Shown one piece after another: positions 1 to 64,000 of a DNA stretch of 64,000 nt. The stretch spans positions 1-64,000 of the forward strand of contig NZ_BIXY01000034.1 of the NCBI RefSeq assembly GCF_008326305.1. Direction: 5' to 3'. The stretch is from Dictyobacter arantiisoli (GTDB lineage: Bacteria; Chloroflexota; Ktedonobacteria; Ktedonobacterales; Ktedonobacteraceae). The translations under genes were made by a program, and so were the position numbers. The notes under the pieces are model-generated. The model saw nothing but the letters and a program-made list of their open reading frames with translations, searched no databases and was not told the origin of the DNA. The first letter of the stretch is position 1; each line of letters starts with the position of its first letter.

Positions 1-38
1 AATTGGTCACTGACTTCCCACGGTTTGGTTCGGGCCAT
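1..38 (-). CDS. Transposase N-terminus (partial, runs off window)
   Basis: An ATG at 36-38 (minus) follows an AGGAG ribosome site at about 45-49 and opens MARTKPWEVSDQ. This resembles the N-terminus of IS5-family DDE transposases (typical start MARTKPWEVSDE-LW). Only 12 codons are visible, so the family call rests on this short start plus the broken neighbouring gene. No catalytic residues can be seen. Confidence 0.55.
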   Translation of the reverse strand, partial: MARTKPWEVSDQ

Positions 39-130
39 CTTGGTTTCTCCTTTGCTTGGGGGATTCGTGTTCCTTTCCTTGTTCTTGATTCTATCATCTC
101 CTTCCACGTTTTCGGATAAGTTCTAAAGAG
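1..130 (-). mobile_element. End of an insertion sequence (IS5-like, partial)
   Basis: The first ~130 bases look like the 5' end of an IS whose transposase reads out of the window on the minus strand. The permease reading frame to the right loses similarity to its family at about this place and stops at 94, as expected if the IS landed in it. The exact boundary is uncertain: I place it near the stretch GGCTCTTTAGAACTTATCCG (minus strand), which could be the terminal inverted repeat. The other end and the target duplication lie outside the window. Confidence 0.6.
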
Positions 131-1863
131 CCCGAGGGGCCACTTACGTCATGAAGGCTACCAATAATGTGCCATCGGGTCGATTTATTCTGTTGATCAA
201 CCAGTGTAATAGTGTCGCCAACATGCAAGCCAGTGCGCGCCAGAACGTTATCGCTGAGAACCAATGGCTGAGTATCACTCTCCTGCAACCAGCGACCATC
301 TAGAATATGATGGGTGTATAATTGCGTATCCGCATCGAAAGCCTTGACCTGCAATACTCCCCACTTCGTGGTAAATGCTTGCTGCCCAAAACGCTCGATA
401 CGTTTCACATTGGGAATCGATTGCAGAGCACTATCAAAGGTCGATTTTGGCTGAGGTCTGACCGTCGCCCATACATCATAGTTATAGGGAGCGTAAAAGT
501 TCAGCGTATACTGCTGAATAGAGTACGTTGCGATCTGCACAGAGAAAAAGGCGATACCCGCAAGGACAAGCGCTGCCAGAGTCACCCACGCACGACCAGG
601 CTTACGAAACATACCACGCCAGCCAAGCCAGAAAGTCTGGGGAGCCAGGCCGAGAATACGCCCCAGACGCGAGGATTGGACCTGCTCCGTTCTCCTCACT
701 TTGACTCCATAGGCTGAGATCGCGTCGCGTACGGTGATGCTCGTGCCATTCCACAGTGGAATAATCGCCGCGACGAGAGGCACCACCACGCCAGCGATCA
801 GGCTGATAAGCAATGATTGCCAGGAAAGTTGATATGGTCCCAAAATCAAGGTAATATTCGCCGTCTGATACAGCGTTAAACGATAGCCAGCATACGCACC
901 CAGAGGGATTCCGATCAGCGTACCAAGCAAACCATAGATGAGTACAGAGAAAAGATAGCTCCGCAAAATCTTTCCTCGTGTACCTCCAATCGCCTTCATG
1001 GTCCCAATAACCTTTGTTTGCTCAGCAATCAGAGTTGACATAATGTTGATGATGAGAAAACAAGTGAGAACCAGCGCTCCAACCGCCAGAACTTGTGTTG
1101 CCAGGACAAAGCCATTGAGTTGACGTTTACTCAATTCAATGGGATCAGTATCGTAATGGGCGTCTTTAACCTGCACATGGTGAGCCATCAGGACACTCGT
1201 TAATGCATTGATCGTTTGCGTAATTTTAGCCGAGTTGGCATTGAAGGCTTTTACCTGGATATGATTAGCAACTTTCTCTCCCAACAACGTAATCGTGTCA
1301 TTCGAGACATATCCCTGTGCGGAACCAGTCACTGCGGGATTTGTGAGACCCAGAGTACGTGTAAAACCAACGACTTTTAACGTGACATCGCTGTGCGAGG
1401 TGTTCAGAGTGATAGTATTACCAATGGCAACGGGCTGAATAGAGGCATCACCGGACTCTAACACAATCTCGCCTTTCTGAGGATAGCGACCGCTGGTCAG
1501 CTCAAACGGGCTGATAGCCACGTGTTGCATATCCGCATATCCGTAGATCGTAATATCCGCTTGTCCCGGAGCAGCATTGATATTCCAACGACTATCAAAG
1601 AGTGAGTCCACCTGGAGCAACTTGACATTCGCGACTTTTTTTAAGATTGGGGCCAGGTTATAACTTCCTTGCTCAACCATAATCTCGATATCGGGCGCAG
1701 TTGAGCGATCCGCGCTATACGCCAGGGCCCGCGAGATCGTATCATTGGCGGTAAAAATGGCAGTAAGCCCCAGCACACTGATCGAGATACCAACAATGAT
1801 CAACGCAGCACGCAATTTTCGGCGCGTGATATCGGTGATAGATTTGCGCAATAATGCACTCAT
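94..1863 (-). CDS. FtsX-family ABC transporter permease, C-terminus lost to an IS
   Basis: This is a large MacB/FtsX-type permease of an ABC exporter. A membrane segment near residues 17-40 precedes a MacB-like extracytoplasmic domain. Three membrane segments at about 255-375 form the first FtsX domain, and a further segment sits near 430-450 with a second extracytoplasmic domain behind it. Family members of this layout run to roughly 780-850 residues and end in a second FtsX domain. Here the 589-residue frame ends in an unrelated RKRGRR tail, because the IS at the window start replaces the last three membrane helices. The start overlaps the ATPase stop by 4 bases (ATGA), so the two are translationally coupled. 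The product is probably non-functional. The two-domain FtsX architecture is seen directly; the substrate is unknown. Confidence 0.85.
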   Translation of the reverse strand: MSALLRKSITDITRRKLRAALIIVGISISVLGLTAIFTANDTISRALAYSADRSTAPDIEIMVEQGSYNLAPILKKVANVKLLQVDSLFDSRWNINAAPGQADITIYGYADMQHVAISPFELTSGRYPQKGEIVLESGDASIQPVAIGNTITLNTSHSDVTLKVVGFTRTLGLTNPAVTGSAQGYVSNDTITLLGEKVANHIQVKAFNANSAKITQTINALTSVLMAHHVQVKDAHYDTDPIELSKRQLNGFVLATQVLAVGALVLTCFLIINIMSTLIAEQTKVIGTMKAIGGTRGKILRSYLFSVLIYGLLGTLIGIPLGAYAGYRLTLYQTANITLILGPYQLSWQSLLISLIAGVVVPLVAAIIPLWNGTSITVRDAISAYGVKVRRTEQVQSSRLGRILGLAPQTFWLGWRGMFRKPGRAWVTLAALVLAGIAFFSVQIATYSIQQYTLNFYAPYNYDVWATVRPQPKSTFDSALQSIPNVKRIERFGQQAFTTKWGVLQVKAFDADTQLYTHHILDGRWLQESDTQPLVLSDNVLARTGLHVGDTITLVDQQNKSTRWHIIGSLHDVSGPSGSLELIRKRGRR

Positions 1864-2606
1864 GCATTAACCTCCCTGATGCCGTTTGTCTTTGCCAGCA
1901 GAGCATCTCCCTGCTGAACGATACGACCATCGAGCAAATCGATGCGCTCGGTGGCACGTGTAGCGAGCTGTAAGTCATGGGTCACATAAATGACCGTTTT
2001 GCCTTGTTGCGTCAGATCTGCCAGAGTATCAAAGACTTGATGAGCAGTCCGTGAATCCAGATTTCCGGTTGGCTCATCCGCAATGATCACTGGCGGATTA
2101 TTCGCCAGGGCGCGAGCAATAGCTACACGCTGCTGCTGCCCACCAGAGAGAGCACTGGGCAAACGATTGGGATAGTCGGCGATGCCTACCATATCCAGAC
2201 ATTCCATCGCTCGAGTCTTCCATTGCCGCCTCGGCAGACCGGCACCAGTACCCAGTTCCAGTGCCAGTAACACGTTCTCTAAGACCGTCAGCGTGGGCAA
2301 GAGTTGGAAAAATTGAAAGACGATCCCGACGTGTTTTCCCCGCCACCGGGCAAGTTGGTTTTCACTCTTCGCCCGCAACTCTTCGTTCTCAAAGAGAATG
2401 CGACCACTGGTTGGACGATCAATGCCAGTAAGCATATTCAGTAGGGTAGATTTACCACTTCCCGATGGTCCATTAATTACAAACAGGCCCAAAGCAGGAA
2501 TGGTAAAGGTGATAGCATCGAGAATTTTTGTAGGGTGCGCCTTTGGTCCAATGACCCGCGATAGATTTTCTACTTGAATAAGGGCTTCGCCTTTTGTGAT
2601 TGTCAT
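1860..2606 (-). CDS. ABC transporter ATP-binding protein (LolD/MacB type)
   Basis: This is the nucleotide-binding subunit that powers the adjacent FtsX permease. Walker A is GPSGSGKST (about residues 45-53), the signature is LSGGQQQR (about 153-160) and Walker B is VIIADEPTG (about 172-180), followed by the TVIYVTHD switch region. Its 248 residues are normal for the LolD/MacB group. It is first in a two-gene operon, overlaps the permease start by 4 bases, and is divergent from a two-component system. That is a common arrangement for stress-inducible export or lipid-handling ABC systems. With the permease truncated, it may be an orphan unless it pairs with another permease. Confidence 0.9.
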
Positions 2607-2750
2607 ATTCGTTCTCCTTCTTCGAACAATACATGCGTGATCAGGTTATGAATACCTTACGATAAAAAGATGACACTGATATGACACCGTTTTTCATTTT
2701 TCTGTCATCTTTTTAGTGCATACTGGAAGAGAAAAAAGGGGGTGACAGGT
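2607..2750. promoter_or_regulatory. Divergent control region with 13-bp inverted repeat and 11-bp-spaced direct repeats
   Basis: This lies between the ABC operon (minus) and the response regulator (plus). TAAAAAGATGACA at 2663-2675 is repeated perfectly inverted at 2703-2715. Inside, ATGACAC occurs at 2670-2676 and again at 2681-2687, an 11-bp period on one DNA face. OmpR/PhoB regulators bind direct repeats of about this spacing, so this is a plausible binding site for the neighbouring regulator, governing both directions. I could not place convincing -35 and -10 boxes. Confidence 0.5.
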
Positions 2751-3431
2751 ATGCGTCTACTCATCATAGAGGATGACTATCATATGAACCAGGCGCTCAA
2801 AAAGAGCCTGATTGAGGAGGGTTATGCCATCGATGCGGTCTACGACGGTATAGAGGGCGAAGCATATGCCGAGAGTACACTCTATGACGCCATCATCCTC
2901 GATGTCATGCTGCCACGCAAAGATGGCATCGCAGTCTGCCGCACGCTGCGCCAACGCGGCATGACAACTCCTATCCTGATGCTTACCGCGCGTGATGCGA
3001 TCGAAGATCGCGTCCAGGGTCTCGATAGTGGTGCTGATGATTACCTGATCAAGCCTTTCGCACTGTATGAACTGCTGGCACGCCTGCGCGCGCTTTTACG
3101 ACGTACTTCTCCGCAGAAAAGTGGTGTGCTCGTTGTCGGGGATCTGGTTATCAATCCGGCTACTCACGAGGTTATGCGAGCGGGCGAGCGTATCAAGCTG
3201 AACACCAAAGAATTCGCATTACTGGAATATTTCATGCGTCATCCCAATCAGGTGCTCAAACGCGAAATGATCGAGAGCCACATCTGGAGCTACGATTTCA
3301 TCAGCGCCTCCAATGTTGTGGATGTCTATGTGAGACGCCTGCGCCGGAAAGTCGATGACCCTTTCACTGAAAAATTGCTTGAGACAATCTACGGAGCAGG
3401 TTACCGGTTGTGTGTTTCTAAAAACACGTGA
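2751..3431 (+). CDS. OmpR/PhoB-family response regulator
   Basis: This is a DNA-binding response regulator of 226 residues. The N-terminal receiver starts MRLLIIEDD (acidic pair), has the phospho-acceptor Asp in ILDVMLPRKDG (about residue 51), the switch Thr in MLTARD and the conserved Lys in LIKPF. The C-terminal winged helix ends in DVYVRRLRRKVD and ETIYGAGYRL, typical of the OmpR group. I prefer the ATG at 2751, which sits six bases after the GGGGGTGA ribosome site, over the GTG at 2742. The histidine kinase follows after 15 bases, and the ABC export operon is divergent, so regulation of that operon is a reasonable inference. Confidence 0.93.
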   Translation: MRLLIIEDDYHMNQALKKSLIEEGYAIDAVYDGIEGEAYAESTLYDAIILDVMLPRKDGIAVCRTLRQRGMTTPILMLTARDAIEDRVQGLDSGADDYLIKPFALYELLARLRALLRRTSPQKSGVLVVGDLVINPATHEVMRAGERIKLNTKEFALLEYFMRHPNQVLKREMIESHIWSYDFISASNVVDVYVRRLRRKVDDPFTEKLLETIYGAGYRLCVSKNT

Positions 3432-3446
3432 GGAGGTTCAGGTACC

Positions 3447-4994
3447 ATGCAAGCATCTATTCTCGTTCTCGCAAAAAGAAGTGTATCCGGGCGCACAAAG
3501 CGGCTGTTGCACCACTTTTATAGCTTGCGCTTCCGGTTGATGCTCTGGTATTTGCTGATTCTGGCTCTGACCCTCTACTTTTTCAGTACAGCTATCTATG
3601 TGCTTCAACAAAGAGCACTCTACAACCAGGCGGATAGCAATCTCCAGCAGGCTATCCGCACGCTACCTGATCTGTATGATCTCCAGTCAGGTCGCCTGAC
3701 AACCATGAACACTGGTCTATATGCAGATATATACACCAGTGATAGTATGAGCATCTTGCTCAATCCACAGGGGCAAATCGTCCAGACTACTAGCAGGATG
3801 GGTGCTCCCGACCTTGATCGGCTCCCTGTATCCTTTTTTCTCTCCTCTCATTCTGCTGGTAACCAGATGAGCGCCACCGGAAATCAGGATCTCCATTTCT
3901 TTTCCACGAGAACGCCAATCATCGATCAGTCTGCTCCACCGCCCTGGAACAGGTATGTGTTTGAAACAGTGACCATTACCAATCGACAGGGGCAGATCCT
4001 GAATAGTGTGCTGGTTGGCCTGCATACCGATATTCCGGACCAGTTACATCAGTTGCTCAGTATACTCGTTGGCATCACTCCGCTTGCTCTTCTCATGGCT
4101 AGCCTGGGTGGCTACTGGCTAGCGTCCAGGGCAACACGTCCAATACATACAATCACACGCACCGCGCAAGAAATCAGTGAGACAGACCTGCATCGTCGCT
4201 TGAATTTGAGACGACATGATGAACTGGGCGAGCTGGGTGCAACCTTTGATAGCATGCTGGACCGCCTGGAGGGGGCATTTGAACGCCAGCGGCAGTTTAC
4301 CGCAGACGCCAGCCACGAACTACGCACGCCGCTCAGCATCGTCAACACAGAGGCTGAGCGTGTGCTTCAACGGACCTACACCTGCGAGGAATATATCCAG
4401 ACGATAGCAATCATCCACCAGGAAAACCAGCGCATGATCCGACTGGTCAACGGTTTGCTGACGCTGGCGCGTGCGGATCAAGGGCAGACCAGATTGCAAT
4501 GTGAGCAACTCGATCTCAGCGAAATCGTCCTCGATGCGGCGGAACGGCTCGCCTATCTGGCAGAACAGAACGGGATCACAATCCGCCTCTCCAACCTGGA
4601 CGAGATCTTCATCTGGGGCGACCGGCTCTATCTCACGCAACTCTGTACCAACCTGCTAGAAAACGCCATCAAATACAGCGCCGAGATTGGCAAGTGCGTC
4701 GATGTCAGACTGGATCGAGAGCCTGATCAGGCCCGCATGCAAATTATTGACGAGGGGCCAGGCATTGCTGCGGAACACCTCCCATACCTCTTTGAGCGCT
4801 TCTTCCGTGTAGACCAGTCCCGCACATATAATCGGTCAGCTGGCAGCACGCCCACTGCCGGAGGGAGTGGCCTCGGTCTCTCTATCGCCCGCTGGATCGC
4901 GCAAGAACACGGCGGCTCAATTCAGGTTCAATCTACTCCCAGCAAAGGCACGATTTTTGAGGTTTGCCTCCCGCTCTCAGAAGCTGGCACATGA
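3447..4994 (+). CDS. Sensor histidine kinase with extracytoplasmic sensor
   Basis: This is a membrane histidine kinase of 515 residues. A first membrane helix lies at about 31-52, a ~150-residue extracytoplasmic region follows, and a second helix sits near 203-226. A HAMP linker (RATRPIHTITRTAQEI) leads to HisKA with the phospho-acceptor His in ASHELRTPLS, and then a HATPase domain with the N box (LLENAIKYS), the DEGPGI G1 box, the F box (LFERFF) and GGSGLGLSIA. It shares an operon with the response regulator upstream and has a GAGG ribosome site. Kinases beside FtsX-type ABC genes often sense envelope stress or peptides, but the signal cannot be read here. Confidence 0.93.
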   Translation: MQASILVLAKRSVSGRTKRLLHHFYSLRFRLMLWYLLILALTLYFFSTAIYVLQQRALYNQADSNLQQAIRTLPDLYDLQSGRLTTMNTGLYADIYTSDSMSILLNPQGQIVQTTSRMGAPDLDRLPVSFFLSSHSAGNQMSATGNQDLHFFSTRTPIIDQSAPPPWNRYVFETVTITNRQGQILNSVLVGLHTDIPDQLHQLLSILVGITPLALLMASLGGYWLASRATRPIHTITRTAQEISETDLHRRLNLRRHDELGELGATFDSMLDRLEGAFERQRQFTADASHELRTPLSIVNTEAERVLQRTYTCEEYIQTIAIIHQENQRMIRLVNGLLTLARADQGQTRLQCEQLDLSEIVLDAAERLAYLAEQNGITIRLSNLDEIFIWGDRLYLTQLCTNLLENAIKYSAEIGKCVDVRLDREPDQARMQIIDEGPGIAAEHLPYLFERFFRVDQSRTYNRSAGSTPTAGGSGLGLSIARWIAQEHGGSIQVQSTPSKGTIFEVCLPLSEAGT

Positions 4995-5045
4995 AGGTCA
5001 CTTTTATCACAATATCGATGCTGATTGGCTTAGCGGGGAAAAGTG

Positions 5046-5178
5046 GGCTCTCCCGCACTTTGCGTGATAAGCAGTACAATAAAGCAACTATCAAAAAGTG
5101 GCTATGGCCTACGAAGCAGGATCAACGGGACTCGTGAGCCAAATATACAAGAGCTTTCACGAAATATGCGGGAGAGCC
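5046..5178. mobile_element. 133-bp MITE with 12-bp terminal inverted repeats and 8-bp target duplication
   Basis: GGCTCTCCCGCA at 5046-5057 is matched by its perfect inverse at 5167-5178. The element is flanked by identical GAAAAGTG octamers at 5038-5045 and 5179-5186, a clean target-site duplication. The inverted similarity continues imperfectly inward (CTTTGCGTGA against TATTTCGTGA). No reading frame fits inside, so the element is non-autonomous. It lies 51 bp after the kinase stop codon. Duplications of 8 bp occur in several IS families, and I cannot name the parent. Confidence 0.8.
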
Positions 5179-5259
5179 GAAAAGTGTACTAAAAAATGTT
5201 ATGACCCCGATAAGGCCAGAGTGTAGAAGGACTCTGCTATTCTCTGTTGTGCAAGCTCT

Positions 5260-5685
5260 TTACTTTTTGCGTTCCAGCAGAACAGCAGGGACCTTGCGTG
5301 TGATCTTCGCCTGAAGCTCAGCGAGAGCAGGTATCTTCTGTACCTGGATGCTCCCAAGGCGGTCCGCCTCCGCACTGTCGACAACGATGGCTCTAGCCTC
5401 GAACGTCTCAGTGCCAAGCTCGACAGTCACATCGGGATGCACGACCAGGTTGTGATACCAACCGGGATTGGTTGGCGCGCCCCTATTCCCGGCGAAAACG
5501 TAGATGCGGCCACCTTGGGACAAATAGACCAGTGGGCTGATACGCTGTTGACCGCTTTTTGCCCCCGTCGTCGTCAGCAAAAGTAAGGGGGCACCAGCTA
5601 ATTGACCACCAACGTTCCCCCCGTTGGCACGGAACTTTTCGATAATCTGGCGATCCCATTCATTCAAATCCTGTATCTCAGTCAT
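5260..5685 (-). CDS. Nitroreductase/deazaflavin (F420)-dependent oxidoreductase family protein
   Basis: This is a 141-residue protein of the Ddn-like split-barrel family (F420H2-dependent nitroreductases, formerly DUF385). The diagnostic pattern is a Trp-Asp/Phe-rich N-terminal helix, the APLLLLTTTGAKSGQQR strand-turn, the PL-VYL strand and the segment NPGWYHNLVVHPDVTVELG. Such proteins bind a deazaflavin or flavin and reduce small molecules; the substrate is unknown. The start is ATG at 5683-5685 behind AGGAGG. It lies 18 bp downstream of the epimerase fragment, so both were probably read from the operator-controlled promoter near 6000. Confidence 0.88.
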   Translation of the reverse strand: MTEIQDLNEWDRQIIEKFRANGGNVGGQLAGAPLLLLTTTGAKSGQQRISPLVYLSQGGRIYVFAGNRGAPTNPGWYHNLVVHPDVTVELGTETFEARAIVVDSAEADRLGSIQVQKIPALAELQAKITRKVPAVLLERKK

Positions 5686-5703
5686 GAAATCCTCCTCTTG
5701 TCG

Positions 5704-5916
5704 CTACCATTTCTTCTCGTCATTATTAGTGTCGTTGCTCCTTCTTCGACCAACCAGCCTGAATATCACCTCTCGCACCTCCGTGCCAGCAGCGGTGATT
5801 TTGGCAGCGGCTGCATCGGAGCGAGCCAGGCCAAGGACCTGGTGCCCTGCCTCGATCAGCTCGCGAACGACGGCGGAGCCGATAAAACCGGCCGCGCCAG
5901 TAACGAACACTTTCAT
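5704..5916 (-). pseudogene. NAD(P)-dependent epimerase/SDR, 5' fragment only
   Basis: From ATG 5914-5916 (GGAGG ribosome site at about 5924-5928) the frame gives a textbook extended-SDR N-terminus: [14 protein letters not shown] (Rossmann glycine motif), then [16 protein letters not shown]. After about 50 residues (GTEVREV) the similarity to the family stops and 20 unrelated residues follow before a stop. Full-length relatives have about 280-300 residues. No remaining part is visible before the next gene, so an internal deletion removed most of it. The 50-codon portion looks recently intact. Confidence 0.8.
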
Positions 5917-5982
5917 AAGCAATTCCTCCAGTACATGTGGGTAGGAGTTCGCTGGTGTTGCCCCTGTTCTGATCTCATGTTT

Positions 5983-6014
5983 TAACAAGTTGATGCTTTT
6001 GCATCAACTTGTTA
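5983..6014. promoter_or_regulatory. 14-bp-arm palindromic operator
   Basis: TAACAAGTTGATGC at 5983-5996, a TTTT spacer and its perfect inverse at 6001-6014 form a 32-bp palindrome 66 bp upstream of the epimerase fragment start. Size, symmetry and place suggest the operator of a MarR-, TetR- or HxlR-type repressor controlling the small redox operon. No regulator gene is adjacent, so the regulator must act from elsewhere or was lost. A hairpin function in RNA is the alternative. Confidence 0.6.
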
Positions 6015-6249
6015 CAATAAACAGTATAGCCTGGACGGGTACACGGGGCAAGCATCAATTCTTGCCTCTTGTTACATATGCAACAAAGAGGGAATGATGT
6101 CGCACGAAGAACAGAAGGAATGAGGCCAATTCAGACCATGCTTCTGTTACAGGAGCAGAAATTTCATCGTGTCCCTGGAGAGAATTTTGCAAGGATGAGT
6201 TTATGCTTGAAAAATGCTAAAAACATATACATACATAGATATATCTCAC

Positions 6250-6292
6250 AAAAAAGCTCCCGTCGCACAGGATAGTGTAACAGGAGCTTTTT
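6250..6292 (-). terminator. Intrinsic terminator after rpsI
   Basis: AAAAAGCTCC at 6251-6260 and GGAGCTTTTT at 6283-6292 form a 10-bp stem whose U-rich flank serves both strands. It lies 50 bp past the rpsI stop codon and is the natural end of the 33-kb minus-strand super-cluster. The rest of 6015-6341 holds nothing I can support. Confidence 0.75.
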
Positions 6293-6341
6293 GGTAAGCC
6301 TGATAGCCAGGCAGTATAGAAACATAGACAAACCGTTTGGA

Positions 6342-6755
6342 TTAACGCTTTGTATACTGTGGGGCCTTACGGGCGCGCTTCAGACCTGGTTTCTTTCTTT
6401 CCTTCATACGTGGGTCACGGGTCAGATAACCCGCTTTACGTAGAGCAGCTTTGAAATCAGGATTCAAGCGTACCAGGGCACGAGCGACGCCGTGGCGGAT
6501 CGCGCCAGCCTGGCCGCTTGTACCACCACCGACAACACGAACGGTCAGGGTGTAGGCATCGCTATTTAAATCCAGGGCACGCAAAGGGGCAGCAACGGTA
6601 GCCAGATGCGTATCGCGGGGCCCAAAGAAGCTCTGGGCACTTTTATCATTAATAGTGATGCTACCATCGCCATTTGGGTAGAGACGCACACGAGCCACAG
6701 CCGTCTTACGTCGTCCCATGCCGTAGTAGTAATCACCTTTGATTGTATCAGCCAA
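6342..6755 (-). CDS. rpsI: 30S ribosomal protein S9
   Basis: S9 sits in the head of the small subunit, its C-terminal tail reaching the P-site tRNA. The 137-residue frame has the family start YYGMGRRKTAVARVRL, the central GGGTSGQAGAIRHGVARAL block and the basic tail RKKPGLKRARKAPQYTKR, whose terminal KR is the invariant tRNA-contacting end. The start codon is TTG at 6753-6755 behind GAGGAG with 7-base spacing; the only ATG nearby has no ribosome site and would remove a typical N-terminus. It follows rplM by 20 bp and ends the transcription unit. Confidence 0.97.
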   Translation of the reverse strand: MADTIKGDYYYGMGRRKTAVARVRLYPNGDGSITINDKSAQSFFGPRDTHLATVAAPLRALDLNSDAYTLTVRVVGGGTSGQAGAIRHGVARALVRLNPDFKAALRKAGYLTRDPRMKERKKPGLKRARKAPQYTKR

Positions 6756-6775
6756 GGTGGTTCTCCTCTTCTTTC

Positions 6776-7243
6776 CTATGCCTCAGTGGCCTGCTTCAAC
6801 AACGCCTCAGGGCCAGTCCAGATGACTGCCTTCTGAGCCTGATGTGGATGTGTAGGACCAGCGTAGATTTTCAAGCGTGACATAATCTGAGAGCCCAGGC
6901 GGTTATGCATCACCATACCGCGAACAGCATGCTCAAGTGCGCGCTCTGGATGTTTGCCTTCCAAAGTCTGGCGCAATGTCGTCTTCTTCAAGCCACCGGG
7001 ATACTGTGAATGGCGATAATACACCTTCTGATCCAGGCGATTGCCGGTTACAGCAATCTTGTCGGCATTAATCACAACCACAAAATCTCCACTATTGAGA
7101 TGTGGTGTGAATGTAGGTTTATGCTTACCGCGCAAAATATGCGCGATCTGTGTCGCAACTCGACCCAGTACCTGCCCCTCGGCATCGATGACATACCAAT
7201 TTGGTTGCAGATCAGCGGCCTTGGCGCTATATGTCTTTACCAT
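6776..7243 (-). CDS. rplM: 50S ribosomal protein L13
   Basis: L13 is an early-assembly large-subunit protein. The 155-residue product shows the family landmarks [17 protein letters not shown], the [20 protein letters not shown] block, [12 protein letters not shown] and the [16 protein letters not shown] segment. Start is ATG with GGAG upstream. It overlaps the truA stop by 17 bp and precedes rpsI, the usual L13-S9 pair. The C-terminus after [12 protein letters not shown] is a little longer than in E. coli. Confidence 0.97.
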
Positions 7244-8030
7244 CGTTTACTCCAAAATTCTCAGGATATTCAACCCGTACCAGGCACAGCCCATGTGATG
7301 GGGCCGCTGAACCGGGGTGCGTCTTCTCCGCACGTTGCACAATTTCTCTAAATTCTTCAAGACTGAGACGCCTCTGTCCAACCAGGAGCAGAGTGCCAAC
7401 CATTCTACGAACCTGCCCCGTGAGAAAGGCGTTGGCAGTAAAATCATAATAGATGAGTTCATTTGCCTCGGGACGTATGCAACGAGCTTCCAACATCGTA
7501 CGAACACAATGGCCGGGCTCCGTCTGCAAGGAAAGGGATTTATTCGGGCTATGCCCAAATGCACCAAAGTCCTTATTGCCCACAAGTTCCTGACAGGCCT
7601 CGCTCATCAAAGCAACATCCAGCTCATGATGGCAATGATAGCTATAGCGGGCCCGCAATGCTGTCGGCGCAGGATCATTCCAGACCGTATAGCGATACGA
7701 TCGGCTCACCGCGCTAAAACGAGCATGGAACTGTTCAGGGACGTTCCGCACCCATCGTATTGCTACGGATTTGGGTAAGACGGCATTCAGAGAGCGTAGC
7801 CAGATTTCAGGCGAGCGTTGCAGCGAGGTAGTAAAGGTAATTACCTGCCCACTTGCATGAACGCCAGCATCAGTACGGCCCGCGCCATTCACTACAGAGA
7901 AAACGCCACCAGAAACCTGCGCAATCGCCGTCTCCAAAGCGCCCTGCACCGTAGGTCCATGGTTCCCAGATTGACGCTGAAAGCCATGGAAATCCGTGCC
8001 ATCATACTCAACACAACAAGCAATGTTCAT
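7227..8030 (-). CDS. truA: tRNA pseudouridine(38-40) synthase TruA
   Basis: TruA converts uridines 38-40 of the tRNA anticodon stem to pseudouridine. The frame has [15 protein letters not shown] at the N-terminus, the catalytic Asp in [15 protein letters not shown] and the C-terminal [18 protein letters not shown] core, in the normal family length of about 267 residues. I choose ATG at 8028-8030 because it starts at the family's usual place; a TTG three codons earlier (8039) with GGTGA upstream is possible. TruA is found between L17 and L13 in many Gram-positive type alpha operons, as here. Confidence 0.95.
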
Positions 8031-8092
8031 ACGACTCAATGTAATTCACCAGGGATAGGACGCATCAAACCAGGTTCCGCGAAACTGTATCC

Positions 8093-8719
8093 CTATACCA
8101 GGGCGATCTGCGCAATCTCAGCGGCATCACCTTTACGGCGACCCAGCTTCGTAATACGCGTGTAGCCACCAGGACGACCGAGATAGCGAGGAGCCAGTTC
8201 ATCAAACAACTTCTTCACAACCAACTCATCGGGTAAAGCGCTCAAGATAAGACGGCGAGCATGCAACTCAATCACCATCGCGTCATAAGCAGCACGTAAA
8301 GCCTTCTCAGCATCATCCTCATTGGGAATGATTGCCAGCAGCTCGGCGCGGCGTGCTTTCAACTTATCTTCCTGGAATTTGCGGCCATTTGCGGTCAAAG
8401 GAGCCTTCTGAAGTTTCGCGCGGTCTTCGTTAGAAGCGACGGTATGTTTCAGAGAGAAGCGGCCTTTGCGAGCAAACTCCAGCACTTTGGTAGCCTGATC
8501 TGCATCAGAGACCACCACAGCCAGGTGTTTGCGGGCATCTTCGCGCCCTTTTACTGCCACAGAAATTAACTTTTCAACCTCGCCACGGATCGCGCGTGCG
8601 CGTGCTTCAGTGGTCTGAATACGGTCGTAACGGATGAGACCTGCCATCAGATTACGGCGCGCAGACCGACGTCGCGGCTCTGGCATACTCATCCGGTTGC
8701 CGGCAATTCGGTGCCTCAA
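8093..8719 (-). CDS. rplQ: 50S ribosomal protein L17 with ~90-residue internal insertion
   Basis: L17 binds near the peptide exit tunnel. Residues 1-58 (MRHRIAGNR, RNLMAGLI, RIQTTEARARAIR) and 151-208 (ELHARRLILSAL, VVKKLFDELAPRY, GGYTRITKLG, GDAAEIAQIALV) are normal L17. Between them lies an extra, highly charged, probably helical stretch of about 90 residues, making 208 residues instead of about 115-125. The start is TTG at 8717-8719 behind GGAGGA, one base after the rpoA stop, so translation is coupled. Both ends fit L17 and the frame is open throughout, so this is not a frameshift or fusion artefact. Confidence 0.95.
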   Translation of the reverse strand: MRHRIAGNRMSMPEPRRRSARRNLMAGLIRYDRIQTTEARARAIRGEVEKLISVAVKGREDARKHLAVVVSDADQATKVLEFARKGRFSLKHTVASNEDRAKLQKAPLTANGRKFQEDKLKARRAELLAIIPNEDDAEKALRAAYDAMVIELHARRLILSALPDELVVKKLFDELAPRYLGRPGGYTRITKLGRRKGDAAEIAQIALV

Positions 8720-8720
8720 C

Positions 8721-9701
8721 TCATTCCTCCATTTCGTGATCGCCGTCTAAATCGGCTCCGACGGTGCTGGTGCGCGGATTAGGCAGGAAGTTTCGCACAA
8801 GGAGGCGCTCGCGCAGCTCTTGTAAACTCTTCTCACCAAAATTGCGTACACCCAGAAGATCTTCCTCGTTCATCGAGAGAACCTGGCCAACCTTCGTAAT
8901 ATTGCTACGCTTCAAACAGTTGTAAGCGCGCACCGAAAGATCCAATTCTTCGATGGGAGTGTCATAAACCTTCGGCGGGATGGGCAAGCTGCTCAAAGGT
9001 GGTTTTTCAATCTCAGGTACCTGAGCACGATAATTGGCGAGCAAGGTAAAATGCCGCACCAGAATATCCGCGCTTTGACGCAACGCCTCATCAGGCGTAA
9101 TCGTCCCATCCGTCGTAATTTCAAGTACAATTTTGTCAAAATTGGTCATCTGACCTACACGTGTATGCTCAACGGTATAGTTTACCTTTTGCACAGGCGT
9201 ATAGATAGCATCGACCGGAATAACCCCAATCGGCTGATCATCTTTTGAGTCGGCAGGAACATAGCCTCTACCAGTCTCAACGACCAGCTCCATGTCAAGG
9301 CGAGCGTTTTCATTATCGAGAGTGGCGATATGCAGCTCTGGATTGACAATCTCTACCGTGCTGGGAGCAATAATATCGGCTGCAGTCACATCGCGCGCAC
9401 CGCTCACTTCCAGACGCATCGAAACGGGATGGTCCGAGAAAGAGCGCAGGCGCAGACGTTTAATGTTCAGCACGATATCAGTCACATCTTCCATCACATT
9501 CGGGATGTCCTGGAACTCATGTTGCACACCTTCGATCCGAATAGAGGTGACAGCCGCACCGGGTAACGAAGACAGCAACACACGCCGCAACGAATTACCC
9601 AGGGTCATACCATACCCCGCCTCTAACGGCTCAATATCATAGCTCGCATAATTCTCCTGAGTTTTTGTATTTCTTATGCGAGGCAGTGCAATATCTAGCA
9701 A
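8721..9701 (-). CDS. rpoA: RNA polymerase subunit alpha
   Basis: Alpha nucleates RNA polymerase assembly and contacts promoters and activators. The N-terminal domain shows EPLEAGYGMTLGNSLRRVLLSSLPG and the IEGVQHEF loop. The C-terminal domain shows LDLSVRAYNCLKRSNI and VRNFGEKSLQELRERL, including the residues that bind UP elements. Its 326 residues are normal. The start is TTG at 9699-9701 with AGG-rich sequence upstream. It lies between rpsD and rplQ, the classical alpha-operon order. The 247 bp separating it from rpsD hold nothing I can name. Confidence 0.97.
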   Translation of the reverse strand: MLDIALPRIRNTKTQENYASYDIEPLEAGYGMTLGNSLRRVLLSSLPGAAVTSIRIEGVQHEFQDIPNVMEDVTDIVLNIKRLRLRSFSDHPVSMRLEVSGARDVTAADIIAPSTVEIVNPELHIATLDNENARLDMELVVETGRGYVPADSKDDQPIGVIPVDAIYTPVQKVNYTVEHTRVGQMTNFDKIVLEITTDGTITPDEALRQSADILVRHFTLLANYRAQVPEIEKPPLSSLPIPPKVYDTPIEELDLSVRAYNCLKRSNITKVGQVLSMNEEDLLGVRNFGEKSLQELRERLLVRNFLPNPRTSTVGADLDGDHEMEE

Positions 9702-9948
9702 GGTTCTAACCTGCCTTTCTTTTTCTACCAGGTTCAGTAATGCTCACATGACCTATATAGCCAGGGAGACAGAGGCCAGAACGCTGGTAGTCCAAGAGTT
9801 CTTCGCCCTGGCGCGACCTGAAAACAGATCACTCAGGCACGGACCTAACCCTTCTAACACACATACCTGCGACACCTGGCAAACTACCCATTGTCGTACT
9901 AGCAAAGAGCGCGGGCATGTGCCATGAAGTCTCCGCCGACTCAACCTG

Positions 9949-10575
9949 TTATCGCTGATAGTACTCAACCACCATTTGCTCATCGAAGGGAAGCTCAAGG
10001 TCCGCCCGAGAGGGAATGGTGACGACACGGCCGGAAAGCGCATTGATATCCAGGCTCAACCAGGTAGGAATGCCCTTCTGGCTCAGCAGCTCGGCGCGTG
10101 TTTTGAAGTACTCTAAAGTTTTACTGCGATCACGTACGACGATAACGTCATTTGGCTTCGCAATGAAAGAAGGAATATCTGTCTTGCGGCCATTGACGGC
10201 AAAATGTCCATGATTCACCAATTGGCGAGCCTGAGCACGTGAATCGGCAAAACCAAGGCGATAGACCAGATTGTCCAAACGCATCTCCAGGATCTGCAGC
10301 AGATTCTCGCTGGTTTTACCAGGGCGGGTCGCGGCTAATCCGAAATGCTTGACAAACTGGCGCTCCAGGATGCCGTATGTGCGACGCACTCTCTGCTTCT
10401 CGCGCAACTGCTTGGAATAGCCAGACTCTTTACGAGCACGGCTGGTACCATGCTGACCAGGTTTTGTACTGCGGCGCTCTAAAGTGCACTTTGTCATGCA
10501 CTTGTCGCCCTTTAAGAAAAGTTTTACCCCTTCACGTCTGCACAAGCGGCAGACGGGACCGGTATAACGTGCCAT
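9949..10575 (-). CDS. rpsD: 30S ribosomal protein S4 (zinc form)
   Basis: S4 initiates assembly of the 30S body and in many bacteria represses its own operon. The N-terminus carries the zinc pattern C9-x2-C12 ... C26-x3-C30, the Zn-binding type rather than the Cys-free type. The S4 RNA-binding domain is visible as [32 protein letters not shown]. Its 208 residues are normal. ATG start at 10573-10575 behind GAGGAGG. It follows rpsK after 31 bp. Confidence 0.97.
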
Positions 10576-10606
10576 CGAATTCTATCCTCCTCACCGATCA
10601 AGCGGG

Positions 10607-11005
10607 CTATACACGACGACGTTTGGGTGGTCGGCAGCCATTGTGCGGAATAGGTGTAACATCTGTAATGGAAGTGACTGCGAGGCCAGCAGCCTGCAAC
10701 GAGCGAATCGCTGCCTCACGACCGGAACCTGGTCCTTTGACGAAAACGTCAATCTGGCGCAAACCATGATCCATGGCTTTGCGTGCCGCGCCTTCAGCCG
10801 TCACCTGCGCAGCATAAGGAGTGCTCTTACGTGAGCCTTTGAAGCCCTGACCACCCGCGCTACCCCATGAAAGAACGTTTCCATTAGGATCAGTGAGGGT
10901 TACAATCGTATTGTTGAACGTGGCCTGAATATGAGCCTGCCCACGGGGGACAGATTTCCGTTCACGCCGCCGAACTTTGCCAGTTGGTTTCTTCTTGTCT
11001 GCCAT
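10607..11005 (-). CDS. rpsK: 30S ribosomal protein S11
   Basis: S11 lies on the 30S platform by the mRNA exit. The 132-residue frame shows [40 protein letters not shown] and the terminal [18 protein letters not shown] block that defines the family. ATG start at 11003-11005. It follows rpsM by 21 bp and precedes rpsD, the usual alpha-operon order. Confidence 0.97.
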
Positions 11006-11026
11006 TTTTATTTACTCTCTCCTGCG

Positions 11027-11407
11027 CTACTTCTTCGCTGCTTTCTTCTTGCCTGCAACCGTGCGTTTTGGACCACGGCGGGTGCGTGCATTGGTGCGGG
11101 TACGTTGACCACGTACTGGCAGATTACGACGGTGGCGCATACCACGATAGCAGTTGATTTCGATCAGCCGTTTGATGTTCATATCAACTTCGCGGCGCAG
11201 ATCACCTTCAACTTTATGTTCGCGGTCGATTACTTCACGGAGACGATTGACTTCTTCTTCAGTCAGGTTTTTGACACGTGTATCGGGATTAATGCGTGTT
11301 CGTTCCAGGATCTTGCGGCTTGTCGTTAGCCCAATTCCATAGATGTAGCACAGCGAAATTTCCACACGTTTTTCTCGCGGAATGTCAACGCCGGCAATTC
11401 TTGCCAT
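11027..11407 (-). CDS. rpsM: 30S ribosomal protein S13
   Basis: S13 forms inter-subunit bridges in the 30S head and contacts P-site tRNA. I start it at ATG 11405-11407 ([17 protein letters not shown]), because TGGAGGAA lies just upstream; a longer frame to 11461 adds residues not typical of S13. The helix-two-turn-helix [14 protein letters not shown] and the basic tail [20 protein letters not shown] are diagnostic. 126 residues, normal. rpmJ lies 75 bp upstream. Confidence 0.97.
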
Positions 11408-11482
11408 CTTTTCCTCCAGCTTTGCGTTTCGGCTTTCTACATTTCTGGCTTGCGCTCGCAACGCGAAATCCGAAACTCTTGA

Positions 11483-11599
11483 TTAGCCCTGTTTCTGTTT
11501 ATGTTTTGGGTCTTTGCTACAAATGACCATTACCACACGTTTGCGGCGAATGACCTTGCAGCTATCACAGCGCGGTTTCACCGAGGCGCTTACTTTCAT
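11483..11599 (-). CDS. rpmJ: 50S ribosomal protein L36 (zinc form)
   Basis: This short gene encodes a 38-residue L36: [20 protein letters not shown], then [18 protein letters not shown]. The zinc ligands C11, C14, C27 and H33 are all present. L36 joins rRNA domains near the base of the L7/L12 stalk. ATG 11597-11599 has a GAGGAG ribosome site upstream. Its place between infA and rpmM-type genes (infA-rpmJ-rpsM) matches the conserved order. Confidence 0.97.
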
Positions 11600-11876
11600 G
11601 TCTTGCCTCTCCTCACATTTGTCTTAATGAGTTCACAATTGTTTGCTCACTGCCACTTGATAGATCACAGGCGCACGAGGCTTCCGTATCATGCTACTGG
11701 CAATGAGTGCCGCAGTTGGACTGAAAGAACCAATACGAACGGATTGATTCTCCCGGTTCCTTCTAGTCCAGCCTGGTTACCGAAATGATACCGATAGGAG
11801 AAAAGGAACAATGATGGGTGTACATCCAGCCCGACGTGTCGTCAGGATTACGCACCGGGTAAGCCGAAAGGCCTCA
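11600..11876. other. infA-rpmJ spacer
   Basis: I see no gene, terminator or convincing promoter in these 277 bp, although infA and rpmJ are usually tightly spaced. Possible leader function is unsupported. Confidence 0.3.
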
Positions 11877-12095
11877 TCATCGCGCACGCCATGTTATGCG
11901 TCCTCGAGTCAGGTCATAGGGGGACAGCACGACCCGCACCTTATCACCTGGTACGATACGTATAAAATTCATACGCATACGTCCCGACAAGACGGCCAGA
12001 ACCTGATGGCTTTCGTCGATCTCTACTTTGAACATGGCATTGGGGAGGGATTCTAAAATCTTGCCCTCAACCTCAATTTCATCCTTTTTTGGCAT
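11877..12095 (-). CDS. infA: Translation initiation factor IF-1
   Basis: IF-1 is the small S1/OB-fold factor that blocks the ribosomal A site during initiation. The 72-residue frame shows [38 protein letters not shown] and [18 protein letters not shown], all diagnostic. Usually map sits between adk and infA; it is absent here. The gene lies below a terminator-like hairpin (12226-12252) and a TATAAT box (12194-12199), so it may have its own promoter. Confidence 0.97.
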
Positions 12096-12193
12096 AACAT
12101 CCTTTCCCTAGCGGCGGGACAACATTCGCTATTTCCTGCGTATATCTTTACCAGATGTGCAGCGCGCGGCAGCCTTCGCACGTGCATTCGCGG

Positions 12194-12199
12194 ATTATA
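12194..12199 (-). promoter_or_regulatory. Candidate -10 box for infA and downstream genes
   Basis: A perfect TATAAT on the minus strand lies 99 bp upstream of the infA start, just past a terminator-like hairpin. The -35 position is poor (TTTCAC at 17-base spacing). If real, it restarts transcription for infA-rpmJ-rpsM-rpsK-rpsD-rpoA. Confidence 0.4.
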
Positions 12200-12225
12200 C
12201 TGCAGTTTCAATGCGCGTGAAAGTA

Positions 12226-12252
12226 CAAAAGGGCAGCAGTTGTTACTGCTGC
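12226..12252 (-). terminator. Terminator-like hairpin between adk and infA
   Basis: GCAGCAG (12233-12239), a 6-base loop and CTGCTGC (12246-12252) are followed on the minus strand by CCTTTT. The stem is short but GC-rich. It may terminate or attenuate read-through from secY-adk. Confidence 0.45.
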
Positions 12253-12545
12253 AGCCAACTACGGATTATAGCACACTTTCTCCGAGGTGTCGAGTGGGAA
12301 AATGTATCATAGCCAGAAGTATGTACTAAACTGCTTGATTCAACTACACGTCTCAGTGGGAGCACAACCTCCACATCATCAACTTCTATCGTCGTATGCC
12401 GCCGCGCGCCTCACGTATAGCGCTATCGCGTTCCATTCCGCCAGCTTGACTCAACACATTTCAGTCAGAACGGCATATGGTACTATGTTACAACGTTTCG
12501 GCATCAAAGGCAATATCCAAATTGCGCATATCAGGATTTCCTCAT

Positions 12546-12780
12546 TCTCTCACCTACCGCCTACGGCGGCCAGAAGAGAGGAGGACGTGGGGACACCCCA
12601 CACCCCGGCAGGGGGACCGCGGTCCCCCTGCACCCCCTGCAAGCGGATTTGCAGAGGGGCTTTTCCTCTACATCCTCACATGCAGGATTGCAAAGGGCGG
12701 CTAGCCCTTTGCCGGGGTTTGGGGTGTCCCCAAAATTACTTTTTTTCTCGCCGCCGCAGGCGGCGGGAGAAAGTCACATT
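12546..12780. repeat. GC-rich intergenic repeat, copy 1
   Basis: This block is made of nested inverted repeats. CAGGGGGACCG and its inverse form a perfect 22-bp palindrome at 12609-12630, GGCTAGCC lies within AAAGG..CCTTT near 12695-12712, and CCGCCGC..GCGGCGG lies near 12751-12769. Related blocks occur at 50920-51013 (inverted) and 62116-62275, so it belongs to a dispersed extragenic family. It fills the 725-bp gap where map would normally be. The neighbouring 12253-12545 holds nothing I can name. Confidence 0.6.
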
Positions 12781-12820
12781 CCCTGACATCCCTTCAGATG
12801 AATAAGAAAGCCCTGATAGA

Positions 12821-13474
12821 CTATTGATAGTTTTTTACAAGCTCTATCAGGCTTCGTGAAACCACCTCAATACGACGATTCCCATCGATCTTAGCCAGCT
12901 TATGCTGTTGATCGTAATAATCGAGTAAATGAATGGTCTCATGAAAAAAAATGTCTAACCGTTTCTCTATAGCAGCACCAGTGTCATCTGCACGTTGATA
13001 CAACTCACTGCCATCCAGATCACAAATACCTGGGACTTTTGGAGGATCCGTGTCAATATTATAGACATGTTGATTGGCCCGGCAGATATAGCGTCCTGAA
13101 AGTCGATGTAAGAGCTCCTCACGCGGAACCTCCAGGTAAATACTACAATCAATGGACCGACCAGCAGCTAGTAATCCTTCATCCAGTGCCTGCGCCTGCG
13201 CGATTGTCCGTGGAAAGCCATCCAACAGGATGCCATCCCGGATGTATTCAGGTTTAGAAATATGCTCTAACACCATCGCTACGGTCAACTCGTCCGGGAC
13301 CAATTCCCCACGATCAAAGTAAGCCTGTGCTTGCTTGCCGAACGCTGTACCTTCTGCAGACGCCTTACGAAACAGGTCACCACTTGACACATGATGCATA
13401 CCCAGCTCATTCGCCAGATACTTTGCCTGTGTCCCCTTCCCCGACCCCTGTGCACCGATCAGGATAATATTCAC
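12821..13474 (-). CDS. adk: Adenylate kinase
   Basis: Adenylate kinase interconverts AMP+ATP and 2 ADP. I start it at GTG 13472-13474 (NIILIGAQGSGKGTQAKYL), behind GGAGGG; the frame extends upstream to 13537 but those residues are not family-like. The P-loop is GAQGSGKGTQ, the AMP site GDLFRKA and DGFPRT. The long LID is of the zinc type, but the first ligand pair (C-x2-C in B. subtilis) reads C-RAN here, so one cysteine is missing; PGICDLDG keeps the second pair. 217 residues. It follows secY by about 100 bp. Confidence 0.95.
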   Translation of the reverse strand: MNIILIGAQGSGKGTQAKYLANELGMHHVSSGDLFRKASAEGTAFGKQAQAYFDRGELVPDELTVAMVLEHISKPEYIRDGILLDGFPRTIAQAQALDEGLLAAGRSIDCSIYLEVPREELLHRLSGRYICRANQHVYNIDTDPPKVPGICDLDGSELYQRADDTGAAIEKRLDIFFHETIHLLDYYDQQHKLAKIDGNRRIEVVSRSLIELVKNYQ

Positions 13475-13495
13475 GATAGCCCTCCGCCGGAAGGT

Positions 13496-13521
13496 CGAGG
13501 AAGTGCAGCATCGCACTTCCT
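13496..13521 (-). promoter_or_regulatory. 10-bp hairpin in the adk leader
   Basis: GAGGAAGTGC (13496-13505) and its perfect inverse (13512-13521) flank a 6-base loop, about 20 bases before the adk start codon and just ahead of its ribosome site. It has no U-run, so it is more likely an RNA processing or translation-control hairpin than a terminator. Confidence 0.4.
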
Positions 13522-13577
13522 CTGGAACGAGAGACATTTAAGGGAAAATAGCGCTATAGCCATTCTCCACTCCTTGT

Positions 13578-14909
13578 CTATGAAAGAAAGCCCGAATAGT
13601 TACGCATCACCATCTGTGACTCCAACTGCCGTACCGTGTCTAACACAACACCGACGGCAATCAAGAGTGAAGCAGCACTCAGTAATTGGTTACCACCTAC
13701 GCGAGCAATAAAAGGTAGAATCGTCACCAGGCCCAGGAACAATGCTCCTGCCAGCGTGATGCGGTTCAGAATATTAAAAAGATAGCGACTGGTTGGTTCA
13801 CCAGGGCGATAGCCAGGGATAAACGCACCTTGCTTCTGCAGATTTTCTGGAATATTCTGCTGCTGCCACATCACATAGGCATAAAAATATGTGAAGGCAA
13901 CGACGAGCAAGAAGTTGATCGCCCAGTACCACCAATCATTGGTATTAATAACGTAGAGTGAGATCCACAAAGAGGTATCTTTAATCCACGCAACGCTGCT
14001 TGTACTGAGATAGCGCACAATAACCGTTGGGAACAACAGCATCGAGGATGCGAAGATCAGAGGGATCATACCTGCGCTATTGATCTGCATCGGGATGTAA
14101 GTCGTCTGTGCCGACCCAACCAGCATACCGCGTCCAACGCTCCGCTTGGTCGGATACTGAACAGGCACGCGACGCTGTCCCAGGTAAATATATACAATAC
14201 CAATAATCGTGATAACACCAATAATCAGGAACACACCAATACTTACGACCGCCTGGCCGCCACCGGACTGAGCTGCAGTTACACCCTGTGAAACATACTT
14301 TGGCAAATTGCTCAGAATGTTCGCCAGAATGATGATCGAGATACCGTTACCGATACCTTTCTCAGTAATCAACTCACCCAGCCAGACCAGAATCATCGTG
14401 CCTGCCACCAATGAGAACAAAATACCCCAGCTCTGCAACGCATATTGACTACTGAACAGGTTGAAGTTCGTCAGCACTTGTTCCTGTTGGAAGAGTGCAG
14501 CCTGACCCAGAGCTTGAAGGAAGGCAAGAGGTACAGCAATAATACGGGTGATCTGACTAAAACGAAGACGCCCTGACTCTCCCTGAGCAGACAAATTCTG
14601 CAACGCTGGAATAATAGGTTGCAAAAGTTGCATCACAATCGTGGCAGTGATGTAGGGATAGACAGAGAAAGAAACGATGGAAAAGCTCTGTAAGGAGCCG
14701 CCAGAAAAGACGTCCATCAGGCCAAGCAGTTGTCCAATACCACCTGAAGAGTTGCTATTGACAAGGCCACTTAACGCCTTCTGCTCAGCCGCATTCAAAG
14801 GAACATTGATATGAGCCAGGACGCGGAACACAAGTAGTATTCCAAGCGTGAAGAGGATCTTTTTACGTAGATCAGGAACTGTCCAGATACTACGCAGCTT
14901 TTCCCACAT
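13578..14909 (-). CDS. secY: Protein translocase subunit SecY
   Basis: SecY is the ten-helix channel of the general secretion pathway in the plasma membrane. The start MWEKLRSIWTVPDLRKKILF (ATG 14907-14909 behind AAGGAGG) is typical; a longer frame to 14936 lacks a ribosome site. Visible landmarks are the plug region LMDVFSGGSL, SVYPYITATIVMQLL, TEKGIGNGISIIILANI and the cytosolic loop QQNIPENLQKQGAFIPGYRPG. 443 residues, normal. It lies between rplO and adk as in classical spc operons. Confidence 0.97.
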   Translation of the reverse strand: MWEKLRSIWTVPDLRKKILFTLGILLVFRVLAHINVPLNAAEQKALSGLVNSNSSGGIGQLLGLMDVFSGGSLQSFSIVSFSVYPYITATIVMQLLQPIIPALQNLSAQGESGRLRFSQITRIIAVPLAFLQALGQAALFQQEQVLTNFNLFSSQYALQSWGILFSLVAGTMILVWLGELITEKGIGNGISIIILANILSNLPKYVSQGVTAAQSGGGQAVVSIGVFLIIGVITIIGIVYIYLGQRRVPVQYPTKRSVGRGMLVGSAQTTYIPMQINSAGMIPLIFASSMLLFPTVIVRYLSTSSVAWIKDTSLWISLYVINTNDWWYWAINFLLVVAFTYFYAYVMWQQQNIPENLQKQGAFIPGYRPGEPTSRYLFNILNRITLAGALFLGLVTILPFIARVGGNQLLSAASLLIAVGVVLDTVRQLESQMVMRNYSGFLS

Positions 14910-15019
14910 AGGAGCCTCCTTTTGCGAAAAACGCAAACACAGGACAAAGCGTGAAAGCTATTGCAAGAAGTAACAAGAAGCCAAGGAAGCAGAAAACTAC
15001 CTCCCTGGCGTTGTATCAG

Positions 15020-15547
15020 CTACTTTGCAGCTTCAGCTGTAGTCGTGTCTTCGTCTTTACGACGTTTGGTCTTCTCATAGACCCGTGTTGGGATAATCTC
15101 CACGCTACCACCAGCGGCCTCGATCTTTGCTTTGGCAGACGCAGAAAACTTATGCGCATACACGGTTAAAGCACGATCAAGTTCACCATCGCCAAGGATT
15201 TTGATTAATCCTTTACTCTGAGCGACCGTTGCCAGTTTCTGTGAAACCAGATCCGCTGGATGGATCTGTGAACCAGCCTCAAACAACTCGAGGTCTACAA
15301 TATTAACAATAGTATAATCATCGCGGAAAACACTGGTGCCATTGCCAAGACCGCGAACGAATGGTAACCGTTTGGAAAGACGTGTCTGACCACCATTGAA
15401 TGAGCGGTTAACATGTCCACCCGAACGTGCCTTCTGTCCTTTTGTGCCACGTCCAGCGGTTTTACCGCGGCCAGAACCGTGACCACGTCCAAGACGGCGC
15501 TCAGTTTTGTGTGAACCGGGAGCTGGACGCAAATCAGAGAGTTTCAC
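15020..15547 (-). CDS. rplO: 50S ribosomal protein L15
   Basis: L15 is a late-assembly 50S protein. It starts at GTG 15545-15547 ([20 protein letters not shown]), seven bases after GAGGAG; the TTG at 15553 would be only one base from that site. The Gly/Arg-rich N-terminus [19 protein letters not shown] and the C-terminal domain ending in a basic tail are typical. 175 residues, about 25 longer than usual, mostly in the C-terminal tail. It overlaps rpmD by 14 bp. Confidence 0.95.
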
Positions 15548-15728
15548 TGACAATCTCCTCTACTTGAAGCATGTGGCTGACCTTACGAATCATACCACGG
15601 ATCGCTGGCTGATCTTCGTGCTCAACAGTATGTTGAAGTTTGTGCAAACCGAGAGCTTTGATCGTTGCCTTCTGATCTTTTGGGTAGCCAATAGAGCTTC
15701 GTACCCATTTTATACGCAGTTTTGCCAT
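15534..15728 (-). CDS. rpmD: 50S ribosomal protein L30
   Basis: L30 is a 64-residue protein with the ferredoxin-like fold. [20 protein letters not shown], then [20 protein letters not shown] and [12 protein letters not shown] match the family throughout. It sits 16 bp after rpsE and overlaps the rplO start, consistent with translational coupling. Confidence 0.96.
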
Positions 15729-15744
15729 TTTTTTTCACCAAATC

Positions 15745-16440
15745 CTAGCGACGGCGATCACTGCCGCCACCGCGGCGATCTCCGCCACGATCACTGCCGC
15801 CGCCGCGGCGATCTCCGCCACGGTCACGACGACCGGCAACGGCACGGTTCTCACGAAGTTCTTCTTCTCGAGCAGCACGAGCAACCGCGGCCTGTTCAGC
15901 AGCGGCAGCATTGGCGGCGACGAGTTGTTCGGCACGGCGTTTACCCAGGAGCTCAACAACCGTCTTGCCACGGCGGGCAGCCTCGGCTTCAGCCGAACGC
16001 AGCTCACGCAAACCGGCAACACAGGCCTGAACAGTGTTCGCCTTGTTGGTGCTTCCCAGGGTCTTTGTCAGAATATCACGTACGCCAGCCGCTTCCATTA
16101 CCGCACGGACAGCGCCACCAGCGATAACACCGGTACCAGGGGCGGCAGGCTTCAACAAGACTTCAGACGCACCGAAGGAGGCCTTTACAGAAAAAGGAAG
16201 GGTTGTACCGTTCAAAGGAACCTCAACCAGATTTTTCTTGGCATCCTCGACACCCTTACGGATAGCCTCGGTATATTCTCCTGCTTTGCCAAAGCCGAAA
16301 CCCACATGTCCATTGCGGTCGCCAACCACGACCAGAGCACGAATGCTAAAGCGTCGGCCGCCTTTAACGACCTTGGAGACACGGCTTACTTCCACCACTG
16401 TCTCTTCAAGGTTCAGTTTTGAAGCATCTATTCTTGCCAT
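15745..16440 (-). CDS. rpsE: 30S ribosomal protein S5 with Arg/Gly-rich tail
   Basis: S5 takes part in decoding fidelity and 30S body assembly. The double-stranded-RNA-like domain ([33 protein letters not shown]) and the C-terminal domain ([19 protein letters not shown]) are normal to about residue 170. The rest is an unusual extension: an Ala-rich helix, then a tail in which [11 protein letters not shown] is repeated. The tail is coded by two perfect or near-perfect 33-bp tandem copies at 15756-15788 and 15789-15821. Total 231 residues against about 165. ATG start with GAGGAG a little far upstream. Confidence 0.96.
15756..15821. repeat. Two tandem 33-bp repeats in the rpsE tail
   Basis: The unit GATCACTGCCGCC.CCGCGG... 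occurs twice head to tail with one difference (A/G at position 14). It codes for the [11 protein letters not shown] unit of S5. In-frame copy-number change would only lengthen or shorten the tail. Confidence 0.85.
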
Positions 16441-16598
16441 TATTTTTGTCTTATCTCCTCTAAATTCATGCGTGTTGTTGTGCCAGCCCGGAAAATGCCA
16501 GGCATAGTCATGTCATAAGTGTGGCTTCCACGTATCTCTAGCGTGTGTCAAGCCACTTTCATTCCAGCATCACACGCATGGAAGGTTGTCTCGTGGGT

Positions 16599-17138
16599 CT
16601 AGAATTCCAGACCTGTCTCACGAGCGCCTTCAGCAAGTGCGGCAACTCGCCCATGATAGGCGTAGCCAGCACGATCAAAGACAACTCGGGTGACGCCTTT
16701 TTCTTTCGCACGCGCGGCAACAATCTTACCCACCTCGTGAGCAAGCGCGACCCTACGGTTGCTGGCAATACCAGACAGTTGCTCAACAGGAGATTTCTTT
16801 GCCTTCTTCTCCGCAACAGCCTGTGCTGGCTTCGCGCCCTTGCCTTTTCTGGCGGGTGCTTCAGCGGCGGCTTCAACAGCTGCTGGCTCTTCGGCTGAGG
16901 TGGTGCTGGCGGTAGGTGTCCAGGAAGACGACTCTGGGTTAAAGCTCTTCAGGCTCTCCTCTAATGAGGAAGCGGCAGCCAGAGTCTTGCCGGTCGTATC
17001 GTCGATGACCTGTGCATAGATATGGTTTCCGCTGCGGAACACATTGAGGCGTGGACGTGACGAGGTACCCTCGAGATGGCGTCGTATACGCTGGTGCCGC
17101 CGCAGCCGCGCCTTGTTGGCTTCAAATTTCTTAATCAT
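16599..17138 (-). CDS. rplR: 50S ribosomal protein L18 with internal Ala/Lys-rich insertion
   Basis: L18 binds 5S rRNA. Residues 1-60 ([34 protein letters not shown]) and 123-179 ([40 protein letters not shown]) are standard L18. Between them lies about 60 residues of low-complexity sequence rich in Ala, Glu and Lys ([19 protein letters not shown] and similar), giving 179 residues instead of about 120. The ATG at 17136-17138 has no strong ribosome site. It is isolated from rplF by 421 bp and from rpsE by 158 bp. Confidence 0.94.
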
Positions 17139-17559
17139 AGTTGCATCGCAAAAGACAGTGACACATCCTCAGGGATCAACATGAGGAGCCTATCTTTCGC
17201 AATTCCCCTTTCTTTGGATACGTGGGATATAAGGAAGCTTACAGCGACGTGGTCGGCACTACGTCTCTTGTTTCACACATCCCTCATGGCCACGTGGATG
17301 ACACAATGCAGTATCGAACCGTACAGGTTCTTTCAGTCCGGTGAGAACGGCTAGATTCTTCACTGATCCTACCAGAAAGAGAGAGAGCAGTGGAGAAATT
17401 TCAGGCCCACACTATAGTATCACACTCTAACATTTGGCGCGAGTTTTGTGAGGACTCCTGGACAGAAAGTCGCATCCGTGTACAACTTTTGGTGGTAAAT
17501 GCAGGAAGCCTGCAACTATCATCCATTGTAGCACGGATACGAAAGGGTACGACCCAGAC
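17139..17559. other. rplF-rplR spacer, no gene seen
   Basis: These 421 bp interrupt genes that are normally nearly contiguous. I find short hairpin-forming stretches (for example GAACC..GGTTC near 17317-17331), but no supported coding frame, repeat copy, terminator or promoter. Confidence 0.4.
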
Positions 17560-18135
17560 TTATTTCTTTTTGCCGCCGACTTTACCAGCTTTACCAGCTT
17601 TACGACGGATCTTCTCGCCACTATAGCGGATACCTTTGCCCTTGTAAGGCTCAGGTTTGCGAACACGGCGGATCTCTGCAGCAACGGCACCGACCAGCTG
17701 CTTGTCAATACCGCTCACGCTAACTTTGGTGGCCTTTGTCGCGGCATCCACACCATCAACGCTCAGGGTCACGCCTGCAGGAGGCTGGACCTCAATCGGA
17801 TGCGAATAGCCAACGATGATCACCAGGTTGTTGCCAACCTTGGCAGCGCGATAACCGACGCCATGGATCTCCAGCGTCTTCGTGTATCCGGTCGTCACAC
17901 CAACCACCATATTGTTGATCAATGTGCGATAGAGGCCATGCTTTGAGCGATGCTCGCGGCTATCATCGGGACGGGAAACCGTCAGATGACCATCTTTAAG
18001 CTCCAGGCTTAAATCGCGATCAACCTGCTGCGACAACTCGCCCTTCGGACCTTTCACGGTCACGAAATTGTCTTCAGTCCAGTCTAACTGTACCTTTGGT
18101 GGGACAGCGATTGGAGCACGTCCAATACGAGACAT
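17560..18135 (-). CDS. rplF: 50S ribosomal protein L6
   Basis: L6 lies near the factor-binding site of the 50S subunit. [17 protein letters not shown] at ATG 18133-18135 (GGGAGG upstream) is the canonical start; the frame extends 15 codons further but without family resemblance. The second domain has [23 protein letters not shown] and the signature [15 protein letters not shown] Lys/Gly-rich tail ([15 protein letters not shown]) ends the 191 residues. It starts 13 bp after rpsH. Confidence 0.96.
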
Positions 18136-18148
18136 TTGAATCCTCCCT

Positions 18149-18544
18149 CTACCAAACGTAGCAGATGACTTCGCCGCCAAGACCTTGCTTGTAAGCGTTC
18201 GAACCGGTCATCAAGCCCTTTGGTGTCGAAAGAATCGCAATTCCCAGACCACCGCGTACGCGGGGAATGTTGGCCTGCTTCGTGTAGACGCGCAAACCAG
18301 GCTTACTGACACGCTTCAATTGCGTTACGACTGGTTTCTTTTCAGCGTAACGCAATGTCAGGCGTAATGTCCCCTGGGGATTATCTTTCAGGATCTCGAT
18401 GTCCTTAACGTAGCCTTCTTCTTTAAGCACGCGCGCAAGAGCCAGCTTCATTTTCGACGCTGGGATCAATACGCGAGTATGTCGTGCTGTGGCCGCATTA
18501 CGAATGCGCGTAAGCATATCCGCAATGGGATCAGTCATATTCAT
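18149..18544 (-). CDS. rpsH: 30S ribosomal protein S8
   Basis: S8 binds helix 21 of 16S rRNA and in enterobacteria represses the spc operon. [15 protein letters not shown] and the C-terminal signature [18 protein letters not shown] and GGEVICYVW are diagnostic. 131 residues, normal. The start MNM uses ATG 18542-18544 with GGAGG seven bases upstream. Confidence 0.97.
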
Positions 18545-18617
18545 GGATGTTCCTCCACATCATGTAGCAGTCAAAGACTCACGCTTTCTTACTACATGTC
18601 CTTTCATCGTCGCGCTT

Positions 18618-18803
18618 CTACCAGCTCGATTTTGTCACGCCCGGCAGCTCACCGCGTAATGCACGCTCGCGGAAGCAGATACGGCAGAGACCGAATTTAC
18701 GCATGTATGCACGTGGTCGGCCGCAAACCTGGCAGCGGTTATGTTGCTGCACTTTGTAGCGTGGCTTGCGCTGCGACTTCACAATCATTGAGATTTTTGC
18801 CAT
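18618..18803 (-). CDS. rpsN: 30S ribosomal protein S14 type Z
   Basis: This is the 61-residue zinc form of S14, with the ligands CQVCGRP (C24, C27) and CRICFRE (C40, C43). It binds in the 30S head. It lies between rplE and rpsH as expected, 14 bp after rplE. Together with zinc-type S4 and L36 it shows a zinc-dependent ribosome set. Confidence 0.97.
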
Positions 18804-18817
18804 TTCGCCCTCCAGCG

Positions 18818-19360
18818 TTACTTCTTAAAGGGCATGCCCATCAATGCGAGCAGCCGTCGGCCTTCCTGGTCTGTTTTGGCAGTGGTCACAATGGTGATCT
18901 CCATACCGCGCAGCTTGTCGATCTTATCATATTCGATCTCAGGAAAAACCAATTGTTCACGTAAGCCCAACGTATAATTGCCACGTCCATCGAATGCATC
19001 AGCGGAAATCCCCTGAAAATCACGGATACGGGGCAGGGCCACATTGATCAATTTATCAAGGAAGTAGTCCATGCGCTGGTTGCGCAATGTCACCATACAA
19101 CCGATCTGCATACCTGCACGTAATTTGAAGGCAGCAACCGACTTCTTGGCGCGGGTCACCACCGGACGTTGTCCGGTGATGGCAGCCAGATCGGCCACAG
19201 CGGCATCCAGAGCTTTCGCATTCTGGATCACTTCGCCCATACCGATGTTAATGACGACTTTGCTCACTCCAGGCACCTGCATCGAGTTTACATAATTGAA
19301 CTCTTTCTGCAGAGCAGGTACAACTTCCTGGCGATAGCGTTCTTTAAATGCTGTTGCCAT
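18818..19360 (-). CDS. rplE: 50S ribosomal protein L5
   Basis: L5 holds 5S rRNA in the central protuberance. The 180-residue frame has [32 protein letters not shown] and [24 protein letters not shown] sequence ending in [11 protein letters not shown]. All features are normal. It starts 5 bp after the rplX stop. Confidence 0.97.
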
Positions 19361-19365
19361 AATTC

Positions 19366-19752
19366 TTAACTCCTCGTACGGTCAGCAATGACCTTATGGC
19401 AATGCTTGCAGACACGCACAGGACGCAGTTTCTGGTCGTTGCCTAAGGGGCGACGCTCCCGAGCGACACGCGTCGCCTCGCCGCACTCTGTGCACTTCAG
19501 CATGACATTGGAGACATGCAGTGGCATTGCCTTCTCGATAATGCCACCCTGTCGCGTCTGGCCCTGCGGGCGAACATGTTTCTTCACAACGTTGAGACCT
19601 TCAACAATCACCTTGCCGGTCTGTGGCATTGCGCGTGAAACAGTTCCTTCCTTTAGCTTATCCTTGCCAGCCAGAATGACGACGGTGTCGCCTTTCTTAA
19701 TGTTCATCTTGGCAAGGTGGAGAGGCTTCTTATTTTTTACTTGTGTTGCCAT
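19366..19752 (-). CDS. rplX: 50S ribosomal protein L24 (with CxxC pairs)
   Basis: L24 is one of the two assembly initiators of the 50S subunit. The KOW core is clear: [20 protein letters not shown] and [17 protein letters not shown], then [17 protein letters not shown]. The C-terminus has CTECG and CKHCHK, two Cys pairs that probably bind zinc. 128 residues, with about 15 extra N-terminal residues and a longer C-terminal tail than the common 105-residue form. Confidence 0.96.
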
Positions 19753-19764
19753 CTTCTATCCTCG

Positions 19765-20133
19765 TTAGAGCACTTCAGGTGCGAGCGAAACGAGTCGTGT
19801 GAAGTTTTTCTCACGCAATTCGCGGGCCACCGGGCCAAAGATACGCGTGCCGCGAGGATTATTACCAGTGGCAATAAGCACGGCAGCGTTCTCATCGAAA
19901 CGAATATGCGAACCATCGGGGCGTGAATACTCTTTCGAGACACGCACCACAACAGCATTCACGACTTCGCCTTTTTTCACCTGTCCATTTGGTGCAGCCT
20001 GCTTCACCGAGGCCTTAATCACGTCGCCGACCGTGGCATAGCGCTTGGATGAGCCGCTCATCACGCGAATGCACATGATCTCTTTAGCGCCCGTGTTGTC
20101 AGCGACTTTCAGGCGTGTTTGTGGCTGAATCAT
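19765..20133 (-). CDS. rplN: 50S ribosomal protein L14
   Basis: L14 sits at the subunit interface, where it also binds the silencing factor Rsf[21 protein letters not shown], then the [20 protein letters not shown] block and [20 protein letters not shown] are diagnostic. 122 residues, fully normal. Confidence 0.98.
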
Positions 20134-20155
20134 CTGTCAAATCTCCCTATTCCGC

Positions 20156-20527
20156 CTATTGTGCGGAATCTTCTTGCAGGTGAGGGTCGACCTCAGCCAC
20201 GACCTGTTCCACAGGAACAATGCCGGAACCACGTTTTACGATCTCGACCAGGCGCCAGCGCTTTAATTTGCTCAGCGGGCGGCTCTCCTCGATACGAACC
20301 AGATCGCCTACCTGACAGGTGTTGTTCTCATCATGCGCATAGAAGCGTTTGGTCTGTTTGTAGGTACGCTTGTAAATGCGATGTTTTTTCAAGGACTCTA
20401 CGACGACAACAATCGTCTTGTCCGCTTTATTGCTGACCACATGACCGACTTTTTGCTGTCGGCGGCTGGTATGTTTTGCCGCCGCCAGAGCCTGTTCTGG
20501 TGTGATCGCATTGGATTGCTGTGTCAT
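20156..20527 (-). CDS. rpsQ: 30S ribosomal protein S17, extended at both ends
   Basis: S17 is an early 16S-binding OB-fold protein. The core [20 protein letters not shown] through [20 protein letters not shown] is standard. About 20 extra residues precede it and about 20 acidic residues follow ([12 protein letters not shown]), so the protein has 123 residues instead of about 85. Its ATG (20525-20527) shares a base with the rpmC stop (TAATG), which implies coupled translation. Confidence 0.96.
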
Positions 20528-20736
20528 TATTGCTCATTCTCCAATACGGTTAGGTGATGCAGAAGGCGCGCAATATCTTTCCGGGTCTGCGCAAAAACGC
20601 GGTTATCTTTGACTTCGCCGCGCTGCTGCTGCAAACGGAGCTGGAATAATTTGAGGCGCTTTTCTTTAAGCTCAGCCTGCGCCGCGCTAGCTGTCATTCC
20701 AGCGACCTCTTTGCGACGTTCATTAAGCTTCGACAC
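20527..20736 (-). CDS. rpmC: 50S ribosomal protein L29
   Basis: L29 is the two-helix protein beside the exit tunnel. The 69-residue frame has [20 protein letters not shown] and [19 protein letters not shown], the family core. Start is GTG 20734-20736 behind GGGGAGG. It overlaps the rplP stop by 14 bp and the rpsQ start by one. Confidence 0.95.
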
Positions 20737-21154
20737 TCTCTGCCTCCCCTCGTTTGATAAAGCGTGTTCTCACAGGCAGTTTGTGACCGGCCAGGCGCAC
20801 AGCTTCTTTAGCAATCTCTTCGCTGACGCCGCCAATCTCAAAGATGATGCGGCCTGGTTTGACCACTGCTACCCAGTGGTCAACCGCGCCTTTACCGCTA
20901 CCCATGCGGGTTTCAGCAGGCTTGGCGGAAATTGGCTTGTCAGGGAAGACACGAATCCAGACTTTACCACCGCGCTTCATGAAGCGGGTGAGCGCGATAC
21001 GCGCGGATTCGATCTGACGAGCCTCCATCCAGCAAGCCTCCAGGGCCTGCAGTCCGTATTCGCCGAAGGAAATCGAGCTACCACGAATGGCCTCGCCCCT
21101 CATGCGTCCACGGTGCTGTCGACGATATTTTGTACGTGATGGTGCCAGTAACAT
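20723..21154 (-). CDS. rplP: 50S ribosomal protein L16
   Basis: L16 organises the A-site region of the peptidyl-transferase centre. [20 protein letters not shown], then [20 protein letters not shown] and [19 protein letters not shown] are diagnostic. 143 residues, normal. ATG start, GAGGAG upstream, 14 bp after rpsC. Confidence 0.97.
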
Positions 21155-21168
21155 GGCTTCGCTCTCCT

Positions 21169-22233
21169 CTACTCGCTCTGAGTGGCCCCGGTATCAGGCG
21201 TCGACGTTGTGGTCTCAGTAGGAGTTACCGATGGGGAACTCTCGCTGACAGGTGTCTGCTCAGGACGTGGCTGACGAGGTGGACGCTGCGGTCTCTCGCC
21301 TTGTGGGCGTGGACCTCGGTCTCCACCAGGACGTGGGCCGCGCTCGGCCTGTGGGCGATCCCCGACTGGACGATCTCCTGCTGGGCGTGGTGGACGCGCT
21401 GGTCTCTCGCCCTGTGGGCGTGGACCGCGGTCTCCACCGCGAGGACGATCTCCCAGGGGACGTGGTGCGCGCTCGCTGCCCTGAGGACGGTCGGTGCGTG
21501 GTCCACGACGCTCGCCACCGCGACGGTCACCACGATCACGTGATGCAACATTCTGATGTGCGGCGGCTGCCACTTGAGCTTCAGCTAACTCACGGCGTTT
21601 GCTGGGCAGAATATCACCTTTATAGATCCACACTTTGATGCCAATGACACCAAATGTTGTGTGGGCCTCGGTCTGACCATAATCGATGTCGGCGCGCAGA
21701 GTCTGCAACGGAACACTTCCCTCGACCTCTTTCTCAGTACGAGCGATTTCCGAACCACCTAAGCGGCCACCACAGATCACTTTGATTCCTTTAGCATTGG
21801 CGCGCATTGATTTCTGCACGGCCTGCTTCATAGCACGTCGGAATGAAACGCGCTTCTCTAACTGCTCGGCAATACTGCGACCAACCAGGAAAGCATCGAG
21901 TTCCGGCTGGCGGATCTCAACGATATCCATGCGCACGCGGCGCTTTTTGGTCTTGCTCTCAAGGAGACTTTTCAGTCGGTCTACCTTTTCGCCGCTCTTA
22001 CCGATAACAATACCAGGTCTTGCTGTAAACACTTTGACCAGAACCTGATCAGCGGCAGTGCGCTCGATCTCAATTTTCGAAACCGAAGCGTTGGCAAGCT
22101 CTTTGTTGATAATCCCACGAATCTTGAAATCTTCGGCCAGGATATCTTTGTAATCGCGCTCAGCATACCAGCGAGATTGCCATCCTCTCACGACGCCGAG
22201 TCTGAACCCATTGGGATGCACTTTATGTCCCAA
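21169..22233 (-). CDS. rpsC: 30S ribosomal protein S3 with ~125-residue RG/RP-rich tail
   Basis: S3 guards the mRNA entry tunnel with helicase-like function. Residues 1-229 are a normal S3: [18 protein letters not shown], the KH loop [11 protein letters not shown], then [17 protein letters not shown] and [14 protein letters not shown]. Residues 230-354 are an unusual disordered tail built from RGG/GDR/PRP units, in which [12 protein letters not shown] occurs twice, and which ends in a Ser/Thr/Glu-rich stretch. The start is TTG at 22231-22233 with AAGGAGG upstream. Typical bacterial S3 has 210-260 residues. Confidence 0.96.
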
Positions 22234-22257
22234 AAGTGTCCTCCTTTTTAGCAGTCT

Positions 22258-22608
22258 CTAACGACCGGCGTCTGCCGGATCATCGGAGACAATCACTGTG
22301 ACATGACAGAAACGTCGTAAGATACGAGCCGCCCGACCATGTGACCGTGGTTTCACACGTTTGATCCGGAACGAGTCATCCGCCACAATATTAAGAATAT
22401 ACAGGTCATCTGGATTGAGATTGTAGTTATTCTCCGCATTAGCCGCGGCAGAAGCTACCACCTTACTAACAGGGGTAGCACCGGCTTGTGGCAAGAACTG
22501 AAGAATAGCCAGAGCCTCATTTACCCGAAGCCCTTTCACCGCGTTCGTAACCAGACGCATCTTGCGCGGCGGAATGCCAATATCTTTTGCAATAGCCCTG
22601 ACTTGCAT
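22258..22608 (-). CDS. rplV: 50S ribosomal protein L22
   Basis: L22 lines the exit tunnel, and its loop is a site of macrolide-resistance mutations. The frame shows AIAKDIGIPPRKMRLVTNAV, ASAAANAENNYNL and the loop region RIKRVKPRSHGRAARILRR. 116 residues, normal. The start is ATG with GAGG close upstream. It lies 24 bp before rpsC and 147 bp after rpsS. Confidence 0.97.
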   Translation of the reverse strand: MQVRAIAKDIGIPPRKMRLVTNAVKGLRVNEALAILQFLPQAGATPVSKVVASAAANAENNYNLNPDDLYILNIVADDSFRIKRVKPRSHGRAARILRRFCHVTVIVSDDPADAGR

Positions 22609-22755
22609 CTCTACCTCACATTATACACCGAGGAAGGGGCACCATTTCTTTTAAATCGCTTTAAATTCGGTCGGCCCCTGGGACAACGGATGCTGGTCCC
22701 TGCACTATCCTCGGAGGGCTCAAACCATTGAGCCTCATAACTACCACGTAGTGTT

Positions 22756-23043
22756 CTAACGAACGTTTGTGGTTTTTTCATTTTTGCCGCCAGCATGACC
22801 ACGATAGTGGCGTGTGGGGGCAAATTCACCTAGTTTATGGCCTACCATGTTTTCACTGATGAAAACCGGCACATGAGTCTTGCCATTATGGACACCGATG
22901 GTCATCCCCACCATTTCAGGGAAGATCATTGACGCACGTGACCAGGTTTTGATCACGCGGCGGTCGCCAGTTTTACGCATAACCAGGACTTTTTTCCTGA
23001 GTGACTCGTGAATATATGGCCCTTTTTTTCTTGAGCGCGACAT
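22756..23043 (-). CDS. rpsS: 30S ribosomal protein S19
   Basis: S19 pairs with S13 in the 30S head. [20 protein letters not shown], then [20 protein letters not shown] and the signature [17 protein letters not shown] are diagnostic. 95 residues, normal. It starts 3 bp after rplB. The 147 bp to rplV hold only a weak hairpin-prone stretch. Confidence 0.97.
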
Positions 23044-23046
23044 ATG

Positions 23047-23886
23047 CTACTTCCTCCTGCGGCCTGCGTTACGGCGTCGAACAATGAAGGGATCCGTTCG
23101 CTTGTTACGGCGAGTTTTGAAGCCCATCGCAGGTTTGCCCCAGGGAGTCTGTGGCTGGCCACCGATTGGGGCACGTCCCTCACCACCACCATGAGGATGG
23201 TCGCGGGGGTTCATAACAGATCCACGAACCGTTGGGCGGCGACCGAGGTGACGCGAACGTCCGGCCTTACCCAGGCTCTGATTTTCATGGTCAACATTGC
23301 CGACCTGACCGATGGTTGCGACACACAGAATATGAATTCTGCGCTGCTCACCGGATGGTAAGCGCACCTGAGCATAATCGCCCTCTTTTGCCATCAACTG
23401 TGCACCGGCACCGGCACCGCGCACCAGCTGTCCACCGCGACCACGCTCCATCTCAATGTTATGGATCGTCGTACCGGTTGGGATATTCTTGAGGGGCAGG
23501 GCGTTTCCAACACGAATGTCGGAATCGGGACCTGACTCTACGCGATCTCCCACCTGTAAGCCAAGAGGTGCAATAATGTAACGCTTCTCTCCATCAACAT
23601 AGTGCAACAGGGCAATGCGTGATGAGCGATTTGGATCGTACTCAATCGCAGCGACACGGGCTGGAACCCCCAACTTGTTGCGCTTGAAATCAATGATACG
23701 ATAGGCGCGCTTGGCACCACCGCCACGATGGCGGGTTGTAATCTTACCCTGGTTGTTACGTCCGGCGTGCTTATTCAGCTTCACCGTCAGAGATTTCTCT
23801 GGTCGTGTCTTGGTGATCTCCTCGAAGGTCGATACCGACATGCCGCGACGTCCAGGAGATGTTGGTCGATACTGTCTAGTTGGCAT
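23047..23886 (-). CDS. rplB: 50S ribosomal protein L2
   Basis: L2 is needed for subunit association and peptidyl transfer. The frame of 279 residues shows [58 protein letters not shown] and the highly conserved loop [20 protein letters not shown] with the key His. All features are normal. Confidence 0.98.
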
Positions 23887-23897
23887 CTCTCAATCCC

Positions 23898-24194
23898 CTA
23901 TGCCTTCAATGCATCGATTGACTCGCCCTCTGCGAGGGTGACAATCGCTTTTTTCCATTCGCGGGCCTCAACAGGTCGAGGAGCAGCACCACGCTGACGA
24001 ATTTGCTTGGGCTTGCCAGGCATACGCATCACGTTGACCGATACAACCTTTACTTTGAACAATTGCTCAACCGCCCGACGGATATCAATTTTGTTGGCTT
24101 GTAGCGCCACTTCAAAGGTATACTGATTCCGCGCCTGCAATTTGACCGTTTTCTCGGTAACGATACCCTTGCGCAGAATTTCTGTGATTTCCAC
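23898..24194 (-). CDS. rplW: 50S ribosomal protein L23
   Basis: L23 stands at the tunnel exit and docks trigger factor and SRP. The 98-residue frame has IVTEKTVKLQARNQYTFEVA, NKIDIRRAVEQLFKVKVVSV and a basic loop MRMPGKPKQIRQRG. Start is GTG 24192-24194 behind GAGGAGGAG. Confidence 0.96.
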   Translation of the reverse strand: MEITEILRKGIVTEKTVKLQARNQYTFEVALQANKIDIRRAVEQLFKVKVVSVNVMRMPGKPKQIRQRGAAPRPVEAREWKKAIVTLAEGESIDALKA

Positions 24195-24211
24195 AGTCTC
24201 TCCTCCTCGCC

Positions 24212-24913
24212 TTACGCTTCGCTTCCAGCGCTCGCTGAGGCAATCTCTACAACCTGTTTGGTTGCGTCTTCCGCACTCAGACCTTCACCGAAAACTAATT
24301 CAATCCAGCGCACGGTTTTCACTGGCATGACGATGACATCATGCTTCAGCAGCTCCACAACGTTGATCGAAGAGACATGCTGCACCTTGGCGGTCGGAAT
24401 ATTTCGCGCCGATAATACAACGTTTTCGTCGCGCTGTGGCAACAACATCAGTACTTTTTTGCCCGCACTCGCCGGGAATTTGCTCAATAACGTCAGCATA
24501 TCCTTGGTACGAGGGGTCTCAAGTGCCAATTCATTAATGACGATCAAATTCTCGTTAGCAACCTTGTCCGATAATACCGAACGGATCGCCAGACGACGCA
24601 TTTTCTTCGGCACATCATGATGATAGACATGCGGCTTAGGGCCAAAGACGGTACCACCGTGACGGAATTGAGGTGCACGTGTGCTACCCTGACGTGCACG
24701 GCCTGTACCTTTTTGCCGATACGGTTTCTTACCGCCGCCCTTTACTTCGCTGCGAGTTTTGGTTGAGGCGTTACCCTGACGACGATTGACCAGTTGTGCG
24801 GTGACAACCTGGTGCAGAACCGCCATATTAGGGATAACTCCGAACACCTGCTCGCTCAGTTCGAGCTGTTCTACGGCCTCTCCGGCCTGATTATACACTG
24901 TAGTCGAGGGCAT
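24212..24913 (-). CDS. rplD: 50S ribosomal protein L4
   Basis: L4 reaches the tunnel constriction with a long loop and, in E. coli, represses the S10 operon. The loop RRQGNASTKTRSEVKGGGKK followed by PYRQKGTGRARQGSTRAPQF and GGTVFGPKP is diagnostic. 233 residues, slightly longer than the usual ~205-210 because of an extended C-terminus (LSAEDATKQVVEIASASAGS). Confidence 0.97.
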   Translation of the reverse strand: MPSTTVYNQAGEAVEQLELSEQVFGVIPNMAVLHQVVTAQLVNRRQGNASTKTRSEVKGGGKKPYRQKGTGRARQGSTRAPQFRHGGTVFGPKPHVYHHDVPKKMRRLAIRSVLSDKVANENLIVINELALETPRTKDMLTLLSKFPASAGKKVLMLLPQRDENVVLSARNIPTAKVQHVSSINVVELLKHDVIVMPVKTVRWIELVFGEGLSAEDATKQVVEIASASAGSEA

Positions 24914-24919
24914 TTCGGT

Positions 24920-25720
24920 TTACCTCATCACATGCTTTTTAATCATGAGCAAACCACCGTTGGCCCCGGGCACCGAACCCTTGACCACCAACAGGTTGCG
25001 CTCAGGATCAGCTTGTATTACTTCTAACTTCTTCGCTGTCACACGCACATTACCCATACGGCCTGCCATCCGGGTTCCTTTCAGAACACGACCTGGGGTC
25101 GTACCTGAACCAATAGAACCTGGAGCACGGTGTCGATCCGACTGACCATGCGTCTTGGGGCCGCCAGCAAATCCATGTCGTTTGACACCGCCCTGGAAAC
25201 CTTTACCTTTGGTGGTTCCAACGATGTCCACAGATTCACCATCCTTGAAGAGGCTGACATCAACCTGCACGCCCAACTCTACGCCGGTGGTACCCTCGTC
25301 CAGTCCAACTTCACGCAGGACTTTGAAGGGGCCAAGCGCAGGCCCGGGACGGCGCTGACGGTTCGCCTGAACCTTCAGCAACTTCTGGATCTGCTTGCTG
25401 TCTTTTTCAGGTGCGGTCGCGTTTTCAGCTTCCGCTTTGTCTTCGCTCCGCTGCTCCTGTTGATGTGTCTGCAGCGCTTTGCGTTGTGCCTTCAATAATG
25501 GCAGGCTGTGTCCGAGATGTCCCAGTTCTGGGCGCGTCACATTTTTCGTGGTGGCTGGTTCAAAACCAATCTGGACCGCTTCATACCCATCATTGGCGGC
25601 AGTTTTGACCTGTGTGACAACACAGGGGCCAGCCTCAATGATTGTGACTGGAATGGCTGTTCCATTGGGCCCAAATACCTGGGTCATGCCGACCTTCCTG
25701 CCCAACAATGCATTCAGCAT
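24920..25720 (-). CDS. rplC: 50S ribosomal protein L3 with charged insertion
   Basis: L3 is an assembly initiator near the peptidyl-transferase centre. MLNALLGRKVGMTQVFGPNG and the C-terminal core GTTKGKGFQGGVKRHGFAGG, PGSIGSGTTPGRVLKGTRMA are standard. Between about residues 70 and 130 lies an extra, charged, Gln/Lys/Glu-rich stretch (including RSEDKAEAENATAPEKDSKQ), so the protein has 266 residues against about 205-215. The frame is open and the flanks are intact. rpsJ lies 56 bp upstream. Confidence 0.96.
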   Translation of the reverse strand: MLNALLGRKVGMTQVFGPNGTAIPVTIIEAGPCVVTQVKTAANDGYEAVQIGFEPATTKNVTRPELGHLGHSLPLLKAQRKALQTHQQEQRSEDKAEAENATAPEKDSKQIQKLLKVQANRQRRPGPALGPFKVLREVGLDEGTTGVELGVQVDVSLFKDGESVDIVGTTKGKGFQGGVKRHGFAGGPKTHGQSDRHRAPGSIGSGTTPGRVLKGTRMAGRMGNVRVTAKKLEVIQADPERNLLVVKGSVPGANGGLLMIKKHVMR

Positions 25721-25776
25721 ATTCTTTACCTCTCCTCAACTATAAGGGGGATAGCCTCTCGCTTCCCTGGCAACCC

Positions 25777-26094
25777 TTACAGTTTAACTTCGATATCCAC
25801 GCCTGCGGGCAGGTTCAAACGTGTCAGGGCTTCAACAGTCTTGTTCGTCGGCTCGATGATGTCAATCAAACGCTTGTGTGTACGAATTTCAAACTGTTCG
25901 CGTGCATCTTTGTCGATAAATGGTGAGCGCATCACCGTGTATTTATCGGTCTCGGTTGGCAGCGGCACTGGTCCTGAGACACGTGCCCCTGTCTGTTGCG
26001 CGGTATCCACGATTTGGGCCGCTGACTGGTCCAAAATGCGATGGTCGTATGCCTTGAGGCGAATGCGGATCCGCTGTTTCACTCCCGTAGCCAT
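25777..26094 (-). CDS. rpsJ: 30S ribosomal protein S10
   Basis: S10 (also NusE in antitermination) shows [20 protein letters not shown], then [20 protein letters not shown] and [20 protein letters not shown]. 105 residues, normal. It leads the S10 block, 91 bp downstream of tuf. Confidence 0.98.
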
Positions 26095-26185
26095 TTTTCT
26101 CTCCTGATACGGATTGGGGTCAGAGGGCGATTTCGCTCGTTGTGTGTTTCTGCGTGAGCTCTGTCCATGACCCCTGCTGCCTTGC

Positions 26186-27391
26186 TTAGCTAATCACCTG
26201 CGTGCAGAAACCAGCACCAACAGTGCGACCACCTTCACGGATGGCGAATTTCACGCCTACTTCCATAGCGACCGGCTGGATTAACTCAACTGTCATTTCG
26301 ATGTTGTCACCAGGCATGACCATTTCAACACCCTCTGGCAACTTGATCGAACCGGTTACGTCCGTGGTGCGGACATAGAACTGGGGGCGATAGCCGTTGA
26401 AGAATGGAGTGTGGCGGCCACCCTCTTCTTTCGAGAGGACGTATACCTGAGCTTTGAAGTTTTTGTGAGGTTTGATCGAACCGGGCTTGGCCAGTACCTG
26501 ACCACGCTCAAGGTCGGCACGCTCAACACCACGCAGGAGACAACCGACGTTATCGCCAGCCATGCCGGAGTCCAGCGTTTTCTGGAACATCTCGACGCCT
26601 GTTACGACGACGTTGCGGGTCACTTCCTGAATACCAACGATCTCGACGTTCTCGCCAACTTTGACGACGCCACGCTCGATACGACCGGTGGCGACAGTAC
26701 CGCGACCTTTAATACCGAAGACATCTTCAATAGGCATCAAGAAAGGCTGATCGGTGGCACGTGGAGGAGTTGGGATGTACTCGTCAACCTGGTCCATGAG
26801 ATCCCAGATGGGTTTGGCATCAGGATCATTGCGGGACAGATCGCCTTTGCTCTCCAGGGCTTTGATGGCGGAGCCGCGTACGACTGGAACATCATCGCCA
26901 GGGAACTGGTACTTGGAAAGCAGTTCGCGTACTTCCAGCTCAACCAGCTCAAGCAACTCTTCGTCTTCCATCATATCAACTTTATTCAGGAAGACTACCA
27001 TGGCAGGTACTTCTACCTGACGGGCAAGCAGAACATGCTCGCGCGTCTGAGGCATAGGACCGTCAGGAGCGCTCACCACGAGGATTGCGCCGTCCATCTG
27101 AGCGGCACCCGTGATCATGTTCTTAATATAGTCAGCGTGACCAGGGCAGTCAACGTGAGCATAGTGGCGTTTCTCCGTCTCGTACTCCAGGTGGGCAATC
27201 GAGATGGTGATACCACGCTCGCGCTCTTCGGGGGCTTTGTCGATCTGGTCAAACGCTGTATATTTGGCAAGCTGAGCAGCAGACAATACTTTTGTGATCG
27301 CCGCAGTCAGGGTAGTCTTGCCATGGTCAATGTGTCCAATGGTTCCAATGTTCACATGCGGTTTTGTCCGCTCGAACTTTTTCTTCGCCAT
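26186..27391 (-). CDS. tuf: Elongation factor Tu
   Basis: EF-Tu carries aminoacyl-tRNA to the ribosome. GTPase motifs are GHIDHGKTT (P loop), [20 protein letters not shown] (G3), NKVD (G4) and GSAIKAL (G5). The switch I region with [11 protein letters not shown] is intact. 401 residues in three normal domains. It lies 310 bp downstream of fusA, a gap long enough for its own promoter; a TATACT box at 27499-27504 (minus) is a weak candidate. Confidence 0.98.
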
Positions 27392-27667
27392 GTCAATTCC
27401 TCTTTTTGTTTAATTCTTCCTGCACCCCGCAGGACACATTTTTTAAGATACTTTCCACCCGGTAGGCCTGTTCCCTGAATTCGGCACCGAGATAGTAGAG
27501 TATATCAATAAAATGAATGCGTTGTTTAAATGCTGGTACTTACCGCCTATTGCGTTCACAGGCACAGCAAGCTCTACCTGTGTGCATACACACTACCAGC
27601 AAGTGTCTTGGACAGGAAAGTGGGGGAGGCTAAAGTAGCGGCCCCTTATTCACCTATCGCAGAATTG

Positions 27668-27692
27668 GGGGGTATCTGTCACAGATACCCCC
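27668..27692 (-). promoter_or_regulatory. Perfect 11-bp hairpin between fusA and tuf
   Basis: GGGGGTATCTG (27668-27678), loop TCA, and the perfect inverse (27682-27692) lie 10 bp after the fusA stop. There is no U-run on the minus strand, so I read it as an RNA-processing or stabilising structure rather than a full terminator. The rest of the 310-bp fusA-tuf gap holds no gene. Confidence 0.5.
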
Positions 27693-27701
27693 GGTGTCAT
27701 T

Positions 27702-29780
27702 TTAACGCCCCGAACGTTTTGTAACAATTTCGTCGGCGAGGTTCTTTGGAACGGGATCATAGTGCGAGAATTCCATTGTGTATGCCGCACGCCCGCTAGT
27801 CATAGAACGGAGATCGTTCACGTAGCCGAACATTTCGGAAAGGGGAACATGGCCCCGCACCACACTCGTCACCCCACGGGTTTCCATACCCTGGATGATG
27901 CCACGACGACGGTTGAGGTCGCCAATTACATCACCATAGAACTCTTCGGAAGTCGTGACTTCGACTTTCATCATTGGCTCAAGCAGAATTGGAGCTGCCT
28001 TAGCAACGGCATTTTTAATACCGATTGATCCAGCAATTTTAAAGGCCATTTCACTTGAGTCAACATCATGGAATGAACCATCGTACAGGGTCACTTTGAC
28101 GTCAATCATTGGGAAGCCAGCAATAACGCCATTTTCCAATGTCTCTTTGACACCATTTTCGACTGGCTTGATGTATTCTCTTGGGATCACGCCGCCGACA
28201 ATGCCATTGACGAACTCAAAGCCTTTGCCTGTCTCATTGGGCTCTACACGCAACCAGACGTCACCATATTGACCGTGACCACCTGTCTGGCGGATATGTT
28301 TACCCTGTGCCTGTGCTTCTTTGGTAATGGTTTCACGGTATGCAACCTGTGGTCGACCCACATTGGCCTCAACCTTGAATTCGCGGAAGAGACGGTCAGT
28401 GATGACGTCCAGGTGCAACTCACCCATTCCAGAGATAACGGTCTGACCACTCTCTTCGTCGGTGTGGACGCGGAAAGTTGGATCTTCTTCAGCCAGTTTG
28501 CCAAGCGCGATGCCCATCTTTTCCTGATCAGCGCGCGTCTTTGGCTCAACCGCCAGGTCGATCACCGGCTCTGGGAACTGGATCGACTCCAGGATAATCG
28601 GCTGCTGCGAGTTTGAGAGCGTGTCACCGGTAAAGGTGTTACGCAAGCCCACGGCCGCACAGATATCACCGGCTCGAATCTCGTCGATATCTTCACGGTG
28701 ATTCGCATGCATACGCAGCAAACGACCAATGCGCTCGGTTTTGCCCTTTGAGGTATTCTCAATTGAAGCGCCCTTAGCCATTATACCAGAATAGACACGC
28801 AGGTAGGAAAGTCGACCGACAAATGGGTCAGAAACAATCTTGAAGACCAGCGCGCTAAACGGAGCTGTGTCAGACACTTCACGAGTGATGGTCTCACCGT
28901 TTTCAGGATCGGTTCCGGTAGGAACGGTGATATCCAGAGGAGAAGGCAAGAAAGCGATCACTGCATCCAGCATTGCCTGTACACCCTTGTTTTTCAAGGA
29001 GCTACCACATAAAACTGGCACTAATGTGTTTGCAATAGTAGCGTTACGTAACGCTACGGTCAGCTCTTCTTTCGAGATCTCTTCGCCTTCGAGATACTTC
29101 ATGGTCAGATTTTCGTCAGACTCCGCAATGCGCTCAATTAACGCTTCGCGATGCTTCTCATACTCAGCCTGAAGCTCTGCAGGAATCTCTACTTGCTTTG
29201 AAGTGGTTCCCAGGTCATCCGTGTAGATAACCGCTCTCTGCTCAAAAAGGTCAACGTAGCCCTTAAAATCGGACTCCATGCCAATCGGAATCTGGATCGG
29301 GAGAGCACCCGCACCAAGGCGATCTTTAATCATGTCCACACAGCGCCAGAAATCGGCACCGGTGCGGTCTAGCTTATTTACAAAGCAGATACGTGGAACA
29401 TCGTACTTGTCTGCCTGACGCCAGACCGTCTCGGACTGTGGCTCTACACCTGCCACACCATCAAAGACGACAACGCCACCGTCGAGAACGCGTAATGAGC
29501 GCTCAACTTCTGCGGTAAAGTCCACGTGACCCGGGGTATCGATGATATTGATACGGTGGTCCTGCCAGAAACAGGTCGTAGCGGCCGATGTGATCGTAAT
29601 GCCACGCTCTTGCTCCTGTGGCATCCAGTCCATCGTCGCGGCCCCTTCGTGAACCTCACCAATACGGTGAATCTTCTTGGTATAGAAAAGGACACGCTCG
29701 GTGGTTGTGGTCTTACCAGCGTCAATATGAGCAATGATACCAATATTTCGTGTTTTCGCGAGTGGATATTCTCTTGCCAT
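27702..29780 (-). CDS. fusA: Elongation factor G
   Basis: EF-G drives translocation and, with RRF, ribosome recycling. GTPase motifs: [46 protein letters not shown]. Later domains show [20 protein letters not shown] and [15 protein letters not shown], typical of domains III-IV. 692 residues, normal. It starts 9 bp after rpsG. Confidence 0.98.
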
Positions 29781-29789
29781 GATGTCTTT

Positions 29790-30260
29790 TTACCAGCGAT
29801 AATGAGCGAAGGCTTTGTTGGACTCCGCCATCTTGTGGGTCTCTTCACGTTTTTTAATGGTTGCACCCTGACCCGCTGCTGCATCCATTAACTCGCTAGC
29901 CAATTTCTCTGACATGGATCGTCCGTTACGCGTACGGGAAGATTTGATCAGCCAGCGCATAGCGAGTGCGTTGCCGCGATCTTTCTTAACGTCAATCGGC
30001 ACCTGGTAGGTTGAACCACCGACACGGCGGGGTTTGACCTCGATACTTGGCGTGGCGTTGCGCAATGCCTGCTCGAACACCTCCAGGGGAGGACGTTTCT
30101 GCTTGGCTTCAATCGCCTCAAATGCATCGTAGATAATGCGCTCAGCAAGGCTGCGCTTGCCGTCAATCATTAATTTGTTTGTAAAACGGGCTACGTTTCG
30201 GCTCTTGTACTTGGCGTCCTGTACGTCCGGCCTACGCACCACTCTCTTACGTCTTGGCAT
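29790..30260 (-). CDS. rpsG: 30S ribosomal protein S7
   Basis: S7 organises the 30S head. I start it at ATG 30258-30260 (MPRRKRVVRRPDVQDAKY), behind GAGGAGG; the upstream extension of the frame to 30437 is not S7-like. KLMIDGKRSLAERIIYDA, then VKPRRVGGSTYQVPIDV and MSEKLASELMDAAAGQGATI are diagnostic. 156 residues, normal. Confidence 0.97.
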   Translation of the reverse strand: MPRRKRVVRRPDVQDAKYKSRNVARFTNKLMIDGKRSLAERIIYDAFEAIEAKQKRPPLEVFEQALRNATPSIEVKPRRVGGSTYQVPIDVKKDRGNALAMRWLIKSSRTRNGRSMSEKLASELMDAAAGQGATIKKREETHKMAESNKAFAHYRW

Positions 30261-30843
30261 GTACTGCCTCCTCAGTGTGTCATTCGGATCTGCTATGCTT
30301 CTCATCAATCGTTCCCCAACCGCAGGGGATGAGATCGTCTTGATCTCTGGTTTCGTGTGTTCTCTCAGGTTCTGGCAGAAGTTTTCTTCACATCTACTCT
30401 GCTTGCACCACACAGTTCTTGATCGCTGTGTGCTCAAGCGCCCATCCCTTTATGTCCTGGTACCTGGTCGGTACCTGGCGGACACCAGAAAAGACGCCGA
30501 CTCGATTTCAAGGCATGGTTACCTTGATCGTCTTCGAACGCCTACACGCGGGTGCCTTTCCACAGCGTAGATGGATACGCTCGTTTCGATCCGCCTGCGC
30601 TTTTCTTCACAGACGCACCGAAATAACTAAACCAGGAGAACACCCGACGATCATCGCAATCTGGCGGACACCTGCACTACACGAGGTAGCGGAGTGTCCG
30701 CCAACGATGATGTGTGATTTACCGACTGAATGCAGTATCCTTGTCCCGGCGCACTAGCTTCTACTAATGTTCCGGACTCTTACGGACTGGTGCTATGCGG
30801 TCGCTACTCACCAGACCCGCGCACAACTACTGCGCTTCCTTAC
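30261..30843. other. Long rpsL-rpsG spacer with a 10-bp hairpin
   Basis: These 583 bp separate two genes that are usually within 100 bp. TGGCGGACAC (30662-30671) and its perfect inverse (30694-30703) can form a stem with a 22-base loop. GGTACCTGG is repeated nearby (30460 and 30471). I find no supported coding frame, IS end or terminator. Confidence 0.45.
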
Positions 30844-31293
30844 TTACCGTTTGCCCTTGGCTGGAGCGGCCGCCTGTCCGGGTTTCGGACGCTTGGCTCC
30901 ATACTTTGAGCGACCACGACGGCGCTTTGAAACGCCTTCGCTGTCCAGCGTGCCGCGCACAATATGATAGCGGACGCTTGGCAGATCTTTTACACGACCG
31001 CCACGAATGAGCACCACCGAGTGCTCCTGCAAATTATGTCCCTCACCAGGAATGTAGGCCGTAACTTCCATCTGGTTTGACAGACGAACACGAGCAATTT
31101 TACGCATTGCCGAGTTCGGCTTTTTCGGGGTCATCGTACGTACCTGGGTGCAGACGCCACGCTTCTGGGGCGACCCACGCAGGCGGGAGGTCCTGTTCTT
31201 TAACGCATTGTACGAATACAACAACGCGGGGGCCTTCACCTTTTTCTGCTTGTTTGTGCGGCCCTTACGGACCAACTGATTAATTGTCGGCAA
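30844..31293 (-). CDS. rpsL: 30S ribosomal protein S12 with short N-terminal insertion
   Basis: S12 is central to decoding accuracy. [38 protein letters not shown] and the loop [20 protein letters not shown] are diagnostic; the two lysines altered in streptomycin-resistant mutants (PKKPNSA and RVKDLP) are both present. About 14 additional residues ([14 protein letters not shown]) interrupt the segment between KAPA and GSPQKRGVC. 149 residues. The start is TTG at 31291-31293 behind GGGAGGA. Confidence 0.96.
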
Positions 31294-31329
31294 GGAACAA
31301 TCCTCCCTGTCCTCATAGTTCTAAGTACA

Positions 31330-31352
31330 CGCGAATAGGAGTCCTATTCGCG
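31330..31352. promoter_or_regulatory. 11-bp hairpin between rpoC and rpsL
   Basis: CGCGAATAGGA and its perfect inverse flank a single G, giving a 23-bp palindrome in the 94-bp rpoC-rpsL gap. It lacks a U-run and could be an RNase processing site or a protein-binding palindrome. Confidence 0.4.
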
Positions 31353-31387
31353 TCAAATTTATCACACATATGCGATTGCATATACTA

Positions 31388-34300
31388 TCACTCATTGTCT
31401 CCGCTGTCAAGTGTCAGTCCAAGAGGTGCACTGCCGGCTCCGACAGGTGTACCGCCACTGGCAATGGCACCAGCGACAACGGGTGTAGCAGCTGCAATAC
31501 GCGCTGCCGCCGCCTGTTGGCGAGCGATTTGATCACGGCGGCGTTGGGCAATACCCGAACCGGCCGGGATCAATTTACCGATAATGACATTCTCTTTCAG
31601 ACCGACCAGATGATCTGTCTGGGCTTCAATCGCGGCTTCCGTCAGCACACGTGTCGTCTCCTGGAAGGAGGCGGCCGCTAAGAAGCTGTCAGTATTCAGT
31701 GATGCTTTGGTGACACCGAGCAACACGGTCGAGGCTTTGGCGGGCTCACCACCTTCTGCCAGTACACGTGCGTTGGTATCAGCATACAAGAAACGGTCCA
31801 CCAGGTCGTTCGGGAGCATTTCGGTATCACCCGGCTCGTCGACTTTCACGCGGCGCAGCATTTGCCGCACGATGACCTCGATGTGTTTATCGTGGATGTA
31901 CACACCAGTATTTCGATACACACGCTGGACCTCTTTGGTGAGGTACAGTTGGACCGCTTCACGACCCTGGATGCGTAAGACATCCTGGGGATCTCGCTGG
32001 CCGGAGGTGATTGGCGTACCAGCTTTAATACGCTGACCATCCTGGACAGCAATGCTACGGGACGCTGGCACGGTATAGGTGCGCTCGTCACGCTCTTCAA
32101 AACGGATTGAGATGCCCTCTTCAGTCAGGATGATTTCACCATCTGTCCGTGCCATGACGGGCAAAGGTTCATTTCCATTTTCAGCCGCAATGAGGGCAAT
32201 GATCTGGTCTTTCTGCACGCGATCATGCTCGTTGACCACAATCTTGGCGTTGACCTCTTTGGGTAGAGGGTATTCGTCGAAGAAGGTATTGGTCGAAACA
32301 ACACGCACGCTACGCGCACCAGTGGCCTCGTCTTTGGTGATCTCGACGATACCGTCGATTTCACTGATCTCCGCTTTATCTTTTGGTACACGCGCTTCAA
32401 AGAGTTCTTCAACACGTGGCAGACCCTGTGTAATGTCTCCTTGCGCTCCTGCGATACCACCAGTGTGGAAGGTACGCATGGTCAGCTGTGTTCCAGGCTC
32501 ACCAATGGATTGCGCGGCGACAATACCAACCGCTGCCCCGATACGGGCCAGGGCGTTGGCTGCCAGGTCACGGCCATAGCACTTACGACAAATGCCACGG
32601 CGGGCCAGACAATTGAGGGCTGAACGGACACGCACAGCCTCGATTTTCGCGGCCACGATCTCATCCACATCCTCGTCTGAGAGCTCTTCACCCGCTTGCA
32701 GATGTGGCAGTTCAGGAATCTCTTCAGCCAGCACTCGACCTAAGAGACGACCACGGGAATTCTCCAGCGCCATATCTTTTGAGTCGAAGTCGGTGATCAG
32801 GATACCCTCTGTCGTACCACAATCCTCTTCTGTGACGATAGCATCCTGCGCGACGTCGATCAGACGACGAGTCAGGTAACCAGACTCTGCTGTACGTAGG
32901 GCGGTATCAGCCAGACCTTTACGAGCACCATGAGTACTAATAAAGTATTCTAGCACACTCAGGCCTTCACGGAAGTTACCGCGTACGGGAATATCCATGA
33001 TACGGCCCGATGGATCGGTCATCAATCCACGCATACCTGACAGCTGACGAATCTGCTGGAACTTCGCTTTCGTCGCACCAGATTCAGCAATCGTGTAGAT
33101 GGAACCAAATGGATCAAGCACTGAACGAACCATCTTCTGGACGTTATCAGTGGCTTCATTCCACACGCTGATTGTCTGCTGATATTTTTCGTTCTCGGTG
33201 ATCAAACCATCATGGAACTGCTCATCCAGCTCAACAATTTTGGCGTCGGCTTTCGCCAACTCTTCCGCTTTACCCGGAGGAACCTGTACGTCACTGATCG
33301 CGACCGAGGCACCGGCTTTGGTTGCATAGTGGAAACCAAGGCGTTTGATTTCGTCGGCAAGATCAGTGGTCTTACTGCGTCCATATTCTTTGAAGCATTC
33401 ACCGATGACCAGTTTCAAGTTTTCCTTTTTCATGGCGTAGTTCTTGAAACGCAGGCGCTCTGGCAAAGCCTCATTGAAAATGATGCGTCCCACAGTAGTA
33501 GCCACAGGCTTATTCATAGAGTGCAGAGTAGCCTTCTCGGGGGGGGGCTGGTCATAGACATCAATAATGCCCATACGGACCTTAATTGGTGCCTGAAGAT
33601 CAATCACGCCCTGTTGCAGTGCCAGCAATGCCTCACCGGGATCGGCAAAGACACGGCCCTCGCCCTTTTTATTGGGGCGCTCCTGTGTCAGGTAGAAACA
33701 ACCCAGCACCATATCCTGGGATGCGCCGATCGATGGCTCACCATGGGCAGGTGACAACAGATTGCGGGTTGACATCATGAACTGACGGGCCTCATCCTGT
33801 GCCTTTTCGGACAAAGGAACGTGGACAGCCATCTGGTCACCGTCGAAGTCAGCATTGAAAGCTGAACAGACGAGTGGATGCAACTGAATGGCACTGCCCT
33901 CAACCAGAACTGCTTCGAAGGCCTGAATACCAAGACGATGCAGCGTTGGGGCGCGGTTCAGCAGCACTGGATGGTTTTTGATCACCTCTTCGAGGACATC
34001 CCAAACCTCAGGCTTGACACGCTCCACAAAACGCTTGGCGCTCTTGATATTGTGGGCGAAGTTTTGCTCAACCAGTTTACGCATCACGAATGGCTTGAAG
34101 AGCTCCAGAGCCATACGTTTTGGCAGTCCGCATTGATTCAACTTCAAATCCGGGCCAACCACGATAACCGAACGGCCAGAGTAGTCAACACGTTTACCCA
34201 GCAAGTTCTGACGGAAACGTCCCTGCTTACCTTTGAGCATATCGGACAGGCTCTTCAACTTATGGTTACCAGAACCAGCCACAGCACGACCACGGCGACC

Positions 34301-35731
34301 ATTATCAATCAACGCGTCGCAGGCTTCCTGCAACATACGTTTTTCATTGCGAATAATGATCTCAGGCGCGCCCAACTCAAGCAGACGTTTGAGACGATTG
34401 TTGCGGTTAATCACACGGCGATAGAGATCATTGAGGTCCGAGGTCGCGAAACGACCACCATCGAGCTGTACCATTGGGCGCAGATCAGGTGGCAACACTG
34501 GCAGAACCGTCATGATCATCCACTCGGGAGCAGTGTGCGACTTACGGAAAGCCTCAACTACTTTCAAGCGTTTGGTCGCCTTTTTACGACGCTGACCAAC
34601 GGTATTACCAATCTCATGACGCAGATCGTCCGACAATTTCTCCAGATCAATACCAGAGATTAATTCGCGTACAGCCTCCGCACCCATGCCAGCGCGGAAA
34701 ACATCGCTGAAATTGTCTTTCAACTCGCGATAGCGATTCTCTTGGAGCAGGTCCATTTTCTTGAGACCTTCGAGATCGCGGCGCAGTTGCTCAATGCGCT
34801 GGCGAGCATCGGTGCGCTCATGCTCAAGTTGTGATTGTACAGAATCAATCTGACTCTGGAAATCGAAGTTCAGGCGATCAGCTTCATGCTTGCCTTCAGT
34901 CTGTGAACCATCCATCTCACGACGGGCCTGCTCAGCAATTGAATTGCGGGCAGTTTCGGCGACACGCTCCAGGACATCCAGATGTTTGGAGGAGACGGTC
35001 TCACCCTCGCGCACAATAATCTGATCGGTTGGTAAGAAGAAGATATCGTCCTCAACCGCTTGCCCCATCGACTCGCGCAACAGGCTCAGAGTCTCGCTCT
35101 CTGCTTGACGGGCTGCTTCCAGTCCCTGCTCACGGCGCTCCTCGATTTCCTGGCGGCTGACGGGAGAATAACGATCATCATTCTCTTGCAGAGCAGCATC
35201 GCGTTGCGCACGCAAGTTGTTCACACGCTCAACGACCTTCTCATCCAGATTCTGCTCCAGGCCAACCATCTCTTCATCCAGGCGCATCAATTCGCGCTGG
35301 CGTGCCTCTTCATCAACCTCGGTCACGACATAAAGCGCAAAGTACAGCACGCGCTCCAGGTTACGTGGAGAGAGATCGAGCAGGAGACCAATGCGACTCG
35401 GTGTACCTTTGAAGTACCAGATGTGGCTTACAGGTGATGCCAGTTCAATGTGGCCCATGCGCTCGCGCCGGACCTTAGAACGCGCAACTTCGACACCACA
35501 CTTATCGCAGACGATGCCTTTAAAACGCACTCTTTTATATTTACCGCAGTAACACTCCCAGTCCTTCGTTGGTCCGAAGATACGCTCGCAGAACAGACCA
35601 TCTTTTTCGGGCTTCAGTGTACGATAGTTAATTGTCTCCGGCTTTGTAACCTCACCATAGCTCCAGCCGCGAATCTGCTCTGGACTGGCAAGGCTAATTC
35701 GGATAGCGTTAAAATCATTTACTTCGAGCAT
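31388..35731 (-). CDS. rpoC: RNA polymerase subunit beta-prime
   Basis: Beta-prime holds the catalytic Mg2+ of RNA polymerase. The absolutely conserved [16 protein letters not shown] supplies the three Asp ligands. The N-terminal zinc site [20 protein letters not shown] and the second, [14 protein letters not shown], are present. A coiled-coil insertion is visible at about residues 150-340 ([10 protein letters not shown] to [17 protein letters not shown]). 1447 residues, within the range for the phylum. It starts 102 bp after rpoB. Confidence 0.98.
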
Positions 35732-35833
35732 GCTACCTCTCCTGGGATAGGGGCTAGCGACAGGCCAAATGACCTGTCGCTACGCAATTCATTTCCTACA
35801 ATTTCAACACACACGTTGGCGTTTGCCCCTATA

Positions 35834-38800
35834 CTATTGGTCTCCCTCGAAACCGGATAGGTTAATACCCAGTTCCGGCATCACGTCATTGGAGGTATCT
35901 TCTACGAATTGGATCTTTTGCTCGTCTTCGTTCAGGACCTCAACGTTAATGCCCAGGCTTTGCAATTCTTTTACGAGCACTTTGAAGGATTCTGGAACGC
36001 CAGGCTCCATGATGTTTTCACCCTTCACAATGGCCTCGTAGGTTTTGACACGACCCACGACGTCGTCCGATTTGACCGTCAGGATCTCTTGCAGGATATG
36101 CGCGGCACCATATGCTTCCAGTGCCCATACTTCCATTTCACCGAAACGCTGACCACCAAACTGTGCTTTACCACCCAGCGGCTGCTGCGTAATCAAGCTG
36201 TATGGTCCAGTGGACCGGGCATGGACTTTGTCTTCAACCAGGTGGGCAAGCTTCAGCATATAGTTGTAGCCAACCGTAATTGGATGATCAAAGGGTTCGC
36301 CAGTACGTCCATCGTAGAGTTGGACCTTACCGGTCTCTGGCAAACCAGCACGACGCAAGAATTCTTCAATATCGTCCTCAGTTGCGCCATCGAAAACCGG
36401 AGTGGCTATTTTAAAGCCCAATGCTTCCGCGGCCCAGCCAAGATGTGTTTCCATAATCTGACCGATGTTCATACGGTGAGGTACACCTAGTGGGTTCAGA
36501 ATGATGTCCACTGGCGTTCCATCTGGCAAGAATGGCATGTCCTCGATTGGCAATACACGGGAGATAACGCCCTTATTGCCGTGGCGTCCAGCCATTTTGT
36601 CACCGGCACCAATCTTACGTTTCTGCGCGATACTGACACGTACCAGTTGATTGACTCCTGGAGGAAGTTCGTCACCCGCCTCACGCGAGAAGACTTTCAC
36701 CTCGACGATCTTACCACGCTCACCGTGTGGCACACGCAATGAGGTATCCTTCACTTCACGAGCTTTTTCACCAAAGATGGCGCGCAACAGTTTCTCTTCC
36801 GCCGTCAGTTCGGTTTCGCCCTTCGGCGTAATCTTACCAACCAGGATATCTTGCGGTCCAACCTCAGCGCCGACATAAATGATGCCGCGCTCATCCAGGT
36901 TGCGCAGACCTTCTTCACCAACGTTTGGAATATCGCGGGTGATCTCCTCAGGTCCCAGTTTGGTATCGCGGGCGTCGATCTCATATTTCTCAATGTGAAT
37001 TGAGGTGAAGAGATCTTCATGTACGATACGCTCGCTAATCAGGATGGCGTCCTCGAAGTTACCGCCTTCCCAACTCATAAACGCGACAAGAATGTTCTGG
37101 CCTAAGGCCAGTTCACCGTCCTGGGTTGAGGTATTATCCGCAATGACCTGACCGGCGATAACGGTGTCACCCTTTTTCACAATCGGGCGCTGGTTAATGC
37201 AGGTACCGGCATTCGAACGGACAAACTTGCGCAGGCGATGGCTATGCAGTTCACCCTGCATATCGATGATCTCAATACGGCGGGCAGTCGAAGAAACGAC
37301 CTCACCATTGACACGACTTACCACGACCTGACCGGAGTCAACCGCGATCTGCCGCTCAATACCGGTACCACAAATGGGCGACTGGGGACGCAGCAACGGC
37401 ACTGCCTGACGCTGCATGTTGGCACCCATCAGTGCTCGGTTGACGTCGTCATGCTCAAGGAAAGGAATCAGGGCCGTAGCAACTGACACCATCTGGCGCG
37501 GCGAGACGTCCATATAGTCAATATTGTCAGAGTTCTCCATGAAGAATTCACCCTGGTAACGAGCCAGGACGCGATCCTCTGCGAACTCATCATTTTCGGT
37601 CAACACAGCATTGGCCTGCGCGATCCAGAAGTTCTCTTCATCATCGGCGGTCTGATAATCAACCACCTCGGTGACGAATGGCTTCACACGCACATCTTTA
37701 TCACCTAATACAGCGGATAATTTCTTGAACAGAACCTCATCAACGCGTACACGCTCACGAGCCGGGATCAAGACGGTCCCATCTGTATCGGTGACTGCAT
37801 CACGCTCACTGCCAAAGACGCCACGGAATTCACGACCAATCAAATTGGGATCATTAGCCTTCAAACGTTTGTATACCTTGCGATAAGGCGTTTCAATAAA
37901 CCCATAAGGATTAATCTGAGCATAGGTCGCGAGGTTACCGATCAAACCAATGTTTGGACCTTCAGGAGTCTCAATTGGACAGATACGCCCATAGTGAGAT
38001 TCGTGTACGTCACGCACATCGAAACCAGCACGATCACGGGAGAGACCACCAGGTCCGAGTGCTGACAAACGGCGTTTATGGCCGATTTCAGCCAGAGCAT
38101 TGGTCTGGTCCATAAACTGTGAAAGCTGACTTCCACCAAAGAACTCTTTCATCGCCGCGACGACCGGGCGAATATTGATCAGAGCATTTGGTGTGGCCTG
38201 TCCTGGCTCCTGAATACTCATGCGCTCCTTGACGACGCGCTCCATACGCAGCAGACCAACACGGAACTGGGTCTGAATCAACTCACCAACACAACGAACG
38301 CGGCGGTTGCCAAGATGGTCGATATCATCTTTGCGGCCATGTCCATTGTTCAGTGCCACCATACGACGCACAATATTCACCAGATCATCCTGAGTCAGGA
38401 TGCGAGTGCTCTGGGGAATAGCCTCGTCCAGTTTGCGATTCAATTTATAACGACCCACACTACCCAGATCGTAGCGGCGTGGATTAAAGAATAAATTCTT
38501 TACCAGAGAACGTGCATTATCAAGAGTCGCGGGATCACCCGGACGGAGTTTTTTGTAGAGTTCGAGTAACGCCTCGTCCTCTTTCTTCACTGGATCGCGG
38601 TCCAACGTGGCCTGAACGTAACGAATAACTTCATCATTATCCACGCCAGCAAACGCATCCAGAATACCCTGATCGGTTGAAAGGTCTAAATCTTCAGAAT
38701 GCCATTGATCTTTCGCCAGGCTTGAGATCGCACGCAGCAACGTTGTGATAGGAATCTTACGTTTGCGGTCGATTTTGACGGTCAGCAGATTTTTATTGCT

Positions 38801-39331
38801 GGTCTCAAACTCTAACCAGGCACCACGGCCGGGGATCAGCTTCGCAGCGAACATTTTCTTGCCCGTGGTAGCGTCTGCGTCTACCGTGAAGTAGACACCA
38901 GGAGAACGAACCAGCTGGCTCACGACGACACGCTCGGCACCATTGATGATGAAAGTTCCATCAGTTGTCATTAATGGAAAATCACCCATGAAGACATCTT
39001 TTTCAATGATTTCACCGGTCTCTTTATTGATCAAGCGTGCCTTCACATTCAGGGGTGCAGCGAATGTGGCATCGCGGTCACGACACTCGTCCTCTGAATA
39101 CTTTGGCTTGCCAAATGGTTCGGGTGGTACAATGAATTCTAAACTGAGGTTTTTGCCAGTGAAATCTTCAATCGGAGATATTTCTTCGAAAAGCTCGCGC
39201 AAACCCTCTCTTTTAAACCATTCAAAGGAGTCAAGTTGAATTTGAATCAGGCCAGGCATAGGCCGTATGTCTGGAATACGTGCAAAGGATACACGCTCGG
39301 GGAGCGCAACGGCCCTTGTGCTTACTGCCAT
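35834..39331 (-). CDS. rpoB: RNA polymerase subunit beta
   Basis: Beta forms the catalytic pincer with beta-prime. The start is ATG 39329-39331 ([19 protein letters not shown]), with GAGGAG upstream; the frame upstream is not family-like. The rifampicin-binding region [20 protein letters not shown] and [20 protein letters not shown] keeps the residues associated with sensitivity (Asp in FMD, His in GHKRR, Ser in LSALG). [19 protein letters not shown] and [15 protein letters not shown] are also intact. 1165 residues. rplJ/rplL are not found upstream. Confidence 0.98.
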
Positions 39332-39477
39332 ACTTGGTAATCTCCTCTCACCTAGTCGCCCATAGAGGAATTTGAGAGACACGACAATACGCACCTCTCA
39401 GTGCAACGGAAAACGGAAAAAAACAGATAAATACTTATTGATAATGCCTGTGTTGTGAAACGGTCTATGACAAGAAA

Positions 39478-39511
39478 AGTAACCGCTTGCGTTCATAACT
39501 AAGCGGTTACT
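39478..39511 (-). terminator. Terminator-like hairpin in the rpoBC leader
   Basis: AGTAACCGCTT (39478-39488) and its perfect inverse (39501-39511) form an 11-bp stem, followed on the minus strand by TTTTCTTG. It lies about 150 bp ahead of rpoB and two bases past the stop of a small ORF. It could terminate that small transcript or attenuate rpoBC. Confidence 0.6.
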
Positions 39512-39520
39512 CCTACATCT

Positions 39521-39662
39521 CTACGCATAATGATTGTTTTGCAAACTTTTTGCCAATCTGCCAATCGCCCACACAACTATCCCCTCCAATTGGAGATAAA
39601 CAAGCCAGCTGCCAAGATAAAAGCCACCAGTTAAGAATCCGAAACAGCAAAAAATACCACAT
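39521..39662 (-). pseudogene. Small membrane protein ORF with apparent frameshift in the rpoBC leader
   Basis: From ATG 39660-39662, behind GGTGGAGG, the direct frame reads MWYFLLFRILNWWLLSWQ and ends at 39513 (49 residues). Skipping one base after MWYFLLF gives GFLTGGFYLGSWLVYLQLEG, then IVVWAIGRLAKSLQNNHYA and a stop at 39521-39523. That shifted version looks like a natural single-pass small protein with a charged end. The sequence at the joint is CTG-TTT-C-GGA. It may be a decayed gene, a sequencing error or a programmed +1 shift. The terminator follows at once. Confidence 0.4.
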
Positions 39663-39821
39663 CGGAACCTCCACCCGGAAATCTTGTTTTTGTTGCAGAG
39701 CTTAGCTCATAACAATGGGTAAGGGTTCAACTTCATGTGGTTTATGATAGTATCCTCACGTTTTTGGGGAGTGATGTGTCGTTTCGTAATGTGTCTCGCC
39801 TCTTGGTCTACGCCGTTACCT

Positions 39822-39844
39822 GTGTTATGAATCAGCTATAACAC
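39822..39844 (-). promoter_or_regulatory. Small hairpin in the early rpoBC leader
   Basis: GTGTTAT (39822-39828) and its inverse ATAACAC (39838-39844) flank a 9-base loop, about 35 bases downstream of the -10 box of the promoter below. It is part of a roughly 540-base structured leader. Confidence 0.3.
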
Positions 39845-39879
39845 TACTGTTATTAGTATACATACACTGGCAAGGTACA

Positions 39880-39908
39880 ATTATACATGCCCTGACCAAA
39901 TATGTCAA
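39880..39908 (-). promoter_or_regulatory. Perfect-consensus promoter for the rpoBC leader
   Basis: TTGACA at 39903-39908, a 17-base spacer and TATAAT at 39880-39885 (all minus strand) match the vegetative sigma consensus exactly. Transcription would start near 39873, about 540 bases before rpoB. It is likely the main promoter for the super-cluster, possibly moderated by the leader hairpins. Confidence 0.8.
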
Positions 39909-39954
39909 TACCTTTTTCATAACAATACAAAGACCATTGAAAAAGTTGCCTTTC

Positions 39955-40146
39955 TCAGGCCTCCTGGCTCTTTGCACCGCCAGCACTGGTGGTGTTGTCT
40001 CTTTCTGGCGACTTTATTTTCTCTTGTCTGTTTTTGCTCAAGTCGAACGGCGCGTCCTCGTGCAACTCTGCCATGAGCTTCGCCGAGCGGGAAGGCTCAT
40101 CGATGTTATCATGTATTCTTCTGTCCACAATATAATTTTTCTTCAT
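39955..40146 (-). CDS. Hypothetical small charged protein
   Basis: This 63-residue frame from ATG 40144-40146 begins MKKNYIVDRRIHDNIDEP and is rich in Asp, Glu, Lys and Arg, ending TTSAGGAKSQEA. There is no clear ribosome site. A TTGAAA-N17-TAATAT box lies directly before the ATG and would give an almost leaderless message. I do not recognise the protein; it could be a chance frame. Confidence 0.3.
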   Translation of the reverse strand: MKKNYIVDRRIHDNIDEPSRSAKLMAELHEDAPFDLSKNRQEKIKSPERDNTTSAGGAKSQEA

Positions 40147-40393
40147 GAGTATATTACAACAAACGCGCCAGAATTTCAACTTATTCCATCCCGGCCAGGA
40201 ATTTCAATTCTCAGGGTGAAGACGAGGCTACCCTCGTAACAACTACCCTTCACGGGCAATACCGCTTGAAGAACGAAAATAGATGTTGCAACAACGCAAA
40301 AACGCCGAATACTGTGAGCACAAAGGTTCGGACCCTCTTTTGTTGTTTCATCAGACAATGGATGGGCAGACCGGGATTGGTGAGAATGAGGAA
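40147..40393. other. Intergenic, nothing recognised
   Basis: About 250 bp between the small frame and the membrane protein. Open frames here are short, with no ribosome site or recognisable sequence. Confidence 0.3.
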
Positions 40394-41227
40394 TCAGGCG
40401 ACACTCATGAGGTGTTCGGCAGCTTCCAGGGCGCGGGCGATTTCATCACCCAGGGTGGGATTCCAGACCTGCTCGGCGTCAATCCAGCGTTTATGCAAGA
40501 GATCTAAGAGCTGGTGTTGATCTTCTGTCGAGAGTAAGTTGAGATCGACCAGTGATTCTGGATGCCCGGGATAACTGATGGTCAGGACAAAATTATCGAT
40601 GCGAATGGTTACCTGCCCATTCAAGCAATAGGTATGAGAAGAGCCGAGTTTACGACAGAAGGAGACGCCTCCGATACAACCGATGAGGATAATGACGACT
40701 GCCGCGATGCTGACGACCAGACCAGCTATACTCAGGAGCACAGCCAATGCTGTAGTTAATACCATCACCACATGATTGTTAAAGCCCAGTGTCCAGCCGA
40801 TCAGAATGGCTGGTATCAAACCAATCAATGCTGCTGTGAAACACCAGAAGGTGCTATTCATGATCCAAAAGATACTTTTGAGATTCTCTGTCGAGAGGTC
40901 ACGGACGGTCAGGGTGTTGCTGGCCTCAAACGTGACCATACCCTCTGTATATCCCTGACGCAAAGTGTACAAGAAACGTAATACCAGCGCGCATCCCATT
41001 ATGGCGAGGAACGATATAAACCACGATAAGGCTACCAATGCATCCTGCCATTTTAAATAGAAAGTAAAGGTATGCGCATAAGTTGTCCACAACCAGGCAC
41101 CACAGCCAATCCCCACTGCTGCACATACAAGCAGACCTACAAAAAATAGCCAGCCCAACATACGAATATGTGAGTATCGCGAACGCGCCAGATTAAAGCG
41201 ATACGTATCTTTCAACGTTTGCATCAT
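40394..41227 (-). CDS. Hypothetical membrane protein, four predicted helices
   Basis: A 277-residue protein from ATG 41225-41227 (AGGGGTGG upstream; the frame extends 12 codons further to 41263). Membrane segments are visible at about 25-50 (LGWLFFVGLLVCAAVGIG), 65-90 (ALVALSWFISFLAIMGCALV), 125-150 and 155-185 (VLLSIAGLVVSIAAVVIILI). The soluble C-terminal ~75 residues begin with a beta-rich stretch (GQVTIRIDNFVLTISYPG) and end in helices. I recognise no family or catalytic motif. It stands alone on its strand, with the cysteine synthase unit upstream. Confidence 0.7.
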   Translation of the reverse strand: MMQTLKDTYRFNLARSRYSHIRMLGWLFFVGLLVCAAVGIGCGAWLWTTYAHTFTFYLKWQDALVALSWFISFLAIMGCALVLRFLYTLRQGYTEGMVTFEASNTLTVRDLSTENLKSIFWIMNSTFWCFTAALIGLIPAILIGWTLGFNNHVVMVLTTALAVLLSIAGLVVSIAAVVIILIGCIGGVSFCRKLGSSHTYCLNGQVTIRIDNFVLTISYPGHPESLVDLNLLSTEDQHQLLDLLHKRWIDAEQVWNPTLGDEIARALEAAEHLMSVA

Positions 41228-41716
41228 AAATCCACCCCTGATAATCGAAGAGATTTGTTGCATAGTGCACTTTAAGAGGTGATCGTTTCTTCTTCTCTAT
41301 GCTGTAACGATTCAACCTGTATCAAGTGTGACAAAAATAATCAACAGTAAGCGCAACAAATCAAGTTTCCGCAGGGAGATTCCCTGTGTTCTATCTCCCC
41401 ACCTTATTATTACGAAGCAGCGCGAAATTGGTTTCTCTCAGCAATATGTCATTCTGTATCATTTGATAGCAAAAAGCCAGAATGGTCAGAGATACAACGC
41501 GAAGAGCATACATTTTGACGCAATCTATATCAAAATATATGCTCTTCTCTATTTCACATATATAATTTTTTCACGCCCGAGGTGCTCACTTGCTGGCAGT
41601 AACTTGCGCTTCTGCTCCTTTTTTAGTGTGTGGTGAGCGAAGATAAGTACGAAAAATCATGCGAGGAGCTCAGAAATGGTGGATGAAAAGGAGAGAACAA
41701 GTCTTGAAGGCGGAAG
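41228..41716. other. Intergenic with a 47-bp near-perfect palindrome at 41501-41547
   Basis: GAAGAGCATA-c-ATTTTGA (41501-41518) and its inverse (41530-41547) form an 18-bp stem with one mismatch and an 11-base loop. No U-run follows on either strand and no target duplication flanks it, so neither a classical terminator nor a MITE is supported. The sequence CACGCCCGAGGTGCTCA near 41573 resembles the left module of the palindromic repeat at 44 kb and may be a decayed piece. No gene is seen. Confidence 0.5.
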
Positions 41717-42688
41717 CTAACGTGCTTGCGCCCGCAAATCATCAAAGAGAATTGTCTGGAGATAGCGTTCGGCTGCGCTTGGAAAGACAGTTACAATTAC
41801 TTTGCCGCGATTCGCTTCTTTACGCGCCTCTTGTAAGGAGGCCCAGGCAACCGCTCCACTGCTGATCCCTATCGACAATCCTTCATCCTTCATCACCTGG
41901 ATGGCGGTCTCGACGGCATCATGGTCTGTAACCGGGATTACCCGATCGATTAAGTCCACGCGCAGGGTATCGGGAATAAAGCCAGAACCCAGGCCCTCAA
42001 TGCGATGGGGACCCGGTCGACCACCGGAAAGAACGGCACAGGTGGCCGGTTCGACAGCGACTACTTCAATGCCCGGTTTGTACGCACGCAAGCCTTCGGC
42101 AATGCCAGTCAGAGTGCCGCCCGTTCCTACACCAATCACTGCCATATCGACCGCTCCGGCTGTCTGTTCCCAGATTTCTAGCGCGGTTCCATCCCGATGA
42201 GCACGAGGATTGGCCTGGTTATAGAATTGTTGAGGATACCAGACATTAGAACGTGTGGTACGCAATTCAATGACTTTGTTGATCGCGCCACGCATGCCTT
42301 GTGAGGCCGGGGTGAGAATAATTTCAGCTCCAAAACGCTGGAGTAAGAGGCGACGTTCCAGACTGATCGTGTCCGGCATCGTCAGAATACAGTGATAGCC
42401 ACGTGCAGCCGCGATACATGCCAGGGAAATACCCATATTTCCGCTGGTGGGTTCGATAATCGTCGCGCCCGGTCGCAATAATCCCTGAATCTCTGCCTCG
42501 TAGACCATCTGCAATGCAACGCGATCCTTCGAACTCCCACCCGGAGTCATCATTTCTAATTTTGCCAGGATCTTCGCTACCACACCGCTTGGCTGACCGG
42601 AACGATCTTCTTCGGCAGCAAAACGCTTTAACTCAAGGAGAGGAGTGCGACCAACTAACTCAGTCACATTTTTTGCCCAATGGACCAT
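41717..42688 (-). CDS. Cysteine synthase family PLP enzyme
   Basis: This fold-type II pyridoxal-phosphate enzyme converts O-acetylserine (or a related activated serine) and sulfide to cysteine. The PLP lysine is K54 in GGSSKDRVALQ, the substrate loop is EPTSGNMGISLA, and the phosphate-binding loop is GVGTGGTLTG. SIGISSGAVAWA near the C-terminus is also typical. The loop has Met where most CysK have Thr (TSGNTG), and SSK replaces SVK. 323 residues. The Rrf2/IscR-like gene nearby fits cysteine or Fe-S control. CysK versus a CysM-like or cystathionine-synthase-like specificity cannot be told. Confidence 0.88.
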   Translation of the reverse strand: MVHWAKNVTELVGRTPLLELKRFAAEEDRSGQPSGVVAKILAKLEMMTPGGSSKDRVALQMVYEAEIQGLLRPGATIIEPTSGNMGISLACIAAARGYHCILTMPDTISLERRLLLQRFGAEIILTPASQGMRGAINKVIELRTTRSNVWYPQQFYNQANPRAHRDGTALEIWEQTAGAVDMAVIGVGTGGTLTGIAEGLRAYKPGIEVVAVEPATCAVLSGGRPGPHRIEGLGSGFIPDTLRVDLIDRVIPVTDHDAVETAIQVMKDEGLSIGISSGAVAWASLQEARKEANRGKVIVTVFPSAAERYLQTILFDDLRAQAR

Positions 42689-42717
42689 AACTCTTTGTCA
42701 GCCTTCTTTCTACAGAA

Positions 42718-43104
42718 TCATTCCTCAGGGAGCAAAGCGTGGATAATACTTACCAGTTCTTGCATATTGAATGGCTTGCGCAGGAGAATGCTAGCCCGTA
42801 GACCCATACGATGCAATTCCCAATCATGGCTCCCGGTAATCACAATAATGGGAGTGTTTTTGGTATTACTATGTCCTCGTAAATATTTATAGAGGGACCC
42901 ACCATCGAGACTGGGCAAGCCAATATCTAGTAGCACAAGATCCGCCCCCAGATCAGGCAATTGATCTTTGGCAACCTGCCCATCTGAAAACACCTGCAAA
43001 CGCCATTGGCCGAAGAACTTAAACACATCACAAAACATCTCGGTCAGTCGTGGATCATCCTCAACAATAGCGATCAGTTTATGCTCATAAGCTGCATCAA
43101 CCAC
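42718..43104 (-). CDS. Receiver-only response regulator
   Basis: A 128-residue CheY-like domain without an output domain. It has IVEDDPRL (acidic pair), the phospho-acceptor Asp in VLLDIGLPSLDG, the Thr in IIVITGSHD and the conserved Lys in LLRKPF. Start is GTG 43102-43104. It lies 29 bp upstream of the cysteine synthase gene in the same direction, so they may be co-transcribed, an unusual pair. Its partner kinase is not in the window by proximity. Confidence 0.88.
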   Translation of the reverse strand: MVDAAYEHKLIAIVEDDPRLTEMFCDVFKFFGQWRLQVFSDGQVAKDQLPDLGADLVLLDIGLPSLDGGSLYKYLRGHSNTKNTPIIVITGSHDWELHRMGLRASILLRKPFNMQELVSIIHALLPEE

Positions 43105-43167
43105 GTGCTACCATCCCCTTTTGCCTACTCAACACATCCTTATGCTTGCCCCAACCAGCTCCCCCCA

Positions 43168-43197
43168 CAAAAACCGTAGCGGTCATGACCACTACGG
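43168..43197 (-). terminator. Terminator after the Rrf2-type gene
   Basis: CCGTAG (43174-43179) and CTACGG (43192-43197) enclose a further GGTC/GACC stem, and TTTTTG follows on the minus strand. It separates the Rrf2-type gene from the receiver gene. Confidence 0.65.
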
Positions 43198-43283
43198 AAT
43201 TTTGAAATTACCTGTACGCGGTCTGGCACATCCGTAACCCCGGTGCCACAGCCTGAAACACTGGTCGACGAACCTGCACGAGC

Positions 43284-43724
43284 TTAAATGTAGTACATTG
43301 TCTCTTCTGTACTACCGGTACGATGCTTTTGAGCCAACTCCTCAATCGTGGTAGTATGTAAGATCTGTTGCGTCAACGTATCTATCTGCTGCCAGACATC
43401 GCGTAAGGCGCAACCGGGGGAAAGTTTGCAAAAGTCCGGGTTGGGTAAACATTCCATCGGGGGAACGTATCCTTCAAGAGCCTGCATAACCTGTGCCATA
43501 GTAATCTGGCCTGGCGCTTTCGCCAGCATATGCCCACCCTTGGGACCGCGAACGCTCTTCACCAATCCCTCTTTCCGTAATACCATGAGGATTTGATCGA
43601 GATACTGCTCTGGGACATGTTGCCGCGTTGCAATATCTGCGCTCTCAATCGGACCTTGCCCGTAATACGCGGCCATATCGAGCATAGCTCGCAGGCCATA
43701 GTCTCCCTTCATTGTTAGCTTCAT
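43284..43724 (-). CDS. Rrf2/IscR-family transcriptional regulator
   Basis: A winged-helix regulator of 146 residues. MKLTMKGDYGLRAMLDMAAY and VPEQYLDQILMVLRKEGLVK are the family helix-turn-helix signature, and GPKGGHMLAK is the wing. Three cysteines, C92, C99 and C105, lie where IscR places its Fe-S ligands (C92, C98, C104), so an iron-sulfur cluster is likely; one spacer residue is extra. Start is ATG 43722-43724 behind GGAAAGG; the frame extends 20 codons further upstream from a TTG. It is preceded by a good promoter and lies close to a cysteine synthase, so control of sulfur or Fe-S metabolism is inferred. Confidence 0.9.
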   Translation of the reverse strand: MKLTMKGDYGLRAMLDMAAYYGQGPIESADIATRQHVPEQYLDQILMVLRKEGLVKSVRGPKGGHMLAKAPGQITMAQVMQALEGYVPPMECLPNPDFCKLSPGCALRDVWQQIDTLTQQILHTTTIEELAQKHRTGSTEETMYYI

Positions 43725-43828
43725 CTTAGGGGCCTTTCCACTGGGCAAAGTGACGAATGTTATAGGGTGGGCTTGTGCTACCAACAGAGGCGGCTCGCCC
43801 CCCTGAAATACCTTTTTATCTAGTGTTT

Positions 43829-43857
43829 AGAATATATCAGTAGAGAATGCATGTCAA
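43829..43857 (-). promoter_or_regulatory. Promoter of the Rrf2-type gene
   Basis: TTGACA (43852-43857), a 17-base spacer and TATTCT (43829-43834) on the minus strand lie about 105 bp before the start codon. Confidence 0.7.
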
Positions 43858-43972
43858 TGGTTTATCGATGAAACTTGACAAAGTGAGTAAACAATCTCTC
43901 TAATAGTATCTTTCTCTACCTCTATCATACCATTACTGAGCCCTTTCCCATTGGCCTGTCCTTCCTGGAATG

Positions 43973-44105
43973 TGTCAGACTCCTCTATCATTCAAAACTT
44001 TACGCATGAATTTTTGCACCTGAGGTGCTCAAAAATGTTTTAACATGCAATGCAGGCGCGTGAGCACCTTCCTACAAGTGGGTAGGAAGATCTCAGAGTG
44101 TGTCG
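43973..44105 (+). repeat. Palindromic dispersed repeat, copy A1 (short stem)
   Basis: GTGTCAGACTCC ... GCATGAATTTTTGCACCTGA and GGTGCTCAAAAATG, then a short ATGTT-tt-AACAT stem and GCAGGCGCGTGAGCACC. It runs directly into copy A2. Shared blocks with A2 and with the copy at 56.8 kb show it is the same element with a nearly absent central stem. Confidence 0.6.
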
Positions 44106-44300
44106 GACTCCCATGCTCTCCACCATCTCTGTGCATGAGTTTTCGCACCTGCGGTGCTCAAACAGATTTTTATTATGTGATGTAGAAAAGGTTCTTCGAA
44201 CCTTTTCTACATCACATAATAAAAAGGGTGCAGGCGCGCAAGCGCCTGCCAGCAGGTGAGCAGCAAGATCCCGCTGCTATTGGGGGGCTGACACTCTCTC
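44099..44300 (+). repeat. Palindromic dispersed repeat, copy A2 (28-bp perfect stem)
   Basis: Left module: GTGTCGGACTCCCATGCTCT, GCATGAGTTTTCGCACC, GGTGCTCAAACA. Centre: a perfect 28-bp stem (44167-44194 with 44198-44225) and a three-base TTC loop. Right module: GGGTGCAGGCGCGCAAGCGC, GTGAGCAGCAAGATCCCGCT. The same modules in the same order occur inverted at 56.8-57.0 kb, but the stem sequence there is entirely different. Confidence 0.8.
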
Positions 44301-44430
44301 ATAGAGAGATTGGGAATCAGCGCGTTGTCGAGACGCATATCCTCAGAGATGGATCAGCTTAAGATTAGATAAGCGCTATTCCAAATTGATTAGATTATGC
44401 TGAGAATGCCGATAAACAGAACGATCAGGC

Positions 44431-44459
44431 TTGCAGGTCGCCACAGACCTATCTATAAT
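44431..44459 (+). promoter_or_regulatory. Promoter of the second two-component operon
   Basis: TTGCAG (44431-44436), a 17-base spacer and TATAAT (44454-44459) lie about 85 bp upstream of the response regulator start. Confidence 0.7.
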
Positions 44460-44543
44460 GAACCTTAGAAACACAGGCACATTTCTTCGCTTCTACTGAT
44501 GATGCCCGCTTGTGTTAATTGGTGAATCACCAGGAGAGAAACT

Positions 44544-45272
44544 ATGGAGAATCAGCCACAACTCAAAGTTCTTGTCGTAGATGATGAGGATAATATTATA
44601 GAGCTTATTCGCCTCGGTCTCCGTTACGAAGGCTTCCAGGTAGAGGTGGCGTCAGATGGAGAGCAGGGCATCGCACTCGCGCAACGTATCGACCCGGATC
44701 TGGTTATTCTGGATGTGATGATGCCTGGCATCGATGGTCTGGAAGTCTGCCGCCGTTTACGGAACAACCCGACAACGCGCGATGTTCCAGTGCTGATGCT
44801 GACAGCAAAAGATGAGGTGGGAGATCGCATTCTGGGCCTGCAAACCGGGGCCGATGATTATTTAACCAAGCCCTTCGATTTCTATGAATTGTTGGAACGC
44901 ATTAAGGCGATCTTACGCCGCCAGAGCCGCACCAAGTCTTCTCCAGGCGATGCCTCGGATGCTAATGCCGCGCAGATCTTGCAGTTCGGCGAATTGCGCA
45001 TGAATACAGCTACCCGCGAGGTGACACGGAGCGGTCAACCCGTTGAGTTGACGGCGACTGAATATAATCTCTTACATCTATTTATGAGTCATCCCCGCGA
45101 GGTTCTGGATCGTCAAACCATTTTGAATCGTGTCTGGGGCTATGATTTCTTGGGTGAGACAAATATTATCGAGGTCTATGTGCGTTATTTACGCGAAAAG
45201 ATTGAGGACTCTCCCAGCTCGCCACGCTTGATTGTCACCGTTCGTGGCGTGGGCTATGTATTAAAAGGATAA
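44544..45272 (+). CDS. OmpR/PhoB-family response regulator
   Basis: A 242-residue response regulator. The receiver has VVDDEDN, the phospho-acceptor Asp in VILDVMMPGIDG (about residue 54), LMLTAKDE and LTKPFDF. A short Ser/Asp-rich linker joins it to a winged helix ending in IIEVYVRYLREKIED and VRGVGYVLKG. ATG 44544 follows AGGAGAG. The kinase gene starts 48 bp downstream. The target genes are unknown. Confidence 0.93.
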   Translation: MENQPQLKVLVVDDEDNIIELIRLGLRYEGFQVEVASDGEQGIALAQRIDPDLVILDVMMPGIDGLEVCRRLRNNPTTRDVPVLMLTAKDEVGDRILGLQTGADDYLTKPFDFYELLERIKAILRRQSRTKSSPGDASDANAAQILQFGELRMNTATREVTRSGQPVELTATEYNLLHLFMSHPREVLDRQTILNRVWGYDFLGETNIIEVYVRYLREKIEDSPSSPRLIVTVRGVGYVLKG

Positions 45273-45320
45273 AACGTTTTTCACTGTACTCGTCAATTTG
45301 TCACCCGGAGTATCACAATT

Positions 45321-46568
45321 ATGTCAGAGCAGAAAGCCATCAGGTCACAAAAACAGTTAGCCATGCGGCTTTCCCGAGCAGACACTCAGCGTCTGGCTTC
45401 AAGTGAAAATCTGTATCTGCTTGGCCCAAGCAGGGGAGAAGAGATTACCCAACCGTTGCATATGCCTTTTTCACAGCTTGGTGGTAACAATCATCCAGAT
45501 ACTCCTGCCTGGTTGCGCCCTTTCATGAGCTTACGCACGCAGTTGACCTTTGCATATTCTTTGCTGCTCATTCTGATGCTGGCATTTTCTTATCTTTTAC
45601 TGGATCAACAGAACTCATCAACCTATATGATGCTCGCTGTGCTGGCTCTGATCCTGGTCGGCTCTGCCCTGGCTTTTGTGATGACAACGTTGCTGCTCCG
45701 CCCACTTTCACGCATGACTGATGCCGCTCAGGCAATTGCAATGGGCGATCTGGCGCAACGCACGCGCCTGCCCTTACGCTTGCCTCCCCAGGATGAAATT
45801 GATCGGCTGGCCGGAAGTTTGAATGCGATGGTGTCCCGGCTGGAAACAGCAGAGGAGGCACAACGCGCTTCACAGGATCGCTTCCATCAGTTTTTTTCGG
45901 ATGCCTCTCATCAGTTACGTACACCGCTCACCTCGATTCGTGGTTTTACCGAGTTGCTGCTGCGAGGCAATGCCAGGGATGATCCAGAGACCGCTCAGCA
46001 TATGCTCAGACGCATGAAAAATGAATCGGAACGCATGACCCTGCTCATCAATGATCTTCTGACGCTGGCTCGGCTAGATGATACCCATCCAATGAAACTG
46101 CAATATATAGATGTGGTTGATCTGGCAGTGGAGAGTGTTGAGCAGACAAGATCACGCGCGAACGATGAACGTCCAATTCGACTTCATCTGGCCTCGCAGG
46201 ACAAATTAGGGGTGCAGGCTGACCGGGAGTGTGTCAAACAATTGCTCTTTATTCTGCTGGATAATGCTCTGAAATATGGACGCCCTGGTCCAGATGGTCA
46301 AATTACCCTGAAATTGGATAAGATTCAAGGACAGGTTGCGATCAGCGTGACCGATAATGGGGATGGCATCGCCAGTGACGACCTGGAACATATCTTTGAA
46401 GCCTTCTATCGCGGCCGCCATCGCTCGTCCTCAACAAGCACTGTAATTGGTACCGGGCTGGGTTTGACAATTGCATCTTCTATCGTCAGAGCGCATAATG
46501 GAGCAATCACTGCTTGTAGTGAACCCGGCAATACCGAATTCAAGGTGCTGATGCCTTGCGCCGACTAG
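45321..46568 (+). CDS. Sensor histidine kinase with minimal sensor
   Basis: A 415-residue kinase. About 70 soluble residues precede two closely spaced membrane helices (about 75-95 and 104-125: FAYSLLLILMLAFSYLLL and MLAVLALILVGSALAFVM), so there is almost no extracytoplasmic loop. A HAMP linker (LRPLSRMTDAAQAIAMGDLA), HisKA with His in DASHQLRTPLTSI, and HATPase with LLDNALKYG, DNGDGIAS and GTGLGLTIASS follow. The sensor layout suggests membrane-internal sensing or a partner protein. Confidence 0.92.
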   Translation: MSEQKAIRSQKQLAMRLSRADTQRLASSENLYLLGPSRGEEITQPLHMPFSQLGGNNHPDTPAWLRPFMSLRTQLTFAYSLLLILMLAFSYLLLDQQNSSTYMMLAVLALILVGSALAFVMTTLLLRPLSRMTDAAQAIAMGDLAQRTRLPLRLPPQDEIDRLAGSLNAMVSRLETAEEAQRASQDRFHQFFSDASHQLRTPLTSIRGFTELLLRGNARDDPETAQHMLRRMKNESERMTLLINDLLTLARLDDTHPMKLQYIDVVDLAVESVEQTRSRANDERPIRLHLASQDKLGVQADRECVKQLLFILLDNALKYGRPGPDGQITLKLDKIQGQVAISVTDNGDGIASDDLEHIFEAFYRGRHRSSSTSTVIGTGLGLTIASSIVRAHNGAITACSEPGNTEFKVLMPCAD

Positions 46569-46775
46569 TCTGAGCCTGTCTGCAATCCAGATTTATTCTC
46601 TCTAAAATGCATAATTATGGATGAACAGCCTTCCTGGATGAAAAGCGCAGCTATGCTTCTTTCCTACACGCATTGACCTTCGCTGGTTTACCGTGATACA
46701 CTGCAAAAAAGTAAAAAGGGGATATGGTTGTACGTTCACCACTTATAACCATTTGGATAAAGGTAAGATATCGCT

Positions 46776-49061
46776 ATGTGGACCTCTACGATGGATCTAG
46801 ACCAGAAGAAAGTTCTGCTCGCGCAGATGATTGGTCGCTTTTATCGCAACATTTATTTTTCTTCTTATTCGCCATTACAAGTCCAGAACGCGCCGCGTCA
46901 GTCACTGCCAGAGAATAGCTGGGTACGCGTACGCAATCGCCTCTCAGGTATCTGCGGTAGCGATCTCCACCTGCTTTACCATGGAGGAAGGGATCAGCGT
47001 GTTGCCTCAGCTGCTACTCCCAGTCAAAGCCATTATTATCCCGGCCATGAGGTGGTGGGCGAGGTTATTGAGATCGGGGATGATGTTCAGCGCTTGCAGG
47101 TAGGCGATCGAGTAGCACTACAATGGAAGCCCAATTGTGTGACGGCTGGTGTACAACCACCCTGTCATTCTTGCGCGCGTGGCAATTATAATTTATGCGA
47201 ACAGGGGACCTTTCTGGCTCCTCCCCCGTTGGGTGGTGGGTGGAGCGAAGAGATGCTACTCCATGAACAACAACTGTTCCGTGTACCATCCAGCCTGACC
47301 GATGAGCAGGCAGTAATGCTCGAACCAACCGCCATGGCAATTCATGCAGTCCTCCGCCATCTGCCCCAACCAGGCGATAAAGTCTTAATCATTGGTGCTG
47401 GCACGGTTGGATTGCTGATTCAACAAATCGTGCGTGCCCTGACCCCACAAACCGAGATCAGTGTGCTGGCACGCTATCCTTTTCAGGTGGAACGAGCCAC
47501 TCGTCTGGGCGCGGCACATATCATCTATCCACATGATGCCTATGTAGGCATCCAACGTGCGACCCAGGCCAAACTATATAATGGACTCTTTGGAAATCGC
47601 ACCCTTCAGGGCGGCTACGACGTAATCTACGATACGATCGGACAAAAGAATGGTCCATTAGAACGCAGTACATTGCATCATGCCTTGCGTTGGATTCGTT
47701 CTCAGGGAACCATCGTCGTTGTCGGTCTGCGGATGCAACCTATCGGTATCGATCTCACCCCCCTGTGGACCCAGGAAATTAACTTGCAGGGAAGCAACGC
47801 CCATGGTATGGAAGAGTGGCCGCTAGGCAGCGAGCATGAGGTCTCAACCTTCAAGGTGGCCTCCGAATTGATGATCCAGGGCAGCATTGCGCCAGAACAA
47901 TTGATCACCCATCATTTCGCTGTCAACAACTATAAACATGCCCTGCTAACCGCGTCCGATAAAGCTGAGAGCCGGGCCATCAAGGTCGTGTTCGATTATT
48001 CTCTTCTGCCAGCCTCGGTCGTGCCCAATGTGCGTGCCTCAGCCCCACGCATTCGCCGTCAATCCACCATCAACTTTATGGAAGAGTATCCGGAAACAGG
48101 TGAGCTTCTCACTGGCGAACGTCCACGCACGCGCAGTGGAGCCCTGGCTCAGACCATCGATCCTGCCCGGCGCTCATCATCACAGCCATTAACACCTGCC
48201 AATCGCAAAGAGATACCTTCAGCTCAACCCCATACCAAAGAGTTAGCCAAGTCTGCGCGCACAGCACAGGTAAGCCAGCAATATCACAACAATAATGATG
48301 ATGATGGCACTGGAGATACCGCCTCCGCTCTCCCTGCCGTTGGCAGGCGCGCCACAGGGAATCATCATTCCTATGTTCCTCAATCACATATGTCAGGAAA
48401 TATTGATGTCTCCAGACTCAAAGGAGATGAAAAAGGATCAGTGCCAGCGACATCAAATCATATTGAAGATGAGGCAAAGGCCGATCAGATCGAGCACACA
48501 CAATACTTTGTCAAACCACAGGCCATTCCACAAACCGAAAATGATCTTGACTTAAATTCTGATGCTACCGTCCGCGTATCCCGTTCAGAAGTAGCAGCTG
48601 CACTCAGTGCCGCAAAACTGAATTCGCATACAGCAGAAAACGCAGCAGCGGCGTCTGAGACCCCTGTAGAGATCGAGCAGGAGGTATCCGATAAAAAAGC
48701 AGACTATACAGCCAGAATCGGCGCTCAGGAGCTAGAAGAGCCTGAATTCACACAGAACAACGAGCAGACACAATGGGACGCAACAGAAAGAGATGCTATC
48801 GATCCTGTAGAGAACTATGATCCATTCTGGGAAGAGCAACTGTACCAACAGGATATACCAGAGGATTCTTTCCAGGAAGAGTATGCTGAAGTTAGCCTGG
48901 GTGATGAGTACGATCCCACCCCATCCCTGACTCCTGTCGAATCTGAGACAATCCCAGAAGTTGATGCGTTATCTTCTTCAGAGCAAGAAGCCAGACCTCG
49001 CACCATAGCAATCCAGCAAGCGCGCTCTCGCAATCGCAAAAAAAGGTCTGGCGGTCGCTAA
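46776..49061 (+). CDS. Zinc-dependent alcohol dehydrogenase-like protein with 350-residue disordered tail
   Basis: Residues 1-410 form a medium-chain dehydrogenase. The catalytic-zinc site is GICGSDLH and YYPGHEVVGEV, the structural-zinc cluster is CHSCARGNYNLC (a four-Cys lobe), and the nucleotide fold is LIIGAGTVGLLIQQI. Residues 411-761 show no fold signature: they are rich in Ser, Glu, Gln and Pro, become acidic, and end in Arg/Lys (ARSRNRKKRSGGR). The tail is in frame and has no internal start with a ribosome site that I can support, so it is a true extension. The substrate is unknown. MDR enzymes of the sorbitol/threonine dehydrogenase type are about 340-400 residues. Confidence 0.85.
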   Translation: MWTSTMDLDQKKVLLAQMIGRFYRNIYFSSYSPLQVQNAPRQSLPENSWVRVRNRLSGICGSDLHLLYHGGRDQRVASAATPSQSHYYPGHEVVGEVIEIGDDVQRLQVGDRVALQWKPNCVTAGVQPPCHSCARGNYNLCEQGTFLAPPPLGGGWSEEMLLHEQQLFRVPSSLTDEQAVMLEPTAMAIHAVLRHLPQPGDKVLIIGAGTVGLLIQQIVRALTPQTEISVLARYPFQVERATRLGAAHIIYPHDAYVGIQRATQAKLYNGLFGNRTLQGGYDVIYDTIGQKNGPLERSTLHHALRWIRSQGTIVVVGLRMQPIGIDLTPLWTQEINLQGSNAHGMEEWPLGSEHEVSTFKVASELMIQGSIAPEQLITHHFAVNNYKHALLTASDKAESRAIKVVFDYSLLPASVVPNVRASAPRIRRQSTINFMEEYPETGELLTGERPRTRSGALAQTIDPARRSSSQPLTPANRKEIPSAQPHTKELAKSARTAQVSQQYHNNNDDDGTGDTASALPAVGRRATGNHHSYVPQSHMSGNIDVSRLKGDEKGSVPATSNHIEDEAKADQIEHTQYFVKPQAIPQTENDLDLNSDATVRVSRSEVAAALSAAKLNSHTAENAAAASETPVEIEQEVSDKKADYTARIGAQELEEPEFTQNNEQTQWDATERDAIDPVENYDPFWEEQLYQQDIPEDSFQEEYAEVSLGDEYDPTPSLTPVESETIPEVDALSSSEQEARPRTIAIQQARSRNRKKRSGGR

Positions 49062-49226
49062 GAGCAGGAGAACTTTTCACAGAGACGATAGATCATCAAA
49101 GACCTTCACAGTACAACTGCTCTGTATATAAGCGAGCAATTTTATGCATCTGATCTGTCGTCTCATTTTTTGCGCCCCCATGGACATGGGAGCCCTGAGC
49201 AATACTAGTCACGCACGGAGTAGAAG

Positions 49227-50891
49227 ATGAGTAACAAGGAATCTCCATTCGCCCATGAGAGATCAGAGTCATTTAAGCCACAGCATCTACCATATTCACC
49301 ACAACCAGCACCAGCGGATTGGAATACCGCTCCATTTGAACCAGACCAGCCAGACGAAGTTCTCTATTCCAAACAAACAGCCCCCCGGCATGATCCCTCC
49401 CTACCATCACCGTCCGTGCATCCATTTTTACACCTGCCTGCTCGCTCATTAACACAAGAATCAAAACAGCCATCCTTGCGCCAATTCCAAGCCTATTCAA
49501 GCTCAATTCAGGATCAGATGCCGCCCGTTGAGCCAGTCACCACCACACCCGGGAATACCGCGCAGAGTCAGGTTACTTCATCCCAGCTGCCTGGACGCCG
49601 TCGTCGTCGCCAAACAAAGCCGCTCCTACTACTCGCGCTGGTCGTCTTGCTTCTGCTGAGCATCGGCGGCTCCATCCTGGGACAACGTTACTATTCTCCA
49701 GAGGTTTCAACGACACCGGTTGCCAAAACAACGATCAAAAAGACCACGGCCTTTGTCGCGCCTCCGCTGAGTAGTCAGCAGATAGATGATCTCAGGCACC
49801 TCTCCACCCATATGCAGGATCGACAGCTGGCTTACCTCTCTGTCGCCAGGATGAGTCTGGCGGAAGAAATTGGTCAGGTAATGATGGTTGAGTATCAGGA
49901 AAATAGCTACTCACCCGACCTGGATGCGATGGTCCATGATATGCATGCCGGTGGCGTCATTATGTATCAACGTCAGATCAATACGCTTGCACAGACCAGA
50001 GCGGATACTGCACGAATGCAAAAACGCGCGACTTTTCCGTTGTTGATCTCAGCCGATGAAGAGGGCTGGAACGTACATCGTCTCACGAATATTTATCCAC
50101 CACGCCTCTCGGCCCGCGATATCCATGACTCCGGTAGTACGACTGTTGCTGCCAGGGAAGGTACAAAGGTTGCGCACGATCTGCTCTCAGTTGGCATTAA
50201 TACAAACTTCGCGCCGGATGTTGACGTATCATCTAATGATGGCTATATCGGTTGGGATCAGCGCTCGTTCGGTTCGACCGCTGCGGATGTGATTAAATAT
50301 GTGGGCCCTTATATGAAAGCCATGCAAACAGGCGGTGTAATCGCAACCGTCAAACACTTTCCAGGACTGGGTAGCGCGCCAAAAACGACCGATCCCCATG
50401 CCGTCTTCGTCACCATCAACGAAACCAAACAACAGCTCTATGACAAGGATCTCTTGCCCTTTGAACACTTTATTCATGCCAGCGACAAAATGGAGCAACC
50501 GGGCATTGTCATGACGACAGATGAGTTTGTGCCCTCCATTGATCCTACCTACATTTCTGAACTTTCGCCAACCTTTGTAACAGACATTTTGCGTAAACAG
50601 ATTGGCTATAATGGCGTTATCGTGACGGACGCCCTGACGATGCTTGGGGTACAGGTCAATGGTCAACATGTGCCGCTGGCCGATGCGGGTGTGATGGCCC
50701 TGAAAGCTGGCAACGATCTACTCCTGGGACCTCAAAATGCCGCTGAGATGCGTGTAATGGTCACAGCTATCGAGAATGCGCTCAAGAATGGGGCCCTCTC
50801 CAAGAGCCGTCTCGATGATGCCGCTACCCACATCCTTACCCTCAAAATGGAGCGCGGCCTTGTCCCGGCGGTTCCACCAGCCAACTCCTGA
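49227..50891 (+). CDS. Membrane-anchored glycoside hydrolase family 3 protein (NagZ-like)
   Basis: The first ~125 residues are Pro/Ser/Gln-rich and disordered. A membrane anchor follows at about 132-155 (PLLLLALVVLLLLSIGGSI), placing the enzyme outside. From about residue 200 a GH3 barrel is seen: MHAGGVIMYQRQIN, FPLLISADEEGWNVHRL, GINTNFAPDVDV, VKHFPGLGS...TDPHA (the His/Asp general acid-base pair of the NagZ loop) and GVIVTDALTM with the nucleophile Asp. It probably releases beta-N-acetylhexosamines in wall turnover; the specificity is inferred from family. 554 residues, ATG 49227. Confidence 0.9.
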   Translation: MSNKESPFAHERSESFKPQHLPYSPQPAPADWNTAPFEPDQPDEVLYSKQTAPRHDPSLPSPSVHPFLHLPARSLTQESKQPSLRQFQAYSSSIQDQMPPVEPVTTTPGNTAQSQVTSSQLPGRRRRRQTKPLLLLALVVLLLLSIGGSILGQRYYSPEVSTTPVAKTTIKKTTAFVAPPLSSQQIDDLRHLSTHMQDRQLAYLSVARMSLAEEIGQVMMVEYQENSYSPDLDAMVHDMHAGGVIMYQRQINTLAQTRADTARMQKRATFPLLISADEEGWNVHRLTNIYPPRLSARDIHDSGSTTVAAREGTKVAHDLLSVGINTNFAPDVDVSSNDGYIGWDQRSFGSTAADVIKYVGPYMKAMQTGGVIATVKHFPGLGSAPKTTDPHAVFVTINETKQQLYDKDLLPFEHFIHASDKMEQPGIVMTTDEFVPSIDPTYISELSPTFVTDILRKQIGYNGVIVTDALTMLGVQVNGQHVPLADAGVMALKAGNDLLLGPQNAAEMRVMVTAIENALKNGALSKSRLDDAATHILTLKMERGLVPAVPPANS

Positions 50892-50919
50892 TATAGCCAG
50901 CTATAGCCAGGCAGGATCT

Positions 50920-51013
50920 CATGTAAAGGGCACAGAGGATACAGGGGGACCGGCAGTCCTCCTGCCAGGGGGTGGGGTGTGCCCCACTTTTCCTCTTCTC
51001 CCCCCAAAACCCT
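50920..51013. repeat. GC-rich intergenic repeat, copy 2 (inverted relative to copy 1)
   Basis: The minus strand here reads GGGGCACACCCCACCCCCTG and further GGCAGGAGGACTGCCGG, matching in order the motif in copy 1 at 12.6 kb. It separates the convergent GH3 and hspR genes. Confidence 0.55.
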
Positions 51014-51042
51014 TTATTTTCCCGAACGAAATGAACGTCGCA

Positions 51043-51414
51043 TTATGGCAATGTGCCACGCTGCAAGCGTTCGATAATATCCTTCAAACGCCGCGTCTCA
51101 ATTGCATGCTGTTCGCGCAAATGAGATATCTCATGTGCCAGATCCTCTTGCATCTTTTCCATCCCTTCCTTCATGTGCAGGATAGCTTCGACACCAGCCA
51201 GATTGACACCGAGATCACGCATCAAGCTACGAATGTGAATGACACGTTCGATATCTCGATCAGAATACAGTCGTGGGCTATGCGGGCTGCTACCCTTACG
51301 CGCAGGCGAGATCAGTCCCAAACGTTCGTAATGACGCAAGGTTTGCTCATGCACTTCAGCACGCTGAGCTGCCACGCTAATGATGTACCATGCGCCATCA
51401 CCATTCTCAGACAT
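51043..51414 (-). CDS. hspR: MerR-type heat-shock repressor (HspR-like)
   Basis: A 123-residue MerR-family regulator. YIISVAAQRAEVHEQTLRHY and ERLGLISPARKGSSPHSPRL are the helix-turn-helix and wing; RLYSDRDIERVIHIRSLMRD follows, and the C-terminal half is a coiled coil. HspR proteins bind HAIR sites before dnaK-type operons, with DnaK as co-repressor. It ends the grpE-dnaJ-hspR unit, 25 bp after dnaJ. The HAIR-like box upstream of grpE (53184-53204) supports this. Confidence 0.88.
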   Translation of the reverse strand: MSENGDGAWYIISVAAQRAEVHEQTLRHYERLGLISPARKGSSPHSPRLYSDRDIERVIHIRSLMRDLGVNLAGVEAILHMKEGMEKMQEDLAHEISHLREQHAIETRRLKDIIERLQRGTLP

Positions 51415-51439
51415 GATTTCTCACGCTCCTTTTATCGCG

Positions 51440-52480
51440 CTATGAGCGAGCTTCGACTCCGCGACTTCGTGCCAGTTGCTCAAACAGTTCTCGTTCTTCG
51501 GCAGAAAGTTGCATTGGTAATACAACCTTGACGTGGGCATAGAGGTTTCCATTTCCATCACCACGCAGATGTGGCATACCTTTGCCCGTCAAACGAAATT
51601 GCCGATCATTCTGTGTTTCAGATGGAATGGAGAGCAAGAGCCGACGCCCATCAGGAGTCGGAACCGCCACTTCGCCACCTAACATAGCTTTCACCAGTTC
51701 CACCTCCACACCCACATGCAAATCATCCCCTTTACGCTCAAAGGTCGCATCGGGCTTTACACTAATCACAAGAAACAGATCCCCACGCGGACCACCACCG
51801 ATGCCCGGTTGTCCTTCACCAGCCACGCGAATCTTCGAACCATTGTCCACACCAGCTGGAATTTTAACCTGAATACGCTTACTCTTGGGAATCTGCCCCT
51901 GGCCGCCGCAGCTACTACAACTGCGACCATTGACTTCACCTGTGCCACGGCAGGTTGGACACACCTCGGTAGACTGAATATTGAAGGTGCGTGAACCGCC
52001 GATATACGCTTCCTGTAGCGTTACCTCGACCGGCTGCTCAATATTATCGCCCGCGCGCCGCCGCAGATCCTCACGCATCCCCCCACCCATACTTGAGGAA
52101 CGAGCACCGGCGTTGCTCCGTCCAAAGAGGGCCTCAAAAAAGTCAGAGAAACCACTTGCACTGGACGGATCAAAGTCGAAGGGCGTGCCGCGCATACCAC
52201 CCGAACTATAGGTGCGCCGCCCGCCTCCAGCACCTGAGAAACTGGGGCCAAATTGCTCTTGCCAGTTGGGGCCTAGCGTATCATATTTCTTACGCTTATC
52301 CGCATCTGCGAGCACCTCATAGGCCTCATTGATCTCTTTGAACTTGTCCTCAGCCTTCTTATCGCCGGGATTGACGTCTGGATGATATTTCCGCGCAAGC
52401 TTACGAAAAGCTTTTTTTATGTCGTCCGCACTCGCGCCACGTGCGACACCCAATATTTTGTAATAATCTTTATAATCCAT
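51440..52480 (-). CDS. dnaJ: DnaJ/Hsp40 co-chaperone with half zinc domain
   Basis: A J-domain starts [17 protein letters not shown], with HPD at residues 33-35. A Gly/Phe-rich linker holds [20 protein letters not shown]. The zinc domain is reduced to CPTCRGTG and CSSCGGQG, two CxxCxGxG motifs instead of the four of classical DnaJ, so only one zinc is possible. The C-terminal substrate-binding domain ends in [19 protein letters not shown]. 346 residues. It stimulates DnaK ATPase and hands over clients. It is 62 bp downstream of grpE. Confidence 0.92.
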
Positions 52481-52542
52481 GTCCCAGCCCTCTTAAAAAA
52501 TGCTGCCTACGAGATACTGATAGTACCTCGATCTAGCGGGCT

Positions 52543-53100
52543 TTACTTGTTCCCGACACTAACTTTGACGCGGGCAGGACGCAGTATCTCTTCGCCAAGG
52601 GTGTATCCTTTGCGCAGCTCTTCCAGAATAACTCCGTCGGGCTGATCGCTATCCTCAACGGCTTCTACTGCCTCATGCACGTAGGGATTAAAGGTCTCGC
52701 CGACCGTTGGAACCGCATTGAGCCCTTCACCACGCAGCACTTCATTCATCTGCCACTGAAGCATACGTAAAGTATGTTGTAACTGAGTTTTGTCCATAGT
52801 ATCTTCATAAATAAGAGCACGCTCTACATTATCTAATACCTCAAGTAATTTATTAAATACAGCCTTTTTTTGATAGAGAACACGATCTGTAACCATACGC
52901 TCCTGGCGTTTTCGGAAATTGTCCCAGTCAGCGCGTACATTGACATATTTATTCCAACTGTCGGCCGCCTCTTTTTTCGCCTGGGCCAGTTGCCCCTCTA
53001 ACTCAGCAATGCGCTGTACCTGATCGGCATCGCCGGTATTGAAAAACTGTTGCTCTATATTTTCTGATTGCTCAGCTGATTTATCGCGGTTATCTTCCAT
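52543..53100 (-). CDS. grpE: GrpE nucleotide-exchange factor
   Basis: GrpE releases ADP from DnaK. I start it at ATG 53098-53100 (MEDNRDKSAEQSENIEQQFF), which has GAGGAG about 13 bases upstream; the frame extends 8 codons further without a ribosome site. A long helix (IAELEGQLAQAKKEAADSWN) leads to WDNFRKRQERM and the four-helix bundle (FNKLLEVLDNVERAL), then a beta domain ending in GYTLGEEILRPARVKVSVG. 185 residues. First gene of the grpE-dnaJ-hspR unit; no dnaK is found in the window. Confidence 0.93.
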   Translation of the reverse strand: MEDNRDKSAEQSENIEQQFFNTGDADQVQRIAELEGQLAQAKKEAADSWNKYVNVRADWDNFRKRQERMVTDRVLYQKKAVFNKLLEVLDNVERALIYEDTMDKTQLQHTLRMLQWQMNEVLRGEGLNAVPTVGETFNPYVHEAVEAVEDSDQPDGVILEELRKGYTLGEEILRPARVKVSVGNK

Positions 53101-53174
53101 TATGCTTTTATCTCTCCTCAGCATGCTTTTCTATTACATTACTATAGGGATAGGCGTAACTTTATTATGTGTAC

Positions 53175-53204
53175 AGTATAAAACTTGAGCCATACACTGT
53201 CAAG
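53175..53204 (-). promoter_or_regulatory. grpE promoter with overlapping HAIR-like HspR operator
   Basis: On the minus strand TTGACA (53198-53203), a 17-base spacer and TATACT (53175-53180) make a near-consensus promoter. Overlaid on it, CTTGA-N11-TCAAG spans 53184-53204, a 21-bp site matching the arms of HAIR (CTTGAGT-N7-ACTCAAG). It covers the -35 box and half the spacer, the geometry of a repressor operator. Confidence 0.8.
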
Positions 53205-53290
53205 TTTCCAGCCCATAGAGTTCCCAGCAACAATACGCATTTAACCATTATTGCCGAAATTGAGATATTTTTGGTATTGACGTTTTTGGA

Positions 53291-53824
53291 TCAGGAGATT
53301 TCGTCGACGTGATAGAGGGCGGCAGCGGGACCATGAGGTTGATGATGGGTGCGAATGTAGAGTATGGCTCGTTCGGAGAGGCCAACCTGCTCGGCCAGTC
53401 GAGCACCTACTGCGGCATGATGCCAGGCATAACTCAGCGCTTGACGCCAGTGCGGCTGCTCATTGTACGCACTATTATCTGGCTCCATGACTGTACGGCG
53501 CAATAGGGATGGGGCGAGGTGCTTGCCCAGAACAATGACAGGGCGCGTCCAGAATGGAACTCGCCCTTCAGCTTTACCGACATCATGCAATAAGGCTGCC
53601 GCCAGTAAATCAGATTCCTGATTGCCACCAGCTAACAGACCACGACAGACCCGCAGACTATGCTGCTGATCCGCCGTTGACATGGTATAAAACAGAGGTA
53701 GAGCTGAGGCGGGAAGCCAGCGCGCCACCTCTGCATCATCTGCTCTGGTCAACGGAGGCACAAAACCAAGCTGTTGACGCACCTGCCGTAAGCGGTAGCG
53801 CACCGTTTTGAGCACCATCTTCAT
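53291..53824 (-). CDS. HD-domain hydrolase-like protein
   Basis: A 177-residue HD-superfamily protein. The signature is LHDVGKAEG with a His-Asp dyad at about 79-80, preceded by an upstream His in ADQQHSLRVC and followed by HHAAVGARLAEQV and THHQPHGPAAALYHVDEIS. These are metal-dependent phosphohydrolases; the substrate is unknown. It starts 11 bp after the site-2-protease gene and is probably the last gene of its operon. Confidence 0.82.
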   Translation of the reverse strand: MKMVLKTVRYRLRQVRQQLGFVPPLTRADDAEVARWLPASALPLFYTMSTADQQHSLRVCRGLLAGGNQESDLLAAALLHDVGKAEGRVPFWTRPVIVLGKHLAPSLLRRTVMEPDNSAYNEQPHWRQALSYAWHHAAVGARLAEQVGLSERAILYIRTHHQPHGPAAALYHVDEIS

Positions 53825-53835
53825 CTTGCCATGCC

Positions 53836-54564
53836 TTAAAAGTGCAACACAAAAAAACCATAGAAGTAAGGATACGTATCAGTCAGTGGGATACCTGATA
53901 CCAGCGAAGCCAGTAAGAATGCTCCCAAACGGATGTAGGCAGCCAGTTGAAACAAAAAGAAGTTTTGCATGTTCACAAACTGACCCAAAAATGGTAGGAA
54001 AAAGAAGAGAATGAGGATGATAAACGGTCCATAGGTCGCTGAGCGTGCAAATTGTACAGCTTGCTTACTGGGTAAGAGCGTATACACAATTTGATATCCA
54101 TCCAGAGGATAAAAAGGGAGAATGTTAAAGATCGCCAGACCGATGTTGACGGTCGCAAAAACGGTGAGCAATTTCAAGACAAAACTTAAGAGGATGTTTT
54201 GCTCGTAAAAAGGATAGAGAAAACGCGACAGCGCCGCTACCGCCAATCCGACAAGCAGGCTGAAAATGGGGCCAGCACAGGCCACCAGGAGGACACCAGT
54301 ATTTGCGCTGACACGCATCTTCCAGGGATCTGGCTTGACTGGTTTTCCCCAACCCAATCCGGTCATGGATTGAAAGGCGAGCACGATACACATCAGTAAG
54401 CCTACTGGTTCAATATGCGCGGATAAGCTCAAGGTTCGACGCTCGCTGGTATTTGGTGAGTGATCCCCCAACCAATAAGCCATCTGAGCGTGGGCCCATT
54501 CATGCAGTAATATCGCCACAAGGAACGAACCGATTATCATTAGTGCTAATAACACATCTAACAT
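53836..54564 (-). CDS. Site-2-protease-family (M50) membrane metalloprotease-like protein
   Basis: A 242-residue membrane protein. The zinc motif is HEWAH at residues 21-25 and the third ligand is in NILPFYPLDGYQ; several hydrophobic segments surround these. Members cleave substrates within the membrane, often regulators. It is coupled to the HD-domain gene (11 bp downstream) and to the metallo-beta-lactamase-fold gene (12 bp upstream). The substrate is unknown. Confidence 0.87.
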   Translation of the reverse strand: MLDVLLALMIIGSFLVAILLHEWAHAQMAYWLGDHSPNTSERRTLSLSAHIEPVGLLMCIVLAFQSMTGLGWGKPVKPDPWKMRVSANTGVLLVACAGPIFSLLVGLAVAALSRFLYPFYEQNILLSFVLKLLTVFATVNIGLAIFNILPFYPLDGYQIVYTLLPSKQAVQFARSATYGPFIILILFFFLPFLGQFVNMQNFFLFQLAAYIRLGAFLLASLVSGIPLTDTYPYFYGFFVLHF

Positions 54565-54576
54565 TCATTCACTCTT

Positions 54577-55497
54577 TCAAGCTAAAAGATCAATCTCCAT
54601 GCCTTCATATGCTGAGCGTGTCCGGGCGAAACTGGCGCAGGCCTCGGCCTCCATTGTATCCAATTGGTCATCATTATAGGTTGGCTCATGGTGAAAGAGG
54701 ATAAGTTGCTTCACCCGGGCACTTCTGGCAACATCAAGCGCCATGGTTACAGTGCTATGACCAAACCCATGCTTCATCTGCTGATAGTCGGCCGTTGTGT
54801 ATTGCGCATCGTGAATCAAGACGTCTGCCCCGGCAATAAAATCCAGGATAACCGGATCACAGCCGTCACTCCATTCTACGTCGGTCGCATAGACAACACT
54901 ATGACCTGCATGCTCTATACGATAAATAATAGCACCATTTAAGGGATGGCTGTGGGTAAAGCAGGCGATAACACGTGTTTCGCCACCTTGCGCTACGGAT
55001 AAGCTCGGGGTACGTGGGAAAAGGGTTGGCTCTGACTCACCATGGAGCCAGCGAATACACTGGGTATCCTCAATCGTATGAAAGGCACGCTGCGAAGGTA
55101 GATGACGTACATCTACTGGAAAATAGGGCGGCGACATTAACGGCACTAATAACTCTTCTATATTTTGATCAGCTAATTGAGGACCAAAGAGATGGAGATT
55201 GATACGTGGGTCAAAGAGGGGCGAGAAAAAAGGAAATCCTTGCAGATGATCCCCATGCCCATGTGTGATGAACAATGAGAGATAGCGAGTCGCTGATCCT
55301 TGTAATTGCTGCATTAAGCTAGCACCCAGGCCGATAATGCCACTTCCCGCATCGAAAATAAGCGTGTGCTCTCCTGCCTGGATTTCGACACAGGCGGTGT
55401 TGCCTCCATGGCGTAGCGTACCAGGACCAGGGGTGGGATAACTTCCACGCACGCCCCAAAAACGAATCAGAAAACGCGATTCCTCAACATTAGCCAT
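54577..55497 (-). CDS. Metallo-beta-lactamase-fold hydrolase (RNase Z/PhnP-like)
   Basis: A 306-residue MBL-fold enzyme. The start MANVEESRFLIRFWGVRGSYPTPG is typical of the group with GxRGS. Zinc ligands are visible in THGHGDHLQGFPFFSPL, the Asp-His pair SHPLNGAIIYRIEHAGHSVVYATD and DVLIHDAQYT; the last His is in LILFHHEPTY. Such proteins act on RNA ends, cyclic nucleotides or phosphonate intermediates; this cannot be told here. First gene of the operon with the M50 and HD genes. It is sited below a -10 box at 55548-55553. Confidence 0.88.
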   Translation of the reverse strand: MANVEESRFLIRFWGVRGSYPTPGPGTLRHGGNTACVEIQAGEHTLIFDAGSGIIGLGASLMQQLQGSATRYLSLFITHGHGDHLQGFPFFSPLFDPRINLHLFGPQLADQNIEELLVPLMSPPYFPVDVRHLPSQRAFHTIEDTQCIRWLHGESEPTLFPRTPSLSVAQGGETRVIACFTHSHPLNGAIIYRIEHAGHSVVYATDVEWSDGCDPVILDFIAGADVLIHDAQYTTADYQQMKHGFGHSTVTMALDVARSARVKQLILFHHEPTYNDDQLDTMEAEACASFARTRSAYEGMEIDLLA

Positions 55498-55547
55498 AAA
55501 AATATTGCTCCTACGCCACCAACTTTTTGTGATAAATGGCCCACCCT

Positions 55548-55575
55548 ATTATACCGTTTTGTGAAAGTATTGAAA
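55548..55575 (-). promoter_or_regulatory. Probable promoter of the MBL-M50-HD operon
   Basis: TATAAT (55548-55553, minus) with a weaker TTTCAA at 55570-55575, 16 bases apart, about 50 bp before the MBL-fold gene. Confidence 0.45.
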
Positions 55576-55755
55576 AGGTTGCTTCCTCTTAATTAATGAA
55601 ACGATTAAACAAGTTCATTCGTGAACTTATTGTTAAGTATAGGTTAACTACCGCATTTCTATCCTTGGAAATCATTTTCTTTCAACACTGTACTTCGACG
55701 AGGACGATAACGTCACGCACAGTATGCAAATACATTATCAGAGGAGAACAAACAT

Positions 55756-56715
55756 ATGGCCTCTTATCGCTCGACAGACAGGAATGCTAGCCAGGCCAAA
55801 CGCAAAGCCCAGGATCTTGGTAGCGACGCCGTCAGTAACGTAGAATCAGGCGCCAAGACTACACACGATTTTGTTAAAAAATTCTATCATGATTGGTCTT
55901 TACATTTGACCCAGGCACTGACGTTTGGTCTGGTGACTTCCGTAATTCCTCTTGGCATGTTACTCGTGGCAATTGTCGGCCGCATTATTGGTAGCCTTGA
56001 TGCGCATGCGCAAGCACAGTTTATTAAACACCTGCAATCGTTGTTACCTCCGCAGATATTGCCTGCACAAATTACGACATCAGCACTGCAAAAGTTCACA
56101 CAAAGTTCCGGCATCTGGATTTTCTTCAGTATCATTTTTGCGATCTTCTTTGGTTCACGCCTCTTCACCTTGCTTGAGGCTTGCTTCGATATCATCTATC
56201 ATGTACCACAGCGTCCCCAGAAGCAGAAAAACATACTGGCAATTATCATGGTTCTCGTTTTTATGATTCTGGCTCCATTACTGGTACTGACCTCATTGGT
56301 GCCGGAACAGGTACTCGCACTCTTACAAAATACCTCTCTCAACGTTCACTCGAACATGGTGAATCGGATTGTGGGTATCATCAGTAGCTCGATCGTCTCG
56401 TTCTTACTGTTCGAGATCATCTATACTTTTTTGCCCAATCGCCAGGGCATGTTTAAAACACGCGCCCGCAATAGTGTCCTGGGTGCGGTGGTCGCAGCCA
56501 TTGTGCTACAGATTGGACTGATTGCTTTCCCTCTGTATGCTCAGAGCTATACCAATGGGATTGTCAATCAGATTGCCTTCGCACTGGTATTCATGATCTT
56601 CTTCTATATCATTTCACTGGTCACATTGATTGGCGCAACCGTCAATGCGTACTTTGTTGAAAATGTTCCGCCCACACCACATGATTTTGTCACACGCGCC
56701 AGCCACAGCAACTAA
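55756..56715 (+). CDS. YihY/BrkB-family inner membrane protein
   Basis: A 319-residue protein. A charged N-terminus of about 45 residues precedes hydrophobic segments at about 58-78 (LTFGLVTSVIPLGMLLVAIV), 114-138, 155-178, 200-225, 234-255 and 262-290. The segment SGIWIFFSIIFAIFFGSRLF and SVLGAVVAAIVLQIGLIAFP are typical of the YihY family (often mislabelled ribonuclease BN). The physiological role is not known. A strong terminator follows. Confidence 0.87.
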   Translation: MASYRSTDRNASQAKRKAQDLGSDAVSNVESGAKTTHDFVKKFYHDWSLHLTQALTFGLVTSVIPLGMLLVAIVGRIIGSLDAHAQAQFIKHLQSLLPPQILPAQITTSALQKFTQSSGIWIFFSIIFAIFFGSRLFTLLEACFDIIYHVPQRPQKQKNILAIIMVLVFMILAPLLVLTSLVPEQVLALLQNTSLNVHSNMVNRIVGIISSSIVSFLLFEIIYTFLPNRQGMFKTRARNSVLGAVVAAIVLQIGLIAFPLYAQSYTNGIVNQIAFALVFMIFFYIISLVTLIGATVNAYFVENVPPTPHDFVTRASHSN

Positions 56716-56725
56716 GCTCCGATAA

Positions 56726-56767
56726 AAAAGACCAGCCACAGGTGTTTGTGGCTGGCCTTTTTTTGCC
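56726..56767 (+). terminator. Intrinsic terminator after the YihY gene
   Basis: CCAGCCACA (56732-56740) and TGTGGCTGG (56747-56755) form a 9-bp GC-rich stem, followed by CCTTTTTTTG. The left side has an A-run, so it can also stop transcription from the right. Confidence 0.85.
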
Positions 56768-56796
56768 TCAATCTGCTCTAATAAAGTTTTTGATTC

Positions 56797-56992
56797 CCAC
56801 TCCCAGCGGGATCTTGCTGCTCACTGGCTGGCTGGCGCATGCGCGCCTGCACCCTTTTTATTGTATATTGCTGTAAATGTTCATATCACATTTACAGCAA
56901 TATACAATAAAAAGATGTTTGAGCGCCATTAGGGCGAAAATTCATGCGCAGAGATCGTGAAGAGCATAGGAGTCAGACACTCTGTAGCCGGG
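56797..56992 (-). repeat. Palindromic dispersed repeat, copy B (26-bp perfect stem)
   Basis: Read on the minus strand it shows AGAGTGTCTGACTCCTATGC, GCATGAATTTTCGCCC, GCGCTCAAACATC, a stem of 26 perfect base pairs (56855-56880 with 56888-56913, seven-base loop), then GGGTGCAGGCGCGCATGCGC and GTGAGCAGCAAGATCCCGCT. The flanks align with copy A2 at 44.1 kb, while the stem has no similarity to that of A2 beyond the TTTTTATT start. Confidence 0.8.
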
Positions 56993-57148
56993 CAGCATGC
57001 GTCTCTTTTTTTCTAGTGAAAGATTGTACTGCCTATCAAGCGATAAATGCTCTATATGGTACAATGGATACTCAATAACATGCTTGATGGGCAGGATATT
57101 TTTCTACGCGGCACATCAGAAGCAGGAGCGAGGAGTACGCAACGATCT

Positions 57149-58462
57149 ATGGGCAAGGAAAAAAATAATCATTCACCGAACGGCTGGCATCCACAGGATG
57201 AGGATGACTACGTCGACTATCGCTATATCCACGAAGATGACTATGAGGATTATGGAGAGTATGAAGAGTATGAAGACGATGAGCAACCTCCATTCCGCCG
57301 TCCTTCACATGGGGCCCGTAGACCTTATCCCCGCACACAGCGTAGCTATGTCACGCCCGAACGTGATATCCCGGCCTCTCGCCCTTCACGCCAACCTGCC
57401 CCGCAGCGTACCATGCGACGGATTCCACCTGCACGCAAGCGCCGTACCTGGCCCACTCTGCTCACAGGCTGCGTGATTGGTGTCTTACTGGTGGTCGCCA
57501 TACTGGCCGCACTGGTGATCCTGGGCTTGAATGCGGTACAAAATGGCGGGCATCTCAGTGGTATCCCTGGCCTGCCTGGTCTGAAAACATATACGCGGAC
57601 CAGCAGTCAGGATGTCGCGCTCTCACAACTATCGCAAATTCAGGTTTGCGACAAAATTGGCAATGTCACCTTGAAGGTTGATCCCATCGCAACCAAAACG
57701 ACGGTCAGCGCCCTCAAAACGGTTCAGGCAACCAGCGACTCCGCCGCACAAACACTCCTGCAACAAATGACAGTAGCTGTGCAATCCCCTTCTACAACCG
57801 CTACAGCCACAGGTTGCCCGACAGAACAATCCTCTGGCAATAACAGCACACCAGTGACCAATACAACCACACTCACCAGTACCAGTACAACAGCAGCGAG
57901 CACATTGATGATTACAGTCGCCCTGCCACAGGTTACCAACAATCAGGTGGATTTGACCGTAACGCTTCCACCAGCGGCTATTCAGAGTGCTCAGACGGCG
58001 CTGGCCCTCTCAGTCAATGCCCCACGTGGAAATATTGATGTCACAGGAATTAGTGGTGACCTCAAACTGCTTGCGGCTACAGGCAACGTTACAGTCAGGC
58101 AGGCCATTATCACCGATGGCACCCAGATCGAAACCAGTCAGGGCAACATTACCTTCAACGGCTACCTCCTCGTTCCCCCCGATAGCCAGAATACAACCAA
58201 TCCTCCACGCTATCTCATCCGGAATGAGACAGGTAATATCGATATCTCCTTACCAGCCAACACCAACGTTACACTGGATGCCAACACGAATATTGGCGCG
58301 ATCAAAAGCGACTTCGCCATTCCCGTCAATAACAATGGTGGGCCGGTTAATTATCATGGAGCATTAAATCCAGCACTTGGCACAACAGCCCTGGCAACTC
58401 TTGTACTAGATGTAAGCACTGGCAACGTTCATATACAAAAGGCCACTCAGTTAGCGCCATAA
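57149..58462 (+). CDS. Membrane protein with DUF4097-like beta-helix domain
   Basis: A 437-residue protein from ATG 57149 (the frame opens further upstream, at 57047, but without a ribosome site). An acidic, Tyr-rich N-terminus (DYEDYGEYEEYEDDEQ) and a basic Arg/Pro-rich stretch lead to one membrane helix at about 105-130 (LLTGCVIGVLLVVAILAALV). Outside, after a Ser/Thr-rich linker, repeating short strands such as APRGNIDVTGISGDLKLLAA and TGNVTVRQAII match the DUF4097/adhesin-like beta-solenoid pattern. Its role is unknown. Downstream, in the same direction, lies the FHA-ABC gene with its own promoter. Confidence 0.72.
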   Translation: MGKEKNNHSPNGWHPQDEDDYVDYRYIHEDDYEDYGEYEEYEDDEQPPFRRPSHGARRPYPRTQRSYVTPERDIPASRPSRQPAPQRTMRRIPPARKRRTWPTLLTGCVIGVLLVVAILAALVILGLNAVQNGGHLSGIPGLPGLKTYTRTSSQDVALSQLSQIQVCDKIGNVTLKVDPIATKTTVSALKTVQATSDSAAQTLLQQMTVAVQSPSTTATATGCPTEQSSGNNSTPVTNTTTLTSTSTTAASTLMITVALPQVTNNQVDLTVTLPPAAIQSAQTALALSVNAPRGNIDVTGISGDLKLLAATGNVTVRQAIITDGTQIETSQGNITFNGYLLVPPDSQNTTNPPRYLIRNETGNIDISLPANTNVTLDANTNIGAIKSDFAIPVNNNGGPVNYHGALNPALGTTALATLVLDVSTGNVHIQKATQLAP

Positions 58463-58471
58463 GATTACTGC

Positions 58472-58500
58472 TTGTCACCTTATGAGTGCTAAAGTATAAT
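58472..58500 (+). promoter_or_regulatory. Promoter of the FHA-ABC gene
   Basis: TTGTCA (58472-58477), a 17-base spacer and a perfect TATAAT (58495-58500) lie about 160 bp before the gene. Confidence 0.7.
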
Positions 58501-58662
58501 GACACATGGTCAGGGCTTTCATGCTATGGTATCATCTTTTCTCTCTATCAAAATCTCTGGAGAGTGATCCTGGCCTGACAAGGTGATCATAAAGAAAGGA
58601 GAGCTGTAGTTTCTATTCTCTTACAGACCAAGGGTGGCGAAGAGACACTACAGCGAGTTCTC

Positions 58663-61600
58663 ATGGACGCAGTAAACGAGACATCTATCCTTAGCACACT
58701 CCAGGTTGTGACCGGCCCGATGGCAGGTACTACATTTCAGATCACAAAGCATATTACCAACCTGGGACGCGAACCAGACAACGATATTGTGATTTCTGAT
58801 CCTTCAGTTTCTCGTCACCATGCACAAATTATCTGGAATAATAGTAGTTGGTCGATAAAAAAGCTAGTGGCCCAGAACACAATGACACTCAACCAGCATC
58901 CCATCAGCCAATCCCCACTGAGTGATCGTGACACAATTGGTCTGGGTCAGGGCACAACCTTGCTCTTTCAAATCAAGGCAGCCAAACCTACAGACCTCTC
59001 CACCGAGCGAAGCTCTGCACCGAATATGGTTCAGGCAAATCCGCCCACGCCATCAATACCGATACAGAACAGGGGAGTACGGCCACTACAGCAACAACCA
59101 CCACAACCACCAGTGTCGCCTCCTGTACGCAACACACCATACTATGCACCAACTCCACCGCTCAATGCGTACCAATCAAGCGGCGCAGAGACATCATTTA
59201 CCATAGCAGAGCAATCCGGCATAGATAGTGGCACAATGGTTGAGAATGGTAGTAGTGGCATACCCACGCTCGAAATCAGTACCAACACCGATCAGGAAAA
59301 ACAGCTCTATCCCTTAACCTCCAATCAGCAGCAGTTCGATATTGGACGCGATCCATCCAACACCATCGTAATCCAACGTCCAACCGTCTCAAGTTTTCAT
59401 GCCCAGATCATTCGCAAGGGCAATCAGCTTATCTTTATCCATCCACATCCCAAACGTGGACACACCTTGAATGGACTCACCTTCCAGGGTCAAACCATCT
59501 CAGGGCAGGAATCCTTTCAACGTGTGCTGACACGCGGGGATGTATTTCGTATCAGTGATGCTAACGGCACCTTTGTCTCGCTGGCCTATAACGATGGCAG
59601 TGGACGCGTCCAGGATGCTGTGCCGGAATTACAACCAATACCGCTCGGCGCACCAATTATTACGCTGGGACGAGCCACCGACAATATGGCCGTGCTCAAA
59701 CATCCACAGGTATCGGGACACCATGCCCAACTCATCCAGATTCCCGGCGGCTATCGCATCGTTGACCTGAACAGTACAAACCATGTCTATGTCAATTCTC
59801 AGCGCACCTCCAACCAGGTCCTTCAGCCAGGAGATGTCATCCGCATTGGACCTTTCAAGCTGACCTACACAGGCAATGTACTGACCCAGCAAGATGAAAG
59901 CAATGGCATACGCATCGATGCCTTAAATCTCAAGAAACAAGGCAATCGACATGTTGTCCTGATCGACGATATATCTGTCGCTATTCCCCCACGCAAATTT
60001 GTGGCCCTGGTAGGCGGCTCTGGCGCAGGTAAATCCACCTTGATGGATGCACTTAACGGTCTACGCCCGGCCCAACAAGGCACCGTACTCTACAATGGAC
60101 AGGATTATTATCACAATCTGGCTGCCTTCAGTACACAACTCGGTTATGTCCCTCAGGATGATATTATTCACCGCGAATTAACGGTTGAGCGAGCGCTCTA
60201 TTATGCAGCTAAACTGCGCCTTCCCAGCGACTTCACCGAAACCCAGATCAATGAACGCATCACCGAAGTGCTGGAAGATGTTGAGATGAAACATCGACGT
60301 AGTCTACTCGTTCGAGATCTCTCCGGTGGACAGCGCAAACGTGTCTCTATCGCCCTGGAATTGCTTGCCAAACCCAGCGTCTTCTTCCTGGATGAACCCA
60401 CCTCGGGACTTGATCCCGGTCTGGATCGCAAAATGATGCTATTGCTGCGCAAGCTGGCCGACAAAGGACATACCATTGCCCTGGTCACGCATGCCACGAA
60501 TAATATCAATGCCTGCGATTACATCTGTTTCCTGTGTCAGGGTGGACGACTGGCCTACTTTGGTCCTCCCAATGACGCCAAGGCCTATTTTGGCAAAACC
60601 GACTTTGCCGAGATCTATAGCGCCCTGGAGCCAACGGATGAGAATCCCAATATTCCAGCGGAAGCGGAAGCTAGATTCAAGCAATCGCCGGATTACAAGC
60701 GTTACGTGGTAGAGAGTATTCAACAAGGACCAGCAGGCAAACTGCGAGCAGCCCAGCCAGCGGCCCCGATCAGCACACCCAAACGCGGCAATCCCTGGAA
60801 ACAATTCTTTTTACTCTCTATGCGCTATCTTGAATTGATTCTCAATGACCGCGTCAATCTTGCCATCCTGGTATTGCAGGCACCTATTATTGGCCTGCTG
60901 CTCCTGGGACTCACCGGTCATGGCACTTTTAATCAGAATAAGATCGCCACCTGTGTGGCACATGTGGTCATGACCGATCCAACATCACGGCGTACGGATG
61001 ATTGCCAGGTTGTGGTCAATTTCCTGCAAACGGATCAAGGAAAAGCGGCCGCGCAAGCACAAAACATGACGCCCGATACCTTTCTGCAAAACTCCATATT
61101 ACCAGGCTCAGGTGGCGATGCCCAGAAAATACTCTTTATTATGTCCTTTGCTGCTATTATGTTTGGATGCATCAATGGTTCGCGCGAAATCGTCAAAGAG
61201 GCTGCGATTTATCGCCGTGAGCGTGCTGTCAACCTCGGTATCGCGCCCTATCTTTTTTCGAAAATCGCGGTCCTGGGCATCTTCAGCCTGTTACAGAGCT
61301 TGATTCTTGTAGCTCTGGTCTCAGTCAACGCTCCTTATCGCCATGGTGTCATTCTGCCACCCTTCCTGGAAATATATGTTACAATGGCGTTAACAGCCCT
61401 GGCAGGCTTAATGACAGGACTACTCATCTCAGCAATTGTGCCCAATAATGATCGCGCCATGAGTATCGTTCCCTTACCGCTTATCCCACAGGTTGTCTTT
61501 GCCGGAGTTATCTTCTCGCTAGACAATCCGCCAATCCTCCAGGTATTGGGAGCCTTCTTCAGCACACGCTGGTCGATGGCTGCCATGGGTACCACGATTG

Positions 61601-61791
61601 GCCTGCATGGGGATAAATTAGGAGCCGACAAATTTTCGTATGTCTCCACCTTATTCTCATCCGTAACAGGGAATAATCAAGGGGCAGCCGTAGCGCACCT
61701 ACTGCTCTCCTGGGGCGTCCTTCTGGCAATGATTCTTCTGCAAGGTGCAGGTATTGCCTGGTTCCTAAAACGCAAAGATATCCGCCACTAG
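58663..61791 (+). CDS. ABC transporter half-unit with three N-terminal FHA domains
   Basis: A 1042-residue fusion. FHA domain 1 lies at about 14-104 (GREPDNDIVISDPSVSRHHA), FHA 2 at about 215-308 (GRDPSNTIVIQRPTVSSFHA) and FHA 3 at about 328-406 (GRATDNMAVLKHPQVSGHHA). A Pro/Gln linker (about 125-165) separates 1 and 2. The ABC domain has Walker A GGSGAGKST (451-459), signature LSGGQ (553-557) and Walker B VFFLDEPTSG. The C-terminus (about 735-1042) is an ABC-2-type membrane domain of roughly six helices, as in ABCG half-transporters. FHA domains bind phosphothreonine, so control by Ser/Thr kinases is inferred. FHA 2 has SSFH instead of SRxH and may not bind phosphopeptide. The cargo is unknown. 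Confidence 0.93.
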   Translation: MDAVNETSILSTLQVVTGPMAGTTFQITKHITNLGREPDNDIVISDPSVSRHHAQIIWNNSSWSIKKLVAQNTMTLNQHPISQSPLSDRDTIGLGQGTTLLFQIKAAKPTDLSTERSSAPNMVQANPPTPSIPIQNRGVRPLQQQPPQPPVSPPVRNTPYYAPTPPLNAYQSSGAETSFTIAEQSGIDSGTMVENGSSGIPTLEISTNTDQEKQLYPLTSNQQQFDIGRDPSNTIVIQRPTVSSFHAQIIRKGNQLIFIHPHPKRGHTLNGLTFQGQTISGQESFQRVLTRGDVFRISDANGTFVSLAYNDGSGRVQDAVPELQPIPLGAPIITLGRATDNMAVLKHPQVSGHHAQLIQIPGGYRIVDLNSTNHVYVNSQRTSNQVLQPGDVIRIGPFKLTYTGNVLTQQDESNGIRIDALNLKKQGNRHVVLIDDISVAIPPRKFVALVGGSGAGKSTLMDALNGLRPAQQGTVLYNGQDYYHNLAAFSTQLGYVPQDDIIHRELTVERALYYAAKLRLPSDFTETQINERITEVLEDVEMKHRRSLLVRDLSGGQRKRVSIALELLAKPSVFFLDEPTSGLDPGLDRKMMLLLRKLADKGHTIALVTHATNNINACDYICFLCQGGRLAYFGPPNDAKAYFGKTDFAEIYSALEPTDENPNIPAEAEARFKQSPDYKRYVVESIQQGPAGKLRAAQPAAPISTPKRGNPWKQFFLLSMRYLELILNDRVNLAILVLQAPIIGLLLLGLTGHGTFNQNKIATCVAHVVMTDPTSRRTDDCQVVVNFLQTDQGKAAAQAQNMTPDTFLQNSILPGSGGDAQKILFIMSFAAIMFGCINGSREIVKEAAIYRRERAVNLGIAPYLFSKIAVLGIFSLLQSLILVALVSVNAPYRHGVILPPFLEIYVTMALTALAGLMTGLLISAIVPNNDRAMSIVPLPLIPQVVFAGVIFSLDNPPILQVLGAFFSTRWSMAAMGTTIGLHGDKLGADKFSYVSTLFSSVTGNNQGAAVAHLLLSWGVLLAMILLQGAGIAWFLKRKDIRH

Positions 61792-61853
61792 AGTCACCCT
61801 TTAAGTTACAAAGGAACTAGAGTTCCATAGATACAACCTTCGCAAGATCATTT

Positions 61854-62029
61854 GTAACTACTCAGGTACCCTATAGAGTATTTTTGAGCTCAAAAGTGCT
61901 CACTATTGTCTCATCAATAGCTATTTAAAGGCCACTTTTGGACGTTTTATAAACTATTGTTAAGCTTATTGCTACTAGATGTAGTAACAAGAATCGCTAA
62001 CGACACAAAATGTGGTCCTGAGTAGTTAC
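61854..62029. mobile_element. 176-bp IS66-like MITE with 13-bp ends and 8-bp target duplication
   Basis: GTAACTACTCAGG (61854-61866) is matched by its perfect inverse (62017-62029). Identical GATCATTT octamers flank it at 61846-61853 and 62030-62037. The similarity of ends continues with one offset base (ACC). IS66-family elements are known for ends beginning GTAA and 8-bp duplications, so this looks like a non-autonomous IS66 derivative. No coding frame lies inside. Confidence 0.85.
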
Positions 62030-62040
62030 GATCATTTAAG

Positions 62041-62115
62041 AATGTCTCGGACTTCCAGTTCCATCGGGATCTTGCGACTAACTTGTAGGGGTGGAGAGCA
62101 TGGAAGTCCGAGACA
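62041..62115 (-). repeat. Palindromic dispersed repeat, copy C (stemless)
   Basis: The minus strand reads AGAGTGTCTCGGACTTCCAT, GCTCTCCAC and GCAAGATCCCG, the outer blocks of copies A2 and B with the middle missing. In addition GTCTCGGACTTCCA and its inverse bracket this 70-bp piece, so it can fold on itself. Confidence 0.55.
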
Positions 62116-62332
62116 CTCTAAGGGTGCAACCCTTAACCTGGGTCCGGGGCTGCGCCCCCATAGGTGCGAACGTAAGCGGGATTGTTAAGGGTGCAACCCT
62201 TAACCTGGGGTTCGGGGCTGTGCCCCGATCTCTCACCTCCCTCTCGCCGCCGCACGCGGTGGCAGAAAGTGGCAAAAACTATATATTATGGAATGCCAGG
62301 GCATTCGCCCTGAGCGTTCCATAATATATAGT
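62116..62332. repeat. GC-rich intergenic repeat, copy 3, with an AT-rich 16-bp hairpin
   Basis: GGGTGCAACCCTTAACCTGG plus a CGGGGCTG.GCCCC segment occurs twice (about 62122-62160 and 62187-62226). Then CTCGCCGCCGCA and GCAGAAAGTGGC resemble the end of copy 1 at 12.75 kb. At 62278-62293 and 62317-62332 ACTATATATTATGGAA and its perfect inverse form a long hairpin with an inner CAGGGC/GCCCTG stem. This fills the gap before coaBC. Confidence 0.6.
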
Positions 62333-62432
62333 GGTACTTCTTGGCATCATCCTTGCTGGCAAACATTTCAATATGCTATTGTAGCAGTGTTCCAGCACGA
62401 ATGGTTTATCTAAAGAAATAAGTAGGCTAGCC

Positions 62433-63713
62433 ATGTTACTCAATAGGCGTATTATCGTAGGTATTTGTGGGGGAATCGCATCCTACAAAGCAATTGACCT
62501 GGTAAGTAAACTCCAACAGGCAGGCGCTCTGGTCGATGTGATTATGACTGAGCATGCGGAAGAATTCGTCCGCCCGCTTACATTCGCAACGATGAGCCAT
62601 CGGCCCATCCATAGCGACCTCTGGGAGCCTTCGGGAGAAGCCGCAGAGACACATATCAAGTTAGCAGAAGAGGCTGAATTGCTGGTAGTTGTGCCCGCGA
62701 CAGCGAACACAGTTGCCAAACTGGCACATGGCATGGCAGACAATATGCTCACAGCCGTTGCCCTGGCAACCAGAGCCCCGTTACTGCTGGCTCCCGCCAT
62801 GCACACCCATATGTATACTCATCCCGCCACACAGGCAAATCTGACCCTATTGCGGGAACGGGGAGCATATATTGTGGAGCCGGAAGTCGGGCGCCTCGCA
62901 TCGGGAGAGGTTGGCATTGGCCGCTTCCCCGAAACAGCTACCTTGCTTGGAGCCATTCAAAAAATCCTGGGGCAACATGGTGATCTTGCCGGTCGGCGTG
63001 TCATTGTCACAGCCGGTGGAACACACGAACCGATTGATCCAGTGCGTTACGTAGGGAATCGCTCATCGGGAAAAATGGGCTATAACCTCGCAATAGATGC
63101 AAGAGATCGTGGCGCACACGTTATATTAATATCGGGGCCCGTTGCGCTACCTGCACCATATGGTGTGGAACTGCATCAGGTAGAAACAGCAATGCAGATG
63201 CGTGACGTCGTACATAGCTTCATTACAAATGCAGATGTACTTGTGATGAGTGCCGCAGTGGCGGATTACCGCCCACAGGTAGCAGCGACACAAAAGATCA
63301 AGAAACAAACGCAGCATGAAGCCATGGGGCATCAGGATGGAGGCGCGTTAACCCTGCATCTGGTTCAAAATCCAGATATCCTGGGAGAACTCGCAACAAC
63401 ACTTGATGGTGATGGAGATGCCAGCAGAGGAAGCGGTGGCATCTCTAATACACCGGCAAAAAAACGCCTGATACGCGTTGGCTTTGCCGCTGAGACCGAA
63501 CATCTGCTTGAGCATGCCCGGGAAAAGTTGCGCAAGAAGCACCTGGATCTGCTGGTGGCCAACGATGTCACTCGTTTAGATAGTGGTTTTGGCACAAACA
63601 CCAATAAAGTGTTGATCTTTCATGCGGATGGCGCAATGGAAGATTTGCCAGTCTTGCCCAAAACCGGCGTTGCGACGGCAATTTGGGATCGAATTGTGCC
63701 GTTGCTAGGCTAG
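62433..63713 (+). CDS. coaBC: Bifunctional phosphopantothenoylcysteine decarboxylase/phosphopantothenate-cysteine ligase
   Basis: CoaBC makes 4'-phosphopantetheine in coenzyme A synthesis. The N-terminal flavoprotein (CoaC, about 1-180) starts RRIIVGICGGIASYKAIDLV and has the catalytic His in ETHIKLAEEA and PAMHTHMYTHPATQ. The CoaB domain (about 188-426) shows VIVTAGGTHEPIDPVRYVGN, RSSGKMGYNLA and MSAAVADYRP. The PAMH form (His where E. coli has Asn) occurs in other CoaBC groups, for example mycobacteria. A Gly/Asp-rich insertion of about 20 residues lies at about 327-346. 426 residues. Confidence 0.95.
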   Translation: MLLNRRIIVGICGGIASYKAIDLVSKLQQAGALVDVIMTEHAEEFVRPLTFATMSHRPIHSDLWEPSGEAAETHIKLAEEAELLVVVPATANTVAKLAHGMADNMLTAVALATRAPLLLAPAMHTHMYTHPATQANLTLLRERGAYIVEPEVGRLASGEVGIGRFPETATLLGAIQKILGQHGDLAGRRVIVTAGGTHEPIDPVRYVGNRSSGKMGYNLAIDARDRGAHVILISGPVALPAPYGVELHQVETAMQMRDVVHSFITNADVLVMSAAVADYRPQVAATQKIKKQTQHEAMGHQDGGALTLHLVQNPDILGELATTLDGDGDASRGSGGISNTPAKKRLIRVGFAAETEHLLEHAREKLRKKHLDLLVANDVTRLDSGFGTNTNKVLIFHADGAMEDLPVLPKTGVATAIWDRIVPLLG

Positions 63714-63807
63714 GTCAGGCACAATAGAGTTGGGAGGATGTGGCGCTGTGATGGGAGAATTTGTTCTAGATTTAATGGGTACGGAAAGTACGCGGGAGGA
63801 ATCCATA

Positions 63808-64000
63808 ATGGATCGTGCTGCTAGCGCTGGTTTTGAAGGCATCGCGCAGATGCTGCTTGAGCAAAAAAAATTAATGGACGCATTAGAGGCTGAGAACCGT
63901 GAGTTGCGCCGGCAGCTCGCCGATCTCCGCCGTGGTGTCGGTATTGCTGTGGTCATTGAGGGCAAGACAATTCAGCTCGCCAACGAGTCTGGATCCTCTA
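63808..64000 (+). CDS. Hypothetical coiled-coil protein (partial, runs off window)
   Basis: ATG 63808 follows GGGAGG at a good distance and opens MDRAASAGFEGIAQMLLEQK; the frame can be traced back in phase to ATG 63751. A helical heptad region (KLMDALEAENRELRRQLADL) is followed by a beta-like stretch GVGIAVVIEGKTIQLANE. At least 64 residues are visible and the frame is still open at the end. I do not recognise the family. It may be co-transcribed with coaBC. Confidence 0.65.
   Translation, partial: MDRAASAGFEGIAQMLLEQKKLMDALEAENRELRRQLADLRRGVGIAVVIEGKTIQLANESGSS

Follow-up and report, generated by a model that had tools for sequence, protein, structure and literature searches.

The window, that is, the whole 64-kb stretch of DNA analyzed here, contains a nonautonomous MITE-like transposon whose central hairpin has, very probably, had its arms repeatedly rewritten from each other, template switching during replication being the best-fitting cause. 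Orthologous copies in related species show substitutions and indels that are paired between the arms, as well as inverted loops, and the paired changes accumulate at a near-neutral rate. The arm-from-arm copying process suspected in an earlier note on this DNA is thus well supported; strand switching in replication is what we infer to be its cause.

Results

Anatomy and distribution of the repeat

The earlier note had described conserved flank blocks in two copies, A2 and B, and both the blocks and their order are indeed present there (Table 1). The perfect stems of these two copies, 28 bp with a 3-nt loop in A2 and 27 bp (rather than the 26 first counted) with a 7-nt loop in B, are longer than any other perfect inverted repeat in the window; as described, A1 has only a tiny stem and copy C none. 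The flanks recur well beyond the window: in its own genome (G000; 7.2 Mb, 256 contigs), where copies were collected genome-wide, the 3' block (≤3 mismatches) matches 155 places, against 0 for a reversed control pattern, and 109 oriented copies cover the stem. The genes beside the window copies are ordinary (an Rrf2 regulator, a response regulator and histidine kinase, a BrkB-like protein, an FHA-ABC transporter, and a CoaBC-type flavoprotein).

Table 1. Positions of the repeat copies and their parts in the window
Feature	Position	Strand	Evidence or comment
Copy A2, full-length MITE-like element	44096..44298	+	3' block in 155 genome places; ends fixed by 3-bp duplication
A2 left target-site duplication, TCA	44093..44095	.	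sequence; register tested on 79 copies
A2 right target-site duplication, TCA	44299..44301	.	sequence; register tested on 79 copies
A2 left terminal inverted repeat, GAGTGTGTCGGACTCCC	44096..44112	+	sequence
A2 right terminal inverted repeat, reverse complement GAGAGTGTCAGCCCCCC	44282..44298	-	sequence
A2 small hairpin block HP1, TTTTCGCACCTGCGGTGCTCAA	44140..44161	+	also found in other genera
A2 central perfect hairpin HP2	44167..44225	+	arms 44167-44194 and 44198-44225, loop TTC 44195-44197; paired variation
A2 GC-rich hairpin HP3, GCAGGCGCGCAAGCGCCTGC	44230..44249	+	
Copy A1, partial and decayed, immediately upstream of A2	43972..44090 (end approximate)	+	matches B query 5-75 at 75%
Copy B, full-length element	56783..56984	-	ends diverged; target duplication unrecognizable
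Copy B perfect hairpin	56854..56914	-	arms 56854-56880 and 56888-56914, 7-nt loop
Copy C, 79-bp deletion derivative	62040..62118	-	both ends kept, without long hairpin
Copy C TAA duplication	62037-62039 and 62119-62121		flanks copy C

The element is a MITE-like transposon of ~203 bp, present in well over 100 copies; its ends are terminal inverted repeats, and the duplicated target is 3 bp long and mostly TNA. Its consensus comprises, in order, an inverted end, HP1 (TTTTCGCACCTGCGGTGCTCAA), the long stem HP2, the GC-rich hairpin HP3, and the other end, and full-length copies carry the terminal inverted repeats (GAGTGTGTC../CAAAGTGTT..) at both ends. Of 79 copies, 51 show a duplication of the three bases beside their ends, compared with 0 to 3 in shifted registers, and a TNA target is found in 54 of the 79 on one side and in 57 on the other. 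All but one of 84 full copies lie outside long ORFs, and within tandem gene pairs the copies show no preferred orientation (18 versus 16). Inverted ends, a 3-bp TNA duplication, a short noncoding sequence in high copy number, and placement almost always outside long ORFs together constitute the anatomy of a MITE. The earlier statement that this is not an ordinary MITE therefore fails as regards anatomy and holds as regards the stem; the process that shapes the stem also affects hairpins that are not part of the element.

Tandem copies spaced by ~200 bp and with common duplicated 3 bases occur at G000:C33:44102-44610, G000:C148:134-563, G000:C96:28400-28898, and window 43972-44298, and the element appears to insert beside its own ends. 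Copy C is adjoined by another hairpin, at window positions 62278-62332 and upstream of the coaBC-like gene, whose arms (ACTATATATTATGGAATGC / GCGTTCCATAATATATAGT) are 95% complementary around a 17-nt spacer. Also beside copy C, an 84% complementary inverted pair (62119-62137 / 62184-62202; TAAGGGTGCAACCCTTAAC) apparently represents another small repeat family, and the text AAGGGTGCAACCCTTAACCTGGG occurs nearby as a direct repeat.

Search for a mobilizing enzyme

We interpret the element as a nonautonomous DNA transposon that enters TNA-type sites and duplicates 3 bp. A TNA target with a duplication of this length is what IS1031-group elements, within the IS5 family, produce (PMC12016507), and the mobilizer is probably an IS5/IS1031-type transposase acting in trans. 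We infer this assignment, since the search turned up no transposase bounded by such ends: the ~1 Mb read contained no autonomous element with matching ends and TNA duplication, only neighboring pairs of MITE copies, and matching ends were absent among the PF01609/PF13340 loci. IS5-type transposases were considered as a source, and the loci examined share no ends with the element.

A linked reverse transcriptase or Y1 transposase, which the earlier note had proposed to look for, was searched for and none was found. HP1 is absent from the Y1 loci scanned, and G020, a genome of a related genus (g8), has no match to PF01797, the Y1 transposase model, yet holds 186 HP1 places. A second g8 genome, G023, has 42 PF01797 matches compared with 0 in G020, each genome holding nearly 200 HP1 places. 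In a third, G025, one copy (L278, around 1501) resembles a REP doublet, with HP1 to the left of the stem and inverted HP1 to the right.

Covariation within a single genome

The stems had been called completely different and unrelated in sequence, which we did not find. The A2 stem TTTTTATTATGTGATGTAGAAAAGGT and the B stem TTTTTATTGTATATTGCTGTAAATGT, read from the same end, align gap-free with 18 identities in 26 positions, and the exact A2 stem is found in 16 copies of G000. In this genome, 92 copies carry 55 variants of a single stem, which differ by paired changes. One common stem with point mutations had been named as the result that would speak against the earlier reading; a single stem family does exist, but its differences come in pairs.

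The 97 G000 copies with comparable stems contain 2,586 Watson-Crick pairs, 12 G-T, 7 A-C, and 14 other combinations. Among 22 variants chosen for diversity, so that the counts refer to variants rather than independent events, 94 changes are both-sided and 0 one-sided (616 cells), with 17 of 28 pairs varying on both sides; the covariation signal is gone when the partner is slid by 1 to 3 columns. Furthermore, the same stem occurs with its loop either way round (GAA in 10 copies and TTC in 6; TAT in 4 and ATA in 3) while the flanking bases are unmoved, although part of this may reflect misassembly of 28-bp palindromes in the 256 contigs. The G000 comparison involves paralogs only, and the ortholog test was made in g8.

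Orthologous hairpins in related genomes

Other genomes of the genus carry the element with more diverged but still perfect stems. In g8, the genomes G020, G023, and G025 each have 186 to 260 HP1 places, many of them followed by perfect stems of 25 to 36 bp that are widely different between loci. G020 and G023 have many insertions in common, with closely similar flanks (~96% identical), which makes a direct ortholog test possible. We compared 27 ortholog pairs with intact stems; 8 others were excluded for want of an unbroken long stem in one or both genomes, and some of them are chance HP1 matches within genes.

The 683 aligned inner pairs hold 22 paired and 12 unpaired changes, where 0.3 paired and 48 unpaired would be expected if the arms mutated independently at the rate of the flanks (0.0363 per site; 566/15,595); these counts are undirected, and 3 of the 22 (L334/L359) come from a paired shift and are better read as indels. 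Paired changes thus amount to 0.032 per pair (95% interval, 0.020-0.048) versus ~0.036 per flank site, and transversions make up similar shares of the paired changes (6/22) and of the flank changes (167/566). Some indels are present in both arms simultaneously (L267/L259 and L328/L360). The loop is inverted in 12 ortholog pairs, not inverted in 14, and tied in 1 (12/26 inverted; for example, AGA/TCT, TTT/AAA, and AAAT/ATTT), so that in a simple two-state model loop inversion is at least ~10 times as fast as substitution per site (lower 95% bound of 12/26). The 12 unpaired changes and several broken stems indicate that rewriting is not instantaneous. An empty-site comparison of G020 with G023 yielded no clean empty site and one internal deletion.

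Two explanations in which whole stems are replaced were weighed against these data. Capture of new, unrelated stems, also raised in the earlier note, would accord with the g8 stems behind HP1, which look unrelated between many loci, and with the orthologs L285/L265, which differ strongly. We nevertheless judge it extremely improbable: the stems within the window's own genome are homologous and form one alignable family, so that capture is unneeded there, and most g8 orthologs retain a recognizable stem. Ectopic gene conversion, by which whole stems would be swapped for those of other repeat copies, seems to us very improbable as well. It could draw on the stem types that G000 copies have in common and on the shuffling of ends and stems among them, but in g8 the stems are locus-specific and orthologs still differ by single paired changes (L258/L365, L273/L289, and L318/L369).

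Paired changes and selection on RNA

Covariation in a stem is the usual proof of a functional RNA structure. If the hairpin were transcribed, selection on RNA pairing could keep the stem perfect through compensatory mutations, in agreement with the very strong covariation and with a fold far better than that of shuffled sequences (z = -10.9), although any perfect hairpin would give the latter. Selection on RNA should also leave G-U steps, slow the change of the stem, and keep loops in one orientation; since all of these predictions fail, we disfavor it. None of the 616 cells holds a one-sided G-U state, G-T mismatches show no excess over A-C mismatches (12 versus 7 and 6 versus 4), the stem changes at the flank rate, and loops are inverted. 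In addition, some orthologs have broken stems and the copies show no orientation bias relative to genes. No Rfam family matches at the gathering threshold, and below it only eukaryotic microRNA models appear, which match any long hairpin. The structured-RNA family envisaged earlier is therefore distinctly improbable, and our data point to a mutational cause of the covariation, namely the rewriting of one arm from the other.

Hairpins outside the repeat

Perfect hairpins with arms of at least 18 bp occur at ~22 per 100 kb in 20-kb windows of G020 and G023 (L313-L345 and L346-L372), whereas 143 kb of sequence from other phyla contained no such hairpin; the figure is a rough one, given that the windows were picked to contain HP1 and that the control is small. 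About two thirds of these long hairpins lack HP1. The HP1-less hairpins lie at a median of 6 to 9 bp from a stop codon and are overrepresented between convergent genes (70/152, versus 101/577 background gaps) and underrepresented between divergent genes, which together suggests that they are terminators. They also show paired arm changes, and their loops are inverted in 13 cases, the same in 9, and tied in 4. As hairpins without HP1 behave like those of the element, rewriting is not specific to it, in agreement with a survey of 118,019 genomes in which long inverted repeats had symmetric indels and, between conserved arms, an excess of substitutions in the spacers (PMC13155455).

We tentatively suggest, as a possibility that we hold to be somewhat doubtful, that an unusually active genome-wide process of arm rewriting and loop flipping in this bacterial family maintains perfect pairing in perhaps two thousand long hairpins per genome (an extrapolation from ~22 per 100 kb), apparent terminators included, and that covariation there arises from mutation and not from RNA selection. 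Of note, the SbcD model TIGR00619 has no match over its curated cutoff in 10 genomes (G000 and nine relatives), with weak partial matches in all of them, and 6 of 14 control genomes are likewise without a match. Loss of SbcD might be a reason why long hairpins are tolerated.

Discussion

Our current working model is that HP2 is one inherited stem in which either arm may be repeatedly rewritten from the other. A mutation in one arm would be either copied to the partner arm or erased, such that stems drift neutrally and remain perfect, and the loop would flip orientation during rewriting. Under unbiased and fast rewriting, a mutation is as likely to be copied as to be erased, which accounts for a paired rate per pair equal to the substitution rate per site. 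Template switching in replication at inverted repeats would best fit this behavior, the switch step itself being deduced from its products. Its published marks between inverted repeats are arm homogenization and spacer inversion (PMC8604942, PMC8794818), and we favor it since homogenized arms and inverted spacers are seen together here.

These two marks could also be the products of separate processes. Cruciform mismatch repair accounts for homogenized arms and not for inverted spacers, and the reverse holds for crossover. Reciprocal recombination or a site-specific inversion might thus flip the hairpin while cruciform mismatch repair separately equalizes the arms, and both loop inversions and equal arms are indeed observed. 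We consider this combination improbable, since it requires two mechanisms where one is enough, since arms of 25 to 36 bp with unrelated sequences speak against a site-specific enzyme, and since hairpins without common flanks behave alike.

We regard the repeat family as new, no description of it having been found in the limited library of literature searched. A scan with the 3' block of a public genome collection, which may omit the window's own genome and its near relatives, returned only single chance matches in other phyla. The kinds involved, MITEs and template-switch homogenization, are already known; the novelty lies in the family and in the natural experiment that it offers, a large natural set of hairpins with near-perfect covariation at about the neutral rate, accompanied by loop inversion. 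This set may serve as a yardstick, with a paired rate per pair close to the flank rate per site and loop inversion at least ~10 times as fast as substitution (lower 95% bound), and it carries a warning for bacterial RNA discovery, in that covariation may arise without RNA selection.

Among known systems, the bacterial MITEs mobilized by IS1031-group transposases (IS5 family) are likewise short, noncoding, and present in many copies, with ~17-bp inverted ends, a TNA target, and a 3-bp duplication (PMC12016507); the present element differs in that no transposase with matching ends was found for it and in its long perfect internal hairpin that changes in pairs. REPINs and BIMEs are also extragenic palindromic repeats of high copy number that form tandem clusters, but they are inverted REP doublets tied to RAYT transposases (PMC3116915), whereas our element has inverted transposon ends and a target duplication and shows no link to a Y1 transposase. 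The survey of perfect inverted repeats cited above (PMC13155455) reported the same symmetric arm indels, variable spacers between conserved arms, and enrichment behind stop codons; it does not treat the repeat family, and its text does not mention Chloroflexota. In chloroplast genomes, small hairpin-loop inversions are reported in which the orientation of a loop flanked by inverted arms changes from one species to a related one; those described there lie in plastid spacers, whereas here dispersed bacterial repeats show paired arm changes in addition. Finally, quasipalindrome correction by template switching, in yeast (PMC8604942) and in RNA genes (PMC8794818), leaves the same identical arms, inverted spacers, and several bases changed together, to which the present family adds hundreds of dispersed bacterial copies with orthologs and rates that can be compared with those of neutral flanks.
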